A program made the position numbers and the translations under genes. Shown here piece by piece: positions 1 to 59,513 of a stretch of DNA of 59,513 bases. The notes below the pieces were generated by a model. The model was given only the letters and a program-made list of their open reading frames with translations. It made no database searches and was not told the DNA's origin. The stretch lies in contig JAFRZM010000005.1 of NCBI GenBank assembly GCA_017442585.1, positions 1 to 59,513 on the forward strand, in the 5' to 3' direction. The DNA is from Lachnospiraceae bacterium (GTDB lineage: Bacteria > Bacillota > Clostridia > Lachnospirales > Lachnospiraceae). How positions within the stretch are numbered: position 1 is the stretch's first letter; each line of letters opens with the position of its first letter.

Positions 1-204
1 GTGCAAATTCACAGGGGACTTAAATGTTAGTCGTAAATGAAAGAGTGCAGAGCATATATTCGTAAGCTCCCCATTTGGGAATCGTCAGACAAGATATGCC
101 TGGCCTCTTTTGGCGGAGAGCTTGGCGTAGGCGTATTCCTCGGGGAGCGATGGATATATGCTCCGCACATTCTCTGTTTGCTGATTAATTCACACGTTTA
201 TTTG
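1..204. other. Upstream stretch with no recognised gene
   Basis: Nothing here resembles a known protein or RNA. A short open frame crosses it (37-243) but has no ribosome site, begins with cysteine- and tryptophan-bearing sequence of no recognisable family, and runs into the promoter of the next operon, so it is not called. A small inverted repeat (GGAGC near 140 with GCTCC near 160) is visible. The window may begin inside a decayed or non-coding region. Confidence 0.4.
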
Positions 205-233
205 TTGCAAATAAATATTGACGATAGTATAAT
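205..233 (+). promoter_or_regulatory. Promoter of the Phd/RelE-type toxin-antitoxin operon
   Basis: TTGCAA (205-210) and TATAAT (228-233) are separated by 17 bases, a good vegetative sigma promoter. It lies directly upstream of the antitoxin ribosome site AAGGAGG at 242-248. Confidence 0.6.
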
Positions 234-256
234 ATCCGTATAAGGAGGTGTTAAAT

Positions 257-511
257 ATGCCGAATATTAAGCCAATATCAGATTTGAGAAATTATACAGA
301 AGTATTAAAAGCTGTTGATGATGATAGTAGAGTATACTTGACACGTAATGGTCATGGGGAATATGGAATTCTGACAATGGATGAAATAGACGAGCTAGAT
401 AAATATAAGGCAGCATATATCTTGCTGAATAGATTGCAGAAAGCGGAAGAACGCGCTGATAAGGAAGGATGGATTGATTCGGAGGAATTAGAGCGCGAAT
501 TGGGGGTATAA
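257..511 (+). CDS. Phd/YefM-family type II antitoxin
   Basis: This 84-residue acidic protein has the plan of Phd/YefM antitoxins. The N-terminus reads as a DNA-binding, dimerising half with 'PISDLRNYTEVLKAV' and 'RVYLTRNGHGEYGILTMDEIDEL'. The charged C-terminal half (lysine/glutamate-rich helix ending ELERELGV) would wrap the toxin. I chose ATG at 257, 8 bases after AAGGAGG, over an in-frame GTG at 248 that overlaps the ribosome site. The toxin gene begins 6 bases after its stop, so the two are co-transcribed. Antitoxins of this family normally repress their own promoter. The identification is by pattern only. Confidence 0.82.
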   Translation: MPNIKPISDLRNYTEVLKAVDDDSRVYLTRNGHGEYGILTMDEIDELDKYKAAYILLNRLQKAEERADKEGWIDSEELERELGV

Positions 512-517
512 GTAGAC

Positions 518-868
518 TTGAAGTATATAATTAAATATTCGCCTGATGCAAAAGAGAAACTTATTGCTGTTAATAAACAAATAACGGATATAGCGGGAAA
601 TGTGGTTGCCAATAAAAAGGTATCGACAATAGTTGAAACTATAAATGGACTAAAAATAAATCCGCAAAAAGGGCAATCAGTGGCTGTTTTGTTGAATATT
701 ATAACTCCATATAGATTTTTACACGTAGAACATAACTATATTTTTTATAAAATAAATGATAATGTTATAGAGATAGTTGATATTTATAACGAACGCGAAG
801 ATTTTATGTGGAAATTATTTGGCATTAAGCTTCGAACTGAAGAAAGCAAGGATTATTGGGGCGAATAA
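518..868 (+). CDS. RelE/ParE-superfamily toxin
   Basis: The product is a 116-residue basic protein with the RelE/ParE fold signature. An N-terminal strand 'KYIIKYSPDAKEKL' precedes two helices, and the C-terminal sheet contains 'PYRFLHVEHNYIFYKI' and 'VIEIVDIYNEREDF', matching the family pattern of YR-x-L followed by a YxV/IFY strand and an arginine/glutamate-bearing loop. The start is TTG at 518, 11 bases after a GGGGG run inside the antitoxin's last codons; no better start exists. Members either cut mRNA on the ribosome or poison gyrase. The sequence alone does not tell which. It pairs with the antitoxin just upstream. Confidence 0.78.
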   Translation: MKYIIKYSPDAKEKLIAVNKQITDIAGNVVANKKVSTIVETINGLKINPQKGQSVAVLLNIITPYRFLHVEHNYIFYKINDNVIEIVDIYNEREDFMWKLFGIKLRTEESKDYWGE

Positions 869-911
869 TAAATGCGATAATTATGATTAGGTAATGTAGG
901 GAGGCGGAGAC

Positions 912-1712
912 ATGAAGATAGGAATTATCGGAATAGGACATCTTGGAAGATCGTTTGCAAAAGGACTCATAAAGAGTGGATTTAACGCGAGCGATATTAT
1001 TGCCAATGCGAGAACATTAGAGACTTTTTCCAAGGTAAAAGAACTTTTTCCGGGAGTTATTACAACTACCGATAAAGCAGAACTTATTGAGAAATCGGAT
1101 ATCATTGTTATAGCCGTAAAGCCTAAGGATGCAGTAGCAGCCCTTTCGGGTATAGCTGATCTTGATTTTGCCGGTAAGACAATTATAACCTTCATGGCAG
1201 GCATAACCTTAAAAGATATGCGTAAGATGCTTCATGATGATGCCGGAACTTTAAAGATAGTTCGCGTAATGCCTAACGTAGCAATATCACTTTGCAACGG
1301 TATAACCGGCATAAGTTATGATAAAGATGAAAAAGATATAGAAGAGGTAATCACGTTGTTTAGGCGCCTTGGTATGGTAATAAGCCTTCCGGAGGAAGAA
1401 CTTGATACCGTTACCGTGTGCGCAGGCTCAGGCCCTGCATTTGCAGCGTACCTTATGCGAGAGTATAAGAACGCCTGCAATAAGATGTTTAAAGACGAGA
1501 AAATAAGCGAAGAAGTGGCTATCCGCGTATTTGAGAGCACATTGCAACTAATGAAAGAGGACAAAGATAACTTCAATGACGTTATCACTAAAGTTGCAAC
1601 AAAAGGCGGCTCTACCGAAAAGGGAATCGAGAAATACGAAGAGACAGACTTTACAGGAATAATCTACGGCGGAATAGAAGCTTCGTATGAAAGGATAAGT
1701 AAGCTTAAGTAA
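912..1712 (+). CDS. proC: Pyrroline-5-carboxylate reductase
   Basis: This 266-residue enzyme of usual family length reduces 1-pyrroline-5-carboxylate to L-proline with NAD(P)H, the last step of proline synthesis, in the cytosol. The N-terminal Rossmann motif GIGHLG lies at residues 6-11. A 'RVMPNVA' segment follows near residue 120, and the C-terminal dimerisation signature is represented by 'AGSGPAFAAYL' and 'KGGSTEKGI'. A ribosome site GGGAGGCGGAG precedes the ATG. Its stop overlaps the start of the next gene by one base (TAATG), so the two genes are translationally coupled although metabolically unrelated. Confidence 0.9.
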   Translation: MKIGIIGIGHLGRSFAKGLIKSGFNASDIIANARTLETFSKVKELFPGVITTTDKAELIEKSDIIVIAVKPKDAVAALSGIADLDFAGKTIITFMAGITLKDMRKMLHDDAGTLKIVRVMPNVAISLCNGITGISYDKDEKDIEEVITLFRRLGMVISLPEEELDTVTVCAGSGPAFAAYLMREYKNACNKMFKDEKISEEVAIRVFESTLQLMKEDKDNFNDVITKVATKGGSTEKGIEKYEETDFTGIIYGGIEASYERISKLK

Positions 1713-2476
1713 TGTTAAATCAGTTTTCAAGAACTCAGCTTCTTTTAGGCGAAGAGGCAATGGTTAAATTAAAGAATTCTCGCGTTGCTGTATTCGGTAT
1801 CGGAGGAGTCGGAGGGTATGTCTGTGAAGCATTGGTAAGATCCGGAGTCGGTAAATTCGACCTTATAGATGATGATAAGGTATGCCTTACAAATCTTAAC
1901 AGGCAGATAATTGCAACAAGAAGTACAGTCGGAAAATATAAGACAGAGGTTATGAAGGAGCGAATGCTTGATATTAACCCCGATGTCGAAGTAAATGTAC
2001 ATCAGTGCTTTTTCCTGCCTGAAAATGTGGATGAATTTCCTTTTTCGGAGTATGATTATGTGGTAGATGCCGTAGATACGGTAACTGCAAAAATCGAACT
2101 CGTTATGAAATGTAAAGAGAAAAACGTTCCGATAATAAGTTCTATGGGCGCAGGCAATAAACTTGATGCATCAGCATTTAAAGTCGCGGATATCTATAAA
2201 ACCACGATGTGCCCACTTGCAAAGGTTATGCGACATGAATTAAAAAAGCGCAGAGTAAAGAAGCTTAAAGTAGTATATTCCGAGGAAAAGCCTATACGCC
2301 CGTTAGAAGATATGTCTATAAGCTGCAGAACACATTGCATATGTCCACCGGGTGCGGCGCATAAGTGTACGGAAAGACGTGACATTCCGGGAAGCGTGGC
2401 ATTTGTGCCGTCTGTTGCAGGCCTTATAATAGCGGGAGAGGTCGTAAAAGACCTCATATCCTATAAACCAAGATAG
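1712..2476 (+). CDS. tcdA: tRNA threonylcarbamoyladenosine dehydratase (TcdA/CsdL family)
   Basis: This is an E1-like (ThiF/MoeB/TcdA) adenylating enzyme of 254 residues. TcdA converts t6A37 of ANN-decoding tRNAs to the cyclic ct6A form with ATP. The nucleotide-binding glycine loop GIGGVGG is at residues 29-35, followed by 'DDDKVCLTNLNRQ', the family's Asp-Asn-Arg-Gln signature. 'GAGNKLD' follows, and the CsdL-type tail 'GSVAFVPSVAGLIIAGEVV' is present. The cysteine pattern in 'SISCRTHCICPPGAAHKC' is typical of clostridial members. The start codon overlaps the proC stop, and a strong terminator follows at 2491-2523. Confidence 0.88.
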   Translation: MLNQFSRTQLLLGEEAMVKLKNSRVAVFGIGGVGGYVCEALVRSGVGKFDLIDDDKVCLTNLNRQIIATRSTVGKYKTEVMKERMLDINPDVEVNVHQCFFLPENVDEFPFSEYDYVVDAVDTVTAKIELVMKCKEKNVPIISSMGAGNKLDASAFKVADIYKTTMCPLAKVMRHELKKRRVKKLKVVYSEEKPIRPLEDMSISCRTHCICPPGAAHKCTERRDIPGSVAFVPSVAGLIIAGEVVKDLISYKPR

Positions 2477-2490
2477 TGTAAAAAAGATTA

Positions 2491-2523
2491 AAGCTCTGAG
2501 GTAAAATTACCTTAGAGCTTTTT
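2491..2523 (+). terminator. Rho-independent terminator after tcdA
   Basis: AAGCTCTGAGGTAA (2491-2504) pairs with TTACCTTAGAGCTT (2507-2520), one G-T wobble included, and a run of T follows. It ends the proC-tcdA transcript. Confidence 0.85.
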
Positions 2524-2641
2524 GAATATTAATAAAAATCCTTTAATCATATCCATAAATATTTCAAACTTTTTCTTGCTAATAGACAATAGATATGGAA
2601 TAATTAAATTGTCAGATAAAATTACATACAGGAGGTATCTT

Positions 2642-3868
2642 ATGGAAAAGAAGAAACTGTCACTTGCAGCGCAGATATTCATCGCGCTGATCCTCGGTAT
2701 CATTGCGGGCCTTTTGTTTCAAAATTATGTTGATTTTGCAAAAGACTACATCAAACCTATCGGTACGATATTCCTTAACTTAATCAAGTTTATTGTATGC
2801 CCGATCGTACTTTTCTCAATTCTTTCAGGTATCGTATCAATGAGAGATATTAAGAAAGTCGGAATGATCGGCGGTGTTACCGTTGTGTATTATTTCTGCA
2901 CGACAGCAATCGCTATCATCATTGGTTTACTTGTAGCCAATATCTTTAAGGGTGTATTCCCGGCACTTTCAACATCAGGACTCGAATATGCGGCACCTGA
3001 AGGCTCAAAACCTATGGATGTACTCGTTAACGTATTTCCGTCAAACTTCCTTGCGCCGATAGTTAACGCCAACATGCTTCAGATTATCGTTATGGCAATA
3101 ATCATCGGTTTCGCTATAATCCTTATCGGCGATAAGGCGAAGGGCGCAATCGACGGAATTAATACACTTAACGACATATTCATGAAGTGTATGGAAATGA
3201 TCCTTAAGTTATCACCTGTTGGCGTATTCTGCTTACTTACACCTGTTATCGCAGAAAATGGACCTGACGTTATTGGATCTTTAGCAAAGGTTATCCTTTG
3301 TGCATATATTTGCTATTTGTTACATGCGATTATCGTTTACTCAATCGCAGTATTTACAATGGGCGGCATGACACCGCTTAAGTTCTTTAAGGGAATGCTT
3401 CCGGCTATCGTATTCGCATTCTCAAGTGCTTCTTCAGTAGGTACATTACCACTTAATATGGAGTGTTCAGAGAACCTTGGCGCATCAAACGAAGTTACAA
3501 GTTTCGTACTTCCGCTCGGTGCTACAATTAACATGGACGGAACAGCCATCTACCAGGGTGTATGCGCAATCTTTATCGCATCATGCTACGGTATTAACCT
3601 CACACTTCCGCAGATGATAACCATAGTTCTTACTGCAACACTTGCATCAGTAGGTACTGCGGGTGTTCCTGGAGCAGGTATCGTAATGCTTACAATGGTT
3701 CTTACATCAGTAGGTCTTCCAATCGAAGGTATCGCACTTGTTGCAGGTGTTGACAGAATCTTTGATATGGGTAGAACAACACTTAACATTACAGGCGACG
3801 CATCCTGTGCAATTATCGTATCCAATATAATGAGAAAGCGCGAAGCTAAGAAGGTTAAAGCTGAATAA
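2642..3868 (+). CDS. Dicarboxylate/amino acid:cation symporter (DAACS family)
   Basis: This 408-residue integral membrane protein belongs to the glutamate/aspartate/C4-dicarboxylate symporter family (GltP, DctA and SstT relatives) and imports acidic or small neutral amino acids or dicarboxylates with Na+ or H+. The first helix begins near residue 8. Family signatures include the serine-rich re-entrant loop 'FAFSSASSVGTLPL', 'GATINMDGTAIYQG' and 'GVPGAGIVMLTMVL', with 'FDMGRTTLNITGDA' near the C-terminus. I chose ATG at 2642 because AGGAGG lies 6 bases upstream; a longer reading to 2522 only adds residues translated from the promoter region. Substrate cannot be fixed from sequence. It is a single-gene unit between two terminators. 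Confidence 0.9.
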   Translation: MEKKKLSLAAQIFIALILGIIAGLLFQNYVDFAKDYIKPIGTIFLNLIKFIVCPIVLFSILSGIVSMRDIKKVGMIGGVTVVYYFCTTAIAIIIGLLVANIFKGVFPALSTSGLEYAAPEGSKPMDVLVNVFPSNFLAPIVNANMLQIIVMAIIIGFAIILIGDKAKGAIDGINTLNDIFMKCMEMILKLSPVGVFCLLTPVIAENGPDVIGSLAKVILCAYICYLLHAIIVYSIAVFTMGGMTPLKFFKGMLPAIVFAFSSASSVGTLPLNMECSENLGASNEVTSFVLPLGATINMDGTAIYQGVCAIFIASCYGINLTLPQMITIVLTATLASVGTAGVPGAGIVMLTMVLTSVGLPIEGIALVAGVDRIFDMGRTTLNITGDASCAIIVSNIMRKREAKKVKAE

Positions 3869-3902
3869 GAATTATTAGGAAAAAGTATAAATTATTATAA
3901 AC

Positions 3903-3930
3903 AAAAGGAGTGGGAAACCATTCCTTTTTG
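3903..3930 (+). terminator. Terminator after the symporter gene
   Basis: AAAAGGAGTGG (3903-3913), a GAAA tetraloop, then CCATTCCTTTT (3918-3928) with one wobble pair; the T-rich right arm supplies the T tract. Confidence 0.75.
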
Positions 3931-4012
3931 TGTTACAATAAAGCATATATCTTTTATCGTGGATTAGTAGGCGATATTAGATAAGAATCGATGAAAGAGA
4001 AGAAGAGTTAAA

Positions 4013-7000
4013 ATGAAAAAGATATCAATTGCCAAAATGCCTGCATCGATTATAATCCTTGATTATAAACACTCGTTTATGATTATGGATGCAAGCGAGC
4101 GCTTCCTTGACGAAGCGGGACTTCTTATGGACAGGAACTGCGAGTTTAATAAGGAGAATTCTTTATCGTTTTTGGATTTATTGCATCATGATGATGTGCG
4201 TAAATTCATAGATCTTTTTAAAGATATCGAGAAAGGTGGCATTGAGAATATAGATAATGTTGTCGTAGAAGCACGTGTCCGTGATAAGTCGCGTGAATTT
4301 GTCTGGACGAGTATAGTTTTTTCCTCGATGGATGACAATACTTACGACAATTGCATAATGGCAAGTCTCCATAACGTAGATACAAAGAAGCGCCTTGAGG
4401 AAGATTTAAAAATTCAGCTTGCGCGCTTTGACCTCATTAAAGACGTTTCGAATGAATTCATATTCGAATATGACCCAAAGAATAAAAAGTATATTATTCC
4501 GATAGAGATGCAGCTTCGTCGAGGCATCTCTAAAGGTGATGAGTATGAAGGTATAGATGTAGCTGATTTCAAGGACATGATTTCTCCGAATCATTGGAAT
4601 ATGTTTAAGGATTATATCATGTCGAACGCGAAGATAGATGACGTCGGAGTTATAGAGTATGAGCTTAACACATCTCATATAGGTAAAACCGCTCATTACA
4701 AGTGGTATCGTTGCTTTTACAAGAGAATACTCGATGATTCGGGGAAATTGGTGCGTGCAATATGCCGTAACATCGATATTCAAAAAGACCGTGATAAGGA
4801 AACCGATCTTGAATATCAGATGAAACTTGACCCGATGACAGGCGTATATAATAAGGCTGCTTGCGAGAAAGAAGTAGAAGAGTTTATTAACGGTCATCCG
4901 GATGGAGAGCATGCGATAATCATGCTTGATATCGATGATTTTAAACGTATAAATGATTCGTTCGGTCATCTTTACGGTGATACGGTTATTAAGACTGTAG
5001 CAAATCATATAAAGGAACGCTTCAGAAGTTCGGATATAATCGGTCGTGTCGGTGGCGATGAGTTTTTAATTCTTATGAAGGATACGACGCAGGAACTTGC
5101 GGAAAGCGTTGCAAAAGAAATCTGTAAGAATATCAGAACCATAGTAAGAACACAGTCAGGTGATTTTGTTATAAGTTGTTCTGTAGGTATCAGTATGTTC
5201 CCTAAGTCCGGCTTTGAGTATACCGAATTATTCAAAAAAGCCGAGATTGCGATGTATGTATCAAAGAAGAACGGCAAGGACAGAGTCGGTATATACGAAA
5301 AAGGTATTTATGTCAATTATGAGAATAAGTACGAGAGCATCAAATTATCGGAAGCGCTCCAAAGTGACGAAGAATTCGCCAATATGTGTACGGAGATGCT
5401 TCTTAAGAGCCGTAACATCAATGCATCGCTTAATCTTATTTTACAGTATATAGGTAAAAGATTAAGCGCTGGGGGTGTAAGCGTCTTTAAAATTAATGCT
5501 GAGATGGATAAGGCAATAAGAACCCATGAGTGGACGGCAGAGCAGGGGATATTCCTTTTACCTAGCAGATCGTTCTTGAATTTTGATAACAGACCGCTAA
5601 TTGAAAAAGTATTTAACGGTGGCAGAGTTGTTATTGACGATATGCAGGAAACAAAAGAGATATCCGAATATGAGAAGAAACTTCTTATATCGGATAATGT
5701 TCATGCATGCGTATACTGTAAGTTTGAACAGGGACAGTCGTTAAAAGGATTTGTTTCGTTCCAGAACATGGATGAGGCGAGAGTATGGACTGATAAGGAA
5801 CTCGACCTTATGGAGTCTTATGCAAATCTTATAGGCGTATTCCTTGCACTGGCAGAAATAGAAACCGGTAATATCGGCGAAGGAGAAGAGAATTCTCCGG
5901 TAGATCGTTTAACCGGAATGATAACGGATGAAACATTCGTTAAGGCTGTAAATGATTACAGAACCATTCATCCGGATGAGAAGCGCTTGTTCGTTGTAAG
6001 TGGTGATATAGACGGTTTTGCTTACGTAAATGAGAACTTCGGTACGGAAGCAGGCAACGAACTTTTGAGAGAGATAGGACATATATTTAGGACAGAAGCC
6101 CAGAATGTTTTTATATGTCGTCAGTTCTCAGACTTTTTCTGCGGATTCTTTGCGGAATTTGAGAAGAAGCGTGTAATGAAGATACTTAAGAAGTATTCGG
6201 ATATTTTCATTGAGAGAACAAGAAAATATTTCCCGAATTCAGGTATTCGTATAGCGCTCGGTATGTATGAGTGGGAAGACGATGTGCCGATAACGGTTGC
6301 AATGGAAAATGCTTCCATGGCAAGAAAACACGCAAAGGAACTTGGAAGCTCCACTATCGTAGAATATAATAACGATATGCGTGAACAGAAAAAGAGAGAC
6401 CGTATTATTACCTCTACATTTTATAAGGATCTTGAGAACGGTAACATCTTATTATACATGCAGCCTAAGTTTAATCTTAGAAGCAAGAAGATAATAGGCG
6501 CGGAAAGCCTTGCTCGATGGAGAAATGAGATAGGCGATCCGACACCGCCTGTACGTTTTATTGATTCGCTTGAAAGAAACGGATACATAACGGATCTTGA
6601 TTTCTATATACTCGAAGAGACGTTAAAGCATATGGCAGAGTGGAAAGATAAGGGATATAAGCTTATTCCTGTATCGGTTAACTTCTCGAGAAGACATTTT
6701 ACCATGGGCGGTATATATGAAAGAGTCGTTGCCTTAACGGATAAATATAAGATACCGCACGATATGATAGAGATAGAACTTACGGAAAGCTTATTTACCG
6801 ACAGAATGGATAGAGTCCGCCAGGAACTTGATCTATTGCATATTGCAGGCTTTAAGGTTGATATAGATGACTTTGGAACTGGTTTTTCCTCACTTGGTAT
6901 GCTTATGGATATGGCAGCAGATGTGGTTAAAATCGATAAGAGCTTCCTTAAGTTTGATACGGGAACGTTTGAAGACCATAAGGAATTTATGAAACTTTTA

Positions 7001-7174
7001 TGTAAGATGCTTAAGATATCGGGCAACAGGGTTATATGCGAAGGCGTTGAAACGGAAGAACATGCGGATTTCTTATCAAAATGCGGATTCGTATATGGTC
7101 AGGGATTCTTAATCGACCCTCCGATTCCGGCTATAATTTTCGAGCAGAAGTACATGGCGGGCGATAAGCAATAA
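4013..7174 (+). CDS. PAS-GGDEF-GAF-like-degenerate GGDEF-EAL c-di-GMP turnover protein
   Basis: This 1053-residue soluble signalling protein combines diguanylate cyclase and c-di-GMP phosphodiesterase modules. Two PAS-like domains fill about residues 1-260. A GGDEF domain follows with an intact GGDEF motif at 347-351 and the upstream 'DIDDFKRINDSFGH' signature. A GAF-like region spans about 440-620. A second GGDEF-fold domain (about 630-780) has SDFFC at 706-710 instead of GGDEF and is presumably inactive. The EAL domain starts near 800: E831 in 'GAESLARW', 'VNFSRRHF', 'IELTES', 'DDFGTGFSSL', 'KIDKSF', 'EGVETEEH' and 'YGQGF' keep the expected metal and catalytic residues. There is no membrane segment. 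It stands alone between a terminator and the nifJ promoter. Net activity (synthesis or breakdown) cannot be predicted. Confidence 0.88.
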   Translation: MKKISIAKMPASIIILDYKHSFMIMDASERFLDEAGLLMDRNCEFNKENSLSFLDLLHHDDVRKFIDLFKDIEKGGIENIDNVVVEARVRDKSREFVWTSIVFSSMDDNTYDNCIMASLHNVDTKKRLEEDLKIQLARFDLIKDVSNEFIFEYDPKNKKYIIPIEMQLRRGISKGDEYEGIDVADFKDMISPNHWNMFKDYIMSNAKIDDVGVIEYELNTSHIGKTAHYKWYRCFYKRILDDSGKLVRAICRNIDIQKDRDKETDLEYQMKLDPMTGVYNKAACEKEVEEFINGHPDGEHAIIMLDIDDFKRINDSFGHLYGDTVIKTVANHIKERFRSSDIIGRVGGDEFLILMKDTTQELAESVAKEICKNIRTIVRTQSGDFVISCSVGISMFPKSGFEYTELFKKAEIAMYVSKKNGKDRVGIYEKGIYVNYENKYESIKLSEALQSDEEFANMCTEMLLKSRNINASLNLILQYIGKRLSAGGVSVFKINAEMDKAIRTHEWTAEQGIFLLPSRSFLNFDNRPLIEKVFNGGRVVIDDMQETKEISEYEKKLLISDNVHACVYCKFEQGQSLKGFVSFQNMDEARVWTDKELDLMESYANLIGVFLALAEIETGNIGEGEENSPVDRLTGMITDETFVKAVNDYRTIHPDEKRLFVVSGDIDGFAYVNENFGTEAGNELLREIGHIFRTEAQNVFICRQFSDFFCGFFAEFEKKRVMKILKKYSDIFIERTRKYFPNSGIRIALGMYEWEDDVPITVAMENASMARKHAKELGSSTIVEYNNDMREQKKRDRIITSTFYKDLENGNILLYMQPKFNLRSKKIIGAESLARWRNEIGDPTPPVRFIDSLERNGYITDLDFYILEETLKHMAEWKDKGYKLIPVSVNFSRRHFTMGGIYERVVALTDKYKIPHDMIEIELTESLFTDRMDRVRQELDLLHIAGFKVDIDDFGTGFSSLGMLMDMAADVVKIDKSFLKFDTGTFEDHKEFMKLLCKMLKISGNRVICEGVETEEHADFLSKCGFVYGQGFLIDPPIPAIIFEQKYMAGDKQ

Positions 7175-7207
7175 TCTAATGTTTACAAACGTTTAAAGGA
7201 AAAAACC

Positions 7208-7236
7208 TTGAATTTTGGACATATTCTTGGTATAGT
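7208..7236 (+). promoter_or_regulatory. Promoter of nifJ
   Basis: TTGAAT (7208-7213) and TATAGT (7231-7236) are spaced by exactly 17 bases. The leader to the ATG at 7299 is about 55 bases and contains GGAGG before the start. Confidence 0.6.
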
Positions 7237-7298
7237 AGTTAATTAGGTATCAATAGGTTTTTGTGCCTTTTTATAGACAAAAGTAGGAGGATTAATTC

Positions 7299-10200
7299 AT
7301 GAAACGATCTATGAAAACTATGGATGGTAACCATGCAGCAGCACATGCGTCATATGCGTTTACTGATGTAGCGGCTATCTATCCTATCACTCCTTCATCT
7401 GTTATGGCTGAGGCTACAGATGAGTGGGCAACACAGGGAAGAAAGAATATTTTCGGACATACTGTTCAGGTTACAGAGATGCAGTCTGAGGCAGGTGCAG
7501 CAGGTACTGTACACGGTTCACTTGCAGCAGGTGCTTTAACAACAACATATACAGCATCTCAGGGTCTTTTACTTATGATCCCTAACCTTTACAAGGTAGC
7601 CGGCGAAGGACTTCCGGGCGTATTTAACGTATCTGCACGTGCACTTGCAAGCCATGCATTATCAATTTTCGGTGATCATTCCGACGTTTATGCATGCCGT
7701 CAGACAGGTTGCGCTATGCTTTGCGAATCTTCCGTACAGGAAGTTATGGATCTTACACCGGTAGCACACCTTACAGCTATCAAGGGCAGAATGCCGTTCA
7801 TTAACTTCTTCGATGGTTTCAGAACATCTCATGAAATTCAGAAGATTGAAACCTGGGATTATGAAGATCTTAAGGATATGGCTGATTTTGATGCAATCGA
7901 AGCATTTAGAAAAGATGCATTAAATCCAAATCATCCATGCCAGAGAGGTTCGGCTCAGAACCCTGATATCTTCTTCCAGGCAAGAGAAGCTTGCAACAGC
8001 AAGTATGAAGCTATACCGGCACTTGTTCAGGAATATATGGACAAGGTTAATGCAAAGATCGGTACAAACTATAAATTATTCAACTATGAAGGTGCTAAAG
8101 ACGCTAAGCACGTTATCGTTGCTATGGGTTCCGTATGCGATACAATTGATGAGACACTCGAGTACTTACTTGCTAAGGGTGAGAAGGTAGGTATCGTAAA
8201 GGTACGTCTTTACAGACCATTCTCTAAGGAAGCTTTAATCAATGCTATTCCTGATACAGTTGAAAAGATTACAGTTCTTGACAGAACAAAAGAGCCTGGT
8301 GCTTTAGGCGAGCCGCTTTACCTTGATGTAGTTGCAGCATTAAAGGGCAGCAAGTTCGACAAGACACCAATCTTCTCAGGTCGTTACGGTCTTGGTTCAA
8401 AGGATACAACACCTGGACAGATCATCGCTGTATACAACAATACAGAAAAGCCTGTATTTACAATCGGTATCACAGATGATGTAACAAACCTTTCTCTTGA
8501 AGTTAAAGAGAACCCTGTTACAACTCCTGAAGGAACAATTAACTGCAAGTTCTGGGGTCTTGGTGCTGACGGTACAGTAGGTGCTAACAAGAACTCAATT
8601 AAGATTATCGGTGATAATACAGACATGTATGCTCAGGCTTACTTTGATTATGACTCAAAGAAGTCCGGCGGTGTTACAATATCACACTTACGTTTTGGTA
8701 AGAAGCCAATCCGTTCAACATACCTTATTAACAAGGCTAACTTCGTAGCTTGCCACAATCCTGCATATGTACATAAGTACAATATGGTTCAGGACCTTGT
8801 TGACGGTGGTACATTCTTACTTAACTGCTCATGGGATATGGCAGGTCTTGAGGAGAATCTTCCGGGACAGGCAAAGCGTTACATCGCAGAGCACAACATT
8901 AAATTCTATACAATAGACGGTATCAAGATTGGTAAGGAAATCGGTCTTGGCGGAAGAATTAATACAGTATTACAGTCAGCATTCTTTAAGTTATCAGGCG
9001 TTATCGAAGAAGGTAAGGCTATCGAACTTATGAAGGCTGCTGCAAAGGCTACATACGGCAAGAAGGGTGACAACGTAGTTCAGATGAACTATGATGCTAT
9101 CGATCAGGGTGCACAGAAGATCGTTAAGATTGATGTACCTGCTTCTTGGAAGGATGCTAAGGATGAGTTCTTAGGCAAGAAGGCAGAGGGCTCTGACAAG
9201 GCTGTCATTGATTTCGTAAACAACATTCAGATCCCTGTAAGTGCTCAGGAAGGTAACAAGCTTCCTGTATCAGCATTCATGGATTATGTAGATGGAACAA
9301 CACCTTCAGGTACTGCTGCTTATGAGAAGCGTGGTATCGCAGTAGATGTTCCTGTATGGGATGCTACAAAGTGTATCCAGTGTAACAACTGTGCATATGT
9401 ATGTCCTCACGCAGCTATAAGACCTGTTGCTTTAACAGAAGCAGAAGCAGCTGCTGCTCCGGCAGATATGCCAATGAAGGATATGAATCTTATGCCTGGT
9501 TACAAGTTCTCAATGGTTATTTCAGCTTACGATTGCTCAGGATGTGGTTCTTGTGTAAACGTATGTCCTGATAAGGTACAGGCTATCACAATGCAGAACT
9601 TCGAAGAGAACGAGTCAGAGCAGAAGTACTTTGATTACGCAGTTACACTTCCTGAGAAGAAGGAAGTTATCGAGAAGTTTAAGGTTGATACAGTTAAGGG
9701 TTCGCAGTTCAAGCAGCCACTCCTTGAGTTCTCAGGCGCTTGCGCAGGATGCGGTGAAACACCTTATGCTAAGTTAATCACTCAGTTATTCGGTGACAGA
9801 ATGTACATTGCAAATGCTACAGGATGTTCATCAATCTGGGGTAACTCATCACCTTCAACACCATACACAAAGAACCTTGAGGGTCGTGGACCTGCTTGGT
9901 CAAACTCATTATTCGAGGATGCAGCTGAGTTCGGTTACGGTATGTTACTTGCTCAGAAGGCAATGCGTGACGGTTTAAGAGAAAAGATCGAGAATATCGT
10001 TGAAAACGGCAAGAATGAAGATGTTAAGGCTGCCGCTAAGGAATGGCTTGATACATTTAACCTTGGTTATGAAAACGGTATTGCAACAGATAAGCTCGTT
10101 GCTGCTATGGAAGCATGCGGATGCGACTGTGCTAAGGGCGTTCTTAAGGATAAGGATTTCTTAGCTAAGAAGTCACAGTGGATCTTCGGTGGTGACGGAT

Positions 10201-10826
10201 GGGCTTACGATATCGGATTCGGTGGTGTAGACCATGTTCTTGCTTCAGGTAAGGATATCAACATCATGGTATTCGATACAGAAGTTTACTCAAATACAGG
10301 CGGACAGTCTTCAAAGGCTACACCTATCGGTGCCACAGCTCAGTTTGCTGCAGCAGGTAAGGAAGTTAAGAAGAAAGATCTTGCAGGTATTGCAATGAGC
10401 TATGGTTATGTATATGTAGCACAGATTTCAATGGGTGCAGACCCTGCACAGTGTGTAAAGGCTATTAAGGAAGCTGAAAGCTATCCGGGTCCTTCACTTA
10501 TCATTGCTTATGCTCCATGTATCAACCATGGTATCAAGAAGGGTATGTCTAAGGCTCAGACAGAAGAGAAGCTCGCAGTTGAGTCGGGTTACTGGCATAA
10601 CTTCCGCTTCAATCCTGCTCTTGCAGAAGAAGGCAAGCCATTATTCAGTCTTGATTCTAAGGCTCCAACAGGAGACTACAAGGAATTCCTTAACGGCGAA
10701 GTACGTTACAATGCTCTTGTACGTGCTAACCCTGAAAGAGCTGAGAAGTTATTCAATGCTTCAGAAGAGGCTGCTAAGGCAAGACGTGCTCATCTTGAGA
10801 AACTCGTTAAGTTATATGAGAACTAA
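7299..10826 (+). CDS. nifJ: Pyruvate:ferredoxin (flavodoxin) oxidoreductase
   Basis: This is the full-length (1175 residues) single-chain PFOR, which oxidises pyruvate with CoA to acetyl-CoA and CO2 and reduces ferredoxin, the central step of clostridial fermentation. The order of parts is standard: the pyruvate-binding domain I ('YPITPSSVMAE'), domains II/III, then two [4Fe-4S] motifs, C-x2-C-x2-C-x3-CP from residue 692 ('CIQCNNCAYVCP') and from 746 ('CSGCGSCVNVCP'). The thiamine diphosphate domain has 'CAGCGETPY' from 815 and 'GDGWAYDIGFGG' with 'NTGGQSSK'. Codon use is strongly biased (ACA for Thr, TCA for Ser, GCT for Ala) compared with neighbours, as expected for a highly expressed gene. 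It has its own promoter and terminator. Confidence 0.97.
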   Translation: MKRSMKTMDGNHAAAHASYAFTDVAAIYPITPSSVMAEATDEWATQGRKNIFGHTVQVTEMQSEAGAAGTVHGSLAAGALTTTYTASQGLLLMIPNLYKVAGEGLPGVFNVSARALASHALSIFGDHSDVYACRQTGCAMLCESSVQEVMDLTPVAHLTAIKGRMPFINFFDGFRTSHEIQKIETWDYEDLKDMADFDAIEAFRKDALNPNHPCQRGSAQNPDIFFQAREACNSKYEAIPALVQEYMDKVNAKIGTNYKLFNYEGAKDAKHVIVAMGSVCDTIDETLEYLLAKGEKVGIVKVRLYRPFSKEALINAIPDTVEKITVLDRTKEPGALGEPLYLDVVAALKGSKFDKTPIFSGRYGLGSKDTTPGQIIAVYNNTEKPVFTIGITDDVTNLSLEVKENPVTTPEGTINCKFWGLGADGTVGANKNSIKIIGDNTDMYAQAYFDYDSKKSGGVTISHLRFGKKPIRSTYLINKANFVACHNPAYVHKYNMVQDLVDGGTFLLNCSWDMAGLEENLPGQAKRYIAEHNIKFYTIDGIKIGKEIGLGGRINTVLQSAFFKLSGVIEEGKAIELMKAAAKATYGKKGDNVVQMNYDAIDQGAQKIVKIDVPASWKDAKDEFLGKKAEGSDKAVIDFVNNIQIPVSAQEGNKLPVSAFMDYVDGTTPSGTAAYEKRGIAVDVPVWDATKCIQCNNCAYVCPHAAIRPVALTEAEAAAAPADMPMKDMNLMPGYKFSMVISAYDCSGCGSCVNVCPDKVQAITMQNFEENESEQKYFDYAVTLPEKKEVIEKFKVDTVKGSQFKQPLLEFSGACAGCGETPYAKLITQLFGDRMYIANATGCSSIWGNSSPSTPYTKNLEGRGPAWSNSLFEDAAEFGYGMLLAQKAMRDGLREKIENIVENGKNEDVKAAAKEWLDTFNLGYENGIATDKLVAAMEACGCDCAKGVLKDKDFLAKKSQWIFGGDGWAYDIGFGGVDHVLASGKDINIMVFDTEVYSNTGGQSSKATPIGATAQFAAAGKEVKKKDLAGIAMSYGYVYVAQISMGADPAQCVKAIKEAESYPGPSLIIAYAPCINHGIKKGMSKAQTEEKLAVESGYWHNFRFNPALAEEGKPLFSLDSKAPTGDYKEFLNGEVRYNALVRANPERAEKLFNASEEAAKARRAHLEKLVKLYEN

Positions 10827-10866
10827 TTCTTTTGGGATTTAATCTAAAGAATTAAGAGGAATTAAT

Positions 10867-10898
10867 AAACCCCACTATGTGTGCATAGTGGGGTTTTT
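10867..10898 (+). terminator. Strong terminator after nifJ
   Basis: AAACCCCACTATG (10867-10879), loop TGTG, CATAGTGGGGTTT (10884-10896), then more T. The 13-base-pair stem is perfect. Confidence 0.92.
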
Positions 10899-11002
10899 GT
10901 AACCAAAATTATATGGCGAAGAATAAGAGTGTTTGTTATAATAAAAATGGATTTTTAAAGATCCAAAAAGAAAAATATTTTTTTGCAAAAACGAGAAACT
11001 AG

Positions 11003-11915
11003 ATGAAGGTGAAAAAGTTAAAAATTAAAGGAATTACATCGTTCATGTGCTTGCTTAGCGTCGTGGTATTTTTATTTGTTCCGATGAATGTATTTGCAGA
11101 GAATAGTGTGGACAATTTTTAATATTTCTGGTGACGGATATATCATTGTAAATATAAAAGATTTGTCGGTTCCTGAGTATAGCCTTGATAATAGTAATCC
11201 TTTTTTAGGAGTTGAAAACCCAATTTATAACGGAGGATTAGGTTATTATTATAAAACGGATGATAAGATTATATCGTTGATGACAGGGAGGGAATACTCT
11301 ATAGATGATTTTAATGAAGTATACTCCATGAAAGAGATTGAGAATAAAGAGGAATTTTTAAGAGAAATACAAGCAAGAACAAAAAAGCGTTTGTTAAGAA
11401 ACGTTGTTAGAAAAAGCCTGAGAGGAAGTCTGGAGCGGTGGTATATTGATGGAGGTAATTGCGGTTCGATAGCATGTGCAATAGTAATGAAGTATTATAG
11501 AGACTATGTCAGCGAGATGTATGTAAGAGATGATAAATTAAATCAGAATTCGTTAATAAGGCTAATGCAAGATTATGTCGGTGTTGGATCAACAAATACA
11601 ACACATTTGGTTTCGGGGTTGAATACCTATTTGCAACGTATGGGAATAAATAATTATGCGCGTTATAGCGATACGTTTGATTTTGATTTGATCAAGAATA
11701 AAATTGATTCAAATCGTCCGGTTATTGTTGATACAGATAATCATCCAACATATGAGGAACATTGGATAATTGCTCATGGTTATTCTATAAATACAATCGG
11801 AAATGAGCTGCAATTCTTTATTATTGTTAATAATGGATGGGGGGAAAATAATATATATTTAGAGTACGAAGCAAATAGGCGGTATTTGGATGATTTGGTT
11901 TATTTGAATAAGTAA
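11003..11915 (+). pseudogene. Secreted papain-fold (C39/C10-like) cysteine peptidase, frameshifted after the signal peptide
   Basis: ATG at 11003 opens a frame encoding a clear signal peptide (KVKKLK start, hydrophobic core, cleavage after 'NVFA') that stops at 11118-11120 in '...ENSVDNF'. The mature protein continues in another frame to 11915. Removing one T from the T5 run at 11116-11120 joins them smoothly as 'SVDNFNISGDGYII'. The mature part shows a cysteine-peptidase triad: Cys in 'DGGNCGSIACAIVMKYY', His in 'HWIIAHGYS' and Asn in 'IIVNNGWGEN'. It could be a real pseudogene, a phase-variable homopolymer, or a one-base sequencing error. The gene is AT-rich relative to its neighbours, hinting at transfer. 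A small lipoprotein gene follows 12 bases later. Confidence 0.72.
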
Positions 11916-11927
11916 GGAGATGTTTCT

Positions 11928-12317
11928 GTGAAAAGGTTAATATTAGTAATTTTATTAATAATACTGGTGTTATCTTCGTGCTCTAATAAATCGGATAAGA
12001 ATACAGTAGGCGATTTCCTATCAGAGGATAGAATATATAAGATAGTTGGGACAACACAAATGATAAATCCGCCTAGAATTGAGATTGAAATACAAGAAGA
12101 GCAGTGGGATTATTTTTGTAGAGCATGCGAATCAATTTCAATAACAAAGAGCGAAGACAAAGCTGATTTAAATGGTTGGCAGTACAAATTTGAAATAGAA
12201 GAGAAAAGTGGAAAAACTATTAAAATAGTTTTTGCAGAGCATGGAATTGATATTAATGGAGTTAGATATAATTATTCTGGATACGATGAGAATGCTTTTA
12301 TTAGTATGTTTAAGTAG
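11928..12317 (+). CDS. Small lipoprotein of unknown function
   Basis: The 129-residue product has a lipoprotein signal peptide with lipobox LSSC and lipidation Cys18. The mature part is a small mixed-strand domain ('IEIEIQEEQWDYFCRACESISI', split by me into no known family) with 'GWQYKFEIEEKSGKTIKIVF' and 'GIDINGVRYNY'. I recognise no family. GTG at 11928 follows AAGGAGA with good spacing and comes right after the peptidase gene, so the two are one operon. By analogy with secreted cysteine peptidases that travel with small inhibitors, it could restrain the peptidase, but that is inference from position only. Confidence 0.7.
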   Translation: MKRLILVILLIILVLSSCSNKSDKNTVGDFLSEDRIYKIVGTTQMINPPRIEIEIQEEQWDYFCRACESISITKSEDKADLNGWQYKFEIEEKSGKTIKIVFAEHGIDINGVRYNYSGYDENAFISMFK

Positions 12318-12339
12318 GAAATATGCTGAGTGAATTATG

Positions 12340-12372
12340 AAGTGTCGCAAGTTATGCTTGTGACACTTTTTA
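12340..12372 (+). terminator. Terminator after the lipoprotein gene
   Basis: AAGTGTCGCAAG (12340-12351), loop TTATG, CTTGTGACACTT (12357-12368) with one G-T wobble, then T residues. Confidence 0.85.
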
Positions 12373-12489
12373 TACTATAGAAAGTCTTTATAGGGAAAAA
12401 ATAATAACTAAAAATACTCGCAAGCTATCTTTATTTGTGATAGAATAAATTTGTATTTCTATGTACTTATTTATTTGAGGATATATACT

Positions 12490-13830
12490 TTGAAAAAGGA
12501 AGTCAAGCATATAATTAAGAGCGTCGAGCCGGGATCGATTGCTGAAGAGCTTGAGATAGAACCGGGCGATGCGCTTATTTCGATAAATGATAAAAAGATA
12601 AATGACGTATTCGACTATCATTACCTTTGTAATGATGAATACTTAACAGTTGTTATAGAAAAACCTGACGGTGAAGAGTGGGAACTTGATATTGAAAAGG
12701 ACTATGAAGAAGACCTTGGTATCGAGTTTGAGAATGGCCTTATGGATGAATATAGGTCATGTCACAATAAATGCATTTTCTGCTTTATAGATCAGATGCC
12801 GCCGGGAATGCGTGAAACGCTTTATTTTAAGGATGACGACAGCAGACTTTCGTTCTTACAGGGTAATTACGTAACCCTTACCAATATGTCCGATGAAGAC
12901 GTTGAACGTATCATAACCTATAAGATGGAGCCGATAAACGTTTCGGTTCAGACTATGAATCCGGAACTTCGCTGCATGATGCTTACGAACCGCTTTGCAG
13001 GTGATGCTTTAAAGAAGATTGATAAGTTCTATGAAGCAGGAATCATAATGAACGGTCAGATAGTACTTTGCAAGGGCGTAAATGATGGCGATGAGCTTAT
13101 TTATTCCTTGGATAGACTACTTGATTATGCGCCTGTAATGCAGTCGGTATCGGTCGTACCTGTAGGTTTATCAAAGTACAGAGACGGACTCTATCCGCTT
13201 AAACCTTTTAACAAAGAAGAAGCGGGAGAAGTAATAGATATAATCGAAGAATACCAGAAGAAAGCTATGAAGCGCTATGGTATTCATTTCGTTCAGGCAT
13301 CGGACGAGTGGTATTTAACTGCAGGACGCGAACTTCCTGAAGAAGAGCGCTATGATGGATATTTACAGCTTGAAAATGGTGTCGGAATGCTTAGACTTTT
13401 AACCAATGAGTTTGCAGAAGCCTTAGATTTGGCAAAAGGGAGCAGGCGTGAGATGAAGCTTTTCCTTGCAACGGGTAAGCTTGTATATCCTACGATTAAA
13501 AGTCTGACAGAGTCCATACATGAAAAGTTCCCGAATATAAGAACCAGGGTTTTAGCAATTGAAAACCATTTCTTCGGAGAACTTATTACGGTATCGGGAT
13601 TAATTACGGGTAAGGATTTAATTGAGCAGGTTAAGCCTTTGATAGAGCCCGGTGAGATTTTGCTTTTACCTCAGAATATGCTTCGAATGGGCGAAGAAGT
13701 ATTCTTGGATGATATAACGCTTGATGAGGTAAAAGCAGCTTTAAATGTAGATGTTAGAATAGTCGGAGGAAAGGGAAAAGATTTACTTTCCGCATTAACC
13801 GACGAGACATATGAGAATATAGAGAGATAG
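12490..13830 (+). CDS. DUF512 / PDZ-radical SAM family protein
   Basis: This 446-residue protein has an N-terminal PDZ-like module (about residues 1-60, '[25 protein letters not shown]'-type loop-strand pattern) followed by a radical SAM core with the cluster motif C-x3-C-x2-C in '[12 protein letters not shown]', then a DUF512 domain ('[12 protein letters not shown]', '[17 protein letters not shown]'). The biochemical reaction of this clostridial family is not established. I chose TTG at 12490, 9 bases after GAGG, because the longer reading to 12451 lacks a ribosome site and adds hydrophobic residues not typical of the family. Members are commonly found beside the Der GTPase gene, as here. 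Confidence 0.85.
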
Positions 13831-13897
13831 TAGTAAGAAGGCCAAAAGGCGAGAATTTACCTTTGGGCAGGTAGTTTTAAGATTTAGGGAGAATAAA

Positions 13898-15223
13898 ATG
13901 AGTAAACCGGTAGTGGCAATAGTTGGACGCCCGAATGTCGGTAAGTCCACACTTTTTAATTCGATAATCGGCGAACGTGTATCTATAGTTCAGGATACGC
14001 CCGGTGTTACAAGAGACAGAATCTATGCCGATGTAACATGGCTTGATAAGCAGTTTACAATGATTGATACGGGCGGTATTGAGCCTGAATCAAATGACAT
14101 AATCTTAAGTCAGATGCGTGCACAGGCAGAAATCGCAATCGATACGGCTGACGTTATAGTATTTATAACCGATGTAAGACAGGGTCTTGTAGATGATGAC
14201 GCAAAGGTTGCGGACATGCTTAGAAAGTCAAGAAAGCCTGTAATACTATGTGTTAATAAGGTTGATGACTTTAAGAAATACATGCCTGATGTATACGAGT
14301 TTTATAACTTAGGTATCGGAGAACCTGTTCCGGTATCTGCTGCGTCGCGCCTTGGAATAGGCGACCTTCTTGACGCTGTGATCAACCTTTTCCCTGAAGG
14401 TGCGGGAGACGAAGAAGAAGATGACAGACCGAAGATAGCGGTAGTTGGTAAGCCTAATGTAGGAAAGTCTACATTAATCAACAGACTTTGCGGTGAGAAC
14501 AGAGTTATCGTATCCGATATCGCAGGAACAACCCGTGACGCTATCGATACGGAGGTTATTCATAATGATAAGGAATACGTATTTATCGATACTGCGGGAA
14601 TAAGAAAGAAGAACAAGGTAAAAGAGGATATCGAGCGCTACTCCGTAATCCGTGCAATCGCTGCAATCGAGCGTGCGGACGTGGTACTTCTTGTAATAGA
14701 TGCAGTAGAAGGAGTAACAGAGCAGGATGCAAAGATTATCGGTGTAGCTCATGATAACGGTAAGGGAATCATTGTTATCGTTAATAAATGGGATGCACGT
14801 GAAAAAGACGATAAGACTATCTACCGTGATACGGAGAGAATCCGTGAGGTATTGTCTTTCATGTCTTATGCGGAGATTATCTTCATATCTGCTAAGACAG
14901 GACAGCGTGTAGATCAGATATTTGACATGATAGACGTCGTTATGGAGAATAACGCCATGCGTGTTCAGACGGGTGTCTTAAATGAAATTATGACGGAAGC
15001 CGTTGCTATGCAGCAGCCGCCGACAGATAAGGGCAAGAGACTTAAACTCTTTTATATCACTCAGGCCTCTACGAAGCCACCGACATTCGTTATATTTGTT
15101 AACGACAAGAAGCTTATGCATTTCTCGTATCAGCGTTATATCGAGAATAAGATAAGGGATACATTTGGTTTTAGAGGTACATCTCTTAGATTTATCATAA
15201 GAGAGAGGAAGGAAGAAAACTAA
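13898..15223 (+). CDS. der: Ribosome-associated GTPase Der (EngA)
   Basis: This is a 441-residue double GTPase essential for 50S ribosomal subunit maturation. Both G domains are complete: GRPNVGKST with 'DTPGVTRDR' and 'NKVD' in the first, GKPNVGKST with '[11 protein letters not shown]', 'DTAGIRKK' and 'NKWD' in the second. The C-terminal KH-like domain ends '[16 protein letters not shown]'. A GGGAG ribosome site precedes the ATG. Its stop overlaps the plsY start by one base. Confidence 0.97.
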
Positions 15224-15891
15224 TGAACGCTTATGTATTGAGGGGATTATGTCTTATAATAGGCTATGTATTCGGCCTTTTTGAGACAGGATATATATAC
15301 GGTAAGATTCATCATACAGATATAAGAGAGCATGGATCGGGTAATGCCGGAACCACGAATGCGCTTAGAACATTCGGAACGTTCGGAGGTATCGTTACAC
15401 TTATCGGCGATCTTATTAAGTGCATGGTGGCGATATTTATTGTGTGGATGCTTTTCCATGAGGATTATCCGAAGATGATAATGCTTCTTATGACTTATAC
15501 GGGTCTTGGAGCGATAATCGGACATAACTTCCCGTTCTATATGAAATTTAAAGGTGGAAAGGGTATCGCATGTACGGGTGCTTTGATTCTTTCGCTTGAT
15601 CTTAGATTTGCACCGGTATTGCTTGTTGTTTTCATAGCGACAGTTGTAATAACAAGATATGTATCGCTTGGATCGATTGTTATCTTGGTGGGATTTTTCC
15701 TCGAGTCGATAATCTTTGGCAACATGGGATGGTTAAAGATTGATCCGAATTATTTATATGAGTACTATTTATTGGTTATAATCGTTATGGCGCTCGGACT
15801 CTGGCGTCATAAAAGCAATATAGAAAAGCTTCGTAACGGTACGGAGCGCAAGATTTCTTTTACAAAGAAAGGAGAAGGAAAAAATGATTAA
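15223..15891 (+). CDS. plsY: Glycerol-3-phosphate acyltransferase PlsY
   Basis: This 222-residue integral membrane enzyme transfers an acyl group from acyl-phosphate to glycerol-3-phosphate to make lysophosphatidic acid, the first committed step of phospholipid synthesis. It shows the PlsY motifs 'GSGNAGTTNALRTFG' and 'GHNFPFYMKFKGGKG' between hydrophobic segments. A lysine-rich tail follows the last membrane segment. It overlaps der (1 base) and gpsA (8 bases), which makes its substrate, so the pair is functionally coherent. Confidence 0.95.
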   Translation: MNAYVLRGLCLIIGYVFGLFETGYIYGKIHHTDIREHGSGNAGTTNALRTFGTFGGIVTLIGDLIKCMVAIFIVWMLFHEDYPKMIMLLMTYTGLGAIIGHNFPFYMKFKGGKGIACTGALILSLDLRFAPVLLVVFIATVVITRYVSLGSIVILVGFFLESIIFGNMGWLKIDPNYLYEYYLLVIIVMALGLWRHKSNIEKLRNGTERKISFTKKGEGKND

Positions 15892-16900
15892 GGTTGGAGT
15901 TATCGGAGCAGGTTCTTGGGGCACTGCACTTGCAATTCAGCTTGATTCAGTGGGACAGGATGTTACGGTTTGGTCTATTATAGAAGACGAAATTAAGTTT
16001 TTAAACGAGAAAAGAGAGCATATAGAGAAACTTCCGGGAGTTAAGATTTCCGAGAAAATCAAGTTTACAACAGATCTGGAAGAAACATGTCGTGATAAAG
16101 ATATGATAGTTCTCGCCGTGCCTTCAGTATTTACGAGAAAGACAGCTGCGTCAATGAAGGAATTCGTTCGTTACGGTCAGCTTATAGTAAGTGTTGCAAA
16201 AGGTATAGAGGAGTCGACGCTTATGACTCTTGAAGAGGTTATAAAGGAAGAACTTCCGCAGGCAGAAGTTGCAGTACTTTGCGGACCGTCACATGCGGAA
16301 GAAGTAGGTAGAGCACTTCCTACAGCAGTTGTTGCAGGCTCTCGTAAGAAGTCTGTTGCGGAATTCGTTCAGAGCGCATTTATGGGAGACAAGTTTAGAG
16401 TATACACATCTCCTGATGTTTTGGGAATGGAAATCGGTTCTTCATTAAAGAACGTTATAGCTCTTGCGGCAGGTATGGCAGACGGTCTCGGATGCGGTGA
16501 TAATACGAAGGCTGCATTAATCACTCGCGGTATTGCAGAGATTACACGTCTTGCAGTTGCTATGGGCGCGTGCCCTGAGACTTTACAGGGATTAACCGGT
16601 ATCGGCGACTTAATAGTTACCTGTGCGTCAGTTCACAGCCGTAACCGTAAGGCAGGTTACCTTATGGGACAGGGTAAGACGATGAAAGAAGCCACAGAAG
16701 AAGTACAGATGGTTGTAGAAGGCGTATATTCTGCGAAGGCAGCGCTTTTGCTTGCTAAGAAGTATGATGTTGATATGCCTATAGTAGAGGCGGTAAATAA
16801 GGTATTATTCGAAGACCATCCGGTAAAAGAAGCGGTTAACGAGCTTATGATAAGAGACGGAAGAATCGAGCATAATCATCTTAAATTCCCGATGGAATAG
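15884..16900 (+). CDS. gpsA: NAD(P)+-dependent glycerol-3-phosphate dehydrogenase
   Basis: The 338-residue enzyme reduces dihydroxyacetone phosphate to sn-glycerol-3-phosphate for phospholipid synthesis. It has the Rossmann loop GAGSWGTAL at residues 7-15, 'KGIEE' and 'GPSHAEEV' motifs, and the catalytic-lysine region 'SSLKNVIALAAGMADGLG' with 'NTKAALITRG'. It starts inside the end of plsY behind a GGAGAAGG ribosome site, so expression of the two is coupled. Confidence 0.96.
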   Translation: MIKVGVIGAGSWGTALAIQLDSVGQDVTVWSIIEDEIKFLNEKREHIEKLPGVKISEKIKFTTDLEETCRDKDMIVLAVPSVFTRKTAASMKEFVRYGQLIVSVAKGIEESTLMTLEEVIKEELPQAEVAVLCGPSHAEEVGRALPTAVVAGSRKKSVAEFVQSAFMGDKFRVYTSPDVLGMEIGSSLKNVIALAAGMADGLGCGDNTKAALITRGIAEITRLAVAMGACPETLQGLTGIGDLIVTCASVHSRNRKAGYLMGQGKTMKEATEEVQMVVEGVYSAKAALLLAKKYDVDMPIVEAVNKVLFEDHPVKEAVNELMIRDGRIEHNHLKFPME

Positions 16901-16908
16901 GAGTCATC

Positions 16909-17346
16909 ATGGAAGAGACAATTAAGATTAAATATCATTCCGATAAAATCGAAAAGTTAAGATATATAGACGGTAAGTCCGATTGGATAGATTTACGTTC
17001 CGCAAAGGAATATGACCTTAAGAAGGGTGATTTTACCTTGGTGGATCTTGGTGTTTCGGTAGAACTTCCGAAAGGATATGAAATGCTTATTGCATCAAGA
17101 AGTTCGACTTTTAAAAACTACGGACTTATACAGACTAATGCGGTTGGAATCGTAGATGAGTCTTATTGTTCCGATGACGATATCTTAATGTGGCCATGCT
17201 TTGCGACGCGCGACACTAAGATAAATATAAACGACAGACTTTGTCAGTTTAGAATTATAAAGCATCAGCCAAAAATCGAATTTGTTGAGGTTGAGCACCT
17301 TGATAATGAGGTTCGAGGCGGCTTCGGAAGTACAGGTAAGAACTAA
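16909..17346 (+). CDS. dut: dUTP diphosphatase
   Basis: The 145-residue protein hydrolyses dUTP to dUMP and PPi, keeping uracil out of DNA. Visible dUTPase motifs are 'SRSSTFKNYGL' (motif 2), 'NAVGIVDESYCSDDD' (motif 3, clostridial variant in which the usual glycine after Tyr is replaced), 'DRLCQFRI' (motif 4) and the C-terminal 'RGGFGSTG' P-loop-like arm (motif 5). The start follows GGAG and lies 8 bases after gpsA, within the same run. Confidence 0.87.
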   Translation: MEETIKIKYHSDKIEKLRYIDGKSDWIDLRSAKEYDLKKGDFTLVDLGVSVELPKGYEMLIASRSSTFKNYGLIQTNAVGIVDESYCSDDDILMWPCFATRDTKININDRLCQFRIIKHQPKIEFVEVEHLDNEVRGGFGSTGKN

Positions 17347-17370
17347 AAATATATAACGGAGGAAGGATTT

Positions 17371-18039
17371 ATGAGCAATTTAAACATCGAAAACCGTATG
17401 CAGAAGTTCTATTCAAGTCAGAGTAACATGGTTCCGCTTCATGCGGCATACGGACATTTTGCAACGAGCCATTCACACATTAATTACTATATCGATCTTA
17501 CGAGTTTGAAAACTCGTATATCTGAAGCAAGAGAGTGTGCGAAGCTTATCGAGCAAAACTACCGCGGCAAGGCTATGTATGTAGATACTATCGTATGTAT
17601 GGATGGTACGGAGACTGTCGGAACTTATCTTGCACAGGAATTCGAAGATCATGGATATTTAACAACAAATAAGCATGAGAGTATCTATGTTGTTACTCCT
17701 GAGTACAACAGAAATAACCAGCTTATGTTCCGTGATAACATCGCTACGACCATAAAGGGTAAGAATGTAATCCTTCTTATGGCTACTACAACTACAGGAC
17801 GTACAATTACACGTTCAATGGAGTGTATCTCATATTATGGGGGCACGGTAGTAGGTGTTGATTCCTTATTCTCAACGATAAAGGAAGTTAACGGTACGCC
17901 GGTTAACTGCATCTTTACAAAGGATGACCTTCCGGGATACGAAGCATATGAGCCGCAGGATTGCCCGTTCTGCGCACGCAAGATGCAGATTGAAGCGTTG
18001 GTTAACGGTTTTGGTTATTCACAGTATATGGCATTCTAG
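17371..18039 (+). CDS. Phosphoribosyltransferase-fold protein with altered PRPP loop
   Basis: The 222-residue protein resembles type I phosphoribosyltransferases of the orotate PRTase group. A hydrophobic strand leads into 'NVILLMATTTTGRTIT', where active enzymes have two acidic residues before the T-T-G-x-T loop; here they are Met-Ala. A C-terminal C-x2-C ('DCPFCARKM') is unusual for the fold. A strong GGAGGAAGG ribosome site precedes ATG. It lies 69 bases before purF, so a role in PRPP or nucleotide metabolism or its control is plausible, but catalysis is uncertain given the missing acidic pair. Confidence 0.72.
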   Translation: MSNLNIENRMQKFYSSQSNMVPLHAAYGHFATSHSHINYYIDLTSLKTRISEARECAKLIEQNYRGKAMYVDTIVCMDGTETVGTYLAQEFEDHGYLTTNKHESIYVVTPEYNRNNQLMFRDNIATTIKGKNVILLMATTTTGRTITRSMECISYYGGTVVGVDSLFSTIKEVNGTPVNCIFTKDDLPGYEAYEPQDCPFCARKMQIEALVNGFGYSQYMAF

Positions 18040-18108
18040 AATTGCTTAATAAGGCTTATTTAAGCCCTTACTTAGATACAAACTTAAAGGATTATATAAG
18101 GAGATAAT

Positions 18109-19551
18109 ATGGCTTACGAATTAGATCCAAATCAGACAACCGGACTTAAAGAGGAGTGCGGTGTCTTTGGAATGTACGACCTTGACGGCGGCAACGTCGC
18201 TAAATCAATCTATTACGGGCTTTTCTCACTCCAGCATCGTGGTCAGGAAAGCTGCGGTATAGCAGTATCCGATACGAACGGACCGAAGGGAAAAGTTATC
18301 ATGCATAAGGGCATGGGACTTGTAAATGAAGTCTTTGATGAAGAATCGTTTGAACCGATGAAGGGTAATATCGGTGTCGGACATGTGCGTTATTCCACAG
18401 CAGGAGCTTCAACCAGGGAAAATGCCCAGCCGTTAGTTATAAATTACGTTAAGGGTGCGCTTGGTCTTGCACATAACGGTAATTTAATCAATGCAAATGA
18501 ACTTCGTGACGAGTTATCGTATTCGGGTGCCATATTTCAGACAACGATAGACTCTGAGGTTATAGCATATGTTATAGCACGTGAGCGTTTAAATACATCT
18601 TCCGTAGAAGAGGCTGTAGGTCGTGCGTGCAGACGCCTTAAAGGTGCTTATTCGTTGGTTGTAATGAGCCCTCGCAAGCTTATAGGCGTAAGAGATCCTT
18701 TTGGTTTTAAGCCTCTTGTATTGGGAAAAAGAGATAATTCCTATATTTTTGCCTCGGAATCATGTGCACTTGATACAATCGGTGCTACGTTTATCCGTGA
18801 TGTTGAACCTGGCGAGATTGTAACTATTACACGTGACGGGGAAATCCATTCCGATAAGTCAATGTGTCTTCCGAAAGAACAGGAAGGACGCTGTATATTT
18901 GAATATATTTATTTCGCAAGACAGGATTCTTATATCGACGGTATAAGCGTATATGAATCTCGTGTTAAAGCGGGAAGATTCCTTGCAAAGGATGATCCTG
19001 TAGATGCGGATCTTGTAGTAGGTGTTCCGGAATCAGGTAACGCCGCTGCATACGGATATTCTTTAGAATCGGGAATTCCTTACGGAGTAGCATTCGTTAA
19101 GAATACGTACGTCGGACGTACATTTATTAAGCCAAAGCAAAGTAGCCGTGAGTCTGCGGTACGCGTAAAGCTTAATCCTTTGGTATCTAATATCAAGGGT
19201 AAGAGAATCATCATGATTGATGACTCTATCGTACGTGGTACGACATCTGATCAGATTGTAAGTATGCTTAAAAAAGCAGGTGCTAAGGAAGTACATGTAA
19301 AGATTTCATCACCGCCATTCCTTTGGCCTTGTTACTTCGGAACGGATATTCCGGACAGAAATCAGCTTATAGCATATAACAGAAGTGTGGAAGAAATCCG
19401 CCAGATTATCGGTGCGGACAGCCTTTCATACTTACGTACAAACCGTCTTCGCGAGCTTGTGGATGGTAAGGCTATTTGTCACGGTTGCTTTACGGGTATG
19501 TATCCGCTTGAACCACCGACAGATGATATAAGAGGCGAGTACGAGAGATGA
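18109..19551 (+). CDS. purF: Amidophosphoribosyltransferase
   Basis: This 480-residue enzyme makes 5-phosphoribosylamine from PRPP and glutamine, the first step of de novo purine synthesis. An N-terminal propeptide of 16 residues precedes the Ntn nucleophile Cys17 in 'EECGVFG'. The glutaminase domain has 'HVRYSTAG' and 'HNGNLIN'. The C-terminal PRTase domain has 'VVGVPESG' and the PRPP loop 'IIMIDDSIVRGTTSDQ'. C-terminal cysteines suggest the Bacillus-type iron-sulfur or propeptide-processed class. Its stop overlaps the EamA gene start (ATGA). Confidence 0.97.
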   Translation: MAYELDPNQTTGLKEECGVFGMYDLDGGNVAKSIYYGLFSLQHRGQESCGIAVSDTNGPKGKVIMHKGMGLVNEVFDEESFEPMKGNIGVGHVRYSTAGASTRENAQPLVINYVKGALGLAHNGNLINANELRDELSYSGAIFQTTIDSEVIAYVIARERLNTSSVEEAVGRACRRLKGAYSLVVMSPRKLIGVRDPFGFKPLVLGKRDNSYIFASESCALDTIGATFIRDVEPGEIVTITRDGEIHSDKSMCLPKEQEGRCIFEYIYFARQDSYIDGISVYESRVKAGRFLAKDDPVDADLVVGVPESGNAAAYGYSLESGIPYGVAFVKNTYVGRTFIKPKQSSRESAVRVKLNPLVSNIKGKRIIMIDDSIVRGTTSDQIVSMLKKAGAKEVHVKISSPPFLWPCYFGTDIPDRNQLIAYNRSVEEIRQIIGADSLSYLRTNRLRELVDGKAICHGCFTGMYPLEPPTDDIRGEYER

Positions 19552-20432
19552 TTTATCTTTTTTTAGCAATTATATCGAGCGTATCGATATCCGTTATACT
19601 TCGTGTATTTGATAAGAAAATTGAGAATAATATGATCCTTTTTGCCGGAAACTACGTCGTATGTACGGTGTTTTCGGCAATTTTCGGGTTGTCTGAAAAT
19701 GTGTTTACGCCGATTGAAGGAACGACTACTGCAGCAATAATCGGTCTTATAAGCGGAGTGTTCTATCTTATGGGATTCGTGCTTTTGCAGGTCAATATCC
19801 GAAGAAACGGTATAATGCTTGCAGGGTTATTCATGCGTCTTGGCGTACTTGTGCCGCTTTTAATGGCGATAGTGTTCTTTAAGGAGCGCCCTCAAGTAGT
19901 CGAGATTATAGGTATTATTACTGCGATAGCAGCTATATTTGTCATAAATCTTGAGAAGAAAGCGGATGGGGATAGTAGTGTAGAAAATACGGAAGTTACA
20001 GCCGGTCCAAAGTCTAAGGCGATATATTTGTTATTGCTTTTACTTATTACAGGAGGCCTTACGGATTCGTTCGCAAATATCCATGACAAAATGGGTAACC
20101 GTGCGTGCTCCGACCAGTATCTACTTATAACTTTCTCAGTGGCACTTCTTTCAAGTATTGTTATGGCATTTGTAAAGAAGCAGTCATTTAGGCTTACGGA
20201 TTTTACGATAGGTATGTTTGTGGGATTTCCGAATTACTTTTGCTCAAGATTTTTGCTTTTGTCGCTTAGCAAGCTTAAAGCAATAGTTGTGTACCCTGTA
20301 TACAATATCGCGACGATACTTTTAATATCCTTATGCGGAATAATAGTATTTAGGGAAAAGCTTACAAGAAACAGACTTATCGGTATAATAATGGTTCTTG
20401 CGGCATTGGTGCTTCTTAATATTAAGATATAA
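19548..20432 (+). CDS. EamA-family (DMT superfamily) membrane transporter
   Basis: This 294-residue protein has about ten hydrophobic segments arranged as two EamA repeats, the second ending in 'FREKLTRNRLIGIIMVLAALVLLNI', with the equivalent 'FFKERPQVVEIIGIITAIAAIFVI' in the first repeat. Such proteins export or import small metabolites; the substrate cannot be told. It is translationally coupled to purF through a 4-base overlap. Confidence 0.85.
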   Translation: MIYLFLAIISSVSISVILRVFDKKIENNMILFAGNYVVCTVFSAIFGLSENVFTPIEGTTTAAIIGLISGVFYLMGFVLLQVNIRRNGIMLAGLFMRLGVLVPLLMAIVFFKERPQVVEIIGIITAIAAIFVINLEKKADGDSSVENTEVTAGPKSKAIYLLLLLLITGGLTDSFANIHDKMGNRACSDQYLLITFSVALLSSIVMAFVKKQSFRLTDFTIGMFVGFPNYFCSRFLLLSLSKLKAIVVYPVYNIATILLISLCGIIVFREKLTRNRLIGIIMVLAALVLLNIKI

Positions 20433-20446
20433 AGAGTAAGGTTTGG

Positions 20447-21325
20447 ATGGCGAGATTACTTAACGATTATTTAGTTGAAAAGTTTGGCTGTAAAGTATAT
20501 AAGATTGCGCTTTCGGGCGGTTTTACCTGTCCAAATAGGGATGGCACATTAGGTAAAAGCGGCTGTATTTTCTGTTCTGAAGGCGGAAGTGGTGAATTTG
20601 CGGAAGATTCTGCACTTTCTATAACAGAACAGATTGAACTCGGTAAGGAACGAATTTCATCTAAGATAAAGACAGGGAAGTATATAGCATATTTTCAAAG
20701 CTTTACGGGTACGTATGCGCCGATAGAACGACTTACGAAACTATATAAAGAAGCGATAGAGCATCCTAATGTAGTGGCGCTATCGATTGCGACAAGGCCG
20801 GATTGTTTACCGAGTGAAGTTGTCGAGCTTTTATCTAAACTAAATCGAATAAAGCCTGTATGGGTGGAACTGGGCCTTCAGACAATACATGAAAGAACGG
20901 CGGAGTATATAAGACGCGGATATCAGGTAGATGTATATGATACTGCGGTTAAAACATTAAAGGAACACGGGATAGAAGTAATAACCCATGTAATACTAGG
21001 GCTTCCGGGAGAAACCAAAGAAGATATGCTTTCGACAGTGAGGCATGTATGCGACATGGAGAGCAATGGTATAAAATTGCAGCTCTTACATGTATTAAAG
21101 AATACAGCTCTTGCAAAGGAATACGAAGCGGGTAAAGTAAAGATCTTATCGGAAGATGAATATATTGATATTCTAAGGGATTGCGTCAGAATAATTCCTG
21201 ACAGTGTGGTAATACACCGCCTAACGGGTGACGGCGATAAGAAAATCTTAATTGCACCAATGTGGAGCGCAGATAAGAAGCACGTATTAAACAGAATTAA
21301 AAAAGAAGTATTAGAGAATAAATAG
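20447..21325 (+). CDS. Radical SAM protein of the YhcC/TIGR01212 family
   Basis: A 292-residue radical SAM enzyme of unknown reaction. The cluster cysteines lie in 'GFTCPNRDGTLGKSGCIFC', the spacing of the YhcC group. 'YFQSFTGTYAP', 'SIATRPDCLP' and 'WVELGLQTIHE' follow in the order expected for the family, and 'THVILGLPGE' marks the late barrel. The gene begins 14 bases after the transporter stop and is followed 12 bases later by the 5'-nucleotidase. Confidence 0.88.
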   Translation: MARLLNDYLVEKFGCKVYKIALSGGFTCPNRDGTLGKSGCIFCSEGGSGEFAEDSALSITEQIELGKERISSKIKTGKYIAYFQSFTGTYAPIERLTKLYKEAIEHPNVVALSIATRPDCLPSEVVELLSKLNRIKPVWVELGLQTIHERTAEYIRRGYQVDVYDTAVKTLKEHGIEVITHVILGLPGETKEDMLSTVRHVCDMESNGIKLQLLHVLKNTALAKEYEAGKVKILSEDEYIDILRDCVRIIPDSVVIHRLTGDGDKKILIAPMWSADKKHVLNRIKKEVLENK

Positions 21326-21337
21326 GGGAGAGAGAAA

Positions 21338-22807
21338 ATGAAGAATACCAAAAAACTTACGCTTTTGCATTCAAATGACATGCACGGTGACTTTTTGGAG
21401 GAGAATGTAGACAGTTCTCTTGTCGGTGGTGTGTCACTTTTATCAGGTTATATCAATAAGGTGAGAAGTGAAGAAGAAAACGTATTATATGCTATAGCGG
21501 GAGATATGTTCAGGGGTTCTGTCATAGATTCCGAGTTTCAGGGAATCTCGACGATACAGATAATGAATATGCTTTCACCTGATGTTGTAACTCTCGGTAA
21601 TCATGAGGTGGACTATGGTGTTGCACATTTATTATTCCTTGAAAAATGTGCGAACTTCCCGATTGTAAATGCGAATCTTCATATACAGACGAATAATGCG
21701 AGACTTTTTAAGCCGTGTCATATAGTGGAAATCGACGGGATGAAGATACTTTTTATCGGTATCCTTACGGAATCCGTGCTTACACAGTGCAAGAAAGACG
21801 GACTTATAGGAACTTTCGTCGATGTTGCGGATGCTGCGGAAGAAGTCGGAAGAATTTGCAATAACTACAATAAGATAGATATTGATTTTACCGTATTGCT
21901 TACACATATCGGTTTCGAAGAGGATAAAAAGCTTGCCGAAATGCTTAATCCTGCCTGGGGCGTAGATGTTATAATCGGAGGTCATTCTCATACATTCTTA
22001 GAGGAACCTGCGGTTGTTAACGGTATTCCGATTGTTCAGGCGGGAACCGGTACCGATCAGATCGGACGTTTTGATATAGTGGTGGATACGGATAATAACT
22101 GTATAGACTCTTTTACCTGGAAGGCAGTTCCGATAAATGCCGATACATGTCCGAGAGACCCGTCGATAGAAGATGTGATTACGTCCTATAAGTCGAAGAC
22201 TGATGCGAAGTATGGGCAGATCTTGACGAAATTCGTGCGTGAGCTTACACATCCGACAAGATATAGAGAAACTGAACTCGGTGATTTGTTTGCGGATATC
22301 TTAAAGGATGCGACGGGAGTAGATATATTCTTACTGGGTTCGGGTAGTATAAGAACCGAAAAGCTTGGACCTGTTGTAACCAAGGGAGATCTTTGCGAGT
22401 GCTTCCCGTATGATGACGGAGTGCATATGGTATATGCGACGGGTGCGCAGTTAAAGCATATGTTGCTTCATATGCTTCGTGACGAATCGTTTAGCGGTGA
22501 CCATTGCGAATTCTATCAGTTATCACGTGGAATGCTTGTGGAATACGATCAGAAGACACATTCACTTTTACGATTTGAATTCGAGGGCACGCCGATTGAC
22601 GAGGAAAAAGTGTATACCTTGGGAATACAGCATTACCACTTCCTTAATATCGTGGATTCATTCGATATCACGGCGGAAGAGTTAAATAAGAACCATAAGG
22701 AACGCATGGTATCGACGTCTTGTACTGAGATAATCGAAGAGGCGCTTTTGACGGGGCAGCATCAAAATGCTAAGGGTGAGGGAAGATTGTTTCTTCATCT
22801 TATATAA
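21338..22807 (+). CDS. Cytoplasmic 5'-nucleotidase / metallophosphatase (UshA-type domains)
   Basis: The 489-residue protein has an N-terminal calcineurin-like metallophosphatase ('LLHSNDMHGDF', 'GDMFRGS', 'LGNHEVDYG', 'IIGGHSHTFLEEP', all metal ligands present) and a C-terminal 5'-nucleotidase domain ('ELGDLFADILKDATGVDIFLL', 'GSIRTEKLGP'). It probably removes phosphate from nucleoside mono- or diphosphates. Unlike periplasmic or wall-bound UshA/YfkN members it lacks a signal peptide, so it should act in the cytoplasm. GGGGAGAG precedes ATG. Directly after its stop codon lies an in-frame remnant of a YccF gene. Confidence 0.9.
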   Translation: MKNTKKLTLLHSNDMHGDFLEENVDSSLVGGVSLLSGYINKVRSEEENVLYAIAGDMFRGSVIDSEFQGISTIQIMNMLSPDVVTLGNHEVDYGVAHLLFLEKCANFPIVNANLHIQTNNARLFKPCHIVEIDGMKILFIGILTESVLTQCKKDGLIGTFVDVADAAEEVGRICNNYNKIDIDFTVLLTHIGFEEDKKLAEMLNPAWGVDVIIGGHSHTFLEEPAVVNGIPIVQAGTGTDQIGRFDIVVDTDNNCIDSFTWKAVPINADTCPRDPSIEDVITSYKSKTDAKYGQILTKFVRELTHPTRYRETELGDLFADILKDATGVDIFLLGSGSIRTEKLGPVVTKGDLCECFPYDDGVHMVYATGAQLKHMLLHMLRDESFSGDHCEFYQLSRGMLVEYDQKTHSLLRFEFEGTPIDEEKVYTLGIQHYHFLNIVDSFDITAEELNKNHKERMVSTSCTEIIEEALLTGQHQNAKGEGRLFLHLI

Positions 22808-22978
22808 AATAGAAATGTCGTATGGTTTTTGGTATCCGGAATGGAACTTGCAATCGGCAATTTAATGATAGGTGTAATACTTTGTATCACGATTGTCGGA
22901 ATACCGTTCGGAACACAGTTTTTCAAGATTGCAAAGCTTTGCCTTGCACCATTTGGAGCAAAGGTAGAGCATATCTAA
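22808..22978 (+). pseudogene. Remnant of a YccF-domain membrane protein (second domain only)
   Basis: The frame right after the nucleotidase TAA encodes about 56 residues with the unmistakable YccF core: 'VVWFLVSGMELAIGNLMIG', 'CITIVGIPFG' and 'KIAKLCLAPFGAKVE'. Complete YccF proteins carry two such units starting with a methionine and a first copy of the 'CITIVGIP' motif. Here the first unit and a plausible start and ribosome site are missing; only an internal ATG at 22841 is available. The remnant is in the same frame as the nucleotidase, separated only by its stop, suggesting a deletion joined the two. The function of intact YccF is not established. Confidence 0.8.
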
Positions 22979-23017
22979 ATTTTAATAATAGTTTTAGGCT
23001 TTTAGGGGGAAAAGAAA

Positions 23018-23455
23018 ATGATTCATTTAGAAAACGTAACGCCGGATAATTGGCGACTTGGATTATCGGTCAGCGAAGATCAAAAAGAGTTCGTGTCCGA
23101 TAGTGCCGGAATACTGGCAAGGGCTTATGCCTATAGGGGCGATAGAAGCAAGGCTTATGTGATATATGACGATGAGACTCCGGTCGGAATGGCTATGTAT
23201 CACGACCTTGATGTCTGGCACGCATATGACTTTAGCCAGTTCTTTATAGATCAGCGTTATCAAAGAAAGGGATATGGGTTAAAGTCTGCTCAGTTAATCT
23301 TAGATGATATGAAGGCTGACGGTAAATATGACCGCGTTGTTTTGTGCTATATTGATGGCGATGACGCAGCAAAATGCCTTTATGAAAAACTCGGATTTAC
23401 ACATACAGGTGAAGAAGATGAGGATGAAATCATTATGGAGAAATTCTTAAGATAA
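23018..23455 (+). CDS. GNAT-family N-acetyltransferase
   Basis: The 145-residue protein has the GNAT acetyl-CoA fold: 'GMAMYHDL' strand, then 'FSQFFIDQRYQRKGYGLKSAQLIL' (split signature; the Q/R-x-x-G-x-G pyrophosphate loop is 'QRKGYG'), and 'AAKCLYEKLGFTHTGEEDEDEIIMEK' near the end. It is similar to spermine/spermidine-acetyltransferase-like GNATs, but the acceptor is not predictable. AGGGGGAAA precedes ATG. It ends at a bidirectional terminator facing the minus-strand genes. Confidence 0.87.
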   Translation: MIHLENVTPDNWRLGLSVSEDQKEFVSDSAGILARAYAYRGDRSKAYVIYDDETPVGMAMYHDLDVWHAYDFSQFFIDQRYQRKGYGLKSAQLILDDMKADGKYDRVVLCYIDGDDAAKCLYEKLGFTHTGEEDEDEIIMEKFLR

Positions 23456-23510
23456 GTACAAGTTTGCAACAGGCAAGACAACAAAGTGCATTTTAGGTTA
23501 TATTGAACGT

Positions 23511-23542
23511 AAAAAAGATTGGGTATAATCCCAATCTTTTTT
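23511..23542. terminator. Bidirectional terminator between convergent genes
   Basis: AAAAAAGATTGGG (23511-23523), loop TATAAT, CCCAATCTTTTTT (23530-23542). The A run and T run make it work for both the acetyltransferase (plus) and the tocopherol-cyclase-like gene (minus). Confidence 0.9.
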
Positions 23543-23570
23543 ATATACATTCAAATTTTAATATTGTATT

Positions 23571-24701
23571 TTAGCAGTATTCTCCGTATTCGCATCCAAT
23601 ATGCGTTACATCAATATCATCGATAAGCTTAGGTCCGCGCAATGTCTTCTTGTACAAACGCACGCGTCCGACACCGGTTCCGCCGTTCCAAAGCATATTG
23701 TGACGCTTTTCTCCGTCAGGCGATTCGTAGTTTACAAGAAGCATATCTTTCTTATCACACTTAACAACCGTCACCATAATAGACTTAAAATTCGACTGCT
23801 TCACATACCAATATACGAAATTCTCGCCTTCCTTGAATTTAAATACCGTACGCGGCATCATCCAAAACTTAGAGAAATTGAATTCGTATTCTTTACCCTC
23901 GTAGAAAAATCCCCCAAGGAGTTTTCTCTTTAACGGCACAAAATATACCTTCGGGCAACCGCCTCCGATATCGAATACGGAATTTGTAAGCTTTTCTCCT
24001 GTAAGACGGCTTCTCATACAGTTTGATGAAAGCCAAACCCAAGGTGAGGTAAAATCTCTGCCCCAGTTTTTATCGGCATATCCATAAGACTTATCGAAGC
24101 TCACTTCATATTCTTCGCCATTATATATAACAGTACCTTCATAGCATGTCTTCATGCCTTCAGCATGCCAGTACATTTCAAAGGCCTCTATCTTTCTAAA
24201 AAACTTGCTTGCGCCGTATCCTACGTTAAAAGGTATCTCTTTTCTAACCTTAAGATCCCATGACATTGAGCCTTCGTCAGACATATACTCGGGATGCGCT
24301 TTTGCCTCCTCACGTGAAACTTTTACAGATCCTATAAGGCGTGTCTCCGAAGCATAACAATCGTCTGCCATAACAGCATACGGAGCGTTACCCTTTACAC
24401 ACACATCATCCCAAGAGAAAAATCTATGAAGTTGTGCTTTTCCCTTGCCCCAGGAACCTGCCTTAACCATCATATATGACGGGCGCATATGCTTTTCCTT
24501 ATTCTCAGGCTTCTGGCCAAGCACCGGGTAGGACTTACTCTTTGCAGGATTGCATAAGAAATACTCGATGAAGAAAGCTTTTTCCTTACCGGTTCTCTTA
24601 TTTACACCCGTAAACGAGTGCCACCACCAGTCGTAACCCTTTCTTTTAAGGGTTCCTTTAAGCATCATTTCGTCTCTTGTAATGTCATGGATATTAAACA
24701 T
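23571..24701 (-). CDS. Tocopherol-cyclase-like family protein
   Basis: This 376-residue protein belongs, by its 'WWWHSFTGVNKRTGKEKAFFIEYFL' type opening (W/H/F-rich), 'YMMVKAGSWG', 'FNVGYGASKFFRK', 'MYWHAEGM' and 'DKNWGRDFTSPWVWLSS' motifs, to the bacterial tocopherol cyclase-like (AttH/lipocalin-like) family. The plant enzyme closes the chromanol ring of vitamin E, but the activity of clostridial members is unknown and this organism has no obvious tocopherol pathway. ATG at 24701 follows GGAAGGA; a reading from 24725 overlaps the upstream peptidase. It begins 2 bases after the peptidase stop, so the two are one operon. Confidence 0.78.
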   Translation of the reverse strand: MFNIHDITRDEMMLKGTLKRKGYDWWWHSFTGVNKRTGKEKAFFIEYFLCNPAKSKSYPVLGQKPENKEKHMRPSYMMVKAGSWGKGKAQLHRFFSWDDVCVKGNAPYAVMADDCYASETRLIGSVKVSREEAKAHPEYMSDEGSMSWDLKVRKEIPFNVGYGASKFFRKIEAFEMYWHAEGMKTCYEGTVIYNGEEYEVSFDKSYGYADKNWGRDFTSPWVWLSSNCMRSRLTGEKLTNSVFDIGGGCPKVYFVPLKRKLLGGFFYEGKEYEFNFSKFWMMPRTVFKFKEGENFVYWYVKQSNFKSIMVTVVKCDKKDMLLVNYESPDGEKRHNMLWNGGTGVGRVRLYKKTLRGPKLIDDIDVTHIGCEYGEYC

Positions 24702-24703
24702 AA

Positions 24704-25441
24704 TTAGTCCTTCCAATACATCCACATAGCCTTAATTTGAGGCAAAAGCTCTTCAATTGTCCAGTGTTTTTCACTGTTAATACGGCTATTCGGATCATTT
24801 ACTACAACCTTACCGTCTTTATCAAATCCCGTTAAAACTATAAAATGTCCCGAGTAGGTAAAATCTCCCGGCTTTACGGAACATATAAACGGTGTCTTAC
24901 TTGAAAGATTTTCTCGTATAGTGCTTTCGTCTATATATGCTGTCGTCGCATTTATACCGTTACGTTCTGCGGCATCAATCATAAGCGACCAAGATGTGCC
25001 GCTTCCCATCTTATAATACCCGTTTTTAGCGGAGTAATTTGCCATTACAAGCGGATTTATCGTGTCATCTTGATTAAGACCGCATATAACCATTGCAAGG
25101 CATGTAGGACCACATCCTGCAACACCTATATAGTTGCCGCCATAATCTCTGTAACCCCAACGCTTATCCCACTGAATAAATAAAGGGATATCATTTTCCT
25201 GCATCTCTTCGGTTACATCGATTTCGAATACTTTATCCTTGTATTTCGGATAATCTCGTACGAATTCCTTTGTTTCAGGGTACTTTTCGCCCATTTCTTT
25301 GATTGAATCCGGAACGTACGATGCGGACATATGTCCTACGGCTTTATAGCCAACAAATAATATTGTAATGAAAAAGACAAGTATTGCTACAGTCTTTCTT
25401 ACAACAGCCTGCCTCTTACGCGGCGTCATTCTTTTTTTCAT
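24704..25441 (-). CDS. Membrane-anchored C39-family (papain-like) peptidase
   Basis: The 245-residue protein has a basic N-terminus, one hydrophobic segment at about residues 17-35 ('TVAILVFFITILFVGYKAV') and an extracellular Peptidase_C39_2 domain. Active-site elements are the Gln-like 'IPLFIQWDKRWG' entry, Cys in 'VAGCGPTCLAMV', His in 'YSGHFIVLTGF' and Asp in 'VVVNDPNS'. The family cuts peptides after export or acts on surface proteins. AAGGAG precedes ATG, and the leader contains a hairpin (CGGTGC 25460-25465 with GCACCG 25479-25484). It is the first gene of a two-gene minus-strand operon. Confidence 0.85.
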   Translation of the reverse strand: MKKRMTPRKRQAVVRKTVAILVFFITILFVGYKAVGHMSASYVPDSIKEMGEKYPETKEFVRDYPKYKDKVFEIDVTEEMQENDIPLFIQWDKRWGYRDYGGNYIGVAGCGPTCLAMVICGLNQDDTINPLVMANYSAKNGYYKMGSGTSWSLMIDAAERNGINATTAYIDESTIRENLSSKTPFICSVKPGDFTYSGHFIVLTGFDKDGKVVVNDPNSRINSEKHWTIEELLPQIKAMWMYWKD

Positions 25442-25491
25442 AACTCATAACTCCTTAATCGGTGCGATTTCTCCCCGTGCACCGCACATTT

Positions 25492-25520
25492 ATTATAACA
25501 GACGTACCATACCAAGTAAA
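25492..25520 (-). promoter_or_regulatory. Promoter of the C39 peptidase operon
   Basis: Read on the minus strand, TTTACT (25520-25515) and TATAAT (25497-25492) are 17 bases apart. The leader then carries a GC-rich hairpin just before the ribosome site. Confidence 0.5.
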
Positions 25521-25566
25521 CCTGCTCAAAAGTTATAACGGATTAAAATTGATTTTGTCTTCAGCT

Positions 25567-25597
25567 TGAGGACTGCGCAATGCACAGTCCTATTTTT
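25567..25597 (+). other. Orphan terminator-like hairpin
   Basis: AGGACTGCGC, loop AAT, GCACAGTCCT (one C-A mismatch) followed by ATTTTTAT. No plus-strand gene ends here, since the upstream gene lies on the minus strand, so it is either a leftover of a lost gene or the end of an unseen small transcript. Confidence 0.4.
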
Positions 25598-25601
25598 ATA
25601 C

Positions 25602-25640
25602 TTGAAATTAAGTACGACTTGTTGTACAATGTTAAGTACA
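25602..25640 (+). promoter_or_regulatory. yefM/yoeB promoter with TGTACA-type operator
   Basis: TTGAAA (25602-25607) and TACAAT (25625-25630) are 17 bases apart. The -10 region is embedded in the palindrome TTGTACAA (25622-25629), flanked by two TTAAGTAC copies (around 25608 and 25632). YefM-YoeB autoregulation is known to use palindromes with a TGTACA core, so these are probably the operator. Confidence 0.68.
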
Positions 25641-25656
25641 ATAAGGAGGCGATGTT

Positions 25657-25902
25657 ATGTTAGCTGCTAATTATTCGACGTTAAGAAGTAACTTAAAAGA
25701 TTATTGTGATAGAGTATATGACGAGAATGAAATAGTTCTTGTTACAAGAAAAGAAGAGAAGAATGTCGTTTTGATGAGCTTGGAAAAGTATAATCAGCTC
25801 GAAAAAGAATTAAAGAACGCTAAGTATGTTGCAAAAATTGAGAGAGGATTTGCTCAGATCAAGAATGGAAGAGGTATTGTTCATGAGCTTATAGAGGAAT
25901 AG
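25657..25902 (+). CDS. yefM: YefM-family antitoxin
   Basis: This 81-residue protein has the YefM/Phd layout: the N-terminal 'YSTLRSNLKDYCDRVYDENE' DNA-binding part, 'VLVTRKEEKNVVLMSLEKYNQL' core and an acidic, helical C-terminus. AAGGAGG precedes ATG at good spacing. The operator upstream fits autoregulation. The toxin gene behind it is interrupted by a stop codon, so this antitoxin may now be an orphan with only DNA-binding activity. Confidence 0.9.
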   Translation: MLAANYSTLRSNLKDYCDRVYDENEIVLVTRKEEKNVVLMSLEKYNQLEKELKNAKYVAKIERGFAQIKNGRGIVHELIEE

Positions 25903-25906
25903 GTTA

Positions 25907-26164
25907 GTGAGAATTGTATGGTCCGAAGTGGCTTGGGATGAATACATATATTGGCAGACCCAAGACAAGAGAACGCTAAAGAAGATTAATGAACTGATTA
26001 AATCAATTGAAAGAGATGGAGTAATGGAAGGAATTGGTAAACCTGAGCCGTTAAGATACAGAGATGGGTATAGTAGGCGTATTGATTAATTCAATCGTCT
26101 GGTATATGATGTTGTTGATGGGCAGTTATATATTGTATCGTGTAAAGACCATTATGAGGAATAA
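25907..26164 (+). pseudogene. yoeB: Txe/YoeB-family toxin with internal stop codon
   Basis: Starting at GTG 25907, the reading matches YoeB from 'VWSEVAWDEYIYWQTQDKR' through 'GIGKPEPLRYRDGYSRRID' (60 residues), then meets TAA at 26087-26089. The same frame continues with 'FNRLVYDVVDGQLYIVSCKDHYEE' to a second TAA at 26162-26164, the normal C-terminus of the family. A single G-to-T change turning GAA into TAA explains it. The truncated product retains Glu47 but lacks the catalytic Arg of 'NRLVY' and His of 'KDHY', so it should be inactive as an RNase. The region around 'RYRDGYSRR' is also about two residues short compared with usual YoeB. Confidence 0.87.
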
Positions 26165-26184
26165 AGGTATTTTAAATTACCCCC

Positions 26185-26213
26185 TTGAAATCACCTTTGC
26201 TTTATGATATACT
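26185..26213 (+). promoter_or_regulatory. Promoter of secG
   Basis: TTGAAA (26185-26190) and TATACT (26208-26213) with a 17-base spacer, about 65 bases before the secG start. Confidence 0.6.
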
Positions 26214-26282
26214 TCAATAGTTGCAAACGACATTAGTATTAGCTTTAATTTATTATATACCATAGTTTGGGAGGGTTAAGTA

Positions 26283-26528
26283 GTGACCGCATTAAAGATT
26301 ATTTTAACAGTATTATTTGTTTTAGCAGGACTTGCAATCGCAGTTATCGTACTTATGCAGGAAGGTAAGCAGCAGGGTCTTGGTGCCATCAGCGGTGCCG
26401 CAGATACATATTGGGGCAAGAATAAGGGCCGTTCAATGGAAGGAATCTTAGTAAAGGTTACAACAGCACTTGTTGTATTATTCCTTGTAATTGCACTTTT
26501 GCTCAATATACCAGCACTTTCACTTTAA
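26283..26528 (+). CDS. secG: Preprotein translocase subunit SecG
   Basis: The 81-residue protein has two hydrophobic segments separated by the cytosolic loop 'LMQEGKQQGLGAISGAADTYWGKNKGRS' of SecG (key residues Q-E-G-K and G-A-x-x-T-Y-W). It is an accessory of the SecYEG channel. The start is GTG at 26283 after a GGGAGG ribosome site. It heads the conserved secG-rnr-smpB-ssrA neighbourhood. Confidence 0.93.
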   Translation: MTALKIILTVLFVLAGLAIAVIVLMQEGKQQGLGAISGAADTYWGKNKGRSMEGILVKVTTALVVLFLVIALLLNIPALSL

Positions 26529-26540
26529 TAAGTAGTTTTT

Positions 26541-26569
26541 AAGCTGCCGATTTGCCGGCAGCTTTTTTT
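26541..26569 (+). terminator. Terminator after secG
   Basis: AAGCTGCCG (26541-26549), short loop, CGGCAGCTT (26556-26564), then a T run. It partly separates secG from rnr. Confidence 0.88.
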
Positions 26570-26586
26570 GTACGAAAAATTCGTAA

Positions 26587-26649
26587 ACGGTTAAATTTAA
26601 ACCGTCGGTACAGTTGCCATTGACGGTCAAATTAACTAAAATATATATA
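26587..26649 (+). promoter_or_regulatory. Possible rnr promoter region with inverted repeats
   Basis: A hairpin ACGGTT/AACCGT (26587-26605) lies just before TTGACG (26620-26625), which is itself in the palindrome TTGACGGTCAA (26620-26630). TATATA repeats at 26642-26649 give a -10 at 16-18 bases. The call is plausible but not certain. Confidence 0.4.
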
Positions 26650-26676
26650 AGACTAAAGAAAGGAACATGGGACATT

Positions 26677-28815
26677 ATGGCAAAGCCACTTAATGAAAGA
26701 AAAAAGGTAATACTTGCGCTTATGAAAGACAAGGACTATATCCCGATGAAGGAAAAAGAACTTGCCATAATGCTGCAGTTACCTAAAGAAAGAAGAGAAG
26801 AATTAACAGAAACCTTAAACGAACTTCTCGCAGAATGTAAGATAGAGTGCTCAAAAAGAGGACGCTACAGTATCGCAACCACAAAGACAGCCAGGGGTGT
26901 ATTTACGGGCAACCGTAACGGCTATGGTTTTGTAACTATAGAAGGAAGAGAAGACGACATCTATATTCCGGAAAAGGAAACGCTTCATGCCATGCACGGC
27001 GATGAAGTAAAAATCATCCTTCTTGCAACCCCACGAGGCAAAAGGCAGGAAGGTAAGGTTGTCGAAATCTTAAAGCATAATACGACAGAGATTATAGGCT
27101 TTTTTGAAAAGAAGAACAGTTTCGCGTTCGTACTTCCGGATAATCAGAAATTTAATGAAGATATCTTTATACCTTCAAATCTCCAGATGAATGCAAAGCA
27201 CGGCGACAAGGTAATATGTAAGATTACCTTCTACGGAGACGATAAAAAGAAGCCTGAAGGCGAGATTATAGAAATTCTCGGTAATGTCAAAGACCCGGGA
27301 GTTGACGTAATGTCTATTGCCCGTGCATATGGTCTTATACCGGAATTCCCTGACGAAGTCATGGAAGAAATAGAAAAGTCGAAGTTTGATATTACCGCCA
27401 AAGAACTCGAGGGTAGAGAGGACTTCAGAGATAAGCTTTTAATCACCATAGACGGCGAAGATGCGAAGGATTTGGACGATGCGGTATCGCTTGAAATGGA
27501 TGGGGAGAACTTTATCCTCGGAGTACATATCGCTGATGTATCGCATTACGTGGTTGAAAAGACAGCACTTAATAAGGAAGGATATAACCGCGCGACATCC
27601 GTATATCTTGCGGACCGCGTAATTCCTATGCTTCCGAAAGAGCTTTCAAACGGTATTTGTTCTTTAAATGAAGGCGTGGACCGCCTTACCTTAAGTTGCG
27701 TTATGACGCTTGACCCTAAGGGCAGGATTATAGAGCATAGAATTGTTGAATCGGTTATAAAGTCTGCGCACAGAATGACTTATACCGATGTAAATGCGAT
27801 TATTACCGAACATGACGAGGCACTTTGCAAGAAGTATTCGGATATAGTGCCGATGCTCGATAATATGGCCGCTCTTTCAAAGGTTATCAGAGAAAACAGG
27901 AAAAAGCGCGGCTCGATAGATTTTGACTTTCCGGAGACCAAGGTTATCTTAGATAAGAAGGGCCATGCAGTTGATATCATTGCGTATGAAAGAAATGCCG
28001 CGACAGATTTGATAGAGGACTTTATGCTTGCGGCAAATGAGACGGTTGCAGAAGAGTATTTCTACCGCGAGATGCCGTTCCTATATAGAAGCCATGAAAA
28101 GCCTGATGAAGATAAGATGGAGCAGCTTGCGACATTCCTTACAAACTTCGGCAAGAATTTAAAGTTTAAAAACGGCGAAGTTCATCCTAAAGAAATGCAA
28201 AAACTTCTTGCATCTATAGAGGGTGAAGCGTACTCAGGTTTAATTATGCGTCTGGCACTTCGCTCGCTTAAGCAAGCGCGTTATACAGCAGAAAACTTAG
28301 GACACTACGGCCTTGCTGCAAAGTTTTATTGTCATTTTACCTCACCTATAAGAAGATACCCGGATCTTATGGTGCATAGGATTATTAAAGAGTGCATTCA
28401 TAATAAGATGAATGACAAGAGGATTGCACATTTTGCAAACATGATGGAAGAAGTCGGAACACATTGTTCCGAGAGAGAACGTCGTGCGGATGAGGTTGAG
28501 CGCGAGACAGTTAAATTAAAGAAAGTTGAGTACATGGAAGACCACTATGGAGAGATTTTCAAAGGAGTTATCTCCGGTGTTACAAATTACGGATTCTATG
28601 TAGAACTTGAAAATACAGTCGAAGGAATGGTGCGAGTAGGCGATCTTACAGACGATCATTACGATTATGTCGAGGATAAGTACATGCTTGTAGGTGAGCG
28701 TACAGGTAAGATGTACGTACTTGGACAGGAAGTTACAGTAATCCCGGCATCAATCGATAAGCTTACGAGAACCATTGATTTCGTGCTTATAGAAGGACAG
28801 TACGGCGAAGTATAA
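26677..28815 (+). CDS. rnr: Ribonuclease R
   Basis: This 712-residue 3'-5' exoribonuclease degrades structured RNA and works with tmRNA-SmpB on non-stop messages. An N-terminal winged-helix region is followed by cold-shock-like domains ('GNRNGYGFVTIEGREDDIYIP'), the RNB catalytic domain with the acidic cluster 'DGEDAKDLDDAVSLE' and 'SPIRRYPDLMVHR', and a C-terminal S1 domain ('GVISGVTNYGFYVELENTVEG'). It lacks a long basic tail. ATG at 26677 gives the expected 'MAKPLNERKK' beginning; upstream in-frame codons are untranslated leader. smpB follows 19 bases later. Confidence 0.95.
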   Translation: MAKPLNERKKVILALMKDKDYIPMKEKELAIMLQLPKERREELTETLNELLAECKIECSKRGRYSIATTKTARGVFTGNRNGYGFVTIEGREDDIYIPEKETLHAMHGDEVKIILLATPRGKRQEGKVVEILKHNTTEIIGFFEKKNSFAFVLPDNQKFNEDIFIPSNLQMNAKHGDKVICKITFYGDDKKKPEGEIIEILGNVKDPGVDVMSIARAYGLIPEFPDEVMEEIEKSKFDITAKELEGREDFRDKLLITIDGEDAKDLDDAVSLEMDGENFILGVHIADVSHYVVEKTALNKEGYNRATSVYLADRVIPMLPKELSNGICSLNEGVDRLTLSCVMTLDPKGRIIEHRIVESVIKSAHRMTYTDVNAIITEHDEALCKKYSDIVPMLDNMAALSKVIRENRKKRGSIDFDFPETKVILDKKGHAVDIIAYERNAATDLIEDFMLAANETVAEEYFYREMPFLYRSHEKPDEDKMEQLATFLTNFGKNLKFKNGEVHPKEMQKLLASIEGEAYSGLIMRLALRSLKQARYTAENLGHYGLAAKFYCHFTSPIRRYPDLMVHRIIKECIHNKMNDKRIAHFANMMEEVGTHCSERERRADEVERETVKLKKVEYMEDHYGEIFKGVISGVTNYGFYVELENTVEGMVRVGDLTDDHYDYVEDKYMLVGERTGKMYVLGQEVTVIPASIDKLTRTIDFVLIEGQYGEV

Positions 28816-28834
28816 TTCGCTCGAGGAAAGATAA

Positions 28835-29299
28835 ATGGACAAGACAAGTATTAAACTTATAGCAAATAACAAAAAAGCATATCATGAATACTTTATAGAA
28901 GATAAGTATGAAGCGGGAATAGAGCTTTTCGGTACGGAAGTAAAGTCAATGCGTTTGGGGCAGTGCTCCATTAAGGAGTCGTTTTTACGTATCGAAAAGG
29001 GCGAGATGTGGATATACGGAATGCATATTAATCCTTATGAAAAGGGTAATATCTTCAATAAAGATCCGCTTCGCCCACGCCGTCTTCTTTTACATAAGCT
29101 TGAAATCAGAAAGCTTTTATCAAAGAGCACCGAAGACGGATATACGCTTGTGCCGTTACAGGTATATTTAAAAGGCGGTCGCGTAAAGGTGGAAATCGCT
29201 CTTGCAAAGGGTAAGAGACTCTACGATAAGAGAGCGGATCTTCAGAAGAAAGATTCAAAGCGCGAGATAGAGCGCTCAATGAAGGAGCGTTATCATTAG
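28835..29299 (+). CDS. smpB: SsrA-binding protein SmpB
   Basis: This 154-residue protein binds tmRNA and brings it to stalled ribosomes. Typical features are '[20 protein letters not shown]' near the start, '[18 protein letters not shown]', '[23 protein letters not shown]' (broken here by residue positions 68-90) and a basic C-terminal tail '[20 protein letters not shown]' that mimics mRNA in the decoding channel. Its RNA partner is encoded 125 bases downstream. Confidence 0.96.
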
Positions 29300-29355
29300 T
29301 AGGTAAAAGCGCGAACCAATCAAGCGATTTTTCCTTAAATTGAACTTGCGGTTTA

Positions 29356-29384
29356 TTGAAAAGCCGACGGAATTTTTGTATAAT
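29356..29384 (+). promoter_or_regulatory. Promoter of ssrA (tmRNA)
   Basis: TTGAAA (29356-29361) and consensus TATAAT (29379-29384), spacer 17. A short hairpin GCAG-GAAA-CTGC follows in the 5' leader that would be removed by RNase P. Confidence 0.75.
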
Positions 29385-29423
29385 GATATTTGTGGGCAGG
29401 AAACTGCTCTACAATATAATCTT

Positions 29424-29762
29424 GGGCTAGTACCGGTTTCGACGGGGATCATGCAGCTTAAGAAGCGAGTCGTATGGTAATGCGTTAAATGGCCAAATTA
29501 AAATTAAACGCTGAAGATAATTTAGCATACGCTGCCTAGTTTGCAGCAGTCGGATTCAGTGCACTCACACATTGGAATCACGGCTTCAACTATGTGAGAA
29601 ACGACTTTATCAAAGCTTTGAGATAATGGGCGTATTATGAAGCTACTGAAAGTATAAGGATGTCATTTTCCGTGTGCCGGAGGGAATGTAAAATAAATGA
29701 CTACACTCGTAGAAGGGAAGGGAATTGGTTTTCGGACACGGGTTCAACTCCCGTCTAGTCCA
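29424..29762 (+). ncRNA. ssrA: Transfer-messenger RNA (tmRNA)
   Basis: The 5' end GGGCTAG with the conserved 'ACCGGTTTCGACGGGG' block pairs with CTAGTCC at 29755-29761, forming the tRNA-like acceptor stem; the T-arm 'GGTTCAACTCCCG' lies just before. CCA is not encoded. The tag frame starts at 29493 with GCC and reads AKLKLNAEDNLAYAA before TAG at 29538-29540 (15 residues). tmRNA rescues ribosomes on broken messages and adds the tag for proteolysis. Length, position after smpB and both end motifs make this call firm. Confidence 0.96.
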
Positions 29763-29822
29763 CTTAACGAATCATAGACTGCCCCTTGTCCAAAGGAGTC
29801 TGTGTTGGAATAAAAGATATAC

Positions 29823-29862
29823 GCAATCGACATGATTTTTAAGAAAAGGTAATGTCGATTGC
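29823..29862 (+). repeat. Inverted repeat between tmRNA and the aldo/keto reductase gene
   Basis: GCAATCGACAT (29823-29833) is repeated inverted as ATGTCGATTGC (29852-29862) around an 18-base A/T-rich centre. It may be a weak terminator of ssrA (TTGTTTG follows) or an operator for the next gene, whose ATG lies 33 bases later. Confidence 0.5.
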
Positions 29863-29894
29863 TTGTTTGCGTCTTAAAGAAAGAGAGGAACTGC

Positions 29895-31085
29895 ATGATT
29901 TACAACGACTTTAAGGATTTATCACTTTCAAGACTTGGCTTTGGTTTAATGCGCCTTCCTTTAAATGAAGACAAGACCGTCAATAAGGAAGAGACCTTTA
30001 AGATGGTAGACTTTGCTATGAATCACGGTATTAATTACTTTGATACTGCATATCCGTACCATGACGGTGAATCGGAGCTTACGATAGGTGAGCTTCTTAA
30101 AAGGTATGATCGTGAGACCTTTTACCTCGCAACTAAGTATCCGGGACATCAGACGGCGGAGTCATATGATCCTAAGGCAATTTTCGAGGATCAGCTTAAA
30201 AAGTGCCAGGTTGATTATTTTGATTTTTATCTCCTGCATAATGTGTGCGAGAAGTCGATAGATACTTACCTTGATGAAAGATGGAATATAATTCCGTATT
30301 TTTTGGAGATGAAAAAGCAAGGTAAGATTAAGCATCTTGGATTTTCGACACATGCGGGGCTTGAGTGCTTAAAGGATTTCTTAAATAAGTACGGCGATGA
30401 GATGGAGTTTTGTCAGATTCAGTTTAATTATATCGATTACACGTTGCAGTACGGCAAAGAGAAACTTGATATATTGGAAAAGGCGGGGATTCCTGTATGG
30501 GTTATGGAGCCTATTCGTGGTGGAAAACTTGCGGCCTTAGATGATAGTGACTTAAAGGAACTTGGTGAGGGCAGCGTGGCTTCGTTTGCACTTCGCTTTG
30601 CGGCACAGTTTCCGAATATTAAGGTTATCTTAAGCGGAATGAGTAGTTTTGATCAGATGGTAGATAATGTGACTACGTTTGAAAACTACGAGCCGCTGAC
30701 GGATAAGCAGATGAATAAGCTTTTGGAAATCGCGGAGAAGATGAAGGAATCCGTTCCTTGTACGGGATGCAGGTACTGTACGGGTAACTGTCCGATGGGA
30801 TTAGAGATACCTAAGCTTATAGATGCATATAATGATATAAAGGTTAATAAATCAGGTTTTACGCCGGCAATGTATTTACAGGCATTGCCTGATGACAAAA
30901 AGCCTACGGCTTGCGTGGGATGCGGAGCTTGTAAGAGCGCATGCCCGCAAAACATTGATATCCCTTCGATAATGAAGGAGTTATCGGAATTTATGCCGAC
31001 GCTTCCTGACTGGGATGCAATATGTAAAGAGCGTAATGCAAAGGCGGAGGAAAAACGCCTTAAACGTATGAATGATAGCGTGTAG
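29895..31085 (+). CDS. Aldo/keto reductase with C-terminal [4Fe-4S] ferredoxin domain
   Basis: This 396-residue protein has an aldo/keto reductase barrel ('LGFGLMRLP', 'GINYFDTAYPYHDGESE', catalytic Tyr/Lys region 'YLATKYPG', 'LLHNV') followed by two cluster motifs, 'CTGCRYCTGNCP' from residue 289 and 'CVGCGACKSACP' from 340. Such fused enzymes are common in anaerobes and presumably use ferredoxin as an electron partner; the substrate is unknown. ATG at 29895 after AGAGAGGAA gives the family start 'MIYNDFKDLSLSRLGFG'. A longer reading to 29859 runs through the inverted repeat and is not used. Confidence 0.92.
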   Translation: MIYNDFKDLSLSRLGFGLMRLPLNEDKTVNKEETFKMVDFAMNHGINYFDTAYPYHDGESELTIGELLKRYDRETFYLATKYPGHQTAESYDPKAIFEDQLKKCQVDYFDFYLLHNVCEKSIDTYLDERWNIIPYFLEMKKQGKIKHLGFSTHAGLECLKDFLNKYGDEMEFCQIQFNYIDYTLQYGKEKLDILEKAGIPVWVMEPIRGGKLAALDDSDLKELGEGSVASFALRFAAQFPNIKVILSGMSSFDQMVDNVTTFENYEPLTDKQMNKLLEIAEKMKESVPCTGCRYCTGNCPMGLEIPKLIDAYNDIKVNKSGFTPAMYLQALPDDKKPTACVGCGACKSACPQNIDIPSIMKELSEFMPTLPDWDAICKERNAKAEEKRLKRMNDSV

Positions 31086-31135
31086 ATTGCGCATTATTAA
31101 TAATATAGGGAATAATATTAAGGAGTAATTTTCAT

Positions 31136-32089
31136 ATGGAAATGTTCGTTTACGGAATCGATGTCGGAGGCACAAATACAAAGCTTGCGCTTTTTAACGG
31201 CAAGGCAATGCTTAAGGATACTGTTGTTATCCCGACAAGAACAGACGCAAAGGGAATTCACGTACTTCCTGATATAAAGATGGCACTTGATGCCAATATG
31301 GAAAAGCACGGCATTAAAAAAGAGCAGGTTGCGGGAATCGGTGTAGGCGTACCAGGACCTGTTACGGCTGACGGTGTCGTAAATAAGTGCGTAAACCTCG
31401 GCTGGGATTCTATGAATATATCAAAACAGCTTTCGCTTTTTACAGGCGGTATCAAGGTAAAAGCAACTAACGATGCGAATGCGGCAGCTTTGGGTGAAAT
31501 GTTTCGAGGCGGCGGACAGGGATTTAAGAACTTAATCCTTGTAACATTCGGTACAGGTATCGGCGGCGGAATTATTATAGACGGAAAGATCTATTCCGGT
31601 GCAACGGGTGCTGCAGGTGAAATCGGACATATTCCATTTATGGAAGGTGAGACTGAGAAGTGTTCATGCGGTAAGTGCGGTTGTCTTGAACAGTACATTT
31701 CCGCTAGTGCGATCGGACGTATCGCAACTAAGATTTTGGAAGAAAGAACGGAAGATTCCGCTCTTAGAAAATATCAGACAGTTACTGCTAAGGAAGTATA
31801 CGACGAAGCTAAAAACGGTGATCCTATAGCACTTGGTATAGTTAAGCTTACGGGTGACAGAATCGGTCGTGCATTCGGAATGCTCGCCTCTATGTTTAAC
31901 CCGGAAGCCGTAGTTATCGGCGGAGGAATGGCAAAGGCAGGTCAGATTCTTCTTAATTCAATTGATGATTCATTTAAGAAGGATGCATTCCATGCAACGG
32001 CAGGTGCAGAGATAAGACTTGCGACACTCGGTAACCTTGCGGGTGTATACGGCGGAGCAAAGCTTATATTTGACGATTACGGTGTATAA
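31136..32089 (+). CDS. ROK-family glucokinase
   Basis: This 317-residue sugar kinase phosphorylates glucose or a related hexose at O6 with ATP. The phosphate loop is 'GIDVGGTNTKLALF' near residue 8, 'TNDANAAALGE' and 'GTGIGGGII' follow, and the ROK zinc motif occupies residues 176-183 ('CSCGKCGC') followed by 'LEQYIS'. No DNA-binding domain is present, so it is an enzyme rather than a ROK repressor. AAGGAG lies 10 bases before ATG. It is likely cotranscribed with the LysR gene downstream or adjacent by chance. Confidence 0.92.
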   Translation: MEMFVYGIDVGGTNTKLALFNGKAMLKDTVVIPTRTDAKGIHVLPDIKMALDANMEKHGIKKEQVAGIGVGVPGPVTADGVVNKCVNLGWDSMNISKQLSLFTGGIKVKATNDANAAALGEMFRGGGQGFKNLILVTFGTGIGGGIIIDGKIYSGATGAAGEIGHIPFMEGETEKCSCGKCGCLEQYISASAIGRIATKILEERTEDSALRKYQTVTAKEVYDEAKNGDPIALGIVKLTGDRIGRAFGMLASMFNPEAVVIGGGMAKAGQILLNSIDDSFKKDAFHATAGAEIRLATLGNLAGVYGGAKLIFDDYGV

Positions 32090-32133
32090 TCGATTTAAGG
32101 TAATTAATTACATTTAGTTTAAGAGGGCGGAAC

Positions 32134-33009
32134 ATGACATTACTTACCTATCAGGTATTTAAGGCAGTAGCGGATATAGGAAGTTTTCAGAAGGCAGCAG
32201 AGGTCCTGGGACTTACGCCTTCTGCTATAAGCCATACAATTTCAAATATGGAGGCTGTGCTTGGCTTCCCGGTACTTACAAGAAGTAAGAACGGTGTAAA
32301 ACTTACAAATTACGGTGAGCATCTGTTACCGTATGTCAATGCGGTACTTAACTCGGATGAGTCGCTGAAACAGATGATATCCGAACTTAACGGTCTTAAG
32401 ACAGGACGTGTAAAGCTTGGAGTTTTTTCCTCGGTATGTACTCATTGGCTCCCGAATATCATAAGTTCATTTAATGCGAAAAATGAGAATGTCGTTATTG
32501 AAGTATTTCAAGGAACATACGGTGATGTTCATGACTGGCTTAAAAACGGTGTGGTAGATATAGGACTTTTATCGGTTTCGAGTGCGAAAGACGTGCCAAT
32601 CTTGCCTTTATATAAGGATAGGCTATTATGCATCATGCCTAAGGGAATGTGTGAGAAGGAATCGGGAAGTACGATTAATGTAGAGGAATTAAGTAATTAC
32701 AGAATTGTATCGCAGCGTGAAAATACCGATATCGATATTCAAAATTTCTTAAAAGAGAATAATCTGACATTCCAGTCAAATTATCACGTGTCTGACGATC
32801 AGGCAACAATAAAGCTTGTGGAAAAAGGATTCGGTATTTGTCTTTTGCCTGAGCTTGTAATGAGAGAGTGTCCGGCAGACGTTGATAAATATGTTGTAGA
32901 TCCTGAGACTTCGCGTATTATCGGTATTTCTACGATGAACCCTGCACTTATGGCGCCGGCGGTTCGTTCACTGTATAATCATATTGTCGAATTATATCGC
33001 GAAGTATAA
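32134..33009 (+). CDS. LysR-family transcriptional regulator
   Basis: This 291-residue regulator has an N-terminal winged helix-turn-helix ('FKAVADIGSFQKAAEVLGLTPSAISHTI' region, residues 6-35, and 'GVKLTNYGE') and a periplasmic-binding-like effector domain ('GRVKLGVFSSVCTHWLP', 'VDIGLLSVS'). LysR proteins usually act on a divergent gene, but here the neighbours upstream and downstream run in the same direction, so its target is not evident. A GGGCGGA ribosome site precedes ATG. Confidence 0.9.
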   Translation: MTLLTYQVFKAVADIGSFQKAAEVLGLTPSAISHTISNMEAVLGFPVLTRSKNGVKLTNYGEHLLPYVNAVLNSDESLKQMISELNGLKTGRVKLGVFSSVCTHWLPNIISSFNAKNENVVIEVFQGTYGDVHDWLKNGVVDIGLLSVSSAKDVPILPLYKDRLLCIMPKGMCEKESGSTINVEELSNYRIVSQRENTDIDIQNFLKENNLTFQSNYHVSDDQATIKLVEKGFGICLLPELVMRECPADVDKYVVDPETSRIIGISTMNPALMAPAVRSLYNHIVELYREV

Positions 33010-33122
33010 TGACTTTGGGCTTTTATTTTTAATTTAAGTGTGTTAAAATTTATCTATTAAGAAAGTTGTAACTTTTTTTGAAAATTCTTTGAAAGAATGT
33101 CTAATTAAAAATATAGGTGTTT

Positions 33123-33815
33123 ATGGCGAAGGATACGAAGATAGAAGTTTCCGGTTTTGTCTTCTATACTGAGGAAGACGCGGCATATGCCAGAAAAGAA
33201 TCGGAAGGTGTCGAATATACAAGATCAAGGATTGATATGACAGATCCGAAGAAGGTCTTGAACGCATACAATAAGATAATTAGTTCCAAGATGTTTAAGA
33301 CTCCGGTAGGACACAAATATCTTAGTGAATTGAGGGATTTTCTTATTGAGTCGCCGGATATTGAGAGCAGTTTAATTTTACCGATTGACTTTAATCCTAA
33401 GGCTGTTACGGTCAAAGATCAGGAGAGACTCGATAAGGAAGAAAAGAAAAAAGAGAAAGAGCTTAAAAAAGAACAGAAAAAGCTAAATAAAAAGAAACGT
33501 AAGGATAGGATTGAAAAAGCATATCTCAACAATAAAAAGAAAAAGATATTAAAAGAAGCTTCGGATGACGCGGTTTTTAATACGTTAAGAACGAGATTTG
33601 CAATCTCACTTATGCTTAATATAGTATTTCTCATCGTGATAATTCTCATGGTGGTAATGGTTAAGAATTCCGATATTCCGACAATTATCGATTATGAGAA
33701 TAAGCTCATTGACCGATATGAAGATTGGGAGAACAATCTGAATGAGCGAGAAGAGAAGATTTTAGAATACGAAGAGAAGTACAATATAGAGAATGGTTTT
33801 AATACGTTTAATTAA
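33123..33815 (+). CDS. Hypothetical single-pass membrane protein with lysine-rich coiled coil
   Basis: I do not recognise a family for this 230-residue protein. Residues 1-95 look globular ('SGFVFYTEEDAAYARKE', 'NAYNKIISSKMFKTPVG'). Then comes a K/E-rich coiled coil (about 100-145), a membrane segment near 165-183 ('ISLMLNIVFLIVIILMVVMV'), and a short coiled tail. The N-terminus should be cytoplasmic. ATG at 33123 is preferred to GTG at 33117 although the ribosome site is weak. It sits 40 bases before the response regulator gene. Confidence 0.7.
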   Translation: MAKDTKIEVSGFVFYTEEDAAYARKESEGVEYTRSRIDMTDPKKVLNAYNKIISSKMFKTPVGHKYLSELRDFLIESPDIESSLILPIDFNPKAVTVKDQERLDKEEKKKEKELKKEQKKLNKKKRKDRIEKAYLNNKKKKILKEASDDAVFNTLRTRFAISLMLNIVFLIVIILMVVMVKNSDIPTIIDYENKLIDRYEDWENNLNEREEKILEYEEKYNIENGFNTFN

Positions 33816-33855
33816 CGTATAAAAATAAAGGTTAAAAGGAAACGGAGATAGGAAT

Positions 33856-34542
33856 ATGGAGAAAGTTAAGGTCCTCGTAGTTGATGATGAGGCTTTGATG
33901 AGAAAGCTTGTCAGGGATTTTCTTGTTAAGAAGGATTATGAAGTTGTTGAAGCGGAAGACGGAGAACAGGCAATTGATATCTTTTATTCTGATAAGTCTA
34001 TTTCACTTATCATCCTTGATGTCATGATGCCGAACATGAACGGCTGGCAGGTTTGCAGAGAAATCAGAGAAACTTCCAAGGTGCCGATTATCATGCTTAC
34101 TGCAAAGGCAACGGAGAACGATGAGTTACAGGGATTCGAGCTTGGAGTAGACGAGTATATTTCGAAGCCGTTTAGCCCGAAAATTTTGGTTGCAAGAGTT
34201 GACGCACTGTTACGTCGCTCCAACAAGATCGATACGAGCGAACTTTTGGATTACGGCGGAATAGTTATCAATCGTGCAGCTCATGAAGTAACGGTTGATG
34301 ATAAGCCTATAGAGTTAAGTTTTAAGGAATATGAGCTTTTAAGCTTTTTCCTCGAGAATGAAGGTATTGCACTTTCTCGTGAAAAGATCCTTAATAATGT
34401 ATGGAATTATGATTATTTCGGCGATGCGAGAACAATCGATACTCACGTTAAGAAGTTAAGAAGCAAGATCGGTGCCAAGGGTAATTATATTAAGACTATC
34501 TGGGGCATGGGTTATAAATTTGAGGTTAATGACAGAATGTAA
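33856..34542 (+). CDS. OmpR/PhoB-family response regulator (no adjacent kinase)
   Basis: The 228-residue protein has a receiver domain with phospho-acceptor Asp55 in 'LIILDVMMPNMNG', acidic pair near residue 10 ('VVDDEA'), Lys in 'EYISKPFSP', and a C-terminal winged helix ('LSFKEYELLSFFLENEG', 'YFGDARTIDTHVKKLRSKI', 'IKTIWGMGYKFE'). No histidine kinase is next to it. The following lipoprotein gene (54 bases away) might be a target or partner. Confidence 0.93.
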   Translation: MEKVKVLVVDDEALMRKLVRDFLVKKDYEVVEAEDGEQAIDIFYSDKSISLIILDVMMPNMNGWQVCREIRETSKVPIIMLTAKATENDELQGFELGVDEYISKPFSPKILVARVDALLRRSNKIDTSELLDYGGIVINRAAHEVTVDDKPIELSFKEYELLSFFLENEGIALSREKILNNVWNYDYFGDARTIDTHVKKLRSKIGAKGNYIKTIWGMGYKFEVNDRM

Positions 34543-34596
34543 GCCATTTACCGAGTTTAAGAATAGTTTTACGGTTAAGAAGGAAGTGGAGTCGGT

Positions 34597-35343
34597 ATGA
34601 AGAGAAAAGCGGCTTCTGTATTGGCTTTGTGCCTTACTGTAATGTTTATATTTACCGGTTGCGGTCCAGAGCAGCTCATTACGCTGTCTGATTCCGAAAG
34701 GGCACAGATAGTGTCTTATTCTGCGCATATAATCGGTGAATTTAATAAGCAGATGTCCGAAGGATATACATCATTAAATTACGGACAGCTTAAGGCTATA
34801 AGCGACGGCATGAGAGAAGAACAAAATACCGATGAACCTGTAGCGGATCCCGACGATAATCCGGATGAACCGAGTGACAATCCGGATAATCCAAGCGGTG
34901 GTGATTCGGATGATACGCCAATCGGAGATCCGATAAGTCTTACTGAAATAATCGGAATACAGAATATCAAAGCAGATGTTACCGGATACAATGTTAAGAA
35001 AGATTATGTTGCAGATGGTGCATTCTCAATGGATGCCAGGAAGGGTTATAAATATCTTATAATAAATGTAAGATTAACAAATTCCGGCAGTGAGGATAAA
35101 TGGTGCGATATATTGAGCAAGGGTATTAAGCTTAGTATCAGGGTTAATGACAGTAGTACATATTCTGCGCTTGATACGCTCGTACCTTCGGATCTTTTAA
35201 ACTACACCGGTATGGTTAAAGCAGGAAAAACTGCTAATGCGATATTATTCTTCGAGATACCTGAAGATACAGCTTCCAATTTGTCATCTCTTACATTGAT
35301 GTACTCTTTGGACGGTAGTATAAGGACCATAAAGGTAAAGTGA
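34597..35343 (+). CDS. Lipoprotein with Ig-like DUF4352-type domain
   Basis: A 248-residue lipoprotein: signal peptide with lipobox FTGC, lipidation Cys22. A helical region (30-75) is followed by an Asp/Pro/Asn-rich linker (about 78-110) and a C-terminal beta sandwich ('GYKYLIINVRLTNSGSED', 'KAGKTANAILFFEIPED', 'LTLMYSLDGSIRTIKVK') of the kind in DUF4352 proteins. It would sit on the outer face of the membrane. The linker is typical of a stalk through the wall. Function is unknown. Confidence 0.8.
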   Translation: MKRKAASVLALCLTVMFIFTGCGPEQLITLSDSERAQIVSYSAHIIGEFNKQMSEGYTSLNYGQLKAISDGMREEQNTDEPVADPDDNPDEPSDNPDNPSGGDSDDTPIGDPISLTEIIGIQNIKADVTGYNVKKDYVADGAFSMDARKGYKYLIINVRLTNSGSEDKWCDILSKGIKLSIRVNDSSTYSALDTLVPSDLLNYTGMVKAGKTANAILFFEIPEDTASNLSSLTLMYSLDGSIRTIKVK

Positions 35344-35409
35344 TTTATACTAAATTTTAGAAAATTTGGTGTAAATTGTGATAATTTTCGTAAGAACGTG
35401 TTTTTTATA

Positions 35410-35435
35410 TAAGTAGTGTGCTATAATACCGATAA
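35410..35435 (+). promoter_or_regulatory. Sigma-D/sigma-28-like promoter of cheV
   Basis: TAAG (35410-35413) and CCGATAA (35429-35435) are 15 bases apart, close to the flagellar sigma pattern TAAA-N15-CCGATAA/T. A vegetative-like TATAAT also overlaps at 35422-35427. The gene downstream is chemotactic, which supports the flagellar reading. Confidence 0.55.
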
Positions 35436-35463
35436 TTAAGGCAACATGTCAAGGAGGTTTCAC

Positions 35464-36375
35464 ATGGAGACAAACATACTATTAGAGAATGGTACTAATG
35501 AAGTCGAAATTCTTGAATTTACATTAGACGACAATCATTATGGCATCAACGTAGCCAAAATACGAGAGATTTTGACATACCAGCCGGTAACCCCGGTTCC
35601 GAATTCACACTATTGTGTGGAAGGTATTTTCATGCCGCGTGATACTATGATTACAGTTATAAGCTTACGTGAGAGTTTGGGACTTAAGCCGGCGGATATC
35701 GACGGATTATTCATTATCACGAATTTCAATAAATTAAACATCGCTTTCCATGTTGACAGAGTTATCGGAATTCACAGAATCTCATGGGCAGACATTAATA
35801 CACCTGATTCAACAATTAATGCTGAGAATAACGGCGTATCTACAGGTGTTGTTAAGTTTGATGATAAGCTCGTAGTAATCCTTGACTTTGAGAAGATAGT
35901 TACAGATATCAGTCCTGATACAGGACTCCGTGTAACAGATGTTGAAGCATTTGAAGGAAGAGACAGAGGCGAGTGCCCGATTATTATCGCAGAAGACTCA
36001 CCGATGTTAGGAAGAATGATTACAGACTGCTTAAAGAAGTCAGGCTACAAAAAGCTTAAGCTTTGTGAAAACGGTCAGGTAGCATGGGATCAGTTAAATG
36101 AGTGGAAGGATGCAGGCAATCTTTATAAGAATGCTAAATGTATCATCACAGATATCGAGATGCCTGTAATGGACGGACATCGTCTTACAAAGCTTTGTAA
36201 GGAAGATGACGAGATTAAGCTTATTCCACTTGTAATCTTCTCATCACTCGTAAATGATGAAATGAGAAGAAAGGGCGAGGCACTTGGTGCGGATGCCCAG
36301 CTTACAAAACCTGAAATCGGACAGCTTGTATCTGCTATTGATAAACTTATCGACAACAGTAAAGCTCCGGAATAA
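35464..36375 (+). CDS. cheV: Chemotaxis protein CheV (CheW-receiver)
   Basis: The 303-residue protein couples chemoreceptors to CheA and carries an adaptation receiver. The CheW-like domain spans about 10-160 ('FTLDDNHYGINVAKIREIL', 'FMPRDTMITVISLRESLGL', 'VKFDDKLVVILDFEKI'). The receiver spans about 175-300 with acidic pair 'IIAEDSPM', phospho-Asp230 in 'CIITDIEMPVMDG' and Lys in 'QLTKPEI'. ATG at 35464 lies 6 bases after AAGGAGG; an in-frame ATG at 35446 overlaps that site and is rejected. A flagellar-type promoter is upstream. Confidence 0.93.
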   Translation: METNILLENGTNEVEILEFTLDDNHYGINVAKIREILTYQPVTPVPNSHYCVEGIFMPRDTMITVISLRESLGLKPADIDGLFIITNFNKLNIAFHVDRVIGIHRISWADINTPDSTINAENNGVSTGVVKFDDKLVVILDFEKIVTDISPDTGLRVTDVEAFEGRDRGECPIIIAEDSPMLGRMITDCLKKSGYKKLKLCENGQVAWDQLNEWKDAGNLYKNAKCIITDIEMPVMDGHRLTKLCKEDDEIKLIPLVIFSSLVNDEMRRKGEALGADAQLTKPEIGQLVSAIDKLIDNSKAPE

Positions 36376-36386
36376 ATTTAGACAAA

Positions 36387-36433
36387 TAGCCTCAAGCATT
36401 CCATGAATCATGGGGTGGTTGAGGCTTTTTTTT
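36387..36433 (+). terminator. Terminator or attenuator between cheV and the acidic membrane protein gene
   Basis: GCCTCAAGCATTCCATG pairs with CATGGGGTGGTTGAGGC (one mismatch, some wobbles) followed by eight T. The next ribosome site begins only about 25 bases later, leaving little room for a separate promoter. Confidence 0.8.
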
Positions 36434-36467
36434 GAAGTATATGAAGAAAGTTTAGGGAGGTGGCATT

Positions 36468-38357
36468 TTGAGTAAGGAAAACGAAGATTACTTGGACAAA
36501 TTACTTAATTCCGTACAAGAAGTACCACAGAATCCTGCCAGGCAGGTTAAGAAGAATAATGTAAACAATAAAAGACCAATGTCTTCTGCAGATAGAAAAG
36601 CCGATAGTTTTTTGGCTGATTTTGAGAAAGAGCTTATGGAGTCGGACGATGACGATTTCTTAAGCGATTTCGAGATGGATCTTGAGGAAGATCCGCTTGG
36701 CGACGCGGATTTTGGTGAGGAGCTTTTTAATGATGAAGCGGGCCTTGACAAAATGATGGAAAATGCCGCAAATGATGACGAAATGATAGACGGTGTATTT
36801 GACGGAGTAGGTGCGGAAAATAATTCCGCTCCGGAAGAACCGGTGAATGTAGAGACACCTGCAGAAGATTCGGGTGATGCTGCAGAAACCGAAGATGACT
36901 TTATGTCAGGCCTTTCAGCTATAATGGGACAGGAAGATAGTAACGAGAATGCTACAGTGGAAGATGCACCTTCAAATGATTTGCCATTGGAAGATTTCAC
37001 TGCAGAACCTATTTCAAGTGATGAATCAAATTCCGAAGAAAGTGCTGAAGAATCCGGAGATATCGGAATTCCGGATCTTAGCCCTGATACATTAAAGGAT
37101 ATGATGTCTGATATGGCAGAACAAAGTGACGGTAGCGAAGCCGGAAGCTTAGATATGGGGATGGATTTTGGAGATCTTGGCTTCGGGGATGCTGCTGAAG
37201 GCGGAGAGGGTAGCGCACCTGTCGGTGATGATGCATCTGCCGATGATATTATATCAATGCTTAATGACCTCGGAGATGGAGACGAAGATCTTAAGGATAT
37301 AGGAAGTATGCTTAGTGCCGATGAGAACGGAGAGTCAATCGGTATTACTGAGACTGAAGTAGCCGGAGATCTTGCGGGACTTGGATTTGATCTTGATGTT
37401 GCGGCCGATATAAGTTCGGACGATCCGGAACTTGCAATGATAAAAGAACAGCCGTCATCATCGGGAAGTGACGATGGAGAAGGCACAAAGAAGAAAGGCT
37501 TTTTGGCAAAGCTTAAGGATTTGTTCTTTGGTTCCGACGAGGACGAGGATGCACCACAGGTTATTGCAAACGCGAAGCAGCAAAGTACTTCGGATCTTGC
37601 AAGTGAACTTGCTGATGAAGATGCCGATATTTTAAGAGCATTGGAAGGCGGCGGTGATGAAAGCGGTGAAGAGACACCGGCTGAACCTGTACTTTCCGAA
37701 AAAGAACAAAAGGCTAAAGAAAAAGCAGAGAAGAAGGCTGCAAAGAAGAAGGAAAAAGAAGAAAAGAAAAAGGCAAAGGCTGCGGCAAAAGCTGCAAAGC
37801 CGAAAAAAGAAAAGAAGCCTAAAGCCCCGAAGGTTAAGACGAAACCTCTTCCTAAGGGACCTGTATTTGTAATACTTCTTCTTGCAGGATCGATACTTGG
37901 AATAACGCTTTTCTTATCAAATACCGTTAATAACAGAATGGCGATGAGTAAGGCAGAAAATTATTTTACCAAGGGCGAATATGTAAACGCGTATAATGTT
38001 CTTAATCCGTTGAAGCTTAAGGATAAAGATGATAAGATATTCTTAAAGAAAGTATCAATGCTCGCTTCAATGGAAGAGTTTTACAGAGCGTACGCTACAC
38101 TTTCAACATCCGGAAGACAGGAACTTGCGTTGGATGCGTTGGTACGAATGATAGGTCATTATGATATAATGATCAATGATGCTGGTGAACTTGGAATATC
38201 GGCAGAGCTTACTGTCTATGAGAACAATGCGGAGAAGCTGTTAAATGAGGTTTATAATGTGTCATTTGAAGATGCATTAAAACTTTATGATATGCGTGAC
38301 CGGCAGGAGTATTCGATAGAACTTGTAAAGGTTTTAAGAAGAGCCGGCATACAATGA
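36468..38357 (+). CDS. Very acidic single-pass membrane protein with K-rich juxtamembrane stretch
   Basis: This 629-residue protein has no family I recognise. Residues 1-370 are dominated by Asp, Glu, Ser and Gly with short repeats such as 'DFGDLGFGD' and 'DDFLSDFEMDLEEDPLG'. Residues about 405-462 are Lys/Ala/Glu-rich. A single membrane segment at 464-487 follows ('FVILLLAGSILGITLFL'), and the last 140 residues look like two or three helical TPR-like pairs ('AENYFTKGEYVNAYNVLNPL'). By the positive-inside rule the acidic half is cytoplasmic and the TPR-like part outside. The start is TTG at 36468, 7 bases after AGGGAGG. It lies between cheV and a FliD-like gene. Confidence 0.8.
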   Translation: MSKENEDYLDKLLNSVQEVPQNPARQVKKNNVNNKRPMSSADRKADSFLADFEKELMESDDDDFLSDFEMDLEEDPLGDADFGEELFNDEAGLDKMMENAANDDEMIDGVFDGVGAENNSAPEEPVNVETPAEDSGDAAETEDDFMSGLSAIMGQEDSNENATVEDAPSNDLPLEDFTAEPISSDESNSEESAEESGDIGIPDLSPDTLKDMMSDMAEQSDGSEAGSLDMGMDFGDLGFGDAAEGGEGSAPVGDDASADDIISMLNDLGDGDEDLKDIGSMLSADENGESIGITETEVAGDLAGLGFDLDVAADISSDDPELAMIKEQPSSSGSDDGEGTKKKGFLAKLKDLFFGSDEDEDAPQVIANAKQQSTSDLASELADEDADILRALEGGGDESGEETPAEPVLSEKEQKAKEKAEKKAAKKKEKEEKKKAKAAAKAAKPKKEKKPKAPKVKTKPLPKGPVFVILLLAGSILGITLFLSNTVNNRMAMSKAENYFTKGEYVNAYNVLNPLKLKDKDDKIFLKKVSMLASMEEFYRAYATLSTSGRQELALDALVRMIGHYDIMINDAGELGISAELTVYENNAEKLLNEVYNVSFEDALKLYDMRDRQEYSIELVKVLRRAGIQ

Positions 38358-38395
38358 TACATAGTAGTTTTTTTATTTAAAAAGGAGTGATTTAT

Positions 38396-39121
38396 ATGAC
38401 AGGGATGTACGGATTACAGAATAGTTCCATAAGTTCATTGTTTTCCGGGTTCAATGGAGTGAACACGACAAGTACAAGCTCAAGTATACTTGCAGATTAT
38501 GCATCACTTAGGAATGGTTCTTATAAGAGACTTGCTAAGAATTACTATCGCGACCAGAATAATTCCGACAGGAAACTTAGGCTTAAGACTACTAAAGAAG
38601 ACACAAAGAAGTTAAACGAACTTAGATCAAATTCAAAAGACCTCTTTGAGGCTTCGACAAAGCTTATGTCGACTAATTTTGAACCAAAGACCGATAAGGA
38701 AAAAGAGGCTGCATTCGATAATATTAAAGCGTTCGTTGATAGCTATAACGATACTGTAAAAGATACAAAAGATGCAACAAATACTTCGATACTTACGGCA
38801 GCTTCATCAATGGTTAAGTCCACGCAGGCAAATAAGGGACTTTTGGGACAGCTCGGAATCAAAGTCAATGCGGATAATACACTAAAACTTGATGAGAGTT
38901 TTTACAAGGATGAAGACGGTAAGATGAAGGATGTAAATTACAATCCTGCAAAGGCTCTGTTTAAAGGAATGGGTTCGTATGCCCAGAACGTAAGCAGTAA
39001 ATCGTCTTATATGTCGACATCTGCGACAAATGCAGCATCAAAGGCAACGACTTATACAAGTGTCGGAAATTATAACAAGTACGGAAGAGATTATTCTTCG
39101 CTATTTGATAACATGGTTTAA
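38396..39121 (+). CDS. FliD-C-terminus-like protein lacking the D0 region
   Basis: This 241-residue Ser/Asn/Lys-rich protein has no signal peptide. Its middle and end resemble the C-terminal part of flagellar cap protein FliD: 'AASSMVKSTQANKGLLGQLGI', 'DNTLKLDESFYKDEDG' and 'ALFKGMGSYAQNVSSKSSYM'. The N-terminus ('SISSLFSGFNGVN') does not match the FliD D0 helix. I chose ATG at 38396, 8 bases after AAAGGAG. Full FliD proteins are typically at least twice as long, so this is either a reduced cap or a separate surface or export-dependent family. It is cotranscribed with its flanks (gaps about 30-40 bases). Confidence 0.7.
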   Translation: MTGMYGLQNSSISSLFSGFNGVNTTSTSSSILADYASLRNGSYKRLAKNYYRDQNNSDRKLRLKTTKEDTKKLNELRSNSKDLFEASTKLMSTNFEPKTDKEKEAAFDNIKAFVDSYNDTVKDTKDATNTSILTAASSMVKSTQANKGLLGQLGIKVNADNTLKLDESFYKDEDGKMKDVNYNPAKALFKGMGSYAQNVSSKSSYMSTSATNAASKATTYTSVGNYNKYGRDYSSLFDNMV

Positions 39122-39151
39122 TAACATACTTTAACTTGAAGGGATAGAATA

Positions 39152-39673
39152 ATGTCACTGTTTGGCAAATTGGTAGATGGTCTGTTTCAGGCGCGCTTTG
39201 TCGAAGACAGAGAGCGTGACTATGAAAAAGAACGGGAAAAGATCCGGCAAAAGATTAAGAAGACCATAAAAGAAACTGAAGACAAAGGGGAATTAGATAG
39301 CTTCATGGCAGAGATGAATGAGAAGATAGACGGACTTAAGACATCTATCGAGGAGACAATTAAAGAAAACAGTGATATAAAGGCGGAAAGAATAAGCGTA
39401 AAGATCGATGAAGAAGTTGCGGCTTTAAAGACAGAACTTAAGGATGGATTCAATAGGATAGAAGATAAGATTCATTCCGAGAATGTTAAGTCATACCGTA
39501 ATATTCAGGCATTGGTTGATGAGATGGACAAGAAGATTGCAAAGGAAGATGACCTATTCTGGAGACTTCGTTCTATCAAAAGATCGATAAGCGTTCTTGT
39601 ATGGCTGTCACTTGGAATCTTTATAACGGTTATTCTTTACATATTATACTCTCTTGGAGTATTCTCCTTTTAG
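39152..39673 (+). CDS. Tail-anchored coiled-coil protein
   Basis: The 173-residue product has an almost continuous E/K heptad-type helix (residues about 18-135; for example 'EKEREKIRQKIKKTIKETE' and 'RISVKIDEEVAALKTELK') and one C-terminal membrane segment (about 148-168). It would be a cytoplasmic rod anchored at the membrane. I recognise no family. It follows the FliD-like gene by 30 bases and ends at a terminator. Coiled coils hold partners, but none can be named. Confidence 0.7.
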   Translation: MSLFGKLVDGLFQARFVEDRERDYEKEREKIRQKIKKTIKETEDKGELDSFMAEMNEKIDGLKTSIEETIKENSDIKAERISVKIDEEVAALKTELKDGFNRIEDKIHSENVKSYRNIQALVDEMDKKIAKEDDLFWRLRSIKRSISVLVWLSLGIFITVILYILYSLGVFSF

Positions 39674-39694
39674 TAGCTAAACAACAAATAATGA

Positions 39695-39726
39695 AAGGAC
39701 CTGCCGTTTGACAGGTCCTTATTTTT
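39695..39726. terminator. Terminator between convergent genes
   Basis: AAGGACCTG (39695-39703), loop, CAGGTCCTT (39712-39720), then ATTTTT. It ends the chemotaxis/FliD-like run. Confidence 0.85.
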
Positions 39727-39742
39727 GAAATTTAGTATTTGA

Positions 39743-40267
39743 TTATTGTACCAGCATGTCCATAAGGTAGTTATAGACGTCGTCGCTTTTGCTTTTGAAA
39801 TTGTTACACATGGTTTCGGCTTGTTTTGCACCTACGGTATTAAGCAAAAGCTCGAAAATTACTACGCTTTTATCTTTAATCTGACAGCGGATTGCGTATT
39901 GATTGCCTTTGATGTTATAGTAATCCGCTTCGACTTCGATATCTTTTTTTAACGAGATTTCATGCTTGTTGCAATATTCAATGATTTCATCCTTTATCGT
40001 ATCGGATATCTTATCGTTAAAGTAGTCAAGGGTTATGTGGCCGTTATCCGTTATGCGATAGATTGCTACTTTATCTGAATTAATCTCTGATGTGATAAGG
40101 TTTGAATCTATAAGTTCTTCCAATGTCTGCTGTAAAGTGAAGAAATTGGTATATTCCATTGTGAGGATAAAATCCGAAATGCTTGTATTGGAAAGCGGAT
40201 AGTCCGCATTGTCAAGCATAAAAAGGATTATAAGTTTATATAATGTGGTTGGATCCGATGTAGGCAT
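39743..40267 (-). CDS. DUF4364-family (winged-helix-like) protein
   Basis: This 174-residue protein matches the clostridial DUF4364 pattern: 'LYKLIILFMLDNADYPLSNTSISDFIL' region (residues 8-35), 'TLQQTLEELIDSNLI', 'YRITDNGHITLDYF' (wing), then a mixed C-terminal domain. The first 85 residues look like a winged helix-turn-helix of PadR/MarR type, so it is probably a DNA-binding regulator. It is transcribed away from the flagellin-like gene, and a perfect palindrome lies between them, making it a candidate repressor or activator of that unit. Confidence 0.85.
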   Translation of the reverse strand: MPTSDPTTLYKLIILFMLDNADYPLSNTSISDFILTMEYTNFFTLQQTLEELIDSNLITSEINSDKVAIYRITDNGHITLDYFNDKISDTIKDEIIEYCNKHEISLKKDIEVEADYYNIKGNQYAIRCQIKDKSVVIFELLLNTVGAKQAETMCNNFKSKSDDVYNYLMDMLVQ

Positions 40268-40354
40268 AAAATCATCTTCCTTTATTTATTGTCATAAGTA
40301 TTACTTTTCCAATTTTAGCATAAATAAACGAATTTGAAAATATTGTGTAGAATA

Positions 40355-40383
40355 TTGCTTAATATTAAGATACGTGTTATGAT
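40355..40383 (+). promoter_or_regulatory. Promoter of the flagellin-like operon
   Basis: TTGCTT (40355-40360) and TATGAT (40378-40383) are 17 bases apart. It is of vegetative type; no CCGATAA flagellar -10 is present here. Confidence 0.5.
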
Positions 40384-40400
40384 TTTCCAAAGTGGAAAAT
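40382..40400 (+). promoter_or_regulatory. Perfect palindrome at the start site of the flagellin-like operon
   Basis: ATTTTCCA-AAG-TGGAAAAT: 8-base arms, 3-base centre. It begins inside the -10 and covers the expected start site, the classic position for a repressor operator. In RNA it would form a 5' terminal hairpin that could stabilise the message. Confidence 0.6.
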
Positions 40401-40431
40401 TTGTGTTATTGCTATAGAAGGAGGTATCCTT

Positions 40432-41193
40432 ATGAGTGGTATTATTAAAATAAGCGATTCTCTGAACAATTCCTATCAAAAATTAAGCTCCGGTAAGAGG
40501 ATCAATAAGGCGGCAGATGATGCTGCAGGTTTACAGATTGCTGAAAAGACAAAGAGCAGTATAAACGGTTATGATGTCGGTGCAAATAACATGAAAACCG
40601 GCAATAATCTTATTAATACTGCAGATTCGGCACTTGATTCAATGACCGGAAGTCTGCAAAGACTTCGCGAATTGGCTGTAGCGGCACAGAATACCGCAAT
40701 TTACGGTGATGACGATATCAAAGCCATGCAGGATGAAGCAACACAGCTTTTGCAGGGAATGGATGGAGTCGTTGATACTGCGACGTTTAACGGTAAGAGA
40801 TTACTTGATGACAATGAACTTAACATTCAGTCTTCGGGTAATGACTCGATGAAATTAAACACTTATAATTCATCGGTCGATTCGCTGGGTTTATCAGGAC
40901 TTAATATCGCTTCAAATGATGCATTACAGAAAATCGATAATGCGATAAATTCGATAAGCGATAACAGAAGTGCTTTGGGTGCAAAATCTAATGCATTGAC
41001 TTATGCCACAGATTATAACCGTGGTGCATCGCAGTATTTAAATGAAGCCAACAGTCGTATCGAAGACCTCGATTATGCTAAAGAAATAAGCGAGAAGAAA
41101 AAGTCGGAAGCATTAAATGAATACTCAAATCTGATGCAGAAGAAGCAGTTGGAGCAACAGGAAAATAGTACAAAGAGATTACTCGGATTATAG
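40432..41193 (+). CDS. Atypical flagellin
   Basis: This 253-residue protein has the flagellin D1 cores: N-terminal 'YQKLSSGKRINKAADDAAGLQIAEK', 'GNNLINTADSALDSM' and 'LQRLRELAVAAQN', and C-terminal 'SRIEDLDYAKEI'. The variable middle is minimal. The ends differ from normal flagellin: the N-terminus lacks about a dozen residues of the 'MxINxNxxAxN' helix, and the C-terminal helix, usually hydrophobic and ending LLQ/LLR, is K/E/Q-rich ('KKQLEQQENSTKRLLGL'). These D0 helices build the filament core, so normal polymerisation is doubtful. GAAGGAGG precedes ATG. It heads a five-gene run. Confidence 0.85.
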   Translation: MSGIIKISDSLNNSYQKLSSGKRINKAADDAAGLQIAEKTKSSINGYDVGANNMKTGNNLINTADSALDSMTGSLQRLRELAVAAQNTAIYGDDDIKAMQDEATQLLQGMDGVVDTATFNGKRLLDDNELNIQSSGNDSMKLNTYNSSVDSLGLSGLNIASNDALQKIDNAINSISDNRSALGAKSNALTYATDYNRGASQYLNEANSRIEDLDYAKEISEKKKSEALNEYSNLMQKKQLEQQENSTKRLLGL

Positions 41194-41195
41194 TT

Positions 41196-42260
41196 ATGGG
41201 CGTACATGAGACGTTATGGGGAAACGGGTTTGACCTTAAGCCGGTTTCCCTTTTCACTTTGAAAGAAAAGAATATCGAAGCCGATATATCAAATATGGGC
41301 GGACTTATAAAGTCGTTAAGGGTTAAGGGACGTGACGGCTCATTTTTTGATGTAATACTTGGATTTGACGATGCGGAAGGATATAAGAACAATAAATCCT
41401 GCATAGGAGCTATAGTAGGACGAAATTGTAATCGTATCGCTGAAGGAAAGTTTTTCTTGAATAACAGGGAATATTGCCTTGTACAAAATGACGGTACCAA
41501 TAATCTTCATACCGGTCCGGGCGGTACTCATTATAAGACATTTGATGTTGACAGAGATAAGTCGACAGAGACGGTTTTAAAAATGCATGTTATCGACAAG
41601 GAAGAAGAGATGTCTTTTCCGGGAAATGTCGATCTTGATTATACATATACTCTTGGTGAGAATACTTTATTATTCGAAGCAAATGCAGTGCCTGATAAGG
41701 ATACGGTAATCAATATTACATCGCATCTTTATTTCAATCTCTCCGGGCAGGAAACCTTAAATCTAAACTGGCAAAGCATACGCTTTAATTCGGAGCTTTA
41801 TAACGAGCTAGGCAAACATATGATACCGACAGGTAAGTGTTGCCATGTGTACGGAACATGTTTTGATTTCACCAATCCGAAGCCTATATTAAAGGATATC
41901 TTTTCTGATGATATCCAGATGGAAAAGGCCAACGGATACGATCATAATTTCATTATAAAAAGAACGGAAGATGCAAGACGTGATGATGTGTATCTTTGCG
42001 CAGTGGCACATTCCGATATGTCGGGTATTACGATGAAGGTCTATGCGAATACTCCGGGATTCCAGTATTATACCGGCAATTTCTTAAACGAGCCTAATGG
42101 AAAAGGCGGTGTGGACTACGTTAAGAGGAGTGGATTTTGTATTGAACCGCAGTTTGTACCAAACGCGATCAATATGGATTCAGATATAATAGCAAAACCG
42201 ATTGTAAGATCCGGTGAGCATTATAATTTAAAGATTCTGTATGAATTTACTTTTGAATGA
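41196..42260 (+). CDS. galM: Aldose 1-epimerase (galactose mutarotase family)
   Basis: The 354-residue enzyme interconverts alpha and beta anomers of aldoses. Expected motifs are 'MGGLIKSL', 'IGAIVGRNCNRIAEGKF', 'NNLHTGPGG' (His), 'NITSHLYFNLSG' (catalytic His) and 'FCIEPQFVPNAIN' (catalytic Glu). Its start lies 2 bases after the flagellin-like stop with almost no ribosome site, suggesting translational coupling. No other sugar gene is adjacent, which is odd for galM and may imply a role for a surface sugar, though that is speculative. Confidence 0.88.
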   Translation: MGVHETLWGNGFDLKPVSLFTLKEKNIEADISNMGGLIKSLRVKGRDGSFFDVILGFDDAEGYKNNKSCIGAIVGRNCNRIAEGKFFLNNREYCLVQNDGTNNLHTGPGGTHYKTFDVDRDKSTETVLKMHVIDKEEEMSFPGNVDLDYTYTLGENTLLFEANAVPDKDTVINITSHLYFNLSGQETLNLNWQSIRFNSELYNELGKHMIPTGKCCHVYGTCFDFTNPKPILKDIFSDDIQMEKANGYDHNFIIKRTEDARRDDVYLCAVAHSDMSGITMKVYANTPGFQYYTGNFLNEPNGKGGVDYVKRSGFCIEPQFVPNAINMDSDIIAKPIVRSGEHYNLKILYEFTFE

Positions 42261-42274
42261 TTAAGGAGGGTGTT

Positions 42275-42997
42275 ATGGCAGAAGCACAGACAATGGAGGA
42301 CTTAAAAGAAGAACTCGAAGAATCATTAAAGAAGGGTCCAATGGACGCTAATTATGAGGAATTAAAGGAAGCAATGAATAAGGGGGAAATATTCAGCGTT
42401 AAAATCCTTTCACAGGTAAAGGGTGGAGTTACGACTGAAGTTAACGGATTGCGCGCTTTTATTCCTGCATCACAGTTATCAGCAGATTATATCGAGGACA
42501 TTGCTCCTTTTGTAAATAAAACTGTTGAAGCTTGTCTCGTTACGGTAGATCCGGCGAAGAACAGCGTTATAATGTCAGTTAAGGAAGTAGAAGTTAAGAA
42601 GAAGAATAAGGCACGCGAGGAAAAAATGGCTTCAATCAAGGTCGGTGAAGACTATATGGGTAAAGTTGAATCCATTAAAGACTACGGTGCATTTATAGAC
42701 TTGGGTGACGGAGTTAAGGGATTACTTCACATTTCAAGAATCTGCAACAAGAGAATCAAGACTCCTGCAGAGGTTATAAAGGAAGGCGAAGAAATAAAGG
42801 TACGCGTCGTAGAGATTAAAGACGGTAAGGTTTCATTAAGCACAAAGGTATTTGATGAAACACCTGTTGAAAGAAGAGCACCTAGAAAAGAAAGAACAGA
42901 AAATGAAGAGGATGAAGCACAGCATATCGAGCATACCGAAGGTGATATTGCGACCTCATTATCAGGACTTTTAAGCGGTATTAAGCTTGACAATTAA
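42275..42997 (+). CDS. Protein with two S1 RNA-binding domains
   Basis: The 240-residue protein carries one divergent S1 unit (about 35-110, 'GEIFSVKILSQVKGGVTTEV', 'RAFIPASQLS') and one canonical S1 unit (about 125-195, 'GKVESIKDYGAFIDLGDGVKG', 'LLHISRI'). An acidic tail follows. It resembles the shorter S1-domain proteins of clostridia (RpsA-like or YabR-like), which bind mRNA or ribosomes. ATG at 42275 is 5 bases after AAGGAGGG; an in-frame ATG at 42257 overlapping the galM stop has no site of its own. Confidence 0.85.
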   Translation: MAEAQTMEDLKEELEESLKKGPMDANYEELKEAMNKGEIFSVKILSQVKGGVTTEVNGLRAFIPASQLSADYIEDIAPFVNKTVEACLVTVDPAKNSVIMSVKEVEVKKKNKAREEKMASIKVGEDYMGKVESIKDYGAFIDLGDGVKGLLHISRICNKRIKTPAEVIKEGEEIKVRVVEIKDGKVSLSTKVFDETPVERRAPRKERTENEEDEAQHIEHTEGDIATSLSGLLSGIKLDN

Positions 42998-43036
42998 TTG
43001 AGAATCATTTTTGCATGAGGCAGTGGGAGATTATCT

Positions 43037-44494
43037 ATGAGATATATACCAATAGAAGGCGTTAAGCCCGGAATGGTACTCGGATATGAGATTTTTGATG
43101 ATTCCGGACATGTACTTATTCCAAAGGGAGTAATGCTTACAGAACAATATTTGGATCGTCTTAAGAGCCTACATTTTGACGGTATATATGTAAACGATTT
43201 TATAACGAATGATATCGTTGTGGAACCGCTTATTTCCCCTGCGCTCCGTGCGGAATGCATGATTTATGTAAGTACGGGCGATGTTGATGGCTGTAAAGAA
43301 GCAGCTTCAAGTATCGTTGAGGAAATACTGGCAAAAGATGTTATTTCCTTTGACCTCATGGATCTTAGAACTTTTGATAATTATACATATGCTCATTCAG
43401 TAAATGTTGCCGTTTTGGCATGTGTTGTCGGTATAGGTATGAACTTCTCTGAAGAAGAACTGAAAGACCTTGTTATTGCGGGACTTTTGCATGATATAGG
43501 CAAGCTTCAGATTCCGCAGGAGATAATGAATAAGCCGACGAGACTTACAAGGGAAGAGTATGAGGTAATTAAAACCCATCCTATGCTTTCCTATAGAGTT
43601 ATAGCGCCGCGTATTGATATTTCATCAGAGGTTAAAACCGCTGTGCTTTCACATCATGAAAATGAGGACGGTACAGGTTATCCAAACGGCACAGAAGGTA
43701 ACAGCCATAATATCTTTACTAAGATATTACATGTTGTCGATAATTATGATGCGCTTGTTTCTAAGCGCCCTTATAAGGAACCGTATTATCCGTTTGATGC
43801 GGCAGAATATCTTATGGGTGGATGCGGATTTTTATTCGATCAGAAGGTTGTGGAAACATTCTTACATTATGTACCTTTCTATGCAAAGGGAACTCAGGTG
43901 GAGCTTTCTGACGGCAGAGTCGGAATTATAGCAGATAATACCGGTGATCATAATTTAAGACCGGTTGTCAAACTTTTAAACGGTACAATGGTCGATTTGT
44001 ATGAAGCTCAGAATATGAACCTTACAATAGGCATTGCAAAGGATGAAAGAGAAGCAAGAATGCTTCGTTCCGAGCAGGAACGTGATAAGATGTTAGGCCG
44101 TCCGGAATCACGTTATGTTAAGAAACCGCGCGTCATGGTTGTAGATGATATGATAACGAATCTTCAGGCTATAAGAACTATCTTAGAAGATGAGTGTGAG
44201 ATAACGCTTCTTAAAGGCGGTCAACAGGCTATAAGATATATAAAGAGTCTGGAAGGTGACTATCCGGATCTTATACTTATGGATATCAATATGCCTGAAA
44301 TTAATGGTATAGATGCTGCAGAACGTATTATGAAGATTACACGTTCGGAGATACCGATAGCATTTGTATCGTCGGTATGCGACAGAGAAACGGTTTTAAA
44401 ATGCAAGACACTTGATACGGCAGGGTTTATTGCAAGACCGTATAAGCCGGGCTATGTTCGCTCGGAAGTTAAGAGAATTCTATCAGGAAGGTAG
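43037..44494 (+). CDS. HD-GYP c-di-GMP phosphodiesterase with C-terminal receiver
   Basis: This 485-residue protein begins with an 'IPIEGVKPGMVLGYEIFDDSG' type cap, followed by an HD-GYP domain: H152-D153 in 'LLHDIGKLQIP', H206 in 'SHHENEDGTGYP', 'IFTKILHVVDNYDALVSKRPY'. A linker leads to a receiver domain (about 365-485) with phospho-Asp416 in 'LILMDINMPEING'. All metal ligands of active HD-GYP enzymes appear present, so it should hydrolyse c-di-GMP under control of phosphorylation. The kinase gene begins 8 bases downstream and is the obvious donor. Confidence 0.92.
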   Translation: MRYIPIEGVKPGMVLGYEIFDDSGHVLIPKGVMLTEQYLDRLKSLHFDGIYVNDFITNDIVVEPLISPALRAECMIYVSTGDVDGCKEAASSIVEEILAKDVISFDLMDLRTFDNYTYAHSVNVAVLACVVGIGMNFSEEELKDLVIAGLLHDIGKLQIPQEIMNKPTRLTREEYEVIKTHPMLSYRVIAPRIDISSEVKTAVLSHHENEDGTGYPNGTEGNSHNIFTKILHVVDNYDALVSKRPYKEPYYPFDAAEYLMGGCGFLFDQKVVETFLHYVPFYAKGTQVELSDGRVGIIADNTGDHNLRPVVKLLNGTMVDLYEAQNMNLTIGIAKDEREARMLRSEQERDKMLGRPESRYVKKPRVMVVDDMITNLQAIRTILEDECEITLLKGGQQAIRYIKSLEGDYPDLILMDINMPEINGIDAAERIMKITRSEIPIAFVSSVCDRETVLKCKTLDTAGFIARPYKPGYVRSEVKRILSGR

Positions 44495-44501
44495 ATAATA
44501 T

Positions 44502-47174
44502 ATGGAATTATGGGCAGGAATAGCAGGACTTGCTTTTGCTATAGCAGTAGTTGAATACTGGGTTGTAAAAGGAGTTAATAACAGGGAACACAGACTTTTA
44601 CCTGCAGTTATTGCATGTGTCGTATTATATTTTATAACAAGAGTTGCAATACACATGAAACCTGAGATGGGCGAGACATTGCGCCTTTTTGAGGACCTTG
44701 TGACATTGCAACTTATTTTCGTTATGATCCCGTATATATGGGATTTCTTTAAGATTAACTTAAAACTTATTCCAAGACTCATATTGTTTTTGTTTTTAAT
44801 AGGAGTGGATGTATATATCCTTACCGCGGAGTGGAGCGGAATTAGTTATCGCTACGTCTATATCGCATATTGCATGGTCGGATTTGTGATAATGTTTACG
44901 CTTTGGCTAAATGTAGGATTGAGTCGCAAACTTACGGAGGAGTGGAAGTTTTATCATAGGTATTTCGGTGTTGCGATACTTGTGCCTGCAGCCGGTATAG
45001 TTACAAGGGTTTTGTGGAATGAAATGGGCTCAAAGATTCTTTCCGCATGCTTTATATTTGACCTTGTAATGGTACTTATTGCAATCTATAACGATTATCT
45101 TATAGATGAAGAAAAAATTGTTTATTATAACGTATTTGAAGCATCAGACCTTGCAATGCTCGTGCTTGATACGGATTATAACTTTGTAAAGGCCAATAAC
45201 AAGGCTAAAGCGCTTTTCCCTGATTATATAAAGGGGTTGGAAGAAAACCCTTTGGGTGATCCATTCCTCGCACAGGTACGAACATATATCGGCGCAGAAT
45301 CGTTAATGGAGCCGTTTGATGTTGAAGGAAGGTATTATGAAATAAAAGTCACTCCGGTTTTACTTAAAGGAGAACCAAGAGGATTTATTGCGACGTTTGT
45401 TGATATTACAAATGTTGCCAGAAAAGCGGATGAGTTTTTAAACGAAAAGTATCAGGCGGAAGAACAGGTACTAAAAAAGAGCAAGTTCCTTGCAAGAATG
45501 AGCCATAATCTCAGAAGTCCGCTTCATACGATAATCGGTTTATCGGATATACTTCTTACCAAAAAAGGTATTTCGAGAACAAATAAGGATATAATCTTCC
45601 ATTTAAGGACCGCTGGAGATATGCTTTTATCCGAAGTAAATGAGATACTTGATTTCAGTAAGCTCGAGGCCGGAGAGGTTACGCTTACGGAAGATGAATA
45701 TGATATATATAACCTTATAACGGAAGTTGTATATCAGGCACTTGTTAATCTTAAAGACAGACCTGTGAAGGTAAGACTTAATTTCATGTCGGATTTCCCT
45801 GTAGTAGTTTACGGTGACGAGATGAAAGTCAGGGAAATAATGCAAAATCTGGTATCGAATGCAGTTAAGTTTACATATACCGGAACTATAGATATTATGG
45901 TGGATTTTGTATACCTTGATTCGGAAAAGGTAGAAGTAAGTTTTACTGTTAAAGATACCGGTATCGGTATGACTAAGGAGCAACTCGATGTGGCTTTTAA
46001 GGAGTATAATTCCTATGCAGACACTCATGCGGCGGAAGGAACGGGCCTTGGATTAAGCATTGTGGCCTATTATGTAAATATGATGGGTGGCGAAGTTAAG
46101 CTCAACAGTACCGAAAATATAGGAACCACGGTATCTGCGACATTCATACAAAAAGATGCAAATAAGCGCGTAAAGACAGCAGAGGTTTTAGAGGGAAAAG
46201 AGCTTCGCGGAAGGCAGTTTGAATACGAAAGCGAGCAGAAGATAACCACCGTTTATCCTACTGCAAAAGTGCTTGTCGCCGATGACTTTGAAGTAAATGT
46301 TTTGATATTTGAAGAAGCGGCGAGACCGTATAAGTTTAATATAGTTCCGGCTTATGACGGTAAAGAGGCACTCGATAAGGCACTGTCCGAAGAATTTGAT
46401 ATTATAGTTTTGGATCAGATGATGCCTAAGATGACCGGATCTGAAGCGGCACGTGAATTAAAAAAGAAAATGGATGTCCCGATAATTTTAATGAGTGCGG
46501 CTGAAGAACGTGAAACTGCAGATATAGAGTGTTTTGATGCAGTACTTGCAAAGCCTATTAATCCGACTCAGTTTAGGACGACTCTTGAAAAGTTCCTTCC
46601 TGAAGAAAAGAAGGAATTGTTACAGTCCGATATGGTAGAAAACTATAAGGCCTCAATGGGGGATAAGCGACTGAAGATTTTAAGAGCGTTTGTAAACGAG
46701 ACCACTGAGGTGTTAAATGAGCTTCCTAAGCTTCGTGAGACAGATATATATACATTCAGAAGCAAAGTTCACGGAATTAAGGGTACACTCAGGCAGATCG
46801 GAAGAAATGCCGCATCTGATGAGGCGGAAATAATGGAAATGGCTGCAAAGGCTGAGCATTATGATTATATAGAAAGAAAACTTCCTGAGTTCATAGCCTA
46901 TATTAATGAAGAAGTGGATGATATAAGGACGGAGATAGAGCGCGAGGAAGATGATGTAAGAATTACAAAGAGTAAAGTTCCTTCAAAGGAAAAGGAAGGA
47001 TACTTTAACGAGCTTAAAGAAGGCTTCAAGACGTATGATATAACAAGGATTGATAAAGCATTGGATTCTTTAAATAAGATAAAGGTATCGGCAGATGAAG
47101 AAGAAATCTTAAGTAAGGCTATATCATATGCAGATGAGCTTGAGTATGAAAAAGGATATGAGCTTTTTAATTAG
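44502..47174 (+). CDS. 7TM-type hybrid histidine kinase with PAS, receiver and HPt domains
   Basis: This 890-residue kinase has about seven hydrophobic segments in residues 1-205, a PAS domain (about 215-310), a HisKA domain with phospho-His335 in 'MSHNLRSPLH', an ATPase domain ('NLVSNAVKF', 'DTGIGM', 'GTGLGLSI'), a receiver with Asp638 in 'IIVLDQMMPKMTG', and an HPt domain with His757 in 'KVHGIKGTLRQIG'. The built-in relay His-Asp-His can pass phosphate to a separate receiver, most simply the one on the HD-GYP protein encoded just upstream. It would sense a membrane or extracellular cue. Confidence 0.92.
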   Translation: MELWAGIAGLAFAIAVVEYWVVKGVNNREHRLLPAVIACVVLYFITRVAIHMKPEMGETLRLFEDLVTLQLIFVMIPYIWDFFKINLKLIPRLILFLFLIGVDVYILTAEWSGISYRYVYIAYCMVGFVIMFTLWLNVGLSRKLTEEWKFYHRYFGVAILVPAAGIVTRVLWNEMGSKILSACFIFDLVMVLIAIYNDYLIDEEKIVYYNVFEASDLAMLVLDTDYNFVKANNKAKALFPDYIKGLEENPLGDPFLAQVRTYIGAESLMEPFDVEGRYYEIKVTPVLLKGEPRGFIATFVDITNVARKADEFLNEKYQAEEQVLKKSKFLARMSHNLRSPLHTIIGLSDILLTKKGISRTNKDIIFHLRTAGDMLLSEVNEILDFSKLEAGEVTLTEDEYDIYNLITEVVYQALVNLKDRPVKVRLNFMSDFPVVVYGDEMKVREIMQNLVSNAVKFTYTGTIDIMVDFVYLDSEKVEVSFTVKDTGIGMTKEQLDVAFKEYNSYADTHAAEGTGLGLSIVAYYVNMMGGEVKLNSTENIGTTVSATFIQKDANKRVKTAEVLEGKELRGRQFEYESEQKITTVYPTAKVLVADDFEVNVLIFEEAARPYKFNIVPAYDGKEALDKALSEEFDIIVLDQMMPKMTGSEAARELKKKMDVPIILMSAAEERETADIECFDAVLAKPINPTQFRTTLEKFLPEEKKELLQSDMVENYKASMGDKRLKILRAFVNETTEVLNELPKLRETDIYTFRSKVHGIKGTLRQIGRNAASDEAEIMEMAAKAEHYDYIERKLPEFIAYINEEVDDIRTEIEREEDDVRITKSKVPSKEKEGYFNELKEGFKTYDITRIDKALDSLNKIKVSADEEEILSKAISYADELEYEKGYELFN

Positions 47175-47209
47175 TGTGGTATATCTAAAAAATCTGTAAT
47201 TGTATATTT

Positions 47210-47235
47210 AAAGCGGCCTGTAAAAGGGCCGCTTT
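47210..47235. terminator. Hairpin terminator between convergent genes
   Basis: AAAGCGGCC (47210-47218) and GGCCGCTTT (47227-47235) form a perfect 9-base stem; the T tract is weak on the plus strand. Confidence 0.65.
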
Positions 47236-47249
47236 ATCAGTTAAAACAA

Positions 47250-47822
47250 TTATAGATTTTTCTTATACAATCTTCCTTCTGTAATGACGGCATCCATAGG
47301 TTTGTCCCAAGGATCGACAGGAAGGCTTTCTTCACGCTGGACTTCGAAGGCTACTCCTATAATCTTTGCGTTTTTACATTTCGGAAGAAATCTGTCATAG
47401 AAACCTGCACCCATTCCCATGCGGTTGCACTCATTGTCAAATGCACTTAACGGGCAGATAATAAGGTCAAGTTTTGACGGGTCAATCTCTTCCGATAATT
47501 CACGTACCGGTTCGGGGATATCTTTAAATCCCGGATGCCATGCGCTTTCGCCTTCCGGATGAAGAGCAATCATCTCTGTGTCGCTTATGCAAAGCGGATA
47601 GAAGAGATTCTTTCCATAGGCGTTTTCTTCAAGGAACTTCAAAGATACCTCACCCTTAACTGCACGGTATATCATTATATTTGTTGCGTCTTTAAAAACA
47701 GGAAGAGATAAAACGTTATCGCTTATTATCTTCGAAAGCTTCAAACGCTCTTCGGCACCGAGTTCGTTTCTTGCCTTTATTTTCTCTTTTCTTATGGCTT
47801 TGCGAAGTTCGCTTTTGTCCAT
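47250..47822 (-). CDS. 5-formyltetrahydrofolate cyclo-ligase
   Basis: The 190-residue enzyme uses ATP to convert 5-formyl-THF to 5,10-methenyl-THF. Motifs are 'SELRKAIRKEKIKARNEL' at the start, 'NIMIYRAVKGEV' and the ATP-binding 'GMGAGFYDRFLPK'. 'KIIGVAFEVQ' precedes the end. AAGGTGAT precedes ATG. It is divergent from the glycine cleavage operon, whose product serine hydroxymethyltransferase side reactions can create 5-formyl-THF, so the neighbourhood is coherent for one-carbon metabolism. Confidence 0.94.
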   Translation of the reverse strand: MDKSELRKAIRKEKIKARNELGAEERLKLSKIISDNVLSLPVFKDATNIMIYRAVKGEVSLKFLEENAYGKNLFYPLCISDTEMIALHPEGESAWHPGFKDIPEPVRELSEEIDPSKLDLIICPLSAFDNECNRMGMGAGFYDRFLPKCKNAKIIGVAFEVQREESLPVDPWDKPMDAVITEGRLYKKNL

Positions 47823-47968
47823 TTATATCACCTTAAAGTATATAATAATTTTATATGTTGAAAGCGGTATTTTATATCTTTCAAACACGTGGAAATCCAA
47901 CAATTTACAGTATACAACAAGGTGAAAAACGGTGCAAGATTTTGGGCAATTTTTTTATAGATAAATAG

Positions 47969-47998
47969 TTGACGTTATCGGATTAATAATGATATATT
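47969..47998 (+). promoter_or_regulatory. Promoter of the glycine cleavage operon
   Basis: TTGACG (47969-47974) and TATATT (47993-47998), spacer 18. A palindrome AGTCAT-GGATT-ATGACT (48021-48037) follows in the leader and could be an operator. No glycine riboswitch pattern was seen in 47823-48080. Confidence 0.5.
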
Positions 47999-48080
47999 TA
48001 ATTCGTATGTGAATATCAAAAGTCATGGATTATGACTACTGGATAATGACAAGAATTATGTATGAAAAGAGGAAAAATTC

Positions 48081-49169
48081 ATGGAAAAGAAGACAGCTCT
48101 CTATGACAAGCATGTAGCTTGTGGCGGAAAGATGGTTCCGTTTGGCGGATTTATCTTACCGGTTCAGTATGAGACAGGTGTTATTGCCGAGCATATGGCA
48201 GTTCGTGAAAAAGTAGGTATCTTTGATGTATCCCATATGGGTGAAGTACTTTGTACAGGTAAGGATGCAGTTAAGTACCTTAATCACTTACTTGCAAACA
48301 GCTACGACGGCATGTATGATGGCCAGGCACGTTACAGCCCTATGTGTAACGAGCACGGTGGAATCGTTGATGATATGATTGCATATCGTATTAATGAAGA
48401 GAAATTTTTATTCGTTCCAAACGCAGCTAACAAGGACAAGGATTTCAAGTGGATGCAGGAGCATGTTATCGGTGATGTTAAGTTAGAAGATATTTCCGAG
48501 ACAATGGGTCAGATTGCTATTCAGGGTCCGAACTCAAAGGCTGTTGTTCTTAAGCTTGCTAAGGAAGAGGATCTTCCTAAGAAGTATTATTCAGCTACAT
48601 TTGATAAGGAGTTCGCAGGCAAGAAGGTTATCATAAGCAGAACAGGTTATACAGGTGAGTTCGGTTATGAAATCTACTGCCAGAAGGATGATACTCCGGC
48701 AATCTGGGATGCTCTTATGGAAGCAGGTAAGGAATATGGTCTTATTCCTTGCGGACTCGGTGCAAGAGATACACTTCGTCTTGAAGCAGGTATGCCTCTT
48801 TACGGTCATGAAATGACAGACGATATAAGCCCACTTGAAGCAGATCTTGGAATCTTCGTTAAGATGGACAAGGAAGAGTTCGTTGGTAAGGAAGCTATCG
48901 AAAAGATGCCACTTAACAGAATCCGTGTAGGTCTTAAGGTTACAGGCCGCGGAATCATTCGTGAACACATGGATCTTTATGTGGGCGATAAGAAGGTTGG
49001 TATTTCCACATCAGGTACACAGCTTCCATTCTGTGGCGGTGCTTATGCTATGGCACTTGTTGACGTAGCTTATAAGGAGATCGGAACAAAGATTGAAGCA
49101 GACGTTCGTGGAAGAAGAGTAGAAGCAGAAGTTTGTCCGCTTCCATTCTATAAGAGAGAAAAGAAATAA
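48081..49169 (+). CDS. gcvT: Aminomethyltransferase (glycine cleavage T protein)
   Basis: The 362-residue T protein transfers the methylene group from the lipoyl arm of H protein to tetrahydrofolate and releases ammonia. Motifs are 'FGGFILPVQYETG', 'GIFDVSHMGEV', 'AYRINEEKFLFVPNAAN', 'SRTGYTGEFGYEIY' and the folate/aspartate region 'GLGARDTLRLEAGMPLYGHE'. It heads gcvT-gcvH-gcvPA-gcvPB-lplA. Codon use is biased as in nifJ. Confidence 0.96.
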   Translation: MEKKTALYDKHVACGGKMVPFGGFILPVQYETGVIAEHMAVREKVGIFDVSHMGEVLCTGKDAVKYLNHLLANSYDGMYDGQARYSPMCNEHGGIVDDMIAYRINEEKFLFVPNAANKDKDFKWMQEHVIGDVKLEDISETMGQIAIQGPNSKAVVLKLAKEEDLPKKYYSATFDKEFAGKKVIISRTGYTGEFGYEIYCQKDDTPAIWDALMEAGKEYGLIPCGLGARDTLRLEAGMPLYGHEMTDDISPLEADLGIFVKMDKEEFVGKEAIEKMPLNRIRVGLKVTGRGIIREHMDLYVGDKKVGISTSGTQLPFCGGAYAMALVDVAYKEIGTKIEADVRGRRVEAEVCPLPFYKREKK

Positions 49170-49239
49170 TGTATTGAGGTTTTTTCCTCTTAATATACCA
49201 AAAATAATAAATATTAATTCATAAAAGGAGAGTAAAGGT

Positions 49240-49614
49240 ATGAATACACCAGCAGAATTAAAGTACACAAAGTCACATGAGTGGGTAAAGATGGAAGGAT
49301 CTGAAGCTACAATCGGTTTATCTGATTTCGCTCAGAACGCTTTAGGCGATCTTGTTTTTGTTAACCTTCCTGAAGTAGGCGACGCTGTTACAGCAGGCGA
49401 AGTTTTCGCTGACGTTGAATCAGTTAAGGCTGTTTCTGACGTATATTGTCCTGTATCAGGCGAAGTAGCTGAAATTAATGAAGAATTACTTGACGATCCG
49501 GCTAAGATCAACGAAGCACCATATGATGCTTGGTTCATCAAGGTTAAGAACGTAGGCGATACAGAAGAATTAATGACAGCAGACGAGTACGAGAAGCACT
49601 GCGAGAACGAATAA
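49240..49614 (+). CDS. gcvH: Glycine cleavage system H protein
   Basis: The 124-residue carrier shuttles the aminomethyl group between P and T proteins on a lipoyl arm. Lys63 in '[13 protein letters not shown]' is the lipoylation site. '[20 protein letters not shown]' and '[10 protein letters not shown]' are standard. AAAGGAGAG precedes ATG. The lipoate ligase at the operon end probably charges this lysine. Confidence 0.97.
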
Positions 49615-49647
49615 TAATTAAGCATTTTATAAAGCGAGGGACTATCA

Positions 49648-50961
49648 ATGGGTAGATATGTACCTAATACAAAAGAAGAACAGTTAAAGATGCTTAACGA
49701 AATCGGATACAAGGATTTCGACGATCTTTTCTCGGTAATTCCGGATTCCGTTCGTTTAAAGGATCTTGATCTTCCTGCCGGCAAGAGTGAACTTGAGGTT
49801 TCAAGAATCATTTCTGAAATGGCAGCAAAGAATAAACAGTATAAAGCAATCTACAGAGGTGCAGGCGCTTACGATCATTACATTCCTTCGATCGTTAAGC
49901 AGATCACTTCTAAGGAAGAGTTTGTTACTGCATATACACCTTATCAGGCGGAAATCAGCCAGGGTGTTTTACAGTCAATATTTGAATATCAGACAGCTAT
50001 CTGCCAGCTTACAGGCATGGATGTTTCAAATGCGTCAGTATATGACGGTGGTACAGCAGCAGCTGAAGCTTGCGCTATGTGTAAGGACAGAAAGCATTCA
50101 ACAGTTTATGTATCTGAGACAACAGATCCTAAGGTAGTATCAGTTATTAAGACATATTGCTTCGGAAGCAATACCGAAGTTAAGATGGTACCTGCAAAGA
50201 ACGGTCTTACAGATATGGATGAAGCTGCTAAGATGATGACTGAAGGCGCTGCTTGCCTTTACATTCAGCAGCCTAACTACTACGGACAGATTGAGGATGC
50301 TCATAAAGCTGCTGATGTTGCACACAACATCGGTGCAAAGCTTATCATGGGCGTAAACCCTGTATCACTTGCGATTATGGAAACACCTCGTGAAGCAGGT
50401 GCTGATATAGCAGTAGGTGAAGGACAGCCTTTAGGACTCCCGATTGCTTTCGGCGGACCATACATCGGTTTTATGGCTTGTGTATCCGACATGATGAGAA
50501 AGATTCCGGGAAGAATCGTAGGTGAAACAACGGATGATGCAGGAAACCGCGCATTCGTACTTACATTACAGGCTCGTGAGCAGCATATAAGACGTGAAAA
50601 ATCATCATCAAATATCTGTTCAAACGAGGCACTTTGTGCAATGACAGTTTCCGTATATCTTGCAGCAGTAGGACGTGACGGATTAGAGACAGTTGCAAAT
50701 GCATGTGCTTCTAAGGCTCATTATTTACAGAAGGAACTTGAAAAAATCGGCTTAAAGAAGAAATTCGACGGAGAATTCTTCCATGAGTTCGTGACAACTT
50801 CAAGTGCTCCTGCAGATAAGATTTTAGCTGCTCTTGATAATAAGGGCATTTTAGGCGGATTAAAGTTATCCGATAACGAGATTCTTTGGTGTGCAACCGA
50901 GAAGAATACTAAGGCTTCCATGGATGAAGTGGTAGCTACAGTAAAGGAGGTGTGCGCATAA
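49648..50961 (+). CDS. gcvPA: Glycine dehydrogenase (decarboxylating) subunit 1
   Basis: This is the 437-residue N-terminal-half subunit of the split P protein typical of Firmicutes. 'RGAGAYDHYIPSIV', 'YTPYQAEISQGVLQSIFEYQT', 'VYDGGTAAAEA' and 'RGLP/GQPLG'-like 'GEGQPLGLPIAFGGPYIGF' are recognised. It has the transaminase fold but not the PLP lysine, which lies in subunit 2. Its stop overlaps gcvPB's start by one base, ensuring equal production of the two subunits. Confidence 0.95.
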   Translation: MGRYVPNTKEEQLKMLNEIGYKDFDDLFSVIPDSVRLKDLDLPAGKSELEVSRIISEMAAKNKQYKAIYRGAGAYDHYIPSIVKQITSKEEFVTAYTPYQAEISQGVLQSIFEYQTAICQLTGMDVSNASVYDGGTAAAEACAMCKDRKHSTVYVSETTDPKVVSVIKTYCFGSNTEVKMVPAKNGLTDMDEAAKMMTEGAACLYIQQPNYYGQIEDAHKAADVAHNIGAKLIMGVNPVSLAIMETPREAGADIAVGEGQPLGLPIAFGGPYIGFMACVSDMMRKIPGRIVGETTDDAGNRAFVLTLQAREQHIRREKSSSNICSNEALCAMTVSVYLAAVGRDGLETVANACASKAHYLQKELEKIGLKKKFDGEFFHEFVTTSSAPADKILAALDNKGILGGLKLSDNEILWCATEKNTKASMDEVVATVKEVCA

Positions 50962-52388
50962 TGAAGCTTATTTATGAAATTGGCGAAGAAGGAAGAAAGC
51001 TTGATCTTTTCCCTGAATTAGACGTTGAAAAGTACGAACTTAAGGCTAATAAGAGAAACGTGGAATTACATCTTCCTCACGTATCCGAGCAGGAATTAAG
51101 CCGTCACTTTACAAATCTTGCAAAGCGTACACACGGTGTTAATGACGGATTTTATCCTTTGGGTTCATGTACAATGAAGTACAATCCGAAGATTGATGAA
51201 GAAATGGCAGTGCTTCCTGGATTTACAAACGTACATCCACTTGCACCGGTTGAATCTGTAGAAGGATGTCTTGAAGTAATGGAAACATTACAGGAGCGCC
51301 TTTGCAAGATAGCAGGTATGGATGCTATGACACTTCAGCCTGCTGCAGGTGCACACGGTGAATTTACAGGACTTTTACTTATCAAGGCTTATCATGAAAG
51401 CCGCAATGACAAGGCAAGAACAAAGATTATTGTCCCTGACAGTGCGCATGGTACAAACCCTGCATCAGCTGTTATGGCAGGATTCGAAGTCATCAATATC
51501 CCTTCAGACGACAAGGGTTGCGTAGATCTTGACGGACTTCGTAATGCAGTAGGTCCTGATACAGCAGGTCTTATGCTTACAAACCCTAATACTGTAGGTG
51601 TATTTGATAAGAATATCTTAGAGATTACAAAGATCGTTCATGAAGCAGGCGGACTTTGCTACTATGACGGTGCCAACCTTAACGCCGTTATGGGACAGTG
51701 CCGTCCGGGTGATATGGGATTTGATGTTCTTCATATCAACCTTCATAAGACATTTGCAACACCTCACGGTGGCGGTGGCCCGGGATCAGGCCCTGTAGGA
51801 TGTAAAGAATTCCTGGCTAAGTTTTTACCTGGCTTTACAGCAGTTAAGAGCGCCAATGGATTCGATAAGAAGTATGCTGATAATACTATAGGTAACCTTC
51901 GTACAATGGCAGGTAACTTCCTTGTTATGGTAAAGGCTCTTACTTATATCACAACACTCGGTAAGGAAGGCATTAAGGAAGCATCTTCAAATGCAGTTCT
52001 TAACGCTAACTACATGAGAGTTAAGTTATCAAAGACATATCATATGGCATATCCTGTAACATGTATGCATGAGTTTGTTATGACTTTGGAAGAAGAGCAT
52101 AAGAATATTAATGTATCTGCTATGGATATTGCGAAGTCAATGCTTGATTACGGTATTCATCCACCTACAATGTACTTCCCGCTTATCGTTCATGAGGCAC
52201 TCATGGTAGAGCCGACTGAGACAGAGACGAAGGAAGAAATGGATCATGTAATCAACGTACTTAAGGAGATTCATGAGAAAGCAGAGAAAGATCCTGAGTA
52301 CGTAAGAAGCGCACCTCATACAACTGTTATTAACAGACCTGATGAAGTAGGCGCTGCAAGAAATCCTATAGTCGCTTTTAAATTTTAG
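50961..52388 (+). CDS. gcvPB: Glycine dehydrogenase (decarboxylating) subunit 2
   Basis: The 475-residue PLP-bearing subunit decarboxylates glycine and loads the H protein. The Schiff-base Lys263 is in 'NLHKTFATPHGGGGPG'. 'LGSCTMKYNPK', 'ALTLQPAAGAHGE'-like 'MTLQPAAGAHGEF' and 'PDSAHGTNPASAVMAGF' are present. I chose ATG at 50961, 10 bases after AAGGAGG, over GTG at 50952. Confidence 0.96.
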   Translation: MKLIYEIGEEGRKLDLFPELDVEKYELKANKRNVELHLPHVSEQELSRHFTNLAKRTHGVNDGFYPLGSCTMKYNPKIDEEMAVLPGFTNVHPLAPVESVEGCLEVMETLQERLCKIAGMDAMTLQPAAGAHGEFTGLLLIKAYHESRNDKARTKIIVPDSAHGTNPASAVMAGFEVINIPSDDKGCVDLDGLRNAVGPDTAGLMLTNPNTVGVFDKNILEITKIVHEAGGLCYYDGANLNAVMGQCRPGDMGFDVLHINLHKTFATPHGGGGPGSGPVGCKEFLAKFLPGFTAVKSANGFDKKYADNTIGNLRTMAGNFLVMVKALTYITTLGKEGIKEASSNAVLNANYMRVKLSKTYHMAYPVTCMHEFVMTLEEEHKNINVSAMDIAKSMLDYGIHPPTMYFPLIVHEALMVEPTETETKEEMDHVINVLKEIHEKAEKDPEYVRSAPHTTVINRPDEVGAARNPIVAFKF

Positions 52389-52403
52389 GAGAAGAATTGA
52401 ATA

Positions 52404-53381
52404 ATGATAAGCAACATTAAAACAATAGTTTCTGATGGATTTGACCCGTATTACAATCTTGCGCTTGAAGAGTACCTTACTTTTTCCGTGGGGGACGAAG
52501 AATGTATATTGTACCTTTGGCAGAATAAAAATACGGTTGTAATAGGTAAAAACCAAAATGCTTATCGTGAATGTAATGTTACAAAACTTGAAAATGACGG
52601 TGGGCATTTAGCCCGCCGTCTTTCAGGTGGTGGAGCTGTTTATCACGATGACGGAAATTTAAACTTTACATTTTGTGTAAGAAAGCATAATTATGATGTG
52701 GTTCGACAGCTTAATGTAATCTTACGCGCAGTCCGTTCATTTGGTATAAATGCTGAAAAGACCGGAAGAAATGATATAGCGATAGACGGAAAGAAGTTTT
52801 CCGGTAACGCGTACTATGATTCGAACGATTATGCATATCATCACGGTTGTATAATGGTAAATGCAAATACCGGTAAACTTGCGGATTTCTTAAATGTTTC
52901 AGAGGAAAAGCTTAAGTCAAAGGGCGTAACATCGGTTAAGTCACGAGTAGTAAACCTTTCGGAGCTTAATCCGGAAGTTACTGTGGACACATTAAAGAAG
53001 GCCATACTTAAGGCGTTTGAAGAAGAATATGCTTTAAAAGCTGCCGAAATCAAGTTAAATGCTAAAGACAAGGCGGCAGTTGATGAGCTATATCATAAGT
53101 ATAGTGATGATGAATGGTTATTCGGAAGGTTTATTTCGTTTACGCATACTTTTGCACACAGGTTTTCATTCGGTGAATTGGAAGCGCATCTTAATATCAA
53201 TAACGGTAAGATAAAGTCTGCTCAGATTCATACTGATGCGATGGACATACATCTTGCGGAACACGTTGAAAAATTGCTCACAGGTCTTTCATACAGACAG
53301 AGCGAAGTAAGAGCTGCAACTGATGAAACAAAAGATGAAATTGACCGTGAAATATTGTTATATCTTTGTGAAATAATCTAG
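52404..53381 (+). CDS. lplA: Lipoate-protein ligase A
   Basis: The 325-residue ligase activates free lipoate with ATP and attaches it to carrier lysines. Motifs are 'NPYYNLALEEYL'-like 'FDPYYNLALEEYLTF', 'VVIGKNQNAYREC', 'RRLSGGGAVYHDDGNLNFTF', 'GRNDIAIDGKKFSGNAYY' and the C-terminal lplA-C domain. It is the last gene of the GCV operon, 15 bases after gcvPB, and most likely lipoylates GcvH. Confidence 0.94.
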   Translation: MISNIKTIVSDGFDPYYNLALEEYLTFSVGDEECILYLWQNKNTVVIGKNQNAYRECNVTKLENDGGHLARRLSGGGAVYHDDGNLNFTFCVRKHNYDVVRQLNVILRAVRSFGINAEKTGRNDIAIDGKKFSGNAYYDSNDYAYHHGCIMVNANTGKLADFLNVSEEKLKSKGVTSVKSRVVNLSELNPEVTVDTLKKAILKAFEEEYALKAAEIKLNAKDKAAVDELYHKYSDDEWLFGRFISFTHTFAHRFSFGELEAHLNINNGKIKSAQIHTDAMDIHLAEHVEKLLTGLSYRQSEVRAATDETKDEIDREILLYLCEII

Positions 53382-53406
53382 TTCATATGGACAAGAGGGT
53401 TTATTA

Positions 53407-53439
53407 AGTGCTACGATAATCTAACGTAGCACTTTTTTA
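53407..53439 (+). terminator. Terminator of the glycine cleavage operon
   Basis: AAGTGCTACG (53407-53416), loop, CGTAGCACTT (53426-53435), then T. Confidence 0.9.
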
Positions 53440-53460
53440 CTTGAGGAGAGACTAAGGGGA

Positions 53461-56400
53461 ATGCTGGCAAAGCTGTTTGATCATTTGGTTGAGGGTGTAG
53501 TGCTTTTAGATAAGGCAACACTCGAACTTTCATATATGAATAAAAAAGCTTGCGAAATTCTTGGACGTACCGCCGAGGAAGTCAAAGGATTGCATTGCTA
53601 TGACTTTGTCTCAAATAAGGGCATGCCGTGTCAGGGTTGTGCCTTCTCCCAAACAGGTTTTTGCAATACTATAGAGTTTGATGATAATTATCAGTCGGAC
53701 GATGGCAGAATTTATGAAGTAAATACGGAGATTATAAAACTTAACGGCAGGGAATATCGTGCCTTTTATCTTGTTGATATTACTGAGTCGGTAGAGATAA
53801 GAAAGAGACAGCAGGATTCTTTGAGCCTTTATATGAAAGCACTTGAAGCATCAGGTATACCATATTGGGAGTATGATATTCAGACACATAATTGTGTTTT
53901 CTCAAAAGCACTTATACGTCTTACGGGAGCAACAGGGTTTTCGGGAATGGTACCGGAAGAACTGGATAAAGACCGTTCATATTCCAGAAATGACAGGAAA
54001 AAGGTCCGTGCACTTTATGAGAGAATATTTGAGGGTGAAGATTATGTAGAGGATGTCTGTGAGATTACATTAAACGGAATACATAAATTTGTAGCGTTGA
54101 AACTTACGGTAATTTATGACGCAGACGGCAGTCGTTCAAAGGCTGTAGGAGTTTTGGAAGACATAAGCGAGAAAAAAGCCATTGCAGAAGGCTTTTATAT
54201 GGCTTCTATGCAAAACGATATAACATTCATGAGCTACGACGTTAAAAATGACTGTTTTGAACGTTATACTTATGATACAGATAAAGGATATAAAAATGTA
54301 AGAAAAGAGAAAATAACCTTAAATTCTCTTCTTAGAACTATACATCCGGATGACCGGAAACTTATCGCAGAAGCGTTGGGTAATGCGTACAAAGGTGTAA
54401 GAGAGCAGGAAATAGTTGTTCGTATAAAGACAAATGATTTTGCACCGTATGGCTTTTATGAAGCCAAGATTACAACAGAATATGATGAGCTTGGAAATGC
54501 GTCAAAACTATTCATATCAAGACGTGATGTAACTGAAGAATCAAAGAAGTCTAAGTTTTATCAGAGCCAGCTTGCATATCTTGAGGCATTTAGGAAAAAG
54601 TCCTTATTCTATGCTCAGGTTGCGATAGAAAAAGATAATGTATTTAACGTAAAGTCACGTTATACAAGATTTAAGAAAGATATAGAAGGACATACACTGG
54701 AGCATTTTGTATCTTCAATGTGCAAATATATTTCGGAAGAAGACAGGAATGATTTTATTTTTACGTTTTCAATCGAGAAAATCTTGTCTTCGTATGAAGT
54801 CGGTGTCAATAAATTTGATATAGCGCTGCCTTTTATGCTTACGGATAAAAGGACTATTTATGCGCGCTTCGAACTTTACCTTCTTAAGAATCCTGTAAGC
54901 CGTGAAATCGAAGGATATATAACGGTTCATGATGAAACGGAAGAACGTCTTGCATTTGAAACTGCAAGAACCATAGCTGTCCTCGATTATGATTCCGCGG
55001 GTATTATCAATACATGTACGGGTAGCGTGAGAGTCTTGCACAGTTCATCAAACAATACAGCTGTAGGAATCGAAAAAGAAGAAAGCGATTATATGGATAA
55101 TCTTACAAAGCTTATCCATAATATGCCTATAAAGAACCAGAACACTGTGGTCGAGCGCTTTTCCCTCGATACGGTTATTAAAAATATAAAAGAAAACGGT
55201 AAATACCAGGATACAATGGAGATAATATATCCGGACAAAGTAACGCATTATCTTCAGATATCTTATATAATGGTCGAGAATTTTGAAAATAGGATACTTA
55301 TGGGTGTCAGAGACGTTTCTGATATCTTTGTTGAAGAGCGTAAAAAACGTGAAATTTTAAAACAGGCGTTACAGGAAGCAAAAGCAGGTGAAAACGCAAA
55401 GATGGACTTTTTGTCAAGAATGAGCCACGATCTTCGAACTCCGTTAAACGGAATACTCGGAATGGCGCAGATAGCGTTGGATGAATCGAACGAAGAAGAA
55501 ATAAAGGATTATCAGCGAAAGATCATATCTTCGGGTCAGATGTTGTTATCGCTTGTTAATGATATTCTTGATATTTCGCAGTCGGAAGAAAAGAAGCTTA
55601 TTCTTCATCCTGAAAGTTATGCAATGGCGGACTTTGAGGAAAGTTTAAATATAATAATAGGTGAGCAGTGTAAGAGCAAGGGTGTAACGTATGATGTTAA
55701 CATAAAGGATATTGAAGGCAAGTATTTCGAAGTCGATAAGCTTCGTTTCGGTCAGATATTCCTTAATCTTTTATCAAATGCGTGCAAGTATACTCCTGAA
55801 GGCGGAAAAGTGAGCTTTGGCGCAAAGATAACGGAGGCAGACGCGCATTATACGCATATTACTTTTACAGTAAAAGATACCGGTATAGGAATGACCGAAG
55901 AGTTTATTGAGCATGCGTTTGATGCATTCTCTCAGGCTCATACCAGTACGATAGATACAAGACTTGGATCGGGATTGGGTCTTGCCATAGTAAAGCAGCT
56001 TGTGGATCTTTTTAAGGGACGTATAGAGATTAAATCAAAGAAGAATGAAGGTACAAGTGTATTTGTATATCTTCGTCTTAAGAATGCCGAAGCTGTTATT
56101 AAGGGCGATGAAGTAAAAGAAGAAAAGCCAAGTGAAGTCCTGGCGGGCAAGAGAGCTTTGGTTGTGGAAGATCAGCCTCTAAATGCGAAGATACTTATAA
56201 AGTTGTTAAAGAATCGTGATATGATAGTTGATTTTGCCGAGGATGGCAAAAAGGCGGTTTATACATACCTTGAATCAAAAGAAGGTATGTATGATGTAAT
56301 TCTTATGGATGTAAGAATGCCTGTAATGGATGGTATATCTGCAACGAGAGTCATACGTTCGCATAAAGAACGTGCGGATTACAATCTTCCGATAATCGCA

Positions 56401-56523
56401 ACAACTGCAAACGCATATATAGAAGATAAGGAAAATTGTATAAATGCGGGTATGAACGATCATATTGCAAAACCTATAAATGCAAAGGAATTATACAGAG
56501 TACTGTCAGAGTACCTGCATTAA
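53461..56523 (+). CDS. Multi-PAS hybrid histidine kinase with cysteine-bearing first PAS
   Basis: This 1020-residue cytosolic kinase has several PAS-like domains (about 1-110, 120-240, 250-370, 380-500 and a degenerate one to 620). It also has HisKA with phospho-His656 in 'MSHDLRTPLNG', an ATPase domain ('NLLSNACKYTPEGG', 'DTGIGM', 'GSGLGLAIV') and a receiver with Asp950 in 'VILMDVRMPVMDG'. The first PAS contains Cys46, Cys57, Cys60 and Cys68, a possible metal or redox site. There is no membrane segment and no HPt. Upstream is the GCV terminator; its ribosome site GAGGAGAG lies about 10 bases from ATG. Confidence 0.9.
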   Translation: MLAKLFDHLVEGVVLLDKATLELSYMNKKACEILGRTAEEVKGLHCYDFVSNKGMPCQGCAFSQTGFCNTIEFDDNYQSDDGRIYEVNTEIIKLNGREYRAFYLVDITESVEIRKRQQDSLSLYMKALEASGIPYWEYDIQTHNCVFSKALIRLTGATGFSGMVPEELDKDRSYSRNDRKKVRALYERIFEGEDYVEDVCEITLNGIHKFVALKLTVIYDADGSRSKAVGVLEDISEKKAIAEGFYMASMQNDITFMSYDVKNDCFERYTYDTDKGYKNVRKEKITLNSLLRTIHPDDRKLIAEALGNAYKGVREQEIVVRIKTNDFAPYGFYEAKITTEYDELGNASKLFISRRDVTEESKKSKFYQSQLAYLEAFRKKSLFYAQVAIEKDNVFNVKSRYTRFKKDIEGHTLEHFVSSMCKYISEEDRNDFIFTFSIEKILSSYEVGVNKFDIALPFMLTDKRTIYARFELYLLKNPVSREIEGYITVHDETEERLAFETARTIAVLDYDSAGIINTCTGSVRVLHSSSNNTAVGIEKEESDYMDNLTKLIHNMPIKNQNTVVERFSLDTVIKNIKENGKYQDTMEIIYPDKVTHYLQISYIMVENFENRILMGVRDVSDIFVEERKKREILKQALQEAKAGENAKMDFLSRMSHDLRTPLNGILGMAQIALDESNEEEIKDYQRKIISSGQMLLSLVNDILDISQSEEKKLILHPESYAMADFEESLNIIIGEQCKSKGVTYDVNIKDIEGKYFEVDKLRFGQIFLNLLSNACKYTPEGGKVSFGAKITEADAHYTHITFTVKDTGIGMTEEFIEHAFDAFSQAHTSTIDTRLGSGLGLAIVKQLVDLFKGRIEIKSKKNEGTSVFVYLRLKNAEAVIKGDEVKEEKPSEVLAGKRALVVEDQPLNAKILIKLLKNRDMIVDFAEDGKKAVYTYLESKEGMYDVILMDVRMPVMDGISATRVIRSHKERADYNLPIIATTANAYIEDKENCINAGMNDHIAKPINAKELYRVLSEYLH

Positions 56524-56592
56524 TGAAAGGTATTTGAGAAAGAAACGAAATAACAGTTTTTTCATAGAATAATCAAACTTTTTGTTGTAAGC

Positions 56593-56603
56593 TTTGGTAT
56601 AAT
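56593..56603 (+). promoter_or_regulatory. Extended -10 promoter element
   Basis: TGG-TATAAT (TATAAT at 56598-56603) lies 43 bases before the next kinase gene. No good -35 is visible, consistent with an extended -10 type. Confidence 0.4.
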
Positions 56604-56646
56604 AAACTTGTTGTTCGATGCTAAATTGCATTTGAAGAGGAGACAC

Positions 56647-58662
56647 ATGAAATTTGATATTAATGGCATTGAATTGAATAGTGAAAATGTTGTCAGAACG
56701 ATAGCGAAACAGTCCGGTGTACGCCTTTTGTTTGTGGACACCAGAGATAATATGATCTATGTCAAAGATCCGATATCGACAGAAGAGTCGTCATATAATA
56801 TGGAGACGTTAATCGAGTCGGGTCGTCTTCACATGCAAGATCGCAATAAAATCAAGGCAGTTCTTGACAATATGAAAAAGGGCAGCTTATCCGGTGAGGT
56901 GGAATTCAGATTCAGAATAGCCGAGTCGACTGAGTATACATATTTTAAGGGTATATATACAATGGAACCGGGGAATCCGATTGCGGTATGCACTGCGAGA
57001 GATATTTCCGATGTAATGTCTTGCAGAGAGCAACTTAATTTTATTAACGGCAATATGAATCCGGATGAAATAACGACTGAAAAACAGTTCTTATATCATG
57101 CTTTTGCACATGATTATTACAGTGTAGATATAATAAATGCAAAAACATTTGAGGTAAAAGAGCTTAAAGGTGATTTATCTCAGTATTCGGAAACAGAAAA
57201 AATAGAAAACTACGATATTGTTATGAGCAGATATCTTGTAGATAAGGTATCTGATGACAAGATAGAAGACCTTATTGACAGGACAAGAATCAATAGGGTT
57301 ATAGCCGAACTTGATAAACAGGAAGTTTATATAGTTCAGTTTGAGGCAACAAATAATAAAGGAAAGGTAAGATCTTTCCAGCTTGAGTATGCATATATAG
57401 ATAAGTCTGCGGGACTTATAGTAGCATCAATGACGGATATAACAGAGACTGTCCGTCAGAATAAGAATCAAAAGGAACTTATTTCGATGGCTTTGGAGCG
57501 CCTTGATAAGGCGTCTCGAGCTAAGGAATCTTTCTTTGCGAATATGAGCCATGAGATAAGAACTCCGCTTAATGCGATAGTCGGTATGGCTGAGATCGCA
57601 AAAGAGAACATTGATAATAAAGACAGAGTTACAGAATGCTGCGATATCATGATATCGTCAGCTATGGAACTTACAAACGTAGTAGGCAATATTCTTGATT
57701 CGAGCAATTTTGAAGCAGGAACAATCAGATTTAAGAAAAAGCCTACCAATATTGCTCAGGCAATCCTTGATATAGTTGATGAATTCAATGCTTCTTACAA
57801 GAAGAAGAATCAGGAATTTACATATAAGGTTGATGTTAAACATGAGATAGCACTTATCGATGAAGAGCGCTTAAGACGTGTACTTCTTAACGTGCTGTCG
57901 AATGCTGCAAAGTTTTCGCCTAATGACGGTAAGATCAGTCTTTTAGTGGCAGAGCAGGAAGGAAATGACACAAACGGAACCTATGTCTTTGAAATTGCTG
58001 ATAACGGCAAGGGAATAGATAAGAATCATATTGACCATGTATTTGATCCGTTTTTCAGCGAAAAGGATATTTCGGGTAATTACTCGGGAGGTCCGGGACT
58101 TGGTCTTTCTGTTGTGAAAAATATTGCAGATGCAAAGGGAGTAAAGCTTTCAATCGAGAGTGCACCTAATAAAGGAACTGTCGTACGTTTTGTAGCTCCG
58201 GTGACATTTGTGGAGAACGACGTAATAGTTCGCAAACGTACGGAGATTCAGAAAGTCCTTGAAGGAAAGCGGGCGCTTCTTGTTGAAGACCAGCGAGCAA
58301 ACAGACTTGTTGCAAATAATATGCTTAAGCGTTTTGGAGCGGATGTTGTAATTGCCGAAAACGGAAAAGAAGCATATGATATATATATGGGGCATGAAGC
58401 GTATTACTTCGACCTCATATTAATGGATATTCAGATGCCGGTAATGAATGGCTATGACTCAACGAGACTCATACGTAATTCACAGAAACCGGATGCAAAG
58501 GACATTAAAATAATTGCAATGACGGCAGATGTATTGCCAAAAGATATAGAACTTGCAAAACAGGCGGGTATGGATGAACATATAGGAAAGCCTATTCAGC
58601 CTGCATATGTACAGAATGTATTCATGAGTTTATTTGAGGAAAAAGGTGATACTGATGAGTAA
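56647..58662 (+). CDS. Hybrid histidine kinase with receiver
   Basis: The 671-residue soluble kinase has an N-terminal sensory part (two PAS-like units within about 1-270), HisKA with phospho-His302 in 'MSHEIRTPLNA', an ATPase domain ('NVLSNAAKFSPNDG', 'DNGKGID', 'GPGLGLSV') and a receiver with Asp594 in 'LILMDIQMPVMNG'. I chose ATG at 56647 behind GAGGAGA over an in-frame start at 56608 without a site. The lone HPt gene overlaps its end by 8 bases, so phosphate likely flows His302 to Asp594 to the HPt. Confidence 0.91.
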   Translation: MKFDINGIELNSENVVRTIAKQSGVRLLFVDTRDNMIYVKDPISTEESSYNMETLIESGRLHMQDRNKIKAVLDNMKKGSLSGEVEFRFRIAESTEYTYFKGIYTMEPGNPIAVCTARDISDVMSCREQLNFINGNMNPDEITTEKQFLYHAFAHDYYSVDIINAKTFEVKELKGDLSQYSETEKIENYDIVMSRYLVDKVSDDKIEDLIDRTRINRVIAELDKQEVYIVQFEATNNKGKVRSFQLEYAYIDKSAGLIVASMTDITETVRQNKNQKELISMALERLDKASRAKESFFANMSHEIRTPLNAIVGMAEIAKENIDNKDRVTECCDIMISSAMELTNVVGNILDSSNFEAGTIRFKKKPTNIAQAILDIVDEFNASYKKKNQEFTYKVDVKHEIALIDEERLRRVLLNVLSNAAKFSPNDGKISLLVAEQEGNDTNGTYVFEIADNGKGIDKNHIDHVFDPFFSEKDISGNYSGGPGLGLSVVKNIADAKGVKLSIESAPNKGTVVRFVAPVTFVENDVIVRKRTEIQKVLEGKRALLVEDQRANRLVANNMLKRFGADVVIAENGKEAYDIYMGHEAYYFDLILMDIQMPVMNGYDSTRLIRNSQKPDAKDIKIIAMTADVLPKDIELAKQAGMDEHIGKPIQPAYVQNVFMSLFEEKGDTDE

Positions 58663-59008
58663 ACTACTTGACGGTTTGCGTGATTACGGTGCGGATGTTG
58701 ACGGAGTATTGGACCGATTTATGGACGATGAGGAGTTGTTTTTGAGTTGTCTTTCGGAATTTGTTGAAGGAGATGACTTTGAAACACTTATAAAAACTCT
58801 TGAAAGTAAGTCGTATGACGATGCGTTTGAAGTTGCACACGCTTTAAAGGGTGTTACCGGTAATCTGGGACTTTTACCGCTTTTTAATTCGGTATGCGTT
58901 CTTGTGGAGGCACTTCGTGCACATGAATATACTGACATAGAAAGTAAGTTGCAGGATGTATTAAATAAAAAAGACGAATTTTTGGCTTGCTATAAGGAGA
59001 TTTCATGA
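58655..59008 (+). CDS. Stand-alone HPt phosphotransfer protein
   Basis: The 117-residue four-helix protein has the HPt signature '[13 protein letters not shown]' with phospho-His62. It would accept phosphate from the receivers of the preceding hybrid kinases and pass it to an unlinked output receiver. ATG at 58655 overlaps the kinase stop, and its own stop overlaps the exoA start (ATGA), so it is tightly coupled on both sides. Confidence 0.88.
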
Positions 59009-59513
59009 AATTAGTATCATGGAATGTAAACGGAATCCGTGCCTGTCTTGAGAAAGGCTTTATGGACTTTTTCGAAAAGACTGACGCGGATATCTTTTGC
59101 ATTAATGAAAGTAAAGTCCAGGAAGGACAGGTTAATTTAGAACTTAAAGGATATGAGCAGTACTGGAATTATGCTGAAAAGAAAGGGTATTCCGGAGTTG
59201 CGGTATTTAGTAAAATAAAGCCTTTAAATGTTACATACGGCTTGGGAATAGAAGAGCATGACAAAGAAGGACGTGTCATAACCTGTGAGTATGAGCGCTT
59301 TTTCCTGGTATCGGTATATGTGCCGAATTCAAAGCAGGAACTTGAAAGATTGTCCTACAGAATGGAGTGGGAGGATGCGTTTCTTTCTTATGTTGATGGA
59401 TTGAGAAAGAAAAAGCCGGTAGTTTTCTGTGGAGATTTGAATGTCGCGCATGAGGAGATAGATCTTAAGAATCCTAAGACAAACCATAAGAATGCAGGAT
59501 TTACCGACGAGGA
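59005..59513 (+). CDS. exoA: Exodeoxyribonuclease III / AP endonuclease (partial, cut by window end)
   Basis: The first 169 codons are visible. '[14 protein letters not shown]', '[12 protein letters not shown]' (metal-binding Glu), '[15 protein letters not shown]' and '[18 protein letters not shown]' with 'NAGFTDE' match the ExoIII family, which cuts abasic sites in base excision repair. Roughly the last third is outside the window. It is coupled to the HPt gene by a 4-base overlap, which looks like chance clustering. Confidence 0.92.

Follow-up and report, generated by a model that had tools for sequence, protein, structure and literature searches.

Altered flagellins, one of them beside a galM-S1 gene pair in Lachnospiraceae and others across related families, seem to stand outside the usual flagellar control

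Our window, the whole stretch of 59,513 nt that was analysed, covers positions 1 to 59,513 of contig JAFRZM010000005.1 from a Lachnospiraceae bacterium (GCA_017442585.1), and holds five consecutive genes that encode an orphan flagellin, a galM-like aldose 1-epimerase, an S1-domain protein, an HD-GYP-type protein and a hybrid histidine kinase (Table 1). ORF calls and Pfam recovered the gene order, the intergenic gaps of 2, 14, 39 and 7 nt and all the domain classes on which a preliminary description of the locus had been built; in the 7TM-HPt architecture given there for the kinase, the HPt assignment rests on an HxxKG motif, and neither the 7TM region nor the HPt domain has a Pfam match. For the S1 gene an ATG at 42257 is a possible start too, and the ribosome-binding site favours 42275. 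The gaps are indeed free of terminators: none of the four holds a terminator-like site, and two weak plus-strand matches lie inside the HD-GYP ORF (total 7, vs. 4.6 with an s.d. of 2.3 in shuffles). The 9-bp hairpin behind the kinase gene is a possible end of the run, and the terminator-like site scan did not flag it. Promoter-like sites in the run occur at the level of shuffled sequence (26 vs. 25.5); three weak plus-strand matches inside galM, at shuffle level too, leave room for an S1 start site within galM.

Table 1. Features of the five-gene run and its borders (window coordinates)
Feature	Position	Strand	Basis
σA-type promoter TTGCTT-N17-TATGAT of the flagellin-galM unit	40355-40383	+	Sequence; hexamer positions kept in three relatives
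Palindrome ATTTTCCA-AAG-TGGAAAAT, 8-3-8	40382-40400	.	Over the predicted start site
Orphan flagellin, 253 aa	40432-41193	+	ORF; Pfam Flagellin_N/C
Aldose 1-epimerase (galM-like)	41196-42260	+	ORF; Pfam Aldose_epim
Protein with two S1 RNA-binding domains	42275-42997	+	ORF; two Pfam S1 matches
HD-GYP-type protein with C-terminal receiver, predicted c-di-GMP phosphodiesterase	43037-44494	+	Pfam HD_5 and Response_reg
Membrane histidine kinase-receiver-HPt hybrid	44502-47174	+	Pfam HisKA-HATPase_c-Response_reg, weak PAS_4
Hairpin, 9 bp	47210-47235	.	Read from sequence; the kinase and MTHFS genes converge here

Rfam at gathering scores lists no described riboswitch inside the run and places a tmRNA gene at 29424-29765 of the window. 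No glycine riboswitch reaches the gathering score at 47823-48080; one is present in a related genome (G004, L023:2717-2800), where it separates MTHFS from gcvT. PADLOC gave no match for the four proteins tried, and a part in defence was rejected for both the flagellin and the S1 protein.

The promoter ahead of the flagellin gene, which the preliminary description had joined to a palindrome over the start site, is accompanied by an upstream TGAAAA...TGTGTA block common to all four genomes that share this arrangement, each with a σA-like promoter. The palindrome is present as described, as a single perfect copy in its own assembly, but is within chance: when the 164-nt spacer was shuffled 1000 times, 74 of the shuffled sequences reached an arm of 8 nt, and the element is absent in all three relatives. 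A role as a conserved operator was therefore rejected.

We compared the run among seven genomes of the genus (G000, the window genome, to G006). The order flagellin-galM-S1-HD-GYP is found in four of them (G000, G001, G003 and G004), so that the five-gene order reported before extends to relatives for its first four genes; all five genes stand in order in G000 and G004, the two genomes whose contigs extend far enough; those of G001 and G003 break off within the HD-GYP gene, which in G004 is followed by the kinase gene. The flanks are also syntenic in G004, from orf36468 to DUF4364 on one side and along MTHFS-gcvTHP on the other, and the order kept there is thus a weak sign of selection for the five genes as a unit. 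Three ORFs at 36468-39673 of the window have no Pfam match, and their homologues keep their order in the genus. DUF4364 was rejected as a dedicated partner: 36 of 40 relatives have it, and in those that lack the flagellin it still keeps to the same upstream neighbours. In G002, G005 and G006, MTHFS, galM and S1 follow each other on a single strand, and neither the flagellin nor the HD-GYP gene adjoins them; the orphan flagellin of G005 is located on the galM-S1 contig at a distance of ~23 kb. Given that the galM-S1 pair is common to all seven genomes, the remaining genes appear to have been added around it. The run would then be a mosaic put together at the level of the genus around an old galM-S1 pair, with the orphan flagellin gene added upstream of galM and the HD-GYP/hybrid-kinase pair added downstream of S1.

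The spacing of these genes points to more than one transcription unit. The gap from flagellin to galM is 2 nt in three of the four genomes and 3 nt in the other; the galM-S1 spacer of the three relatives measures 91, 92 and 101 nt, and each of the three spacers contains an extended −10 element, TGnTATAAT, which arises in shuffled spacers at a rate of 0.023-0.029 each. The promoter evidence in these relatives thus suggests two units, flagellin-galM and S1-HD-GYP(-kinase). The gap of 14 nt in the window genome contains no TGnTATAAT, and since no second promoter is visible there, read-through of all five genes is possible. In the outgroups, galM and S1 overlap (G002), overlap or are 3 nt apart depending on the start chosen (G005), or are separated by 50 nt (G006), with no TATAAT. 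The three relatives are 79-93% alike over four proteins, and the window genome is 61-73% alike to them; given this close kinship and the tight galM-S1 spacing in outgroups, the promoter may have been gained in the three relatives or lost in the window genome. A small TCCGA-loop-TCGG stem, common to the three relatives (L021, L022 and L023), lies between the S1 promoter and the ribosome-binding site, and autoregulation by the S1 protein is a possible role for it. The preliminary description had proposed one switch for all five genes, to be refuted, among other results, by separate transcripts with internal promoters; the TGnTATAAT element before S1 in all three relatives with the order comes close to that refuting result, and galM-S1 without flagellin or HD-GYP neighbours in three of the seven genomes also speaks against a single switch.

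The relay residues had been correctly placed: HPt His757 of the kinase and receiver Asp416 of the HD-GYP protein are as described, and HisKA His335 and receiver Asp638 of the kinase complete the chain. The HD-GYP protein retains HD at 152 and GYP at 214, with the motifs LLHDIGK and HHENEDGTGYPNG intact. We infer that the two proteins would form a separate c-di-GMP relay running His335-Asp638-His757-Asp416. Compared with other pairs of HD-GYP response regulators and hybrid kinases, which have the same HD, GYP and receiver Asp and the same kinase His, receiver and HPt, this pair has nothing unusual beyond its neighbouring genes, both activity and phosphotransfer being predicted from residues.

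The most striking part of the locus is the flagellin. It scores 101.3 bits to Flagellin_N and 42.6 bits to Flagellin_C (cut-offs 26.6 and 23) and consists of D0/D1 only, its 253 residues aligning to D0/D1 of B. subtilis Hag; Campylobacter FlaC has a similar size of about 250 aa. The N-terminus is ~12 residues short (residues 12-13 align to Hag 24-25) and the N-terminal D0 helix is incomplete, the core motif lying at residue 26 vs. residue 38 in 16 of 16 ordinary flagellins; its C-terminal helix is charged. Of the 28 orphan proteins measured, 26 have a recognisable core motif, which in 22 lies at residues 21-32; in four close kin (L048, L050-L052) it stands at 41 behind a different sequence, so that their N-termini are not short. 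The last 32 residues contain 5-9 K/R in 27 of the 28 orphan proteins and 1 in the other, vs. 0-3 in all 16 ordinary ones, and in members from other families the C-terminal helix is less charged (K/R 2-5 in several) and some N-termini are longer. L75, R77 and L81, which are D1 residues, and N187 are invariant in two profiles of the lineage, A1 and A3, and L228, Y231 and M235 are kept in at least 90% of A3. The flagellin gene has a dN/dS of 0.06-0.10 in four of six genome pairs of the genus, dS being saturated in the other two, and no stops occur in the listed matches of the family and order searches. The D0/D1 packing as read here is a prediction from these alignments. In genus g171, members L220, L221, L225 and L228 have lost the AADDAAG motif and keep a similar C-terminal helix.

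Profile A1 (16 orthologues) searched in 150 genomes of the family, almost all at least 90% complete, found 14 genomes with matches of at least 271 bits, followed by a step down to 226 bits. Profile A3 (26 sequences) searched in 294 genomes of the order found 44 genomes in eight families above ~238 bits, a count that depends on where the cut was set, as scores continue below it with no clean gap; six of these families (f1, f2, f5, f11, f18 and f22) have rows in the larger of the two trees below, and membership of f16 and f23 rests on profile scores and inspection. FlhA occurs in 79 of the 150 family genomes and 188 of the 294 order genomes, and in every carrier of an orphan flagellin (14/14 and 44/44); the P values for this link take no account of relatedness among the genomes. 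Of 293 genomes drawn from across the class, 7 gave a match at E 1e-68 or better, two of them outside the order, G646 at 291 bits and G444 at 233 bits, the latter below the ~238-bit cut. A quick maximum-likelihood tree separated 26 orphan rows from 48 ordinary flagellins with an SH-aLRT of 99, and a second tree, built on core columns without the altered ends and enlarged by 17 orphan rows (of 26 additional loci, 9 gave no row), separated 43 from 48 with a support of 100. Both trees are unrooted, and the ordinary flagellins, 48 of 109 candidates in the first tree, were picked by a complete N-terminus, so that intermediate forms may be missing. Judged by these sequence comparisons, the orphan flagellins are a lineage apart from the sampled ordinary flagellins.

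The two groups of genes also differ in their predicted promoters. A σ28 pattern lies within 300 nt of 0 of 28 orphan genes (0.31 expected) and 14 of 16 ordinary genes (0.2 expected), and a σA pattern lies within 120 nt of 21 of 28 orphan genes (4.6 expected) and 1 of 16 ordinary genes (1.3 expected). Upstream of 19 further orphan loci there was no σ28 pattern (0/19) and a σA pattern in 13 (3.1 expected); the σA pattern was absent upstream of the other 7 of the 28 and 6 of the 19 genes. At a looser σ28 score of at least 10, one of 29 orphan genes (that of G058) and 15 of 17 ordinary rows, one gene being listed twice, were matched. The 28-gene set comprises the 29 orphan genes minus the borderline G112 (L161), with G048, G093 and G166 outside the scored genes; it counts each of the near-copies L048 and L050-L052, and several loci are close kin, not independent draws. 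The 16 ordinary flagellins compared with it were, as for the trees, selected for a complete N-terminus. The 19 loci are those of 25 that gave a central ORF, and family-like proteins were found in all six of the others. The σ28/σA split predicted from these patterns is strong in this sample, not absolute. Some ordinary Lachnospiraceae flagellins (Roseburia/Eubacterium, clade F) are predicted to be under housekeeping promoters, according to the available part of PMC3720852, and promoter type alone is thus no proof of a role outside the filament.

Our comparisons suggest a protein that has kept its flagellin core and changed its ends. With an N-terminal D0 helix that is truncated or exchanged for another sequence, and with charges on the C-terminal one, these proteins would probably fail to polymerise; and the altered D0 together with confinement to FlhA genomes is best fitted by an exported monomer. 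Transcription of the orphan flagellin would depend on the housekeeping sigma factor; the flagellar export apparatus would recognise the protein, with FliS at its C-terminus, and export it as a monomer, to act outside the filament in the manner of Campylobacter FlaC or the Vibrio FHPs. The altered flagellins thus seem to be outside the usual flagellar control and probably play no part in building the filament. For the whole reading, in which the run is a mosaic on galM-S1, the flagellin a putative σA-made, exported, non-filament protein and the relay a separate device with predicted phosphotransfer, we put the chances at about even. A wider proposal, that an old paralogue lineage left the σ28 regulon, altered its filament ends and kept its D1 surfaces, and may now be a housekeeping-expressed, dedicated non-filament secretion substrate for matrix or host contact that in one genus sits beside an epimerase and a c-di-GMP relay, is tentative, with a sizeable minority share of our confidence.

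The main rival is a cytoplasmic flagellin mimic that would occupy FliS and/or FliW, and so tune flagellin translation or export before the σ28 genes are on. It would account for the housekeeping-type promoters and for the D1 regions kept near those that FliW protects in B. subtilis (PMC6070490, in the part available), and FliW is present in seven of nine orphan carriers among the 40 relatives searched; however, G005 (99% complete) carries an orphan flagellin and other flagellin-type genes and has no FliW match; G001 also lacks a FliW match, but is only 62% complete. FliW of C. jejuni leaves the flagellin-like FlaC unbound (PMC5466977, as far as the accessible text goes). Weakened by G005, the mimic is unlikely in our estimate. 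A minor structural flagellin at the base or tip of the filament would be consistent with the good flagellin domain scores and with FlhA in all carriers, but the altered N-terminal D0, the charged C-terminal helix and the missing σ28 promoter in most scored members make such a role improbable. We regard one co-regulated programme, in which a flagellin-derived protein and c-di-GMP breakdown are switched together, as a similarly poor prospect: the tight spacing, the gaps free of promoters and terminators in the window genome, and the order kept across the four-genome clade argue for it, yet the separate S1 promoter in all three relatives, which also lack the palindrome, and galM-S1 alone in three of seven genomes argue against it. 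Decaying paralogues with no function, as very variable N-termini and scattered locations might suggest, are very improbable in view of the low dN/dS where measurable in the genus, the listed matches free of stops, and the conservation of L228, Y231 and M235.

The preferred reading, that of an exported non-filament flagellin, has precedents. Campylobacter FlaC is a secreted non-filament flagellin that is bound by FliS and not by FliW (PMC5466977, PMC4863622), and in B. subtilis FliS is wrapped around the C-terminal D0, with D1 in contact with FliW (PMC6070490), each as given in the parts of these papers at hand. FlaC and the orphan flagellins both consist of D0/D1 with D2/D3 largely absent, keep the TLR5-type D1 region, do not occur in aflagellate species and have differing neighbourhoods in distant species; unlike FlaC, the majority of orphan proteins are truncated at the N-terminus and end in a charged helix of a different kind, with σA-type promoters ahead of their genes, and their export is predicted. 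The available text of PMC5466977 and PMC4863622 describes no N-terminal cut for FlaC, which counts against the likeness. For the Vibrio FHPs, the available part of PMC6692518 shows excretion via the flagellin channel, interaction with biofilm exopolysaccharide and a contribution to the biofilm; like the orphans, Vibrio FlaE and FlaF are flagellin paralogues, and they were not found in the filament, but flaE and flaF sit in flagellin gene arrays, a setting shared by hardly any of the orphan genes at the loci covered, and an RpoF-type promoter upstream of flaD drives flaE, whereas the orphan genes have σA-type promoters. The Roseburia/Eubacterium flagellins belong to the same superfamily and several have predicted housekeeping promoters; the complete entries in Table 1 of PMC3720852, in the portion available, are at least 270 aa long and start MVVQHN- or MRINYN-like, and none is of the MSxIS type. 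A D1 motif kept with a changed C-terminal D0 recalls the “silent” flagellins of PMC11285207, a lead only, drawn from part of that paper. In the literature covered, which left most subscription papers outside its scope and includes the accessible part of PMC7018530, we found no description of the orphan lineage, which is weak evidence of absence.

We consider this lineage, rather than the five-gene run as a switch, the part worth following; to treat the five-gene “operon” as a c-di-GMP/flagellin switch would first require transcripts. If the reading is true, many motile gut and rumen clostridia would make a flagellin that does not serve swimming and is outside late flagellar control. Such a protein would be a candidate for filament-free secretion by the flagellar route, for a part in building the matrix or for silent binding of TLR5, and catalogues of “flagellins” from gut genomes would combine two different sorts of protein.

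The neighbours of the orphan genes vary widely. At 50 lineage loci outside the four-genome clade, with ~1.5 to 10 kb per side covered for most, we found no galM, S1 or HD-GYP match at E 1e-5, and a partial kinase match near the orphan flagellin at three (L037, L157 and L206). The orphan flagellin of G022 adjoins FlgL/FlgK-type genes, as judged by eye. Neighbours recur only in small groups, the widest of six loci (L048-L052 and L147), where DUF3880/glycosyltransferase genes lie near the flagellin; L049 additionally carries NeuB, GNAT and Polysacc_synt_2 genes. Glycosyltransferase, NeuB-type and Polysacc_synt_2 genes are of the kind that decorate exported flagellin, and it is possible that those of the six-locus group decorate the orphan flagellin as a dedicated glycosylation set. 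The arrangement of orphan flagellin among such genes is seen at L049:5491-14052, L050:8060-9631 and L147:2-1425.
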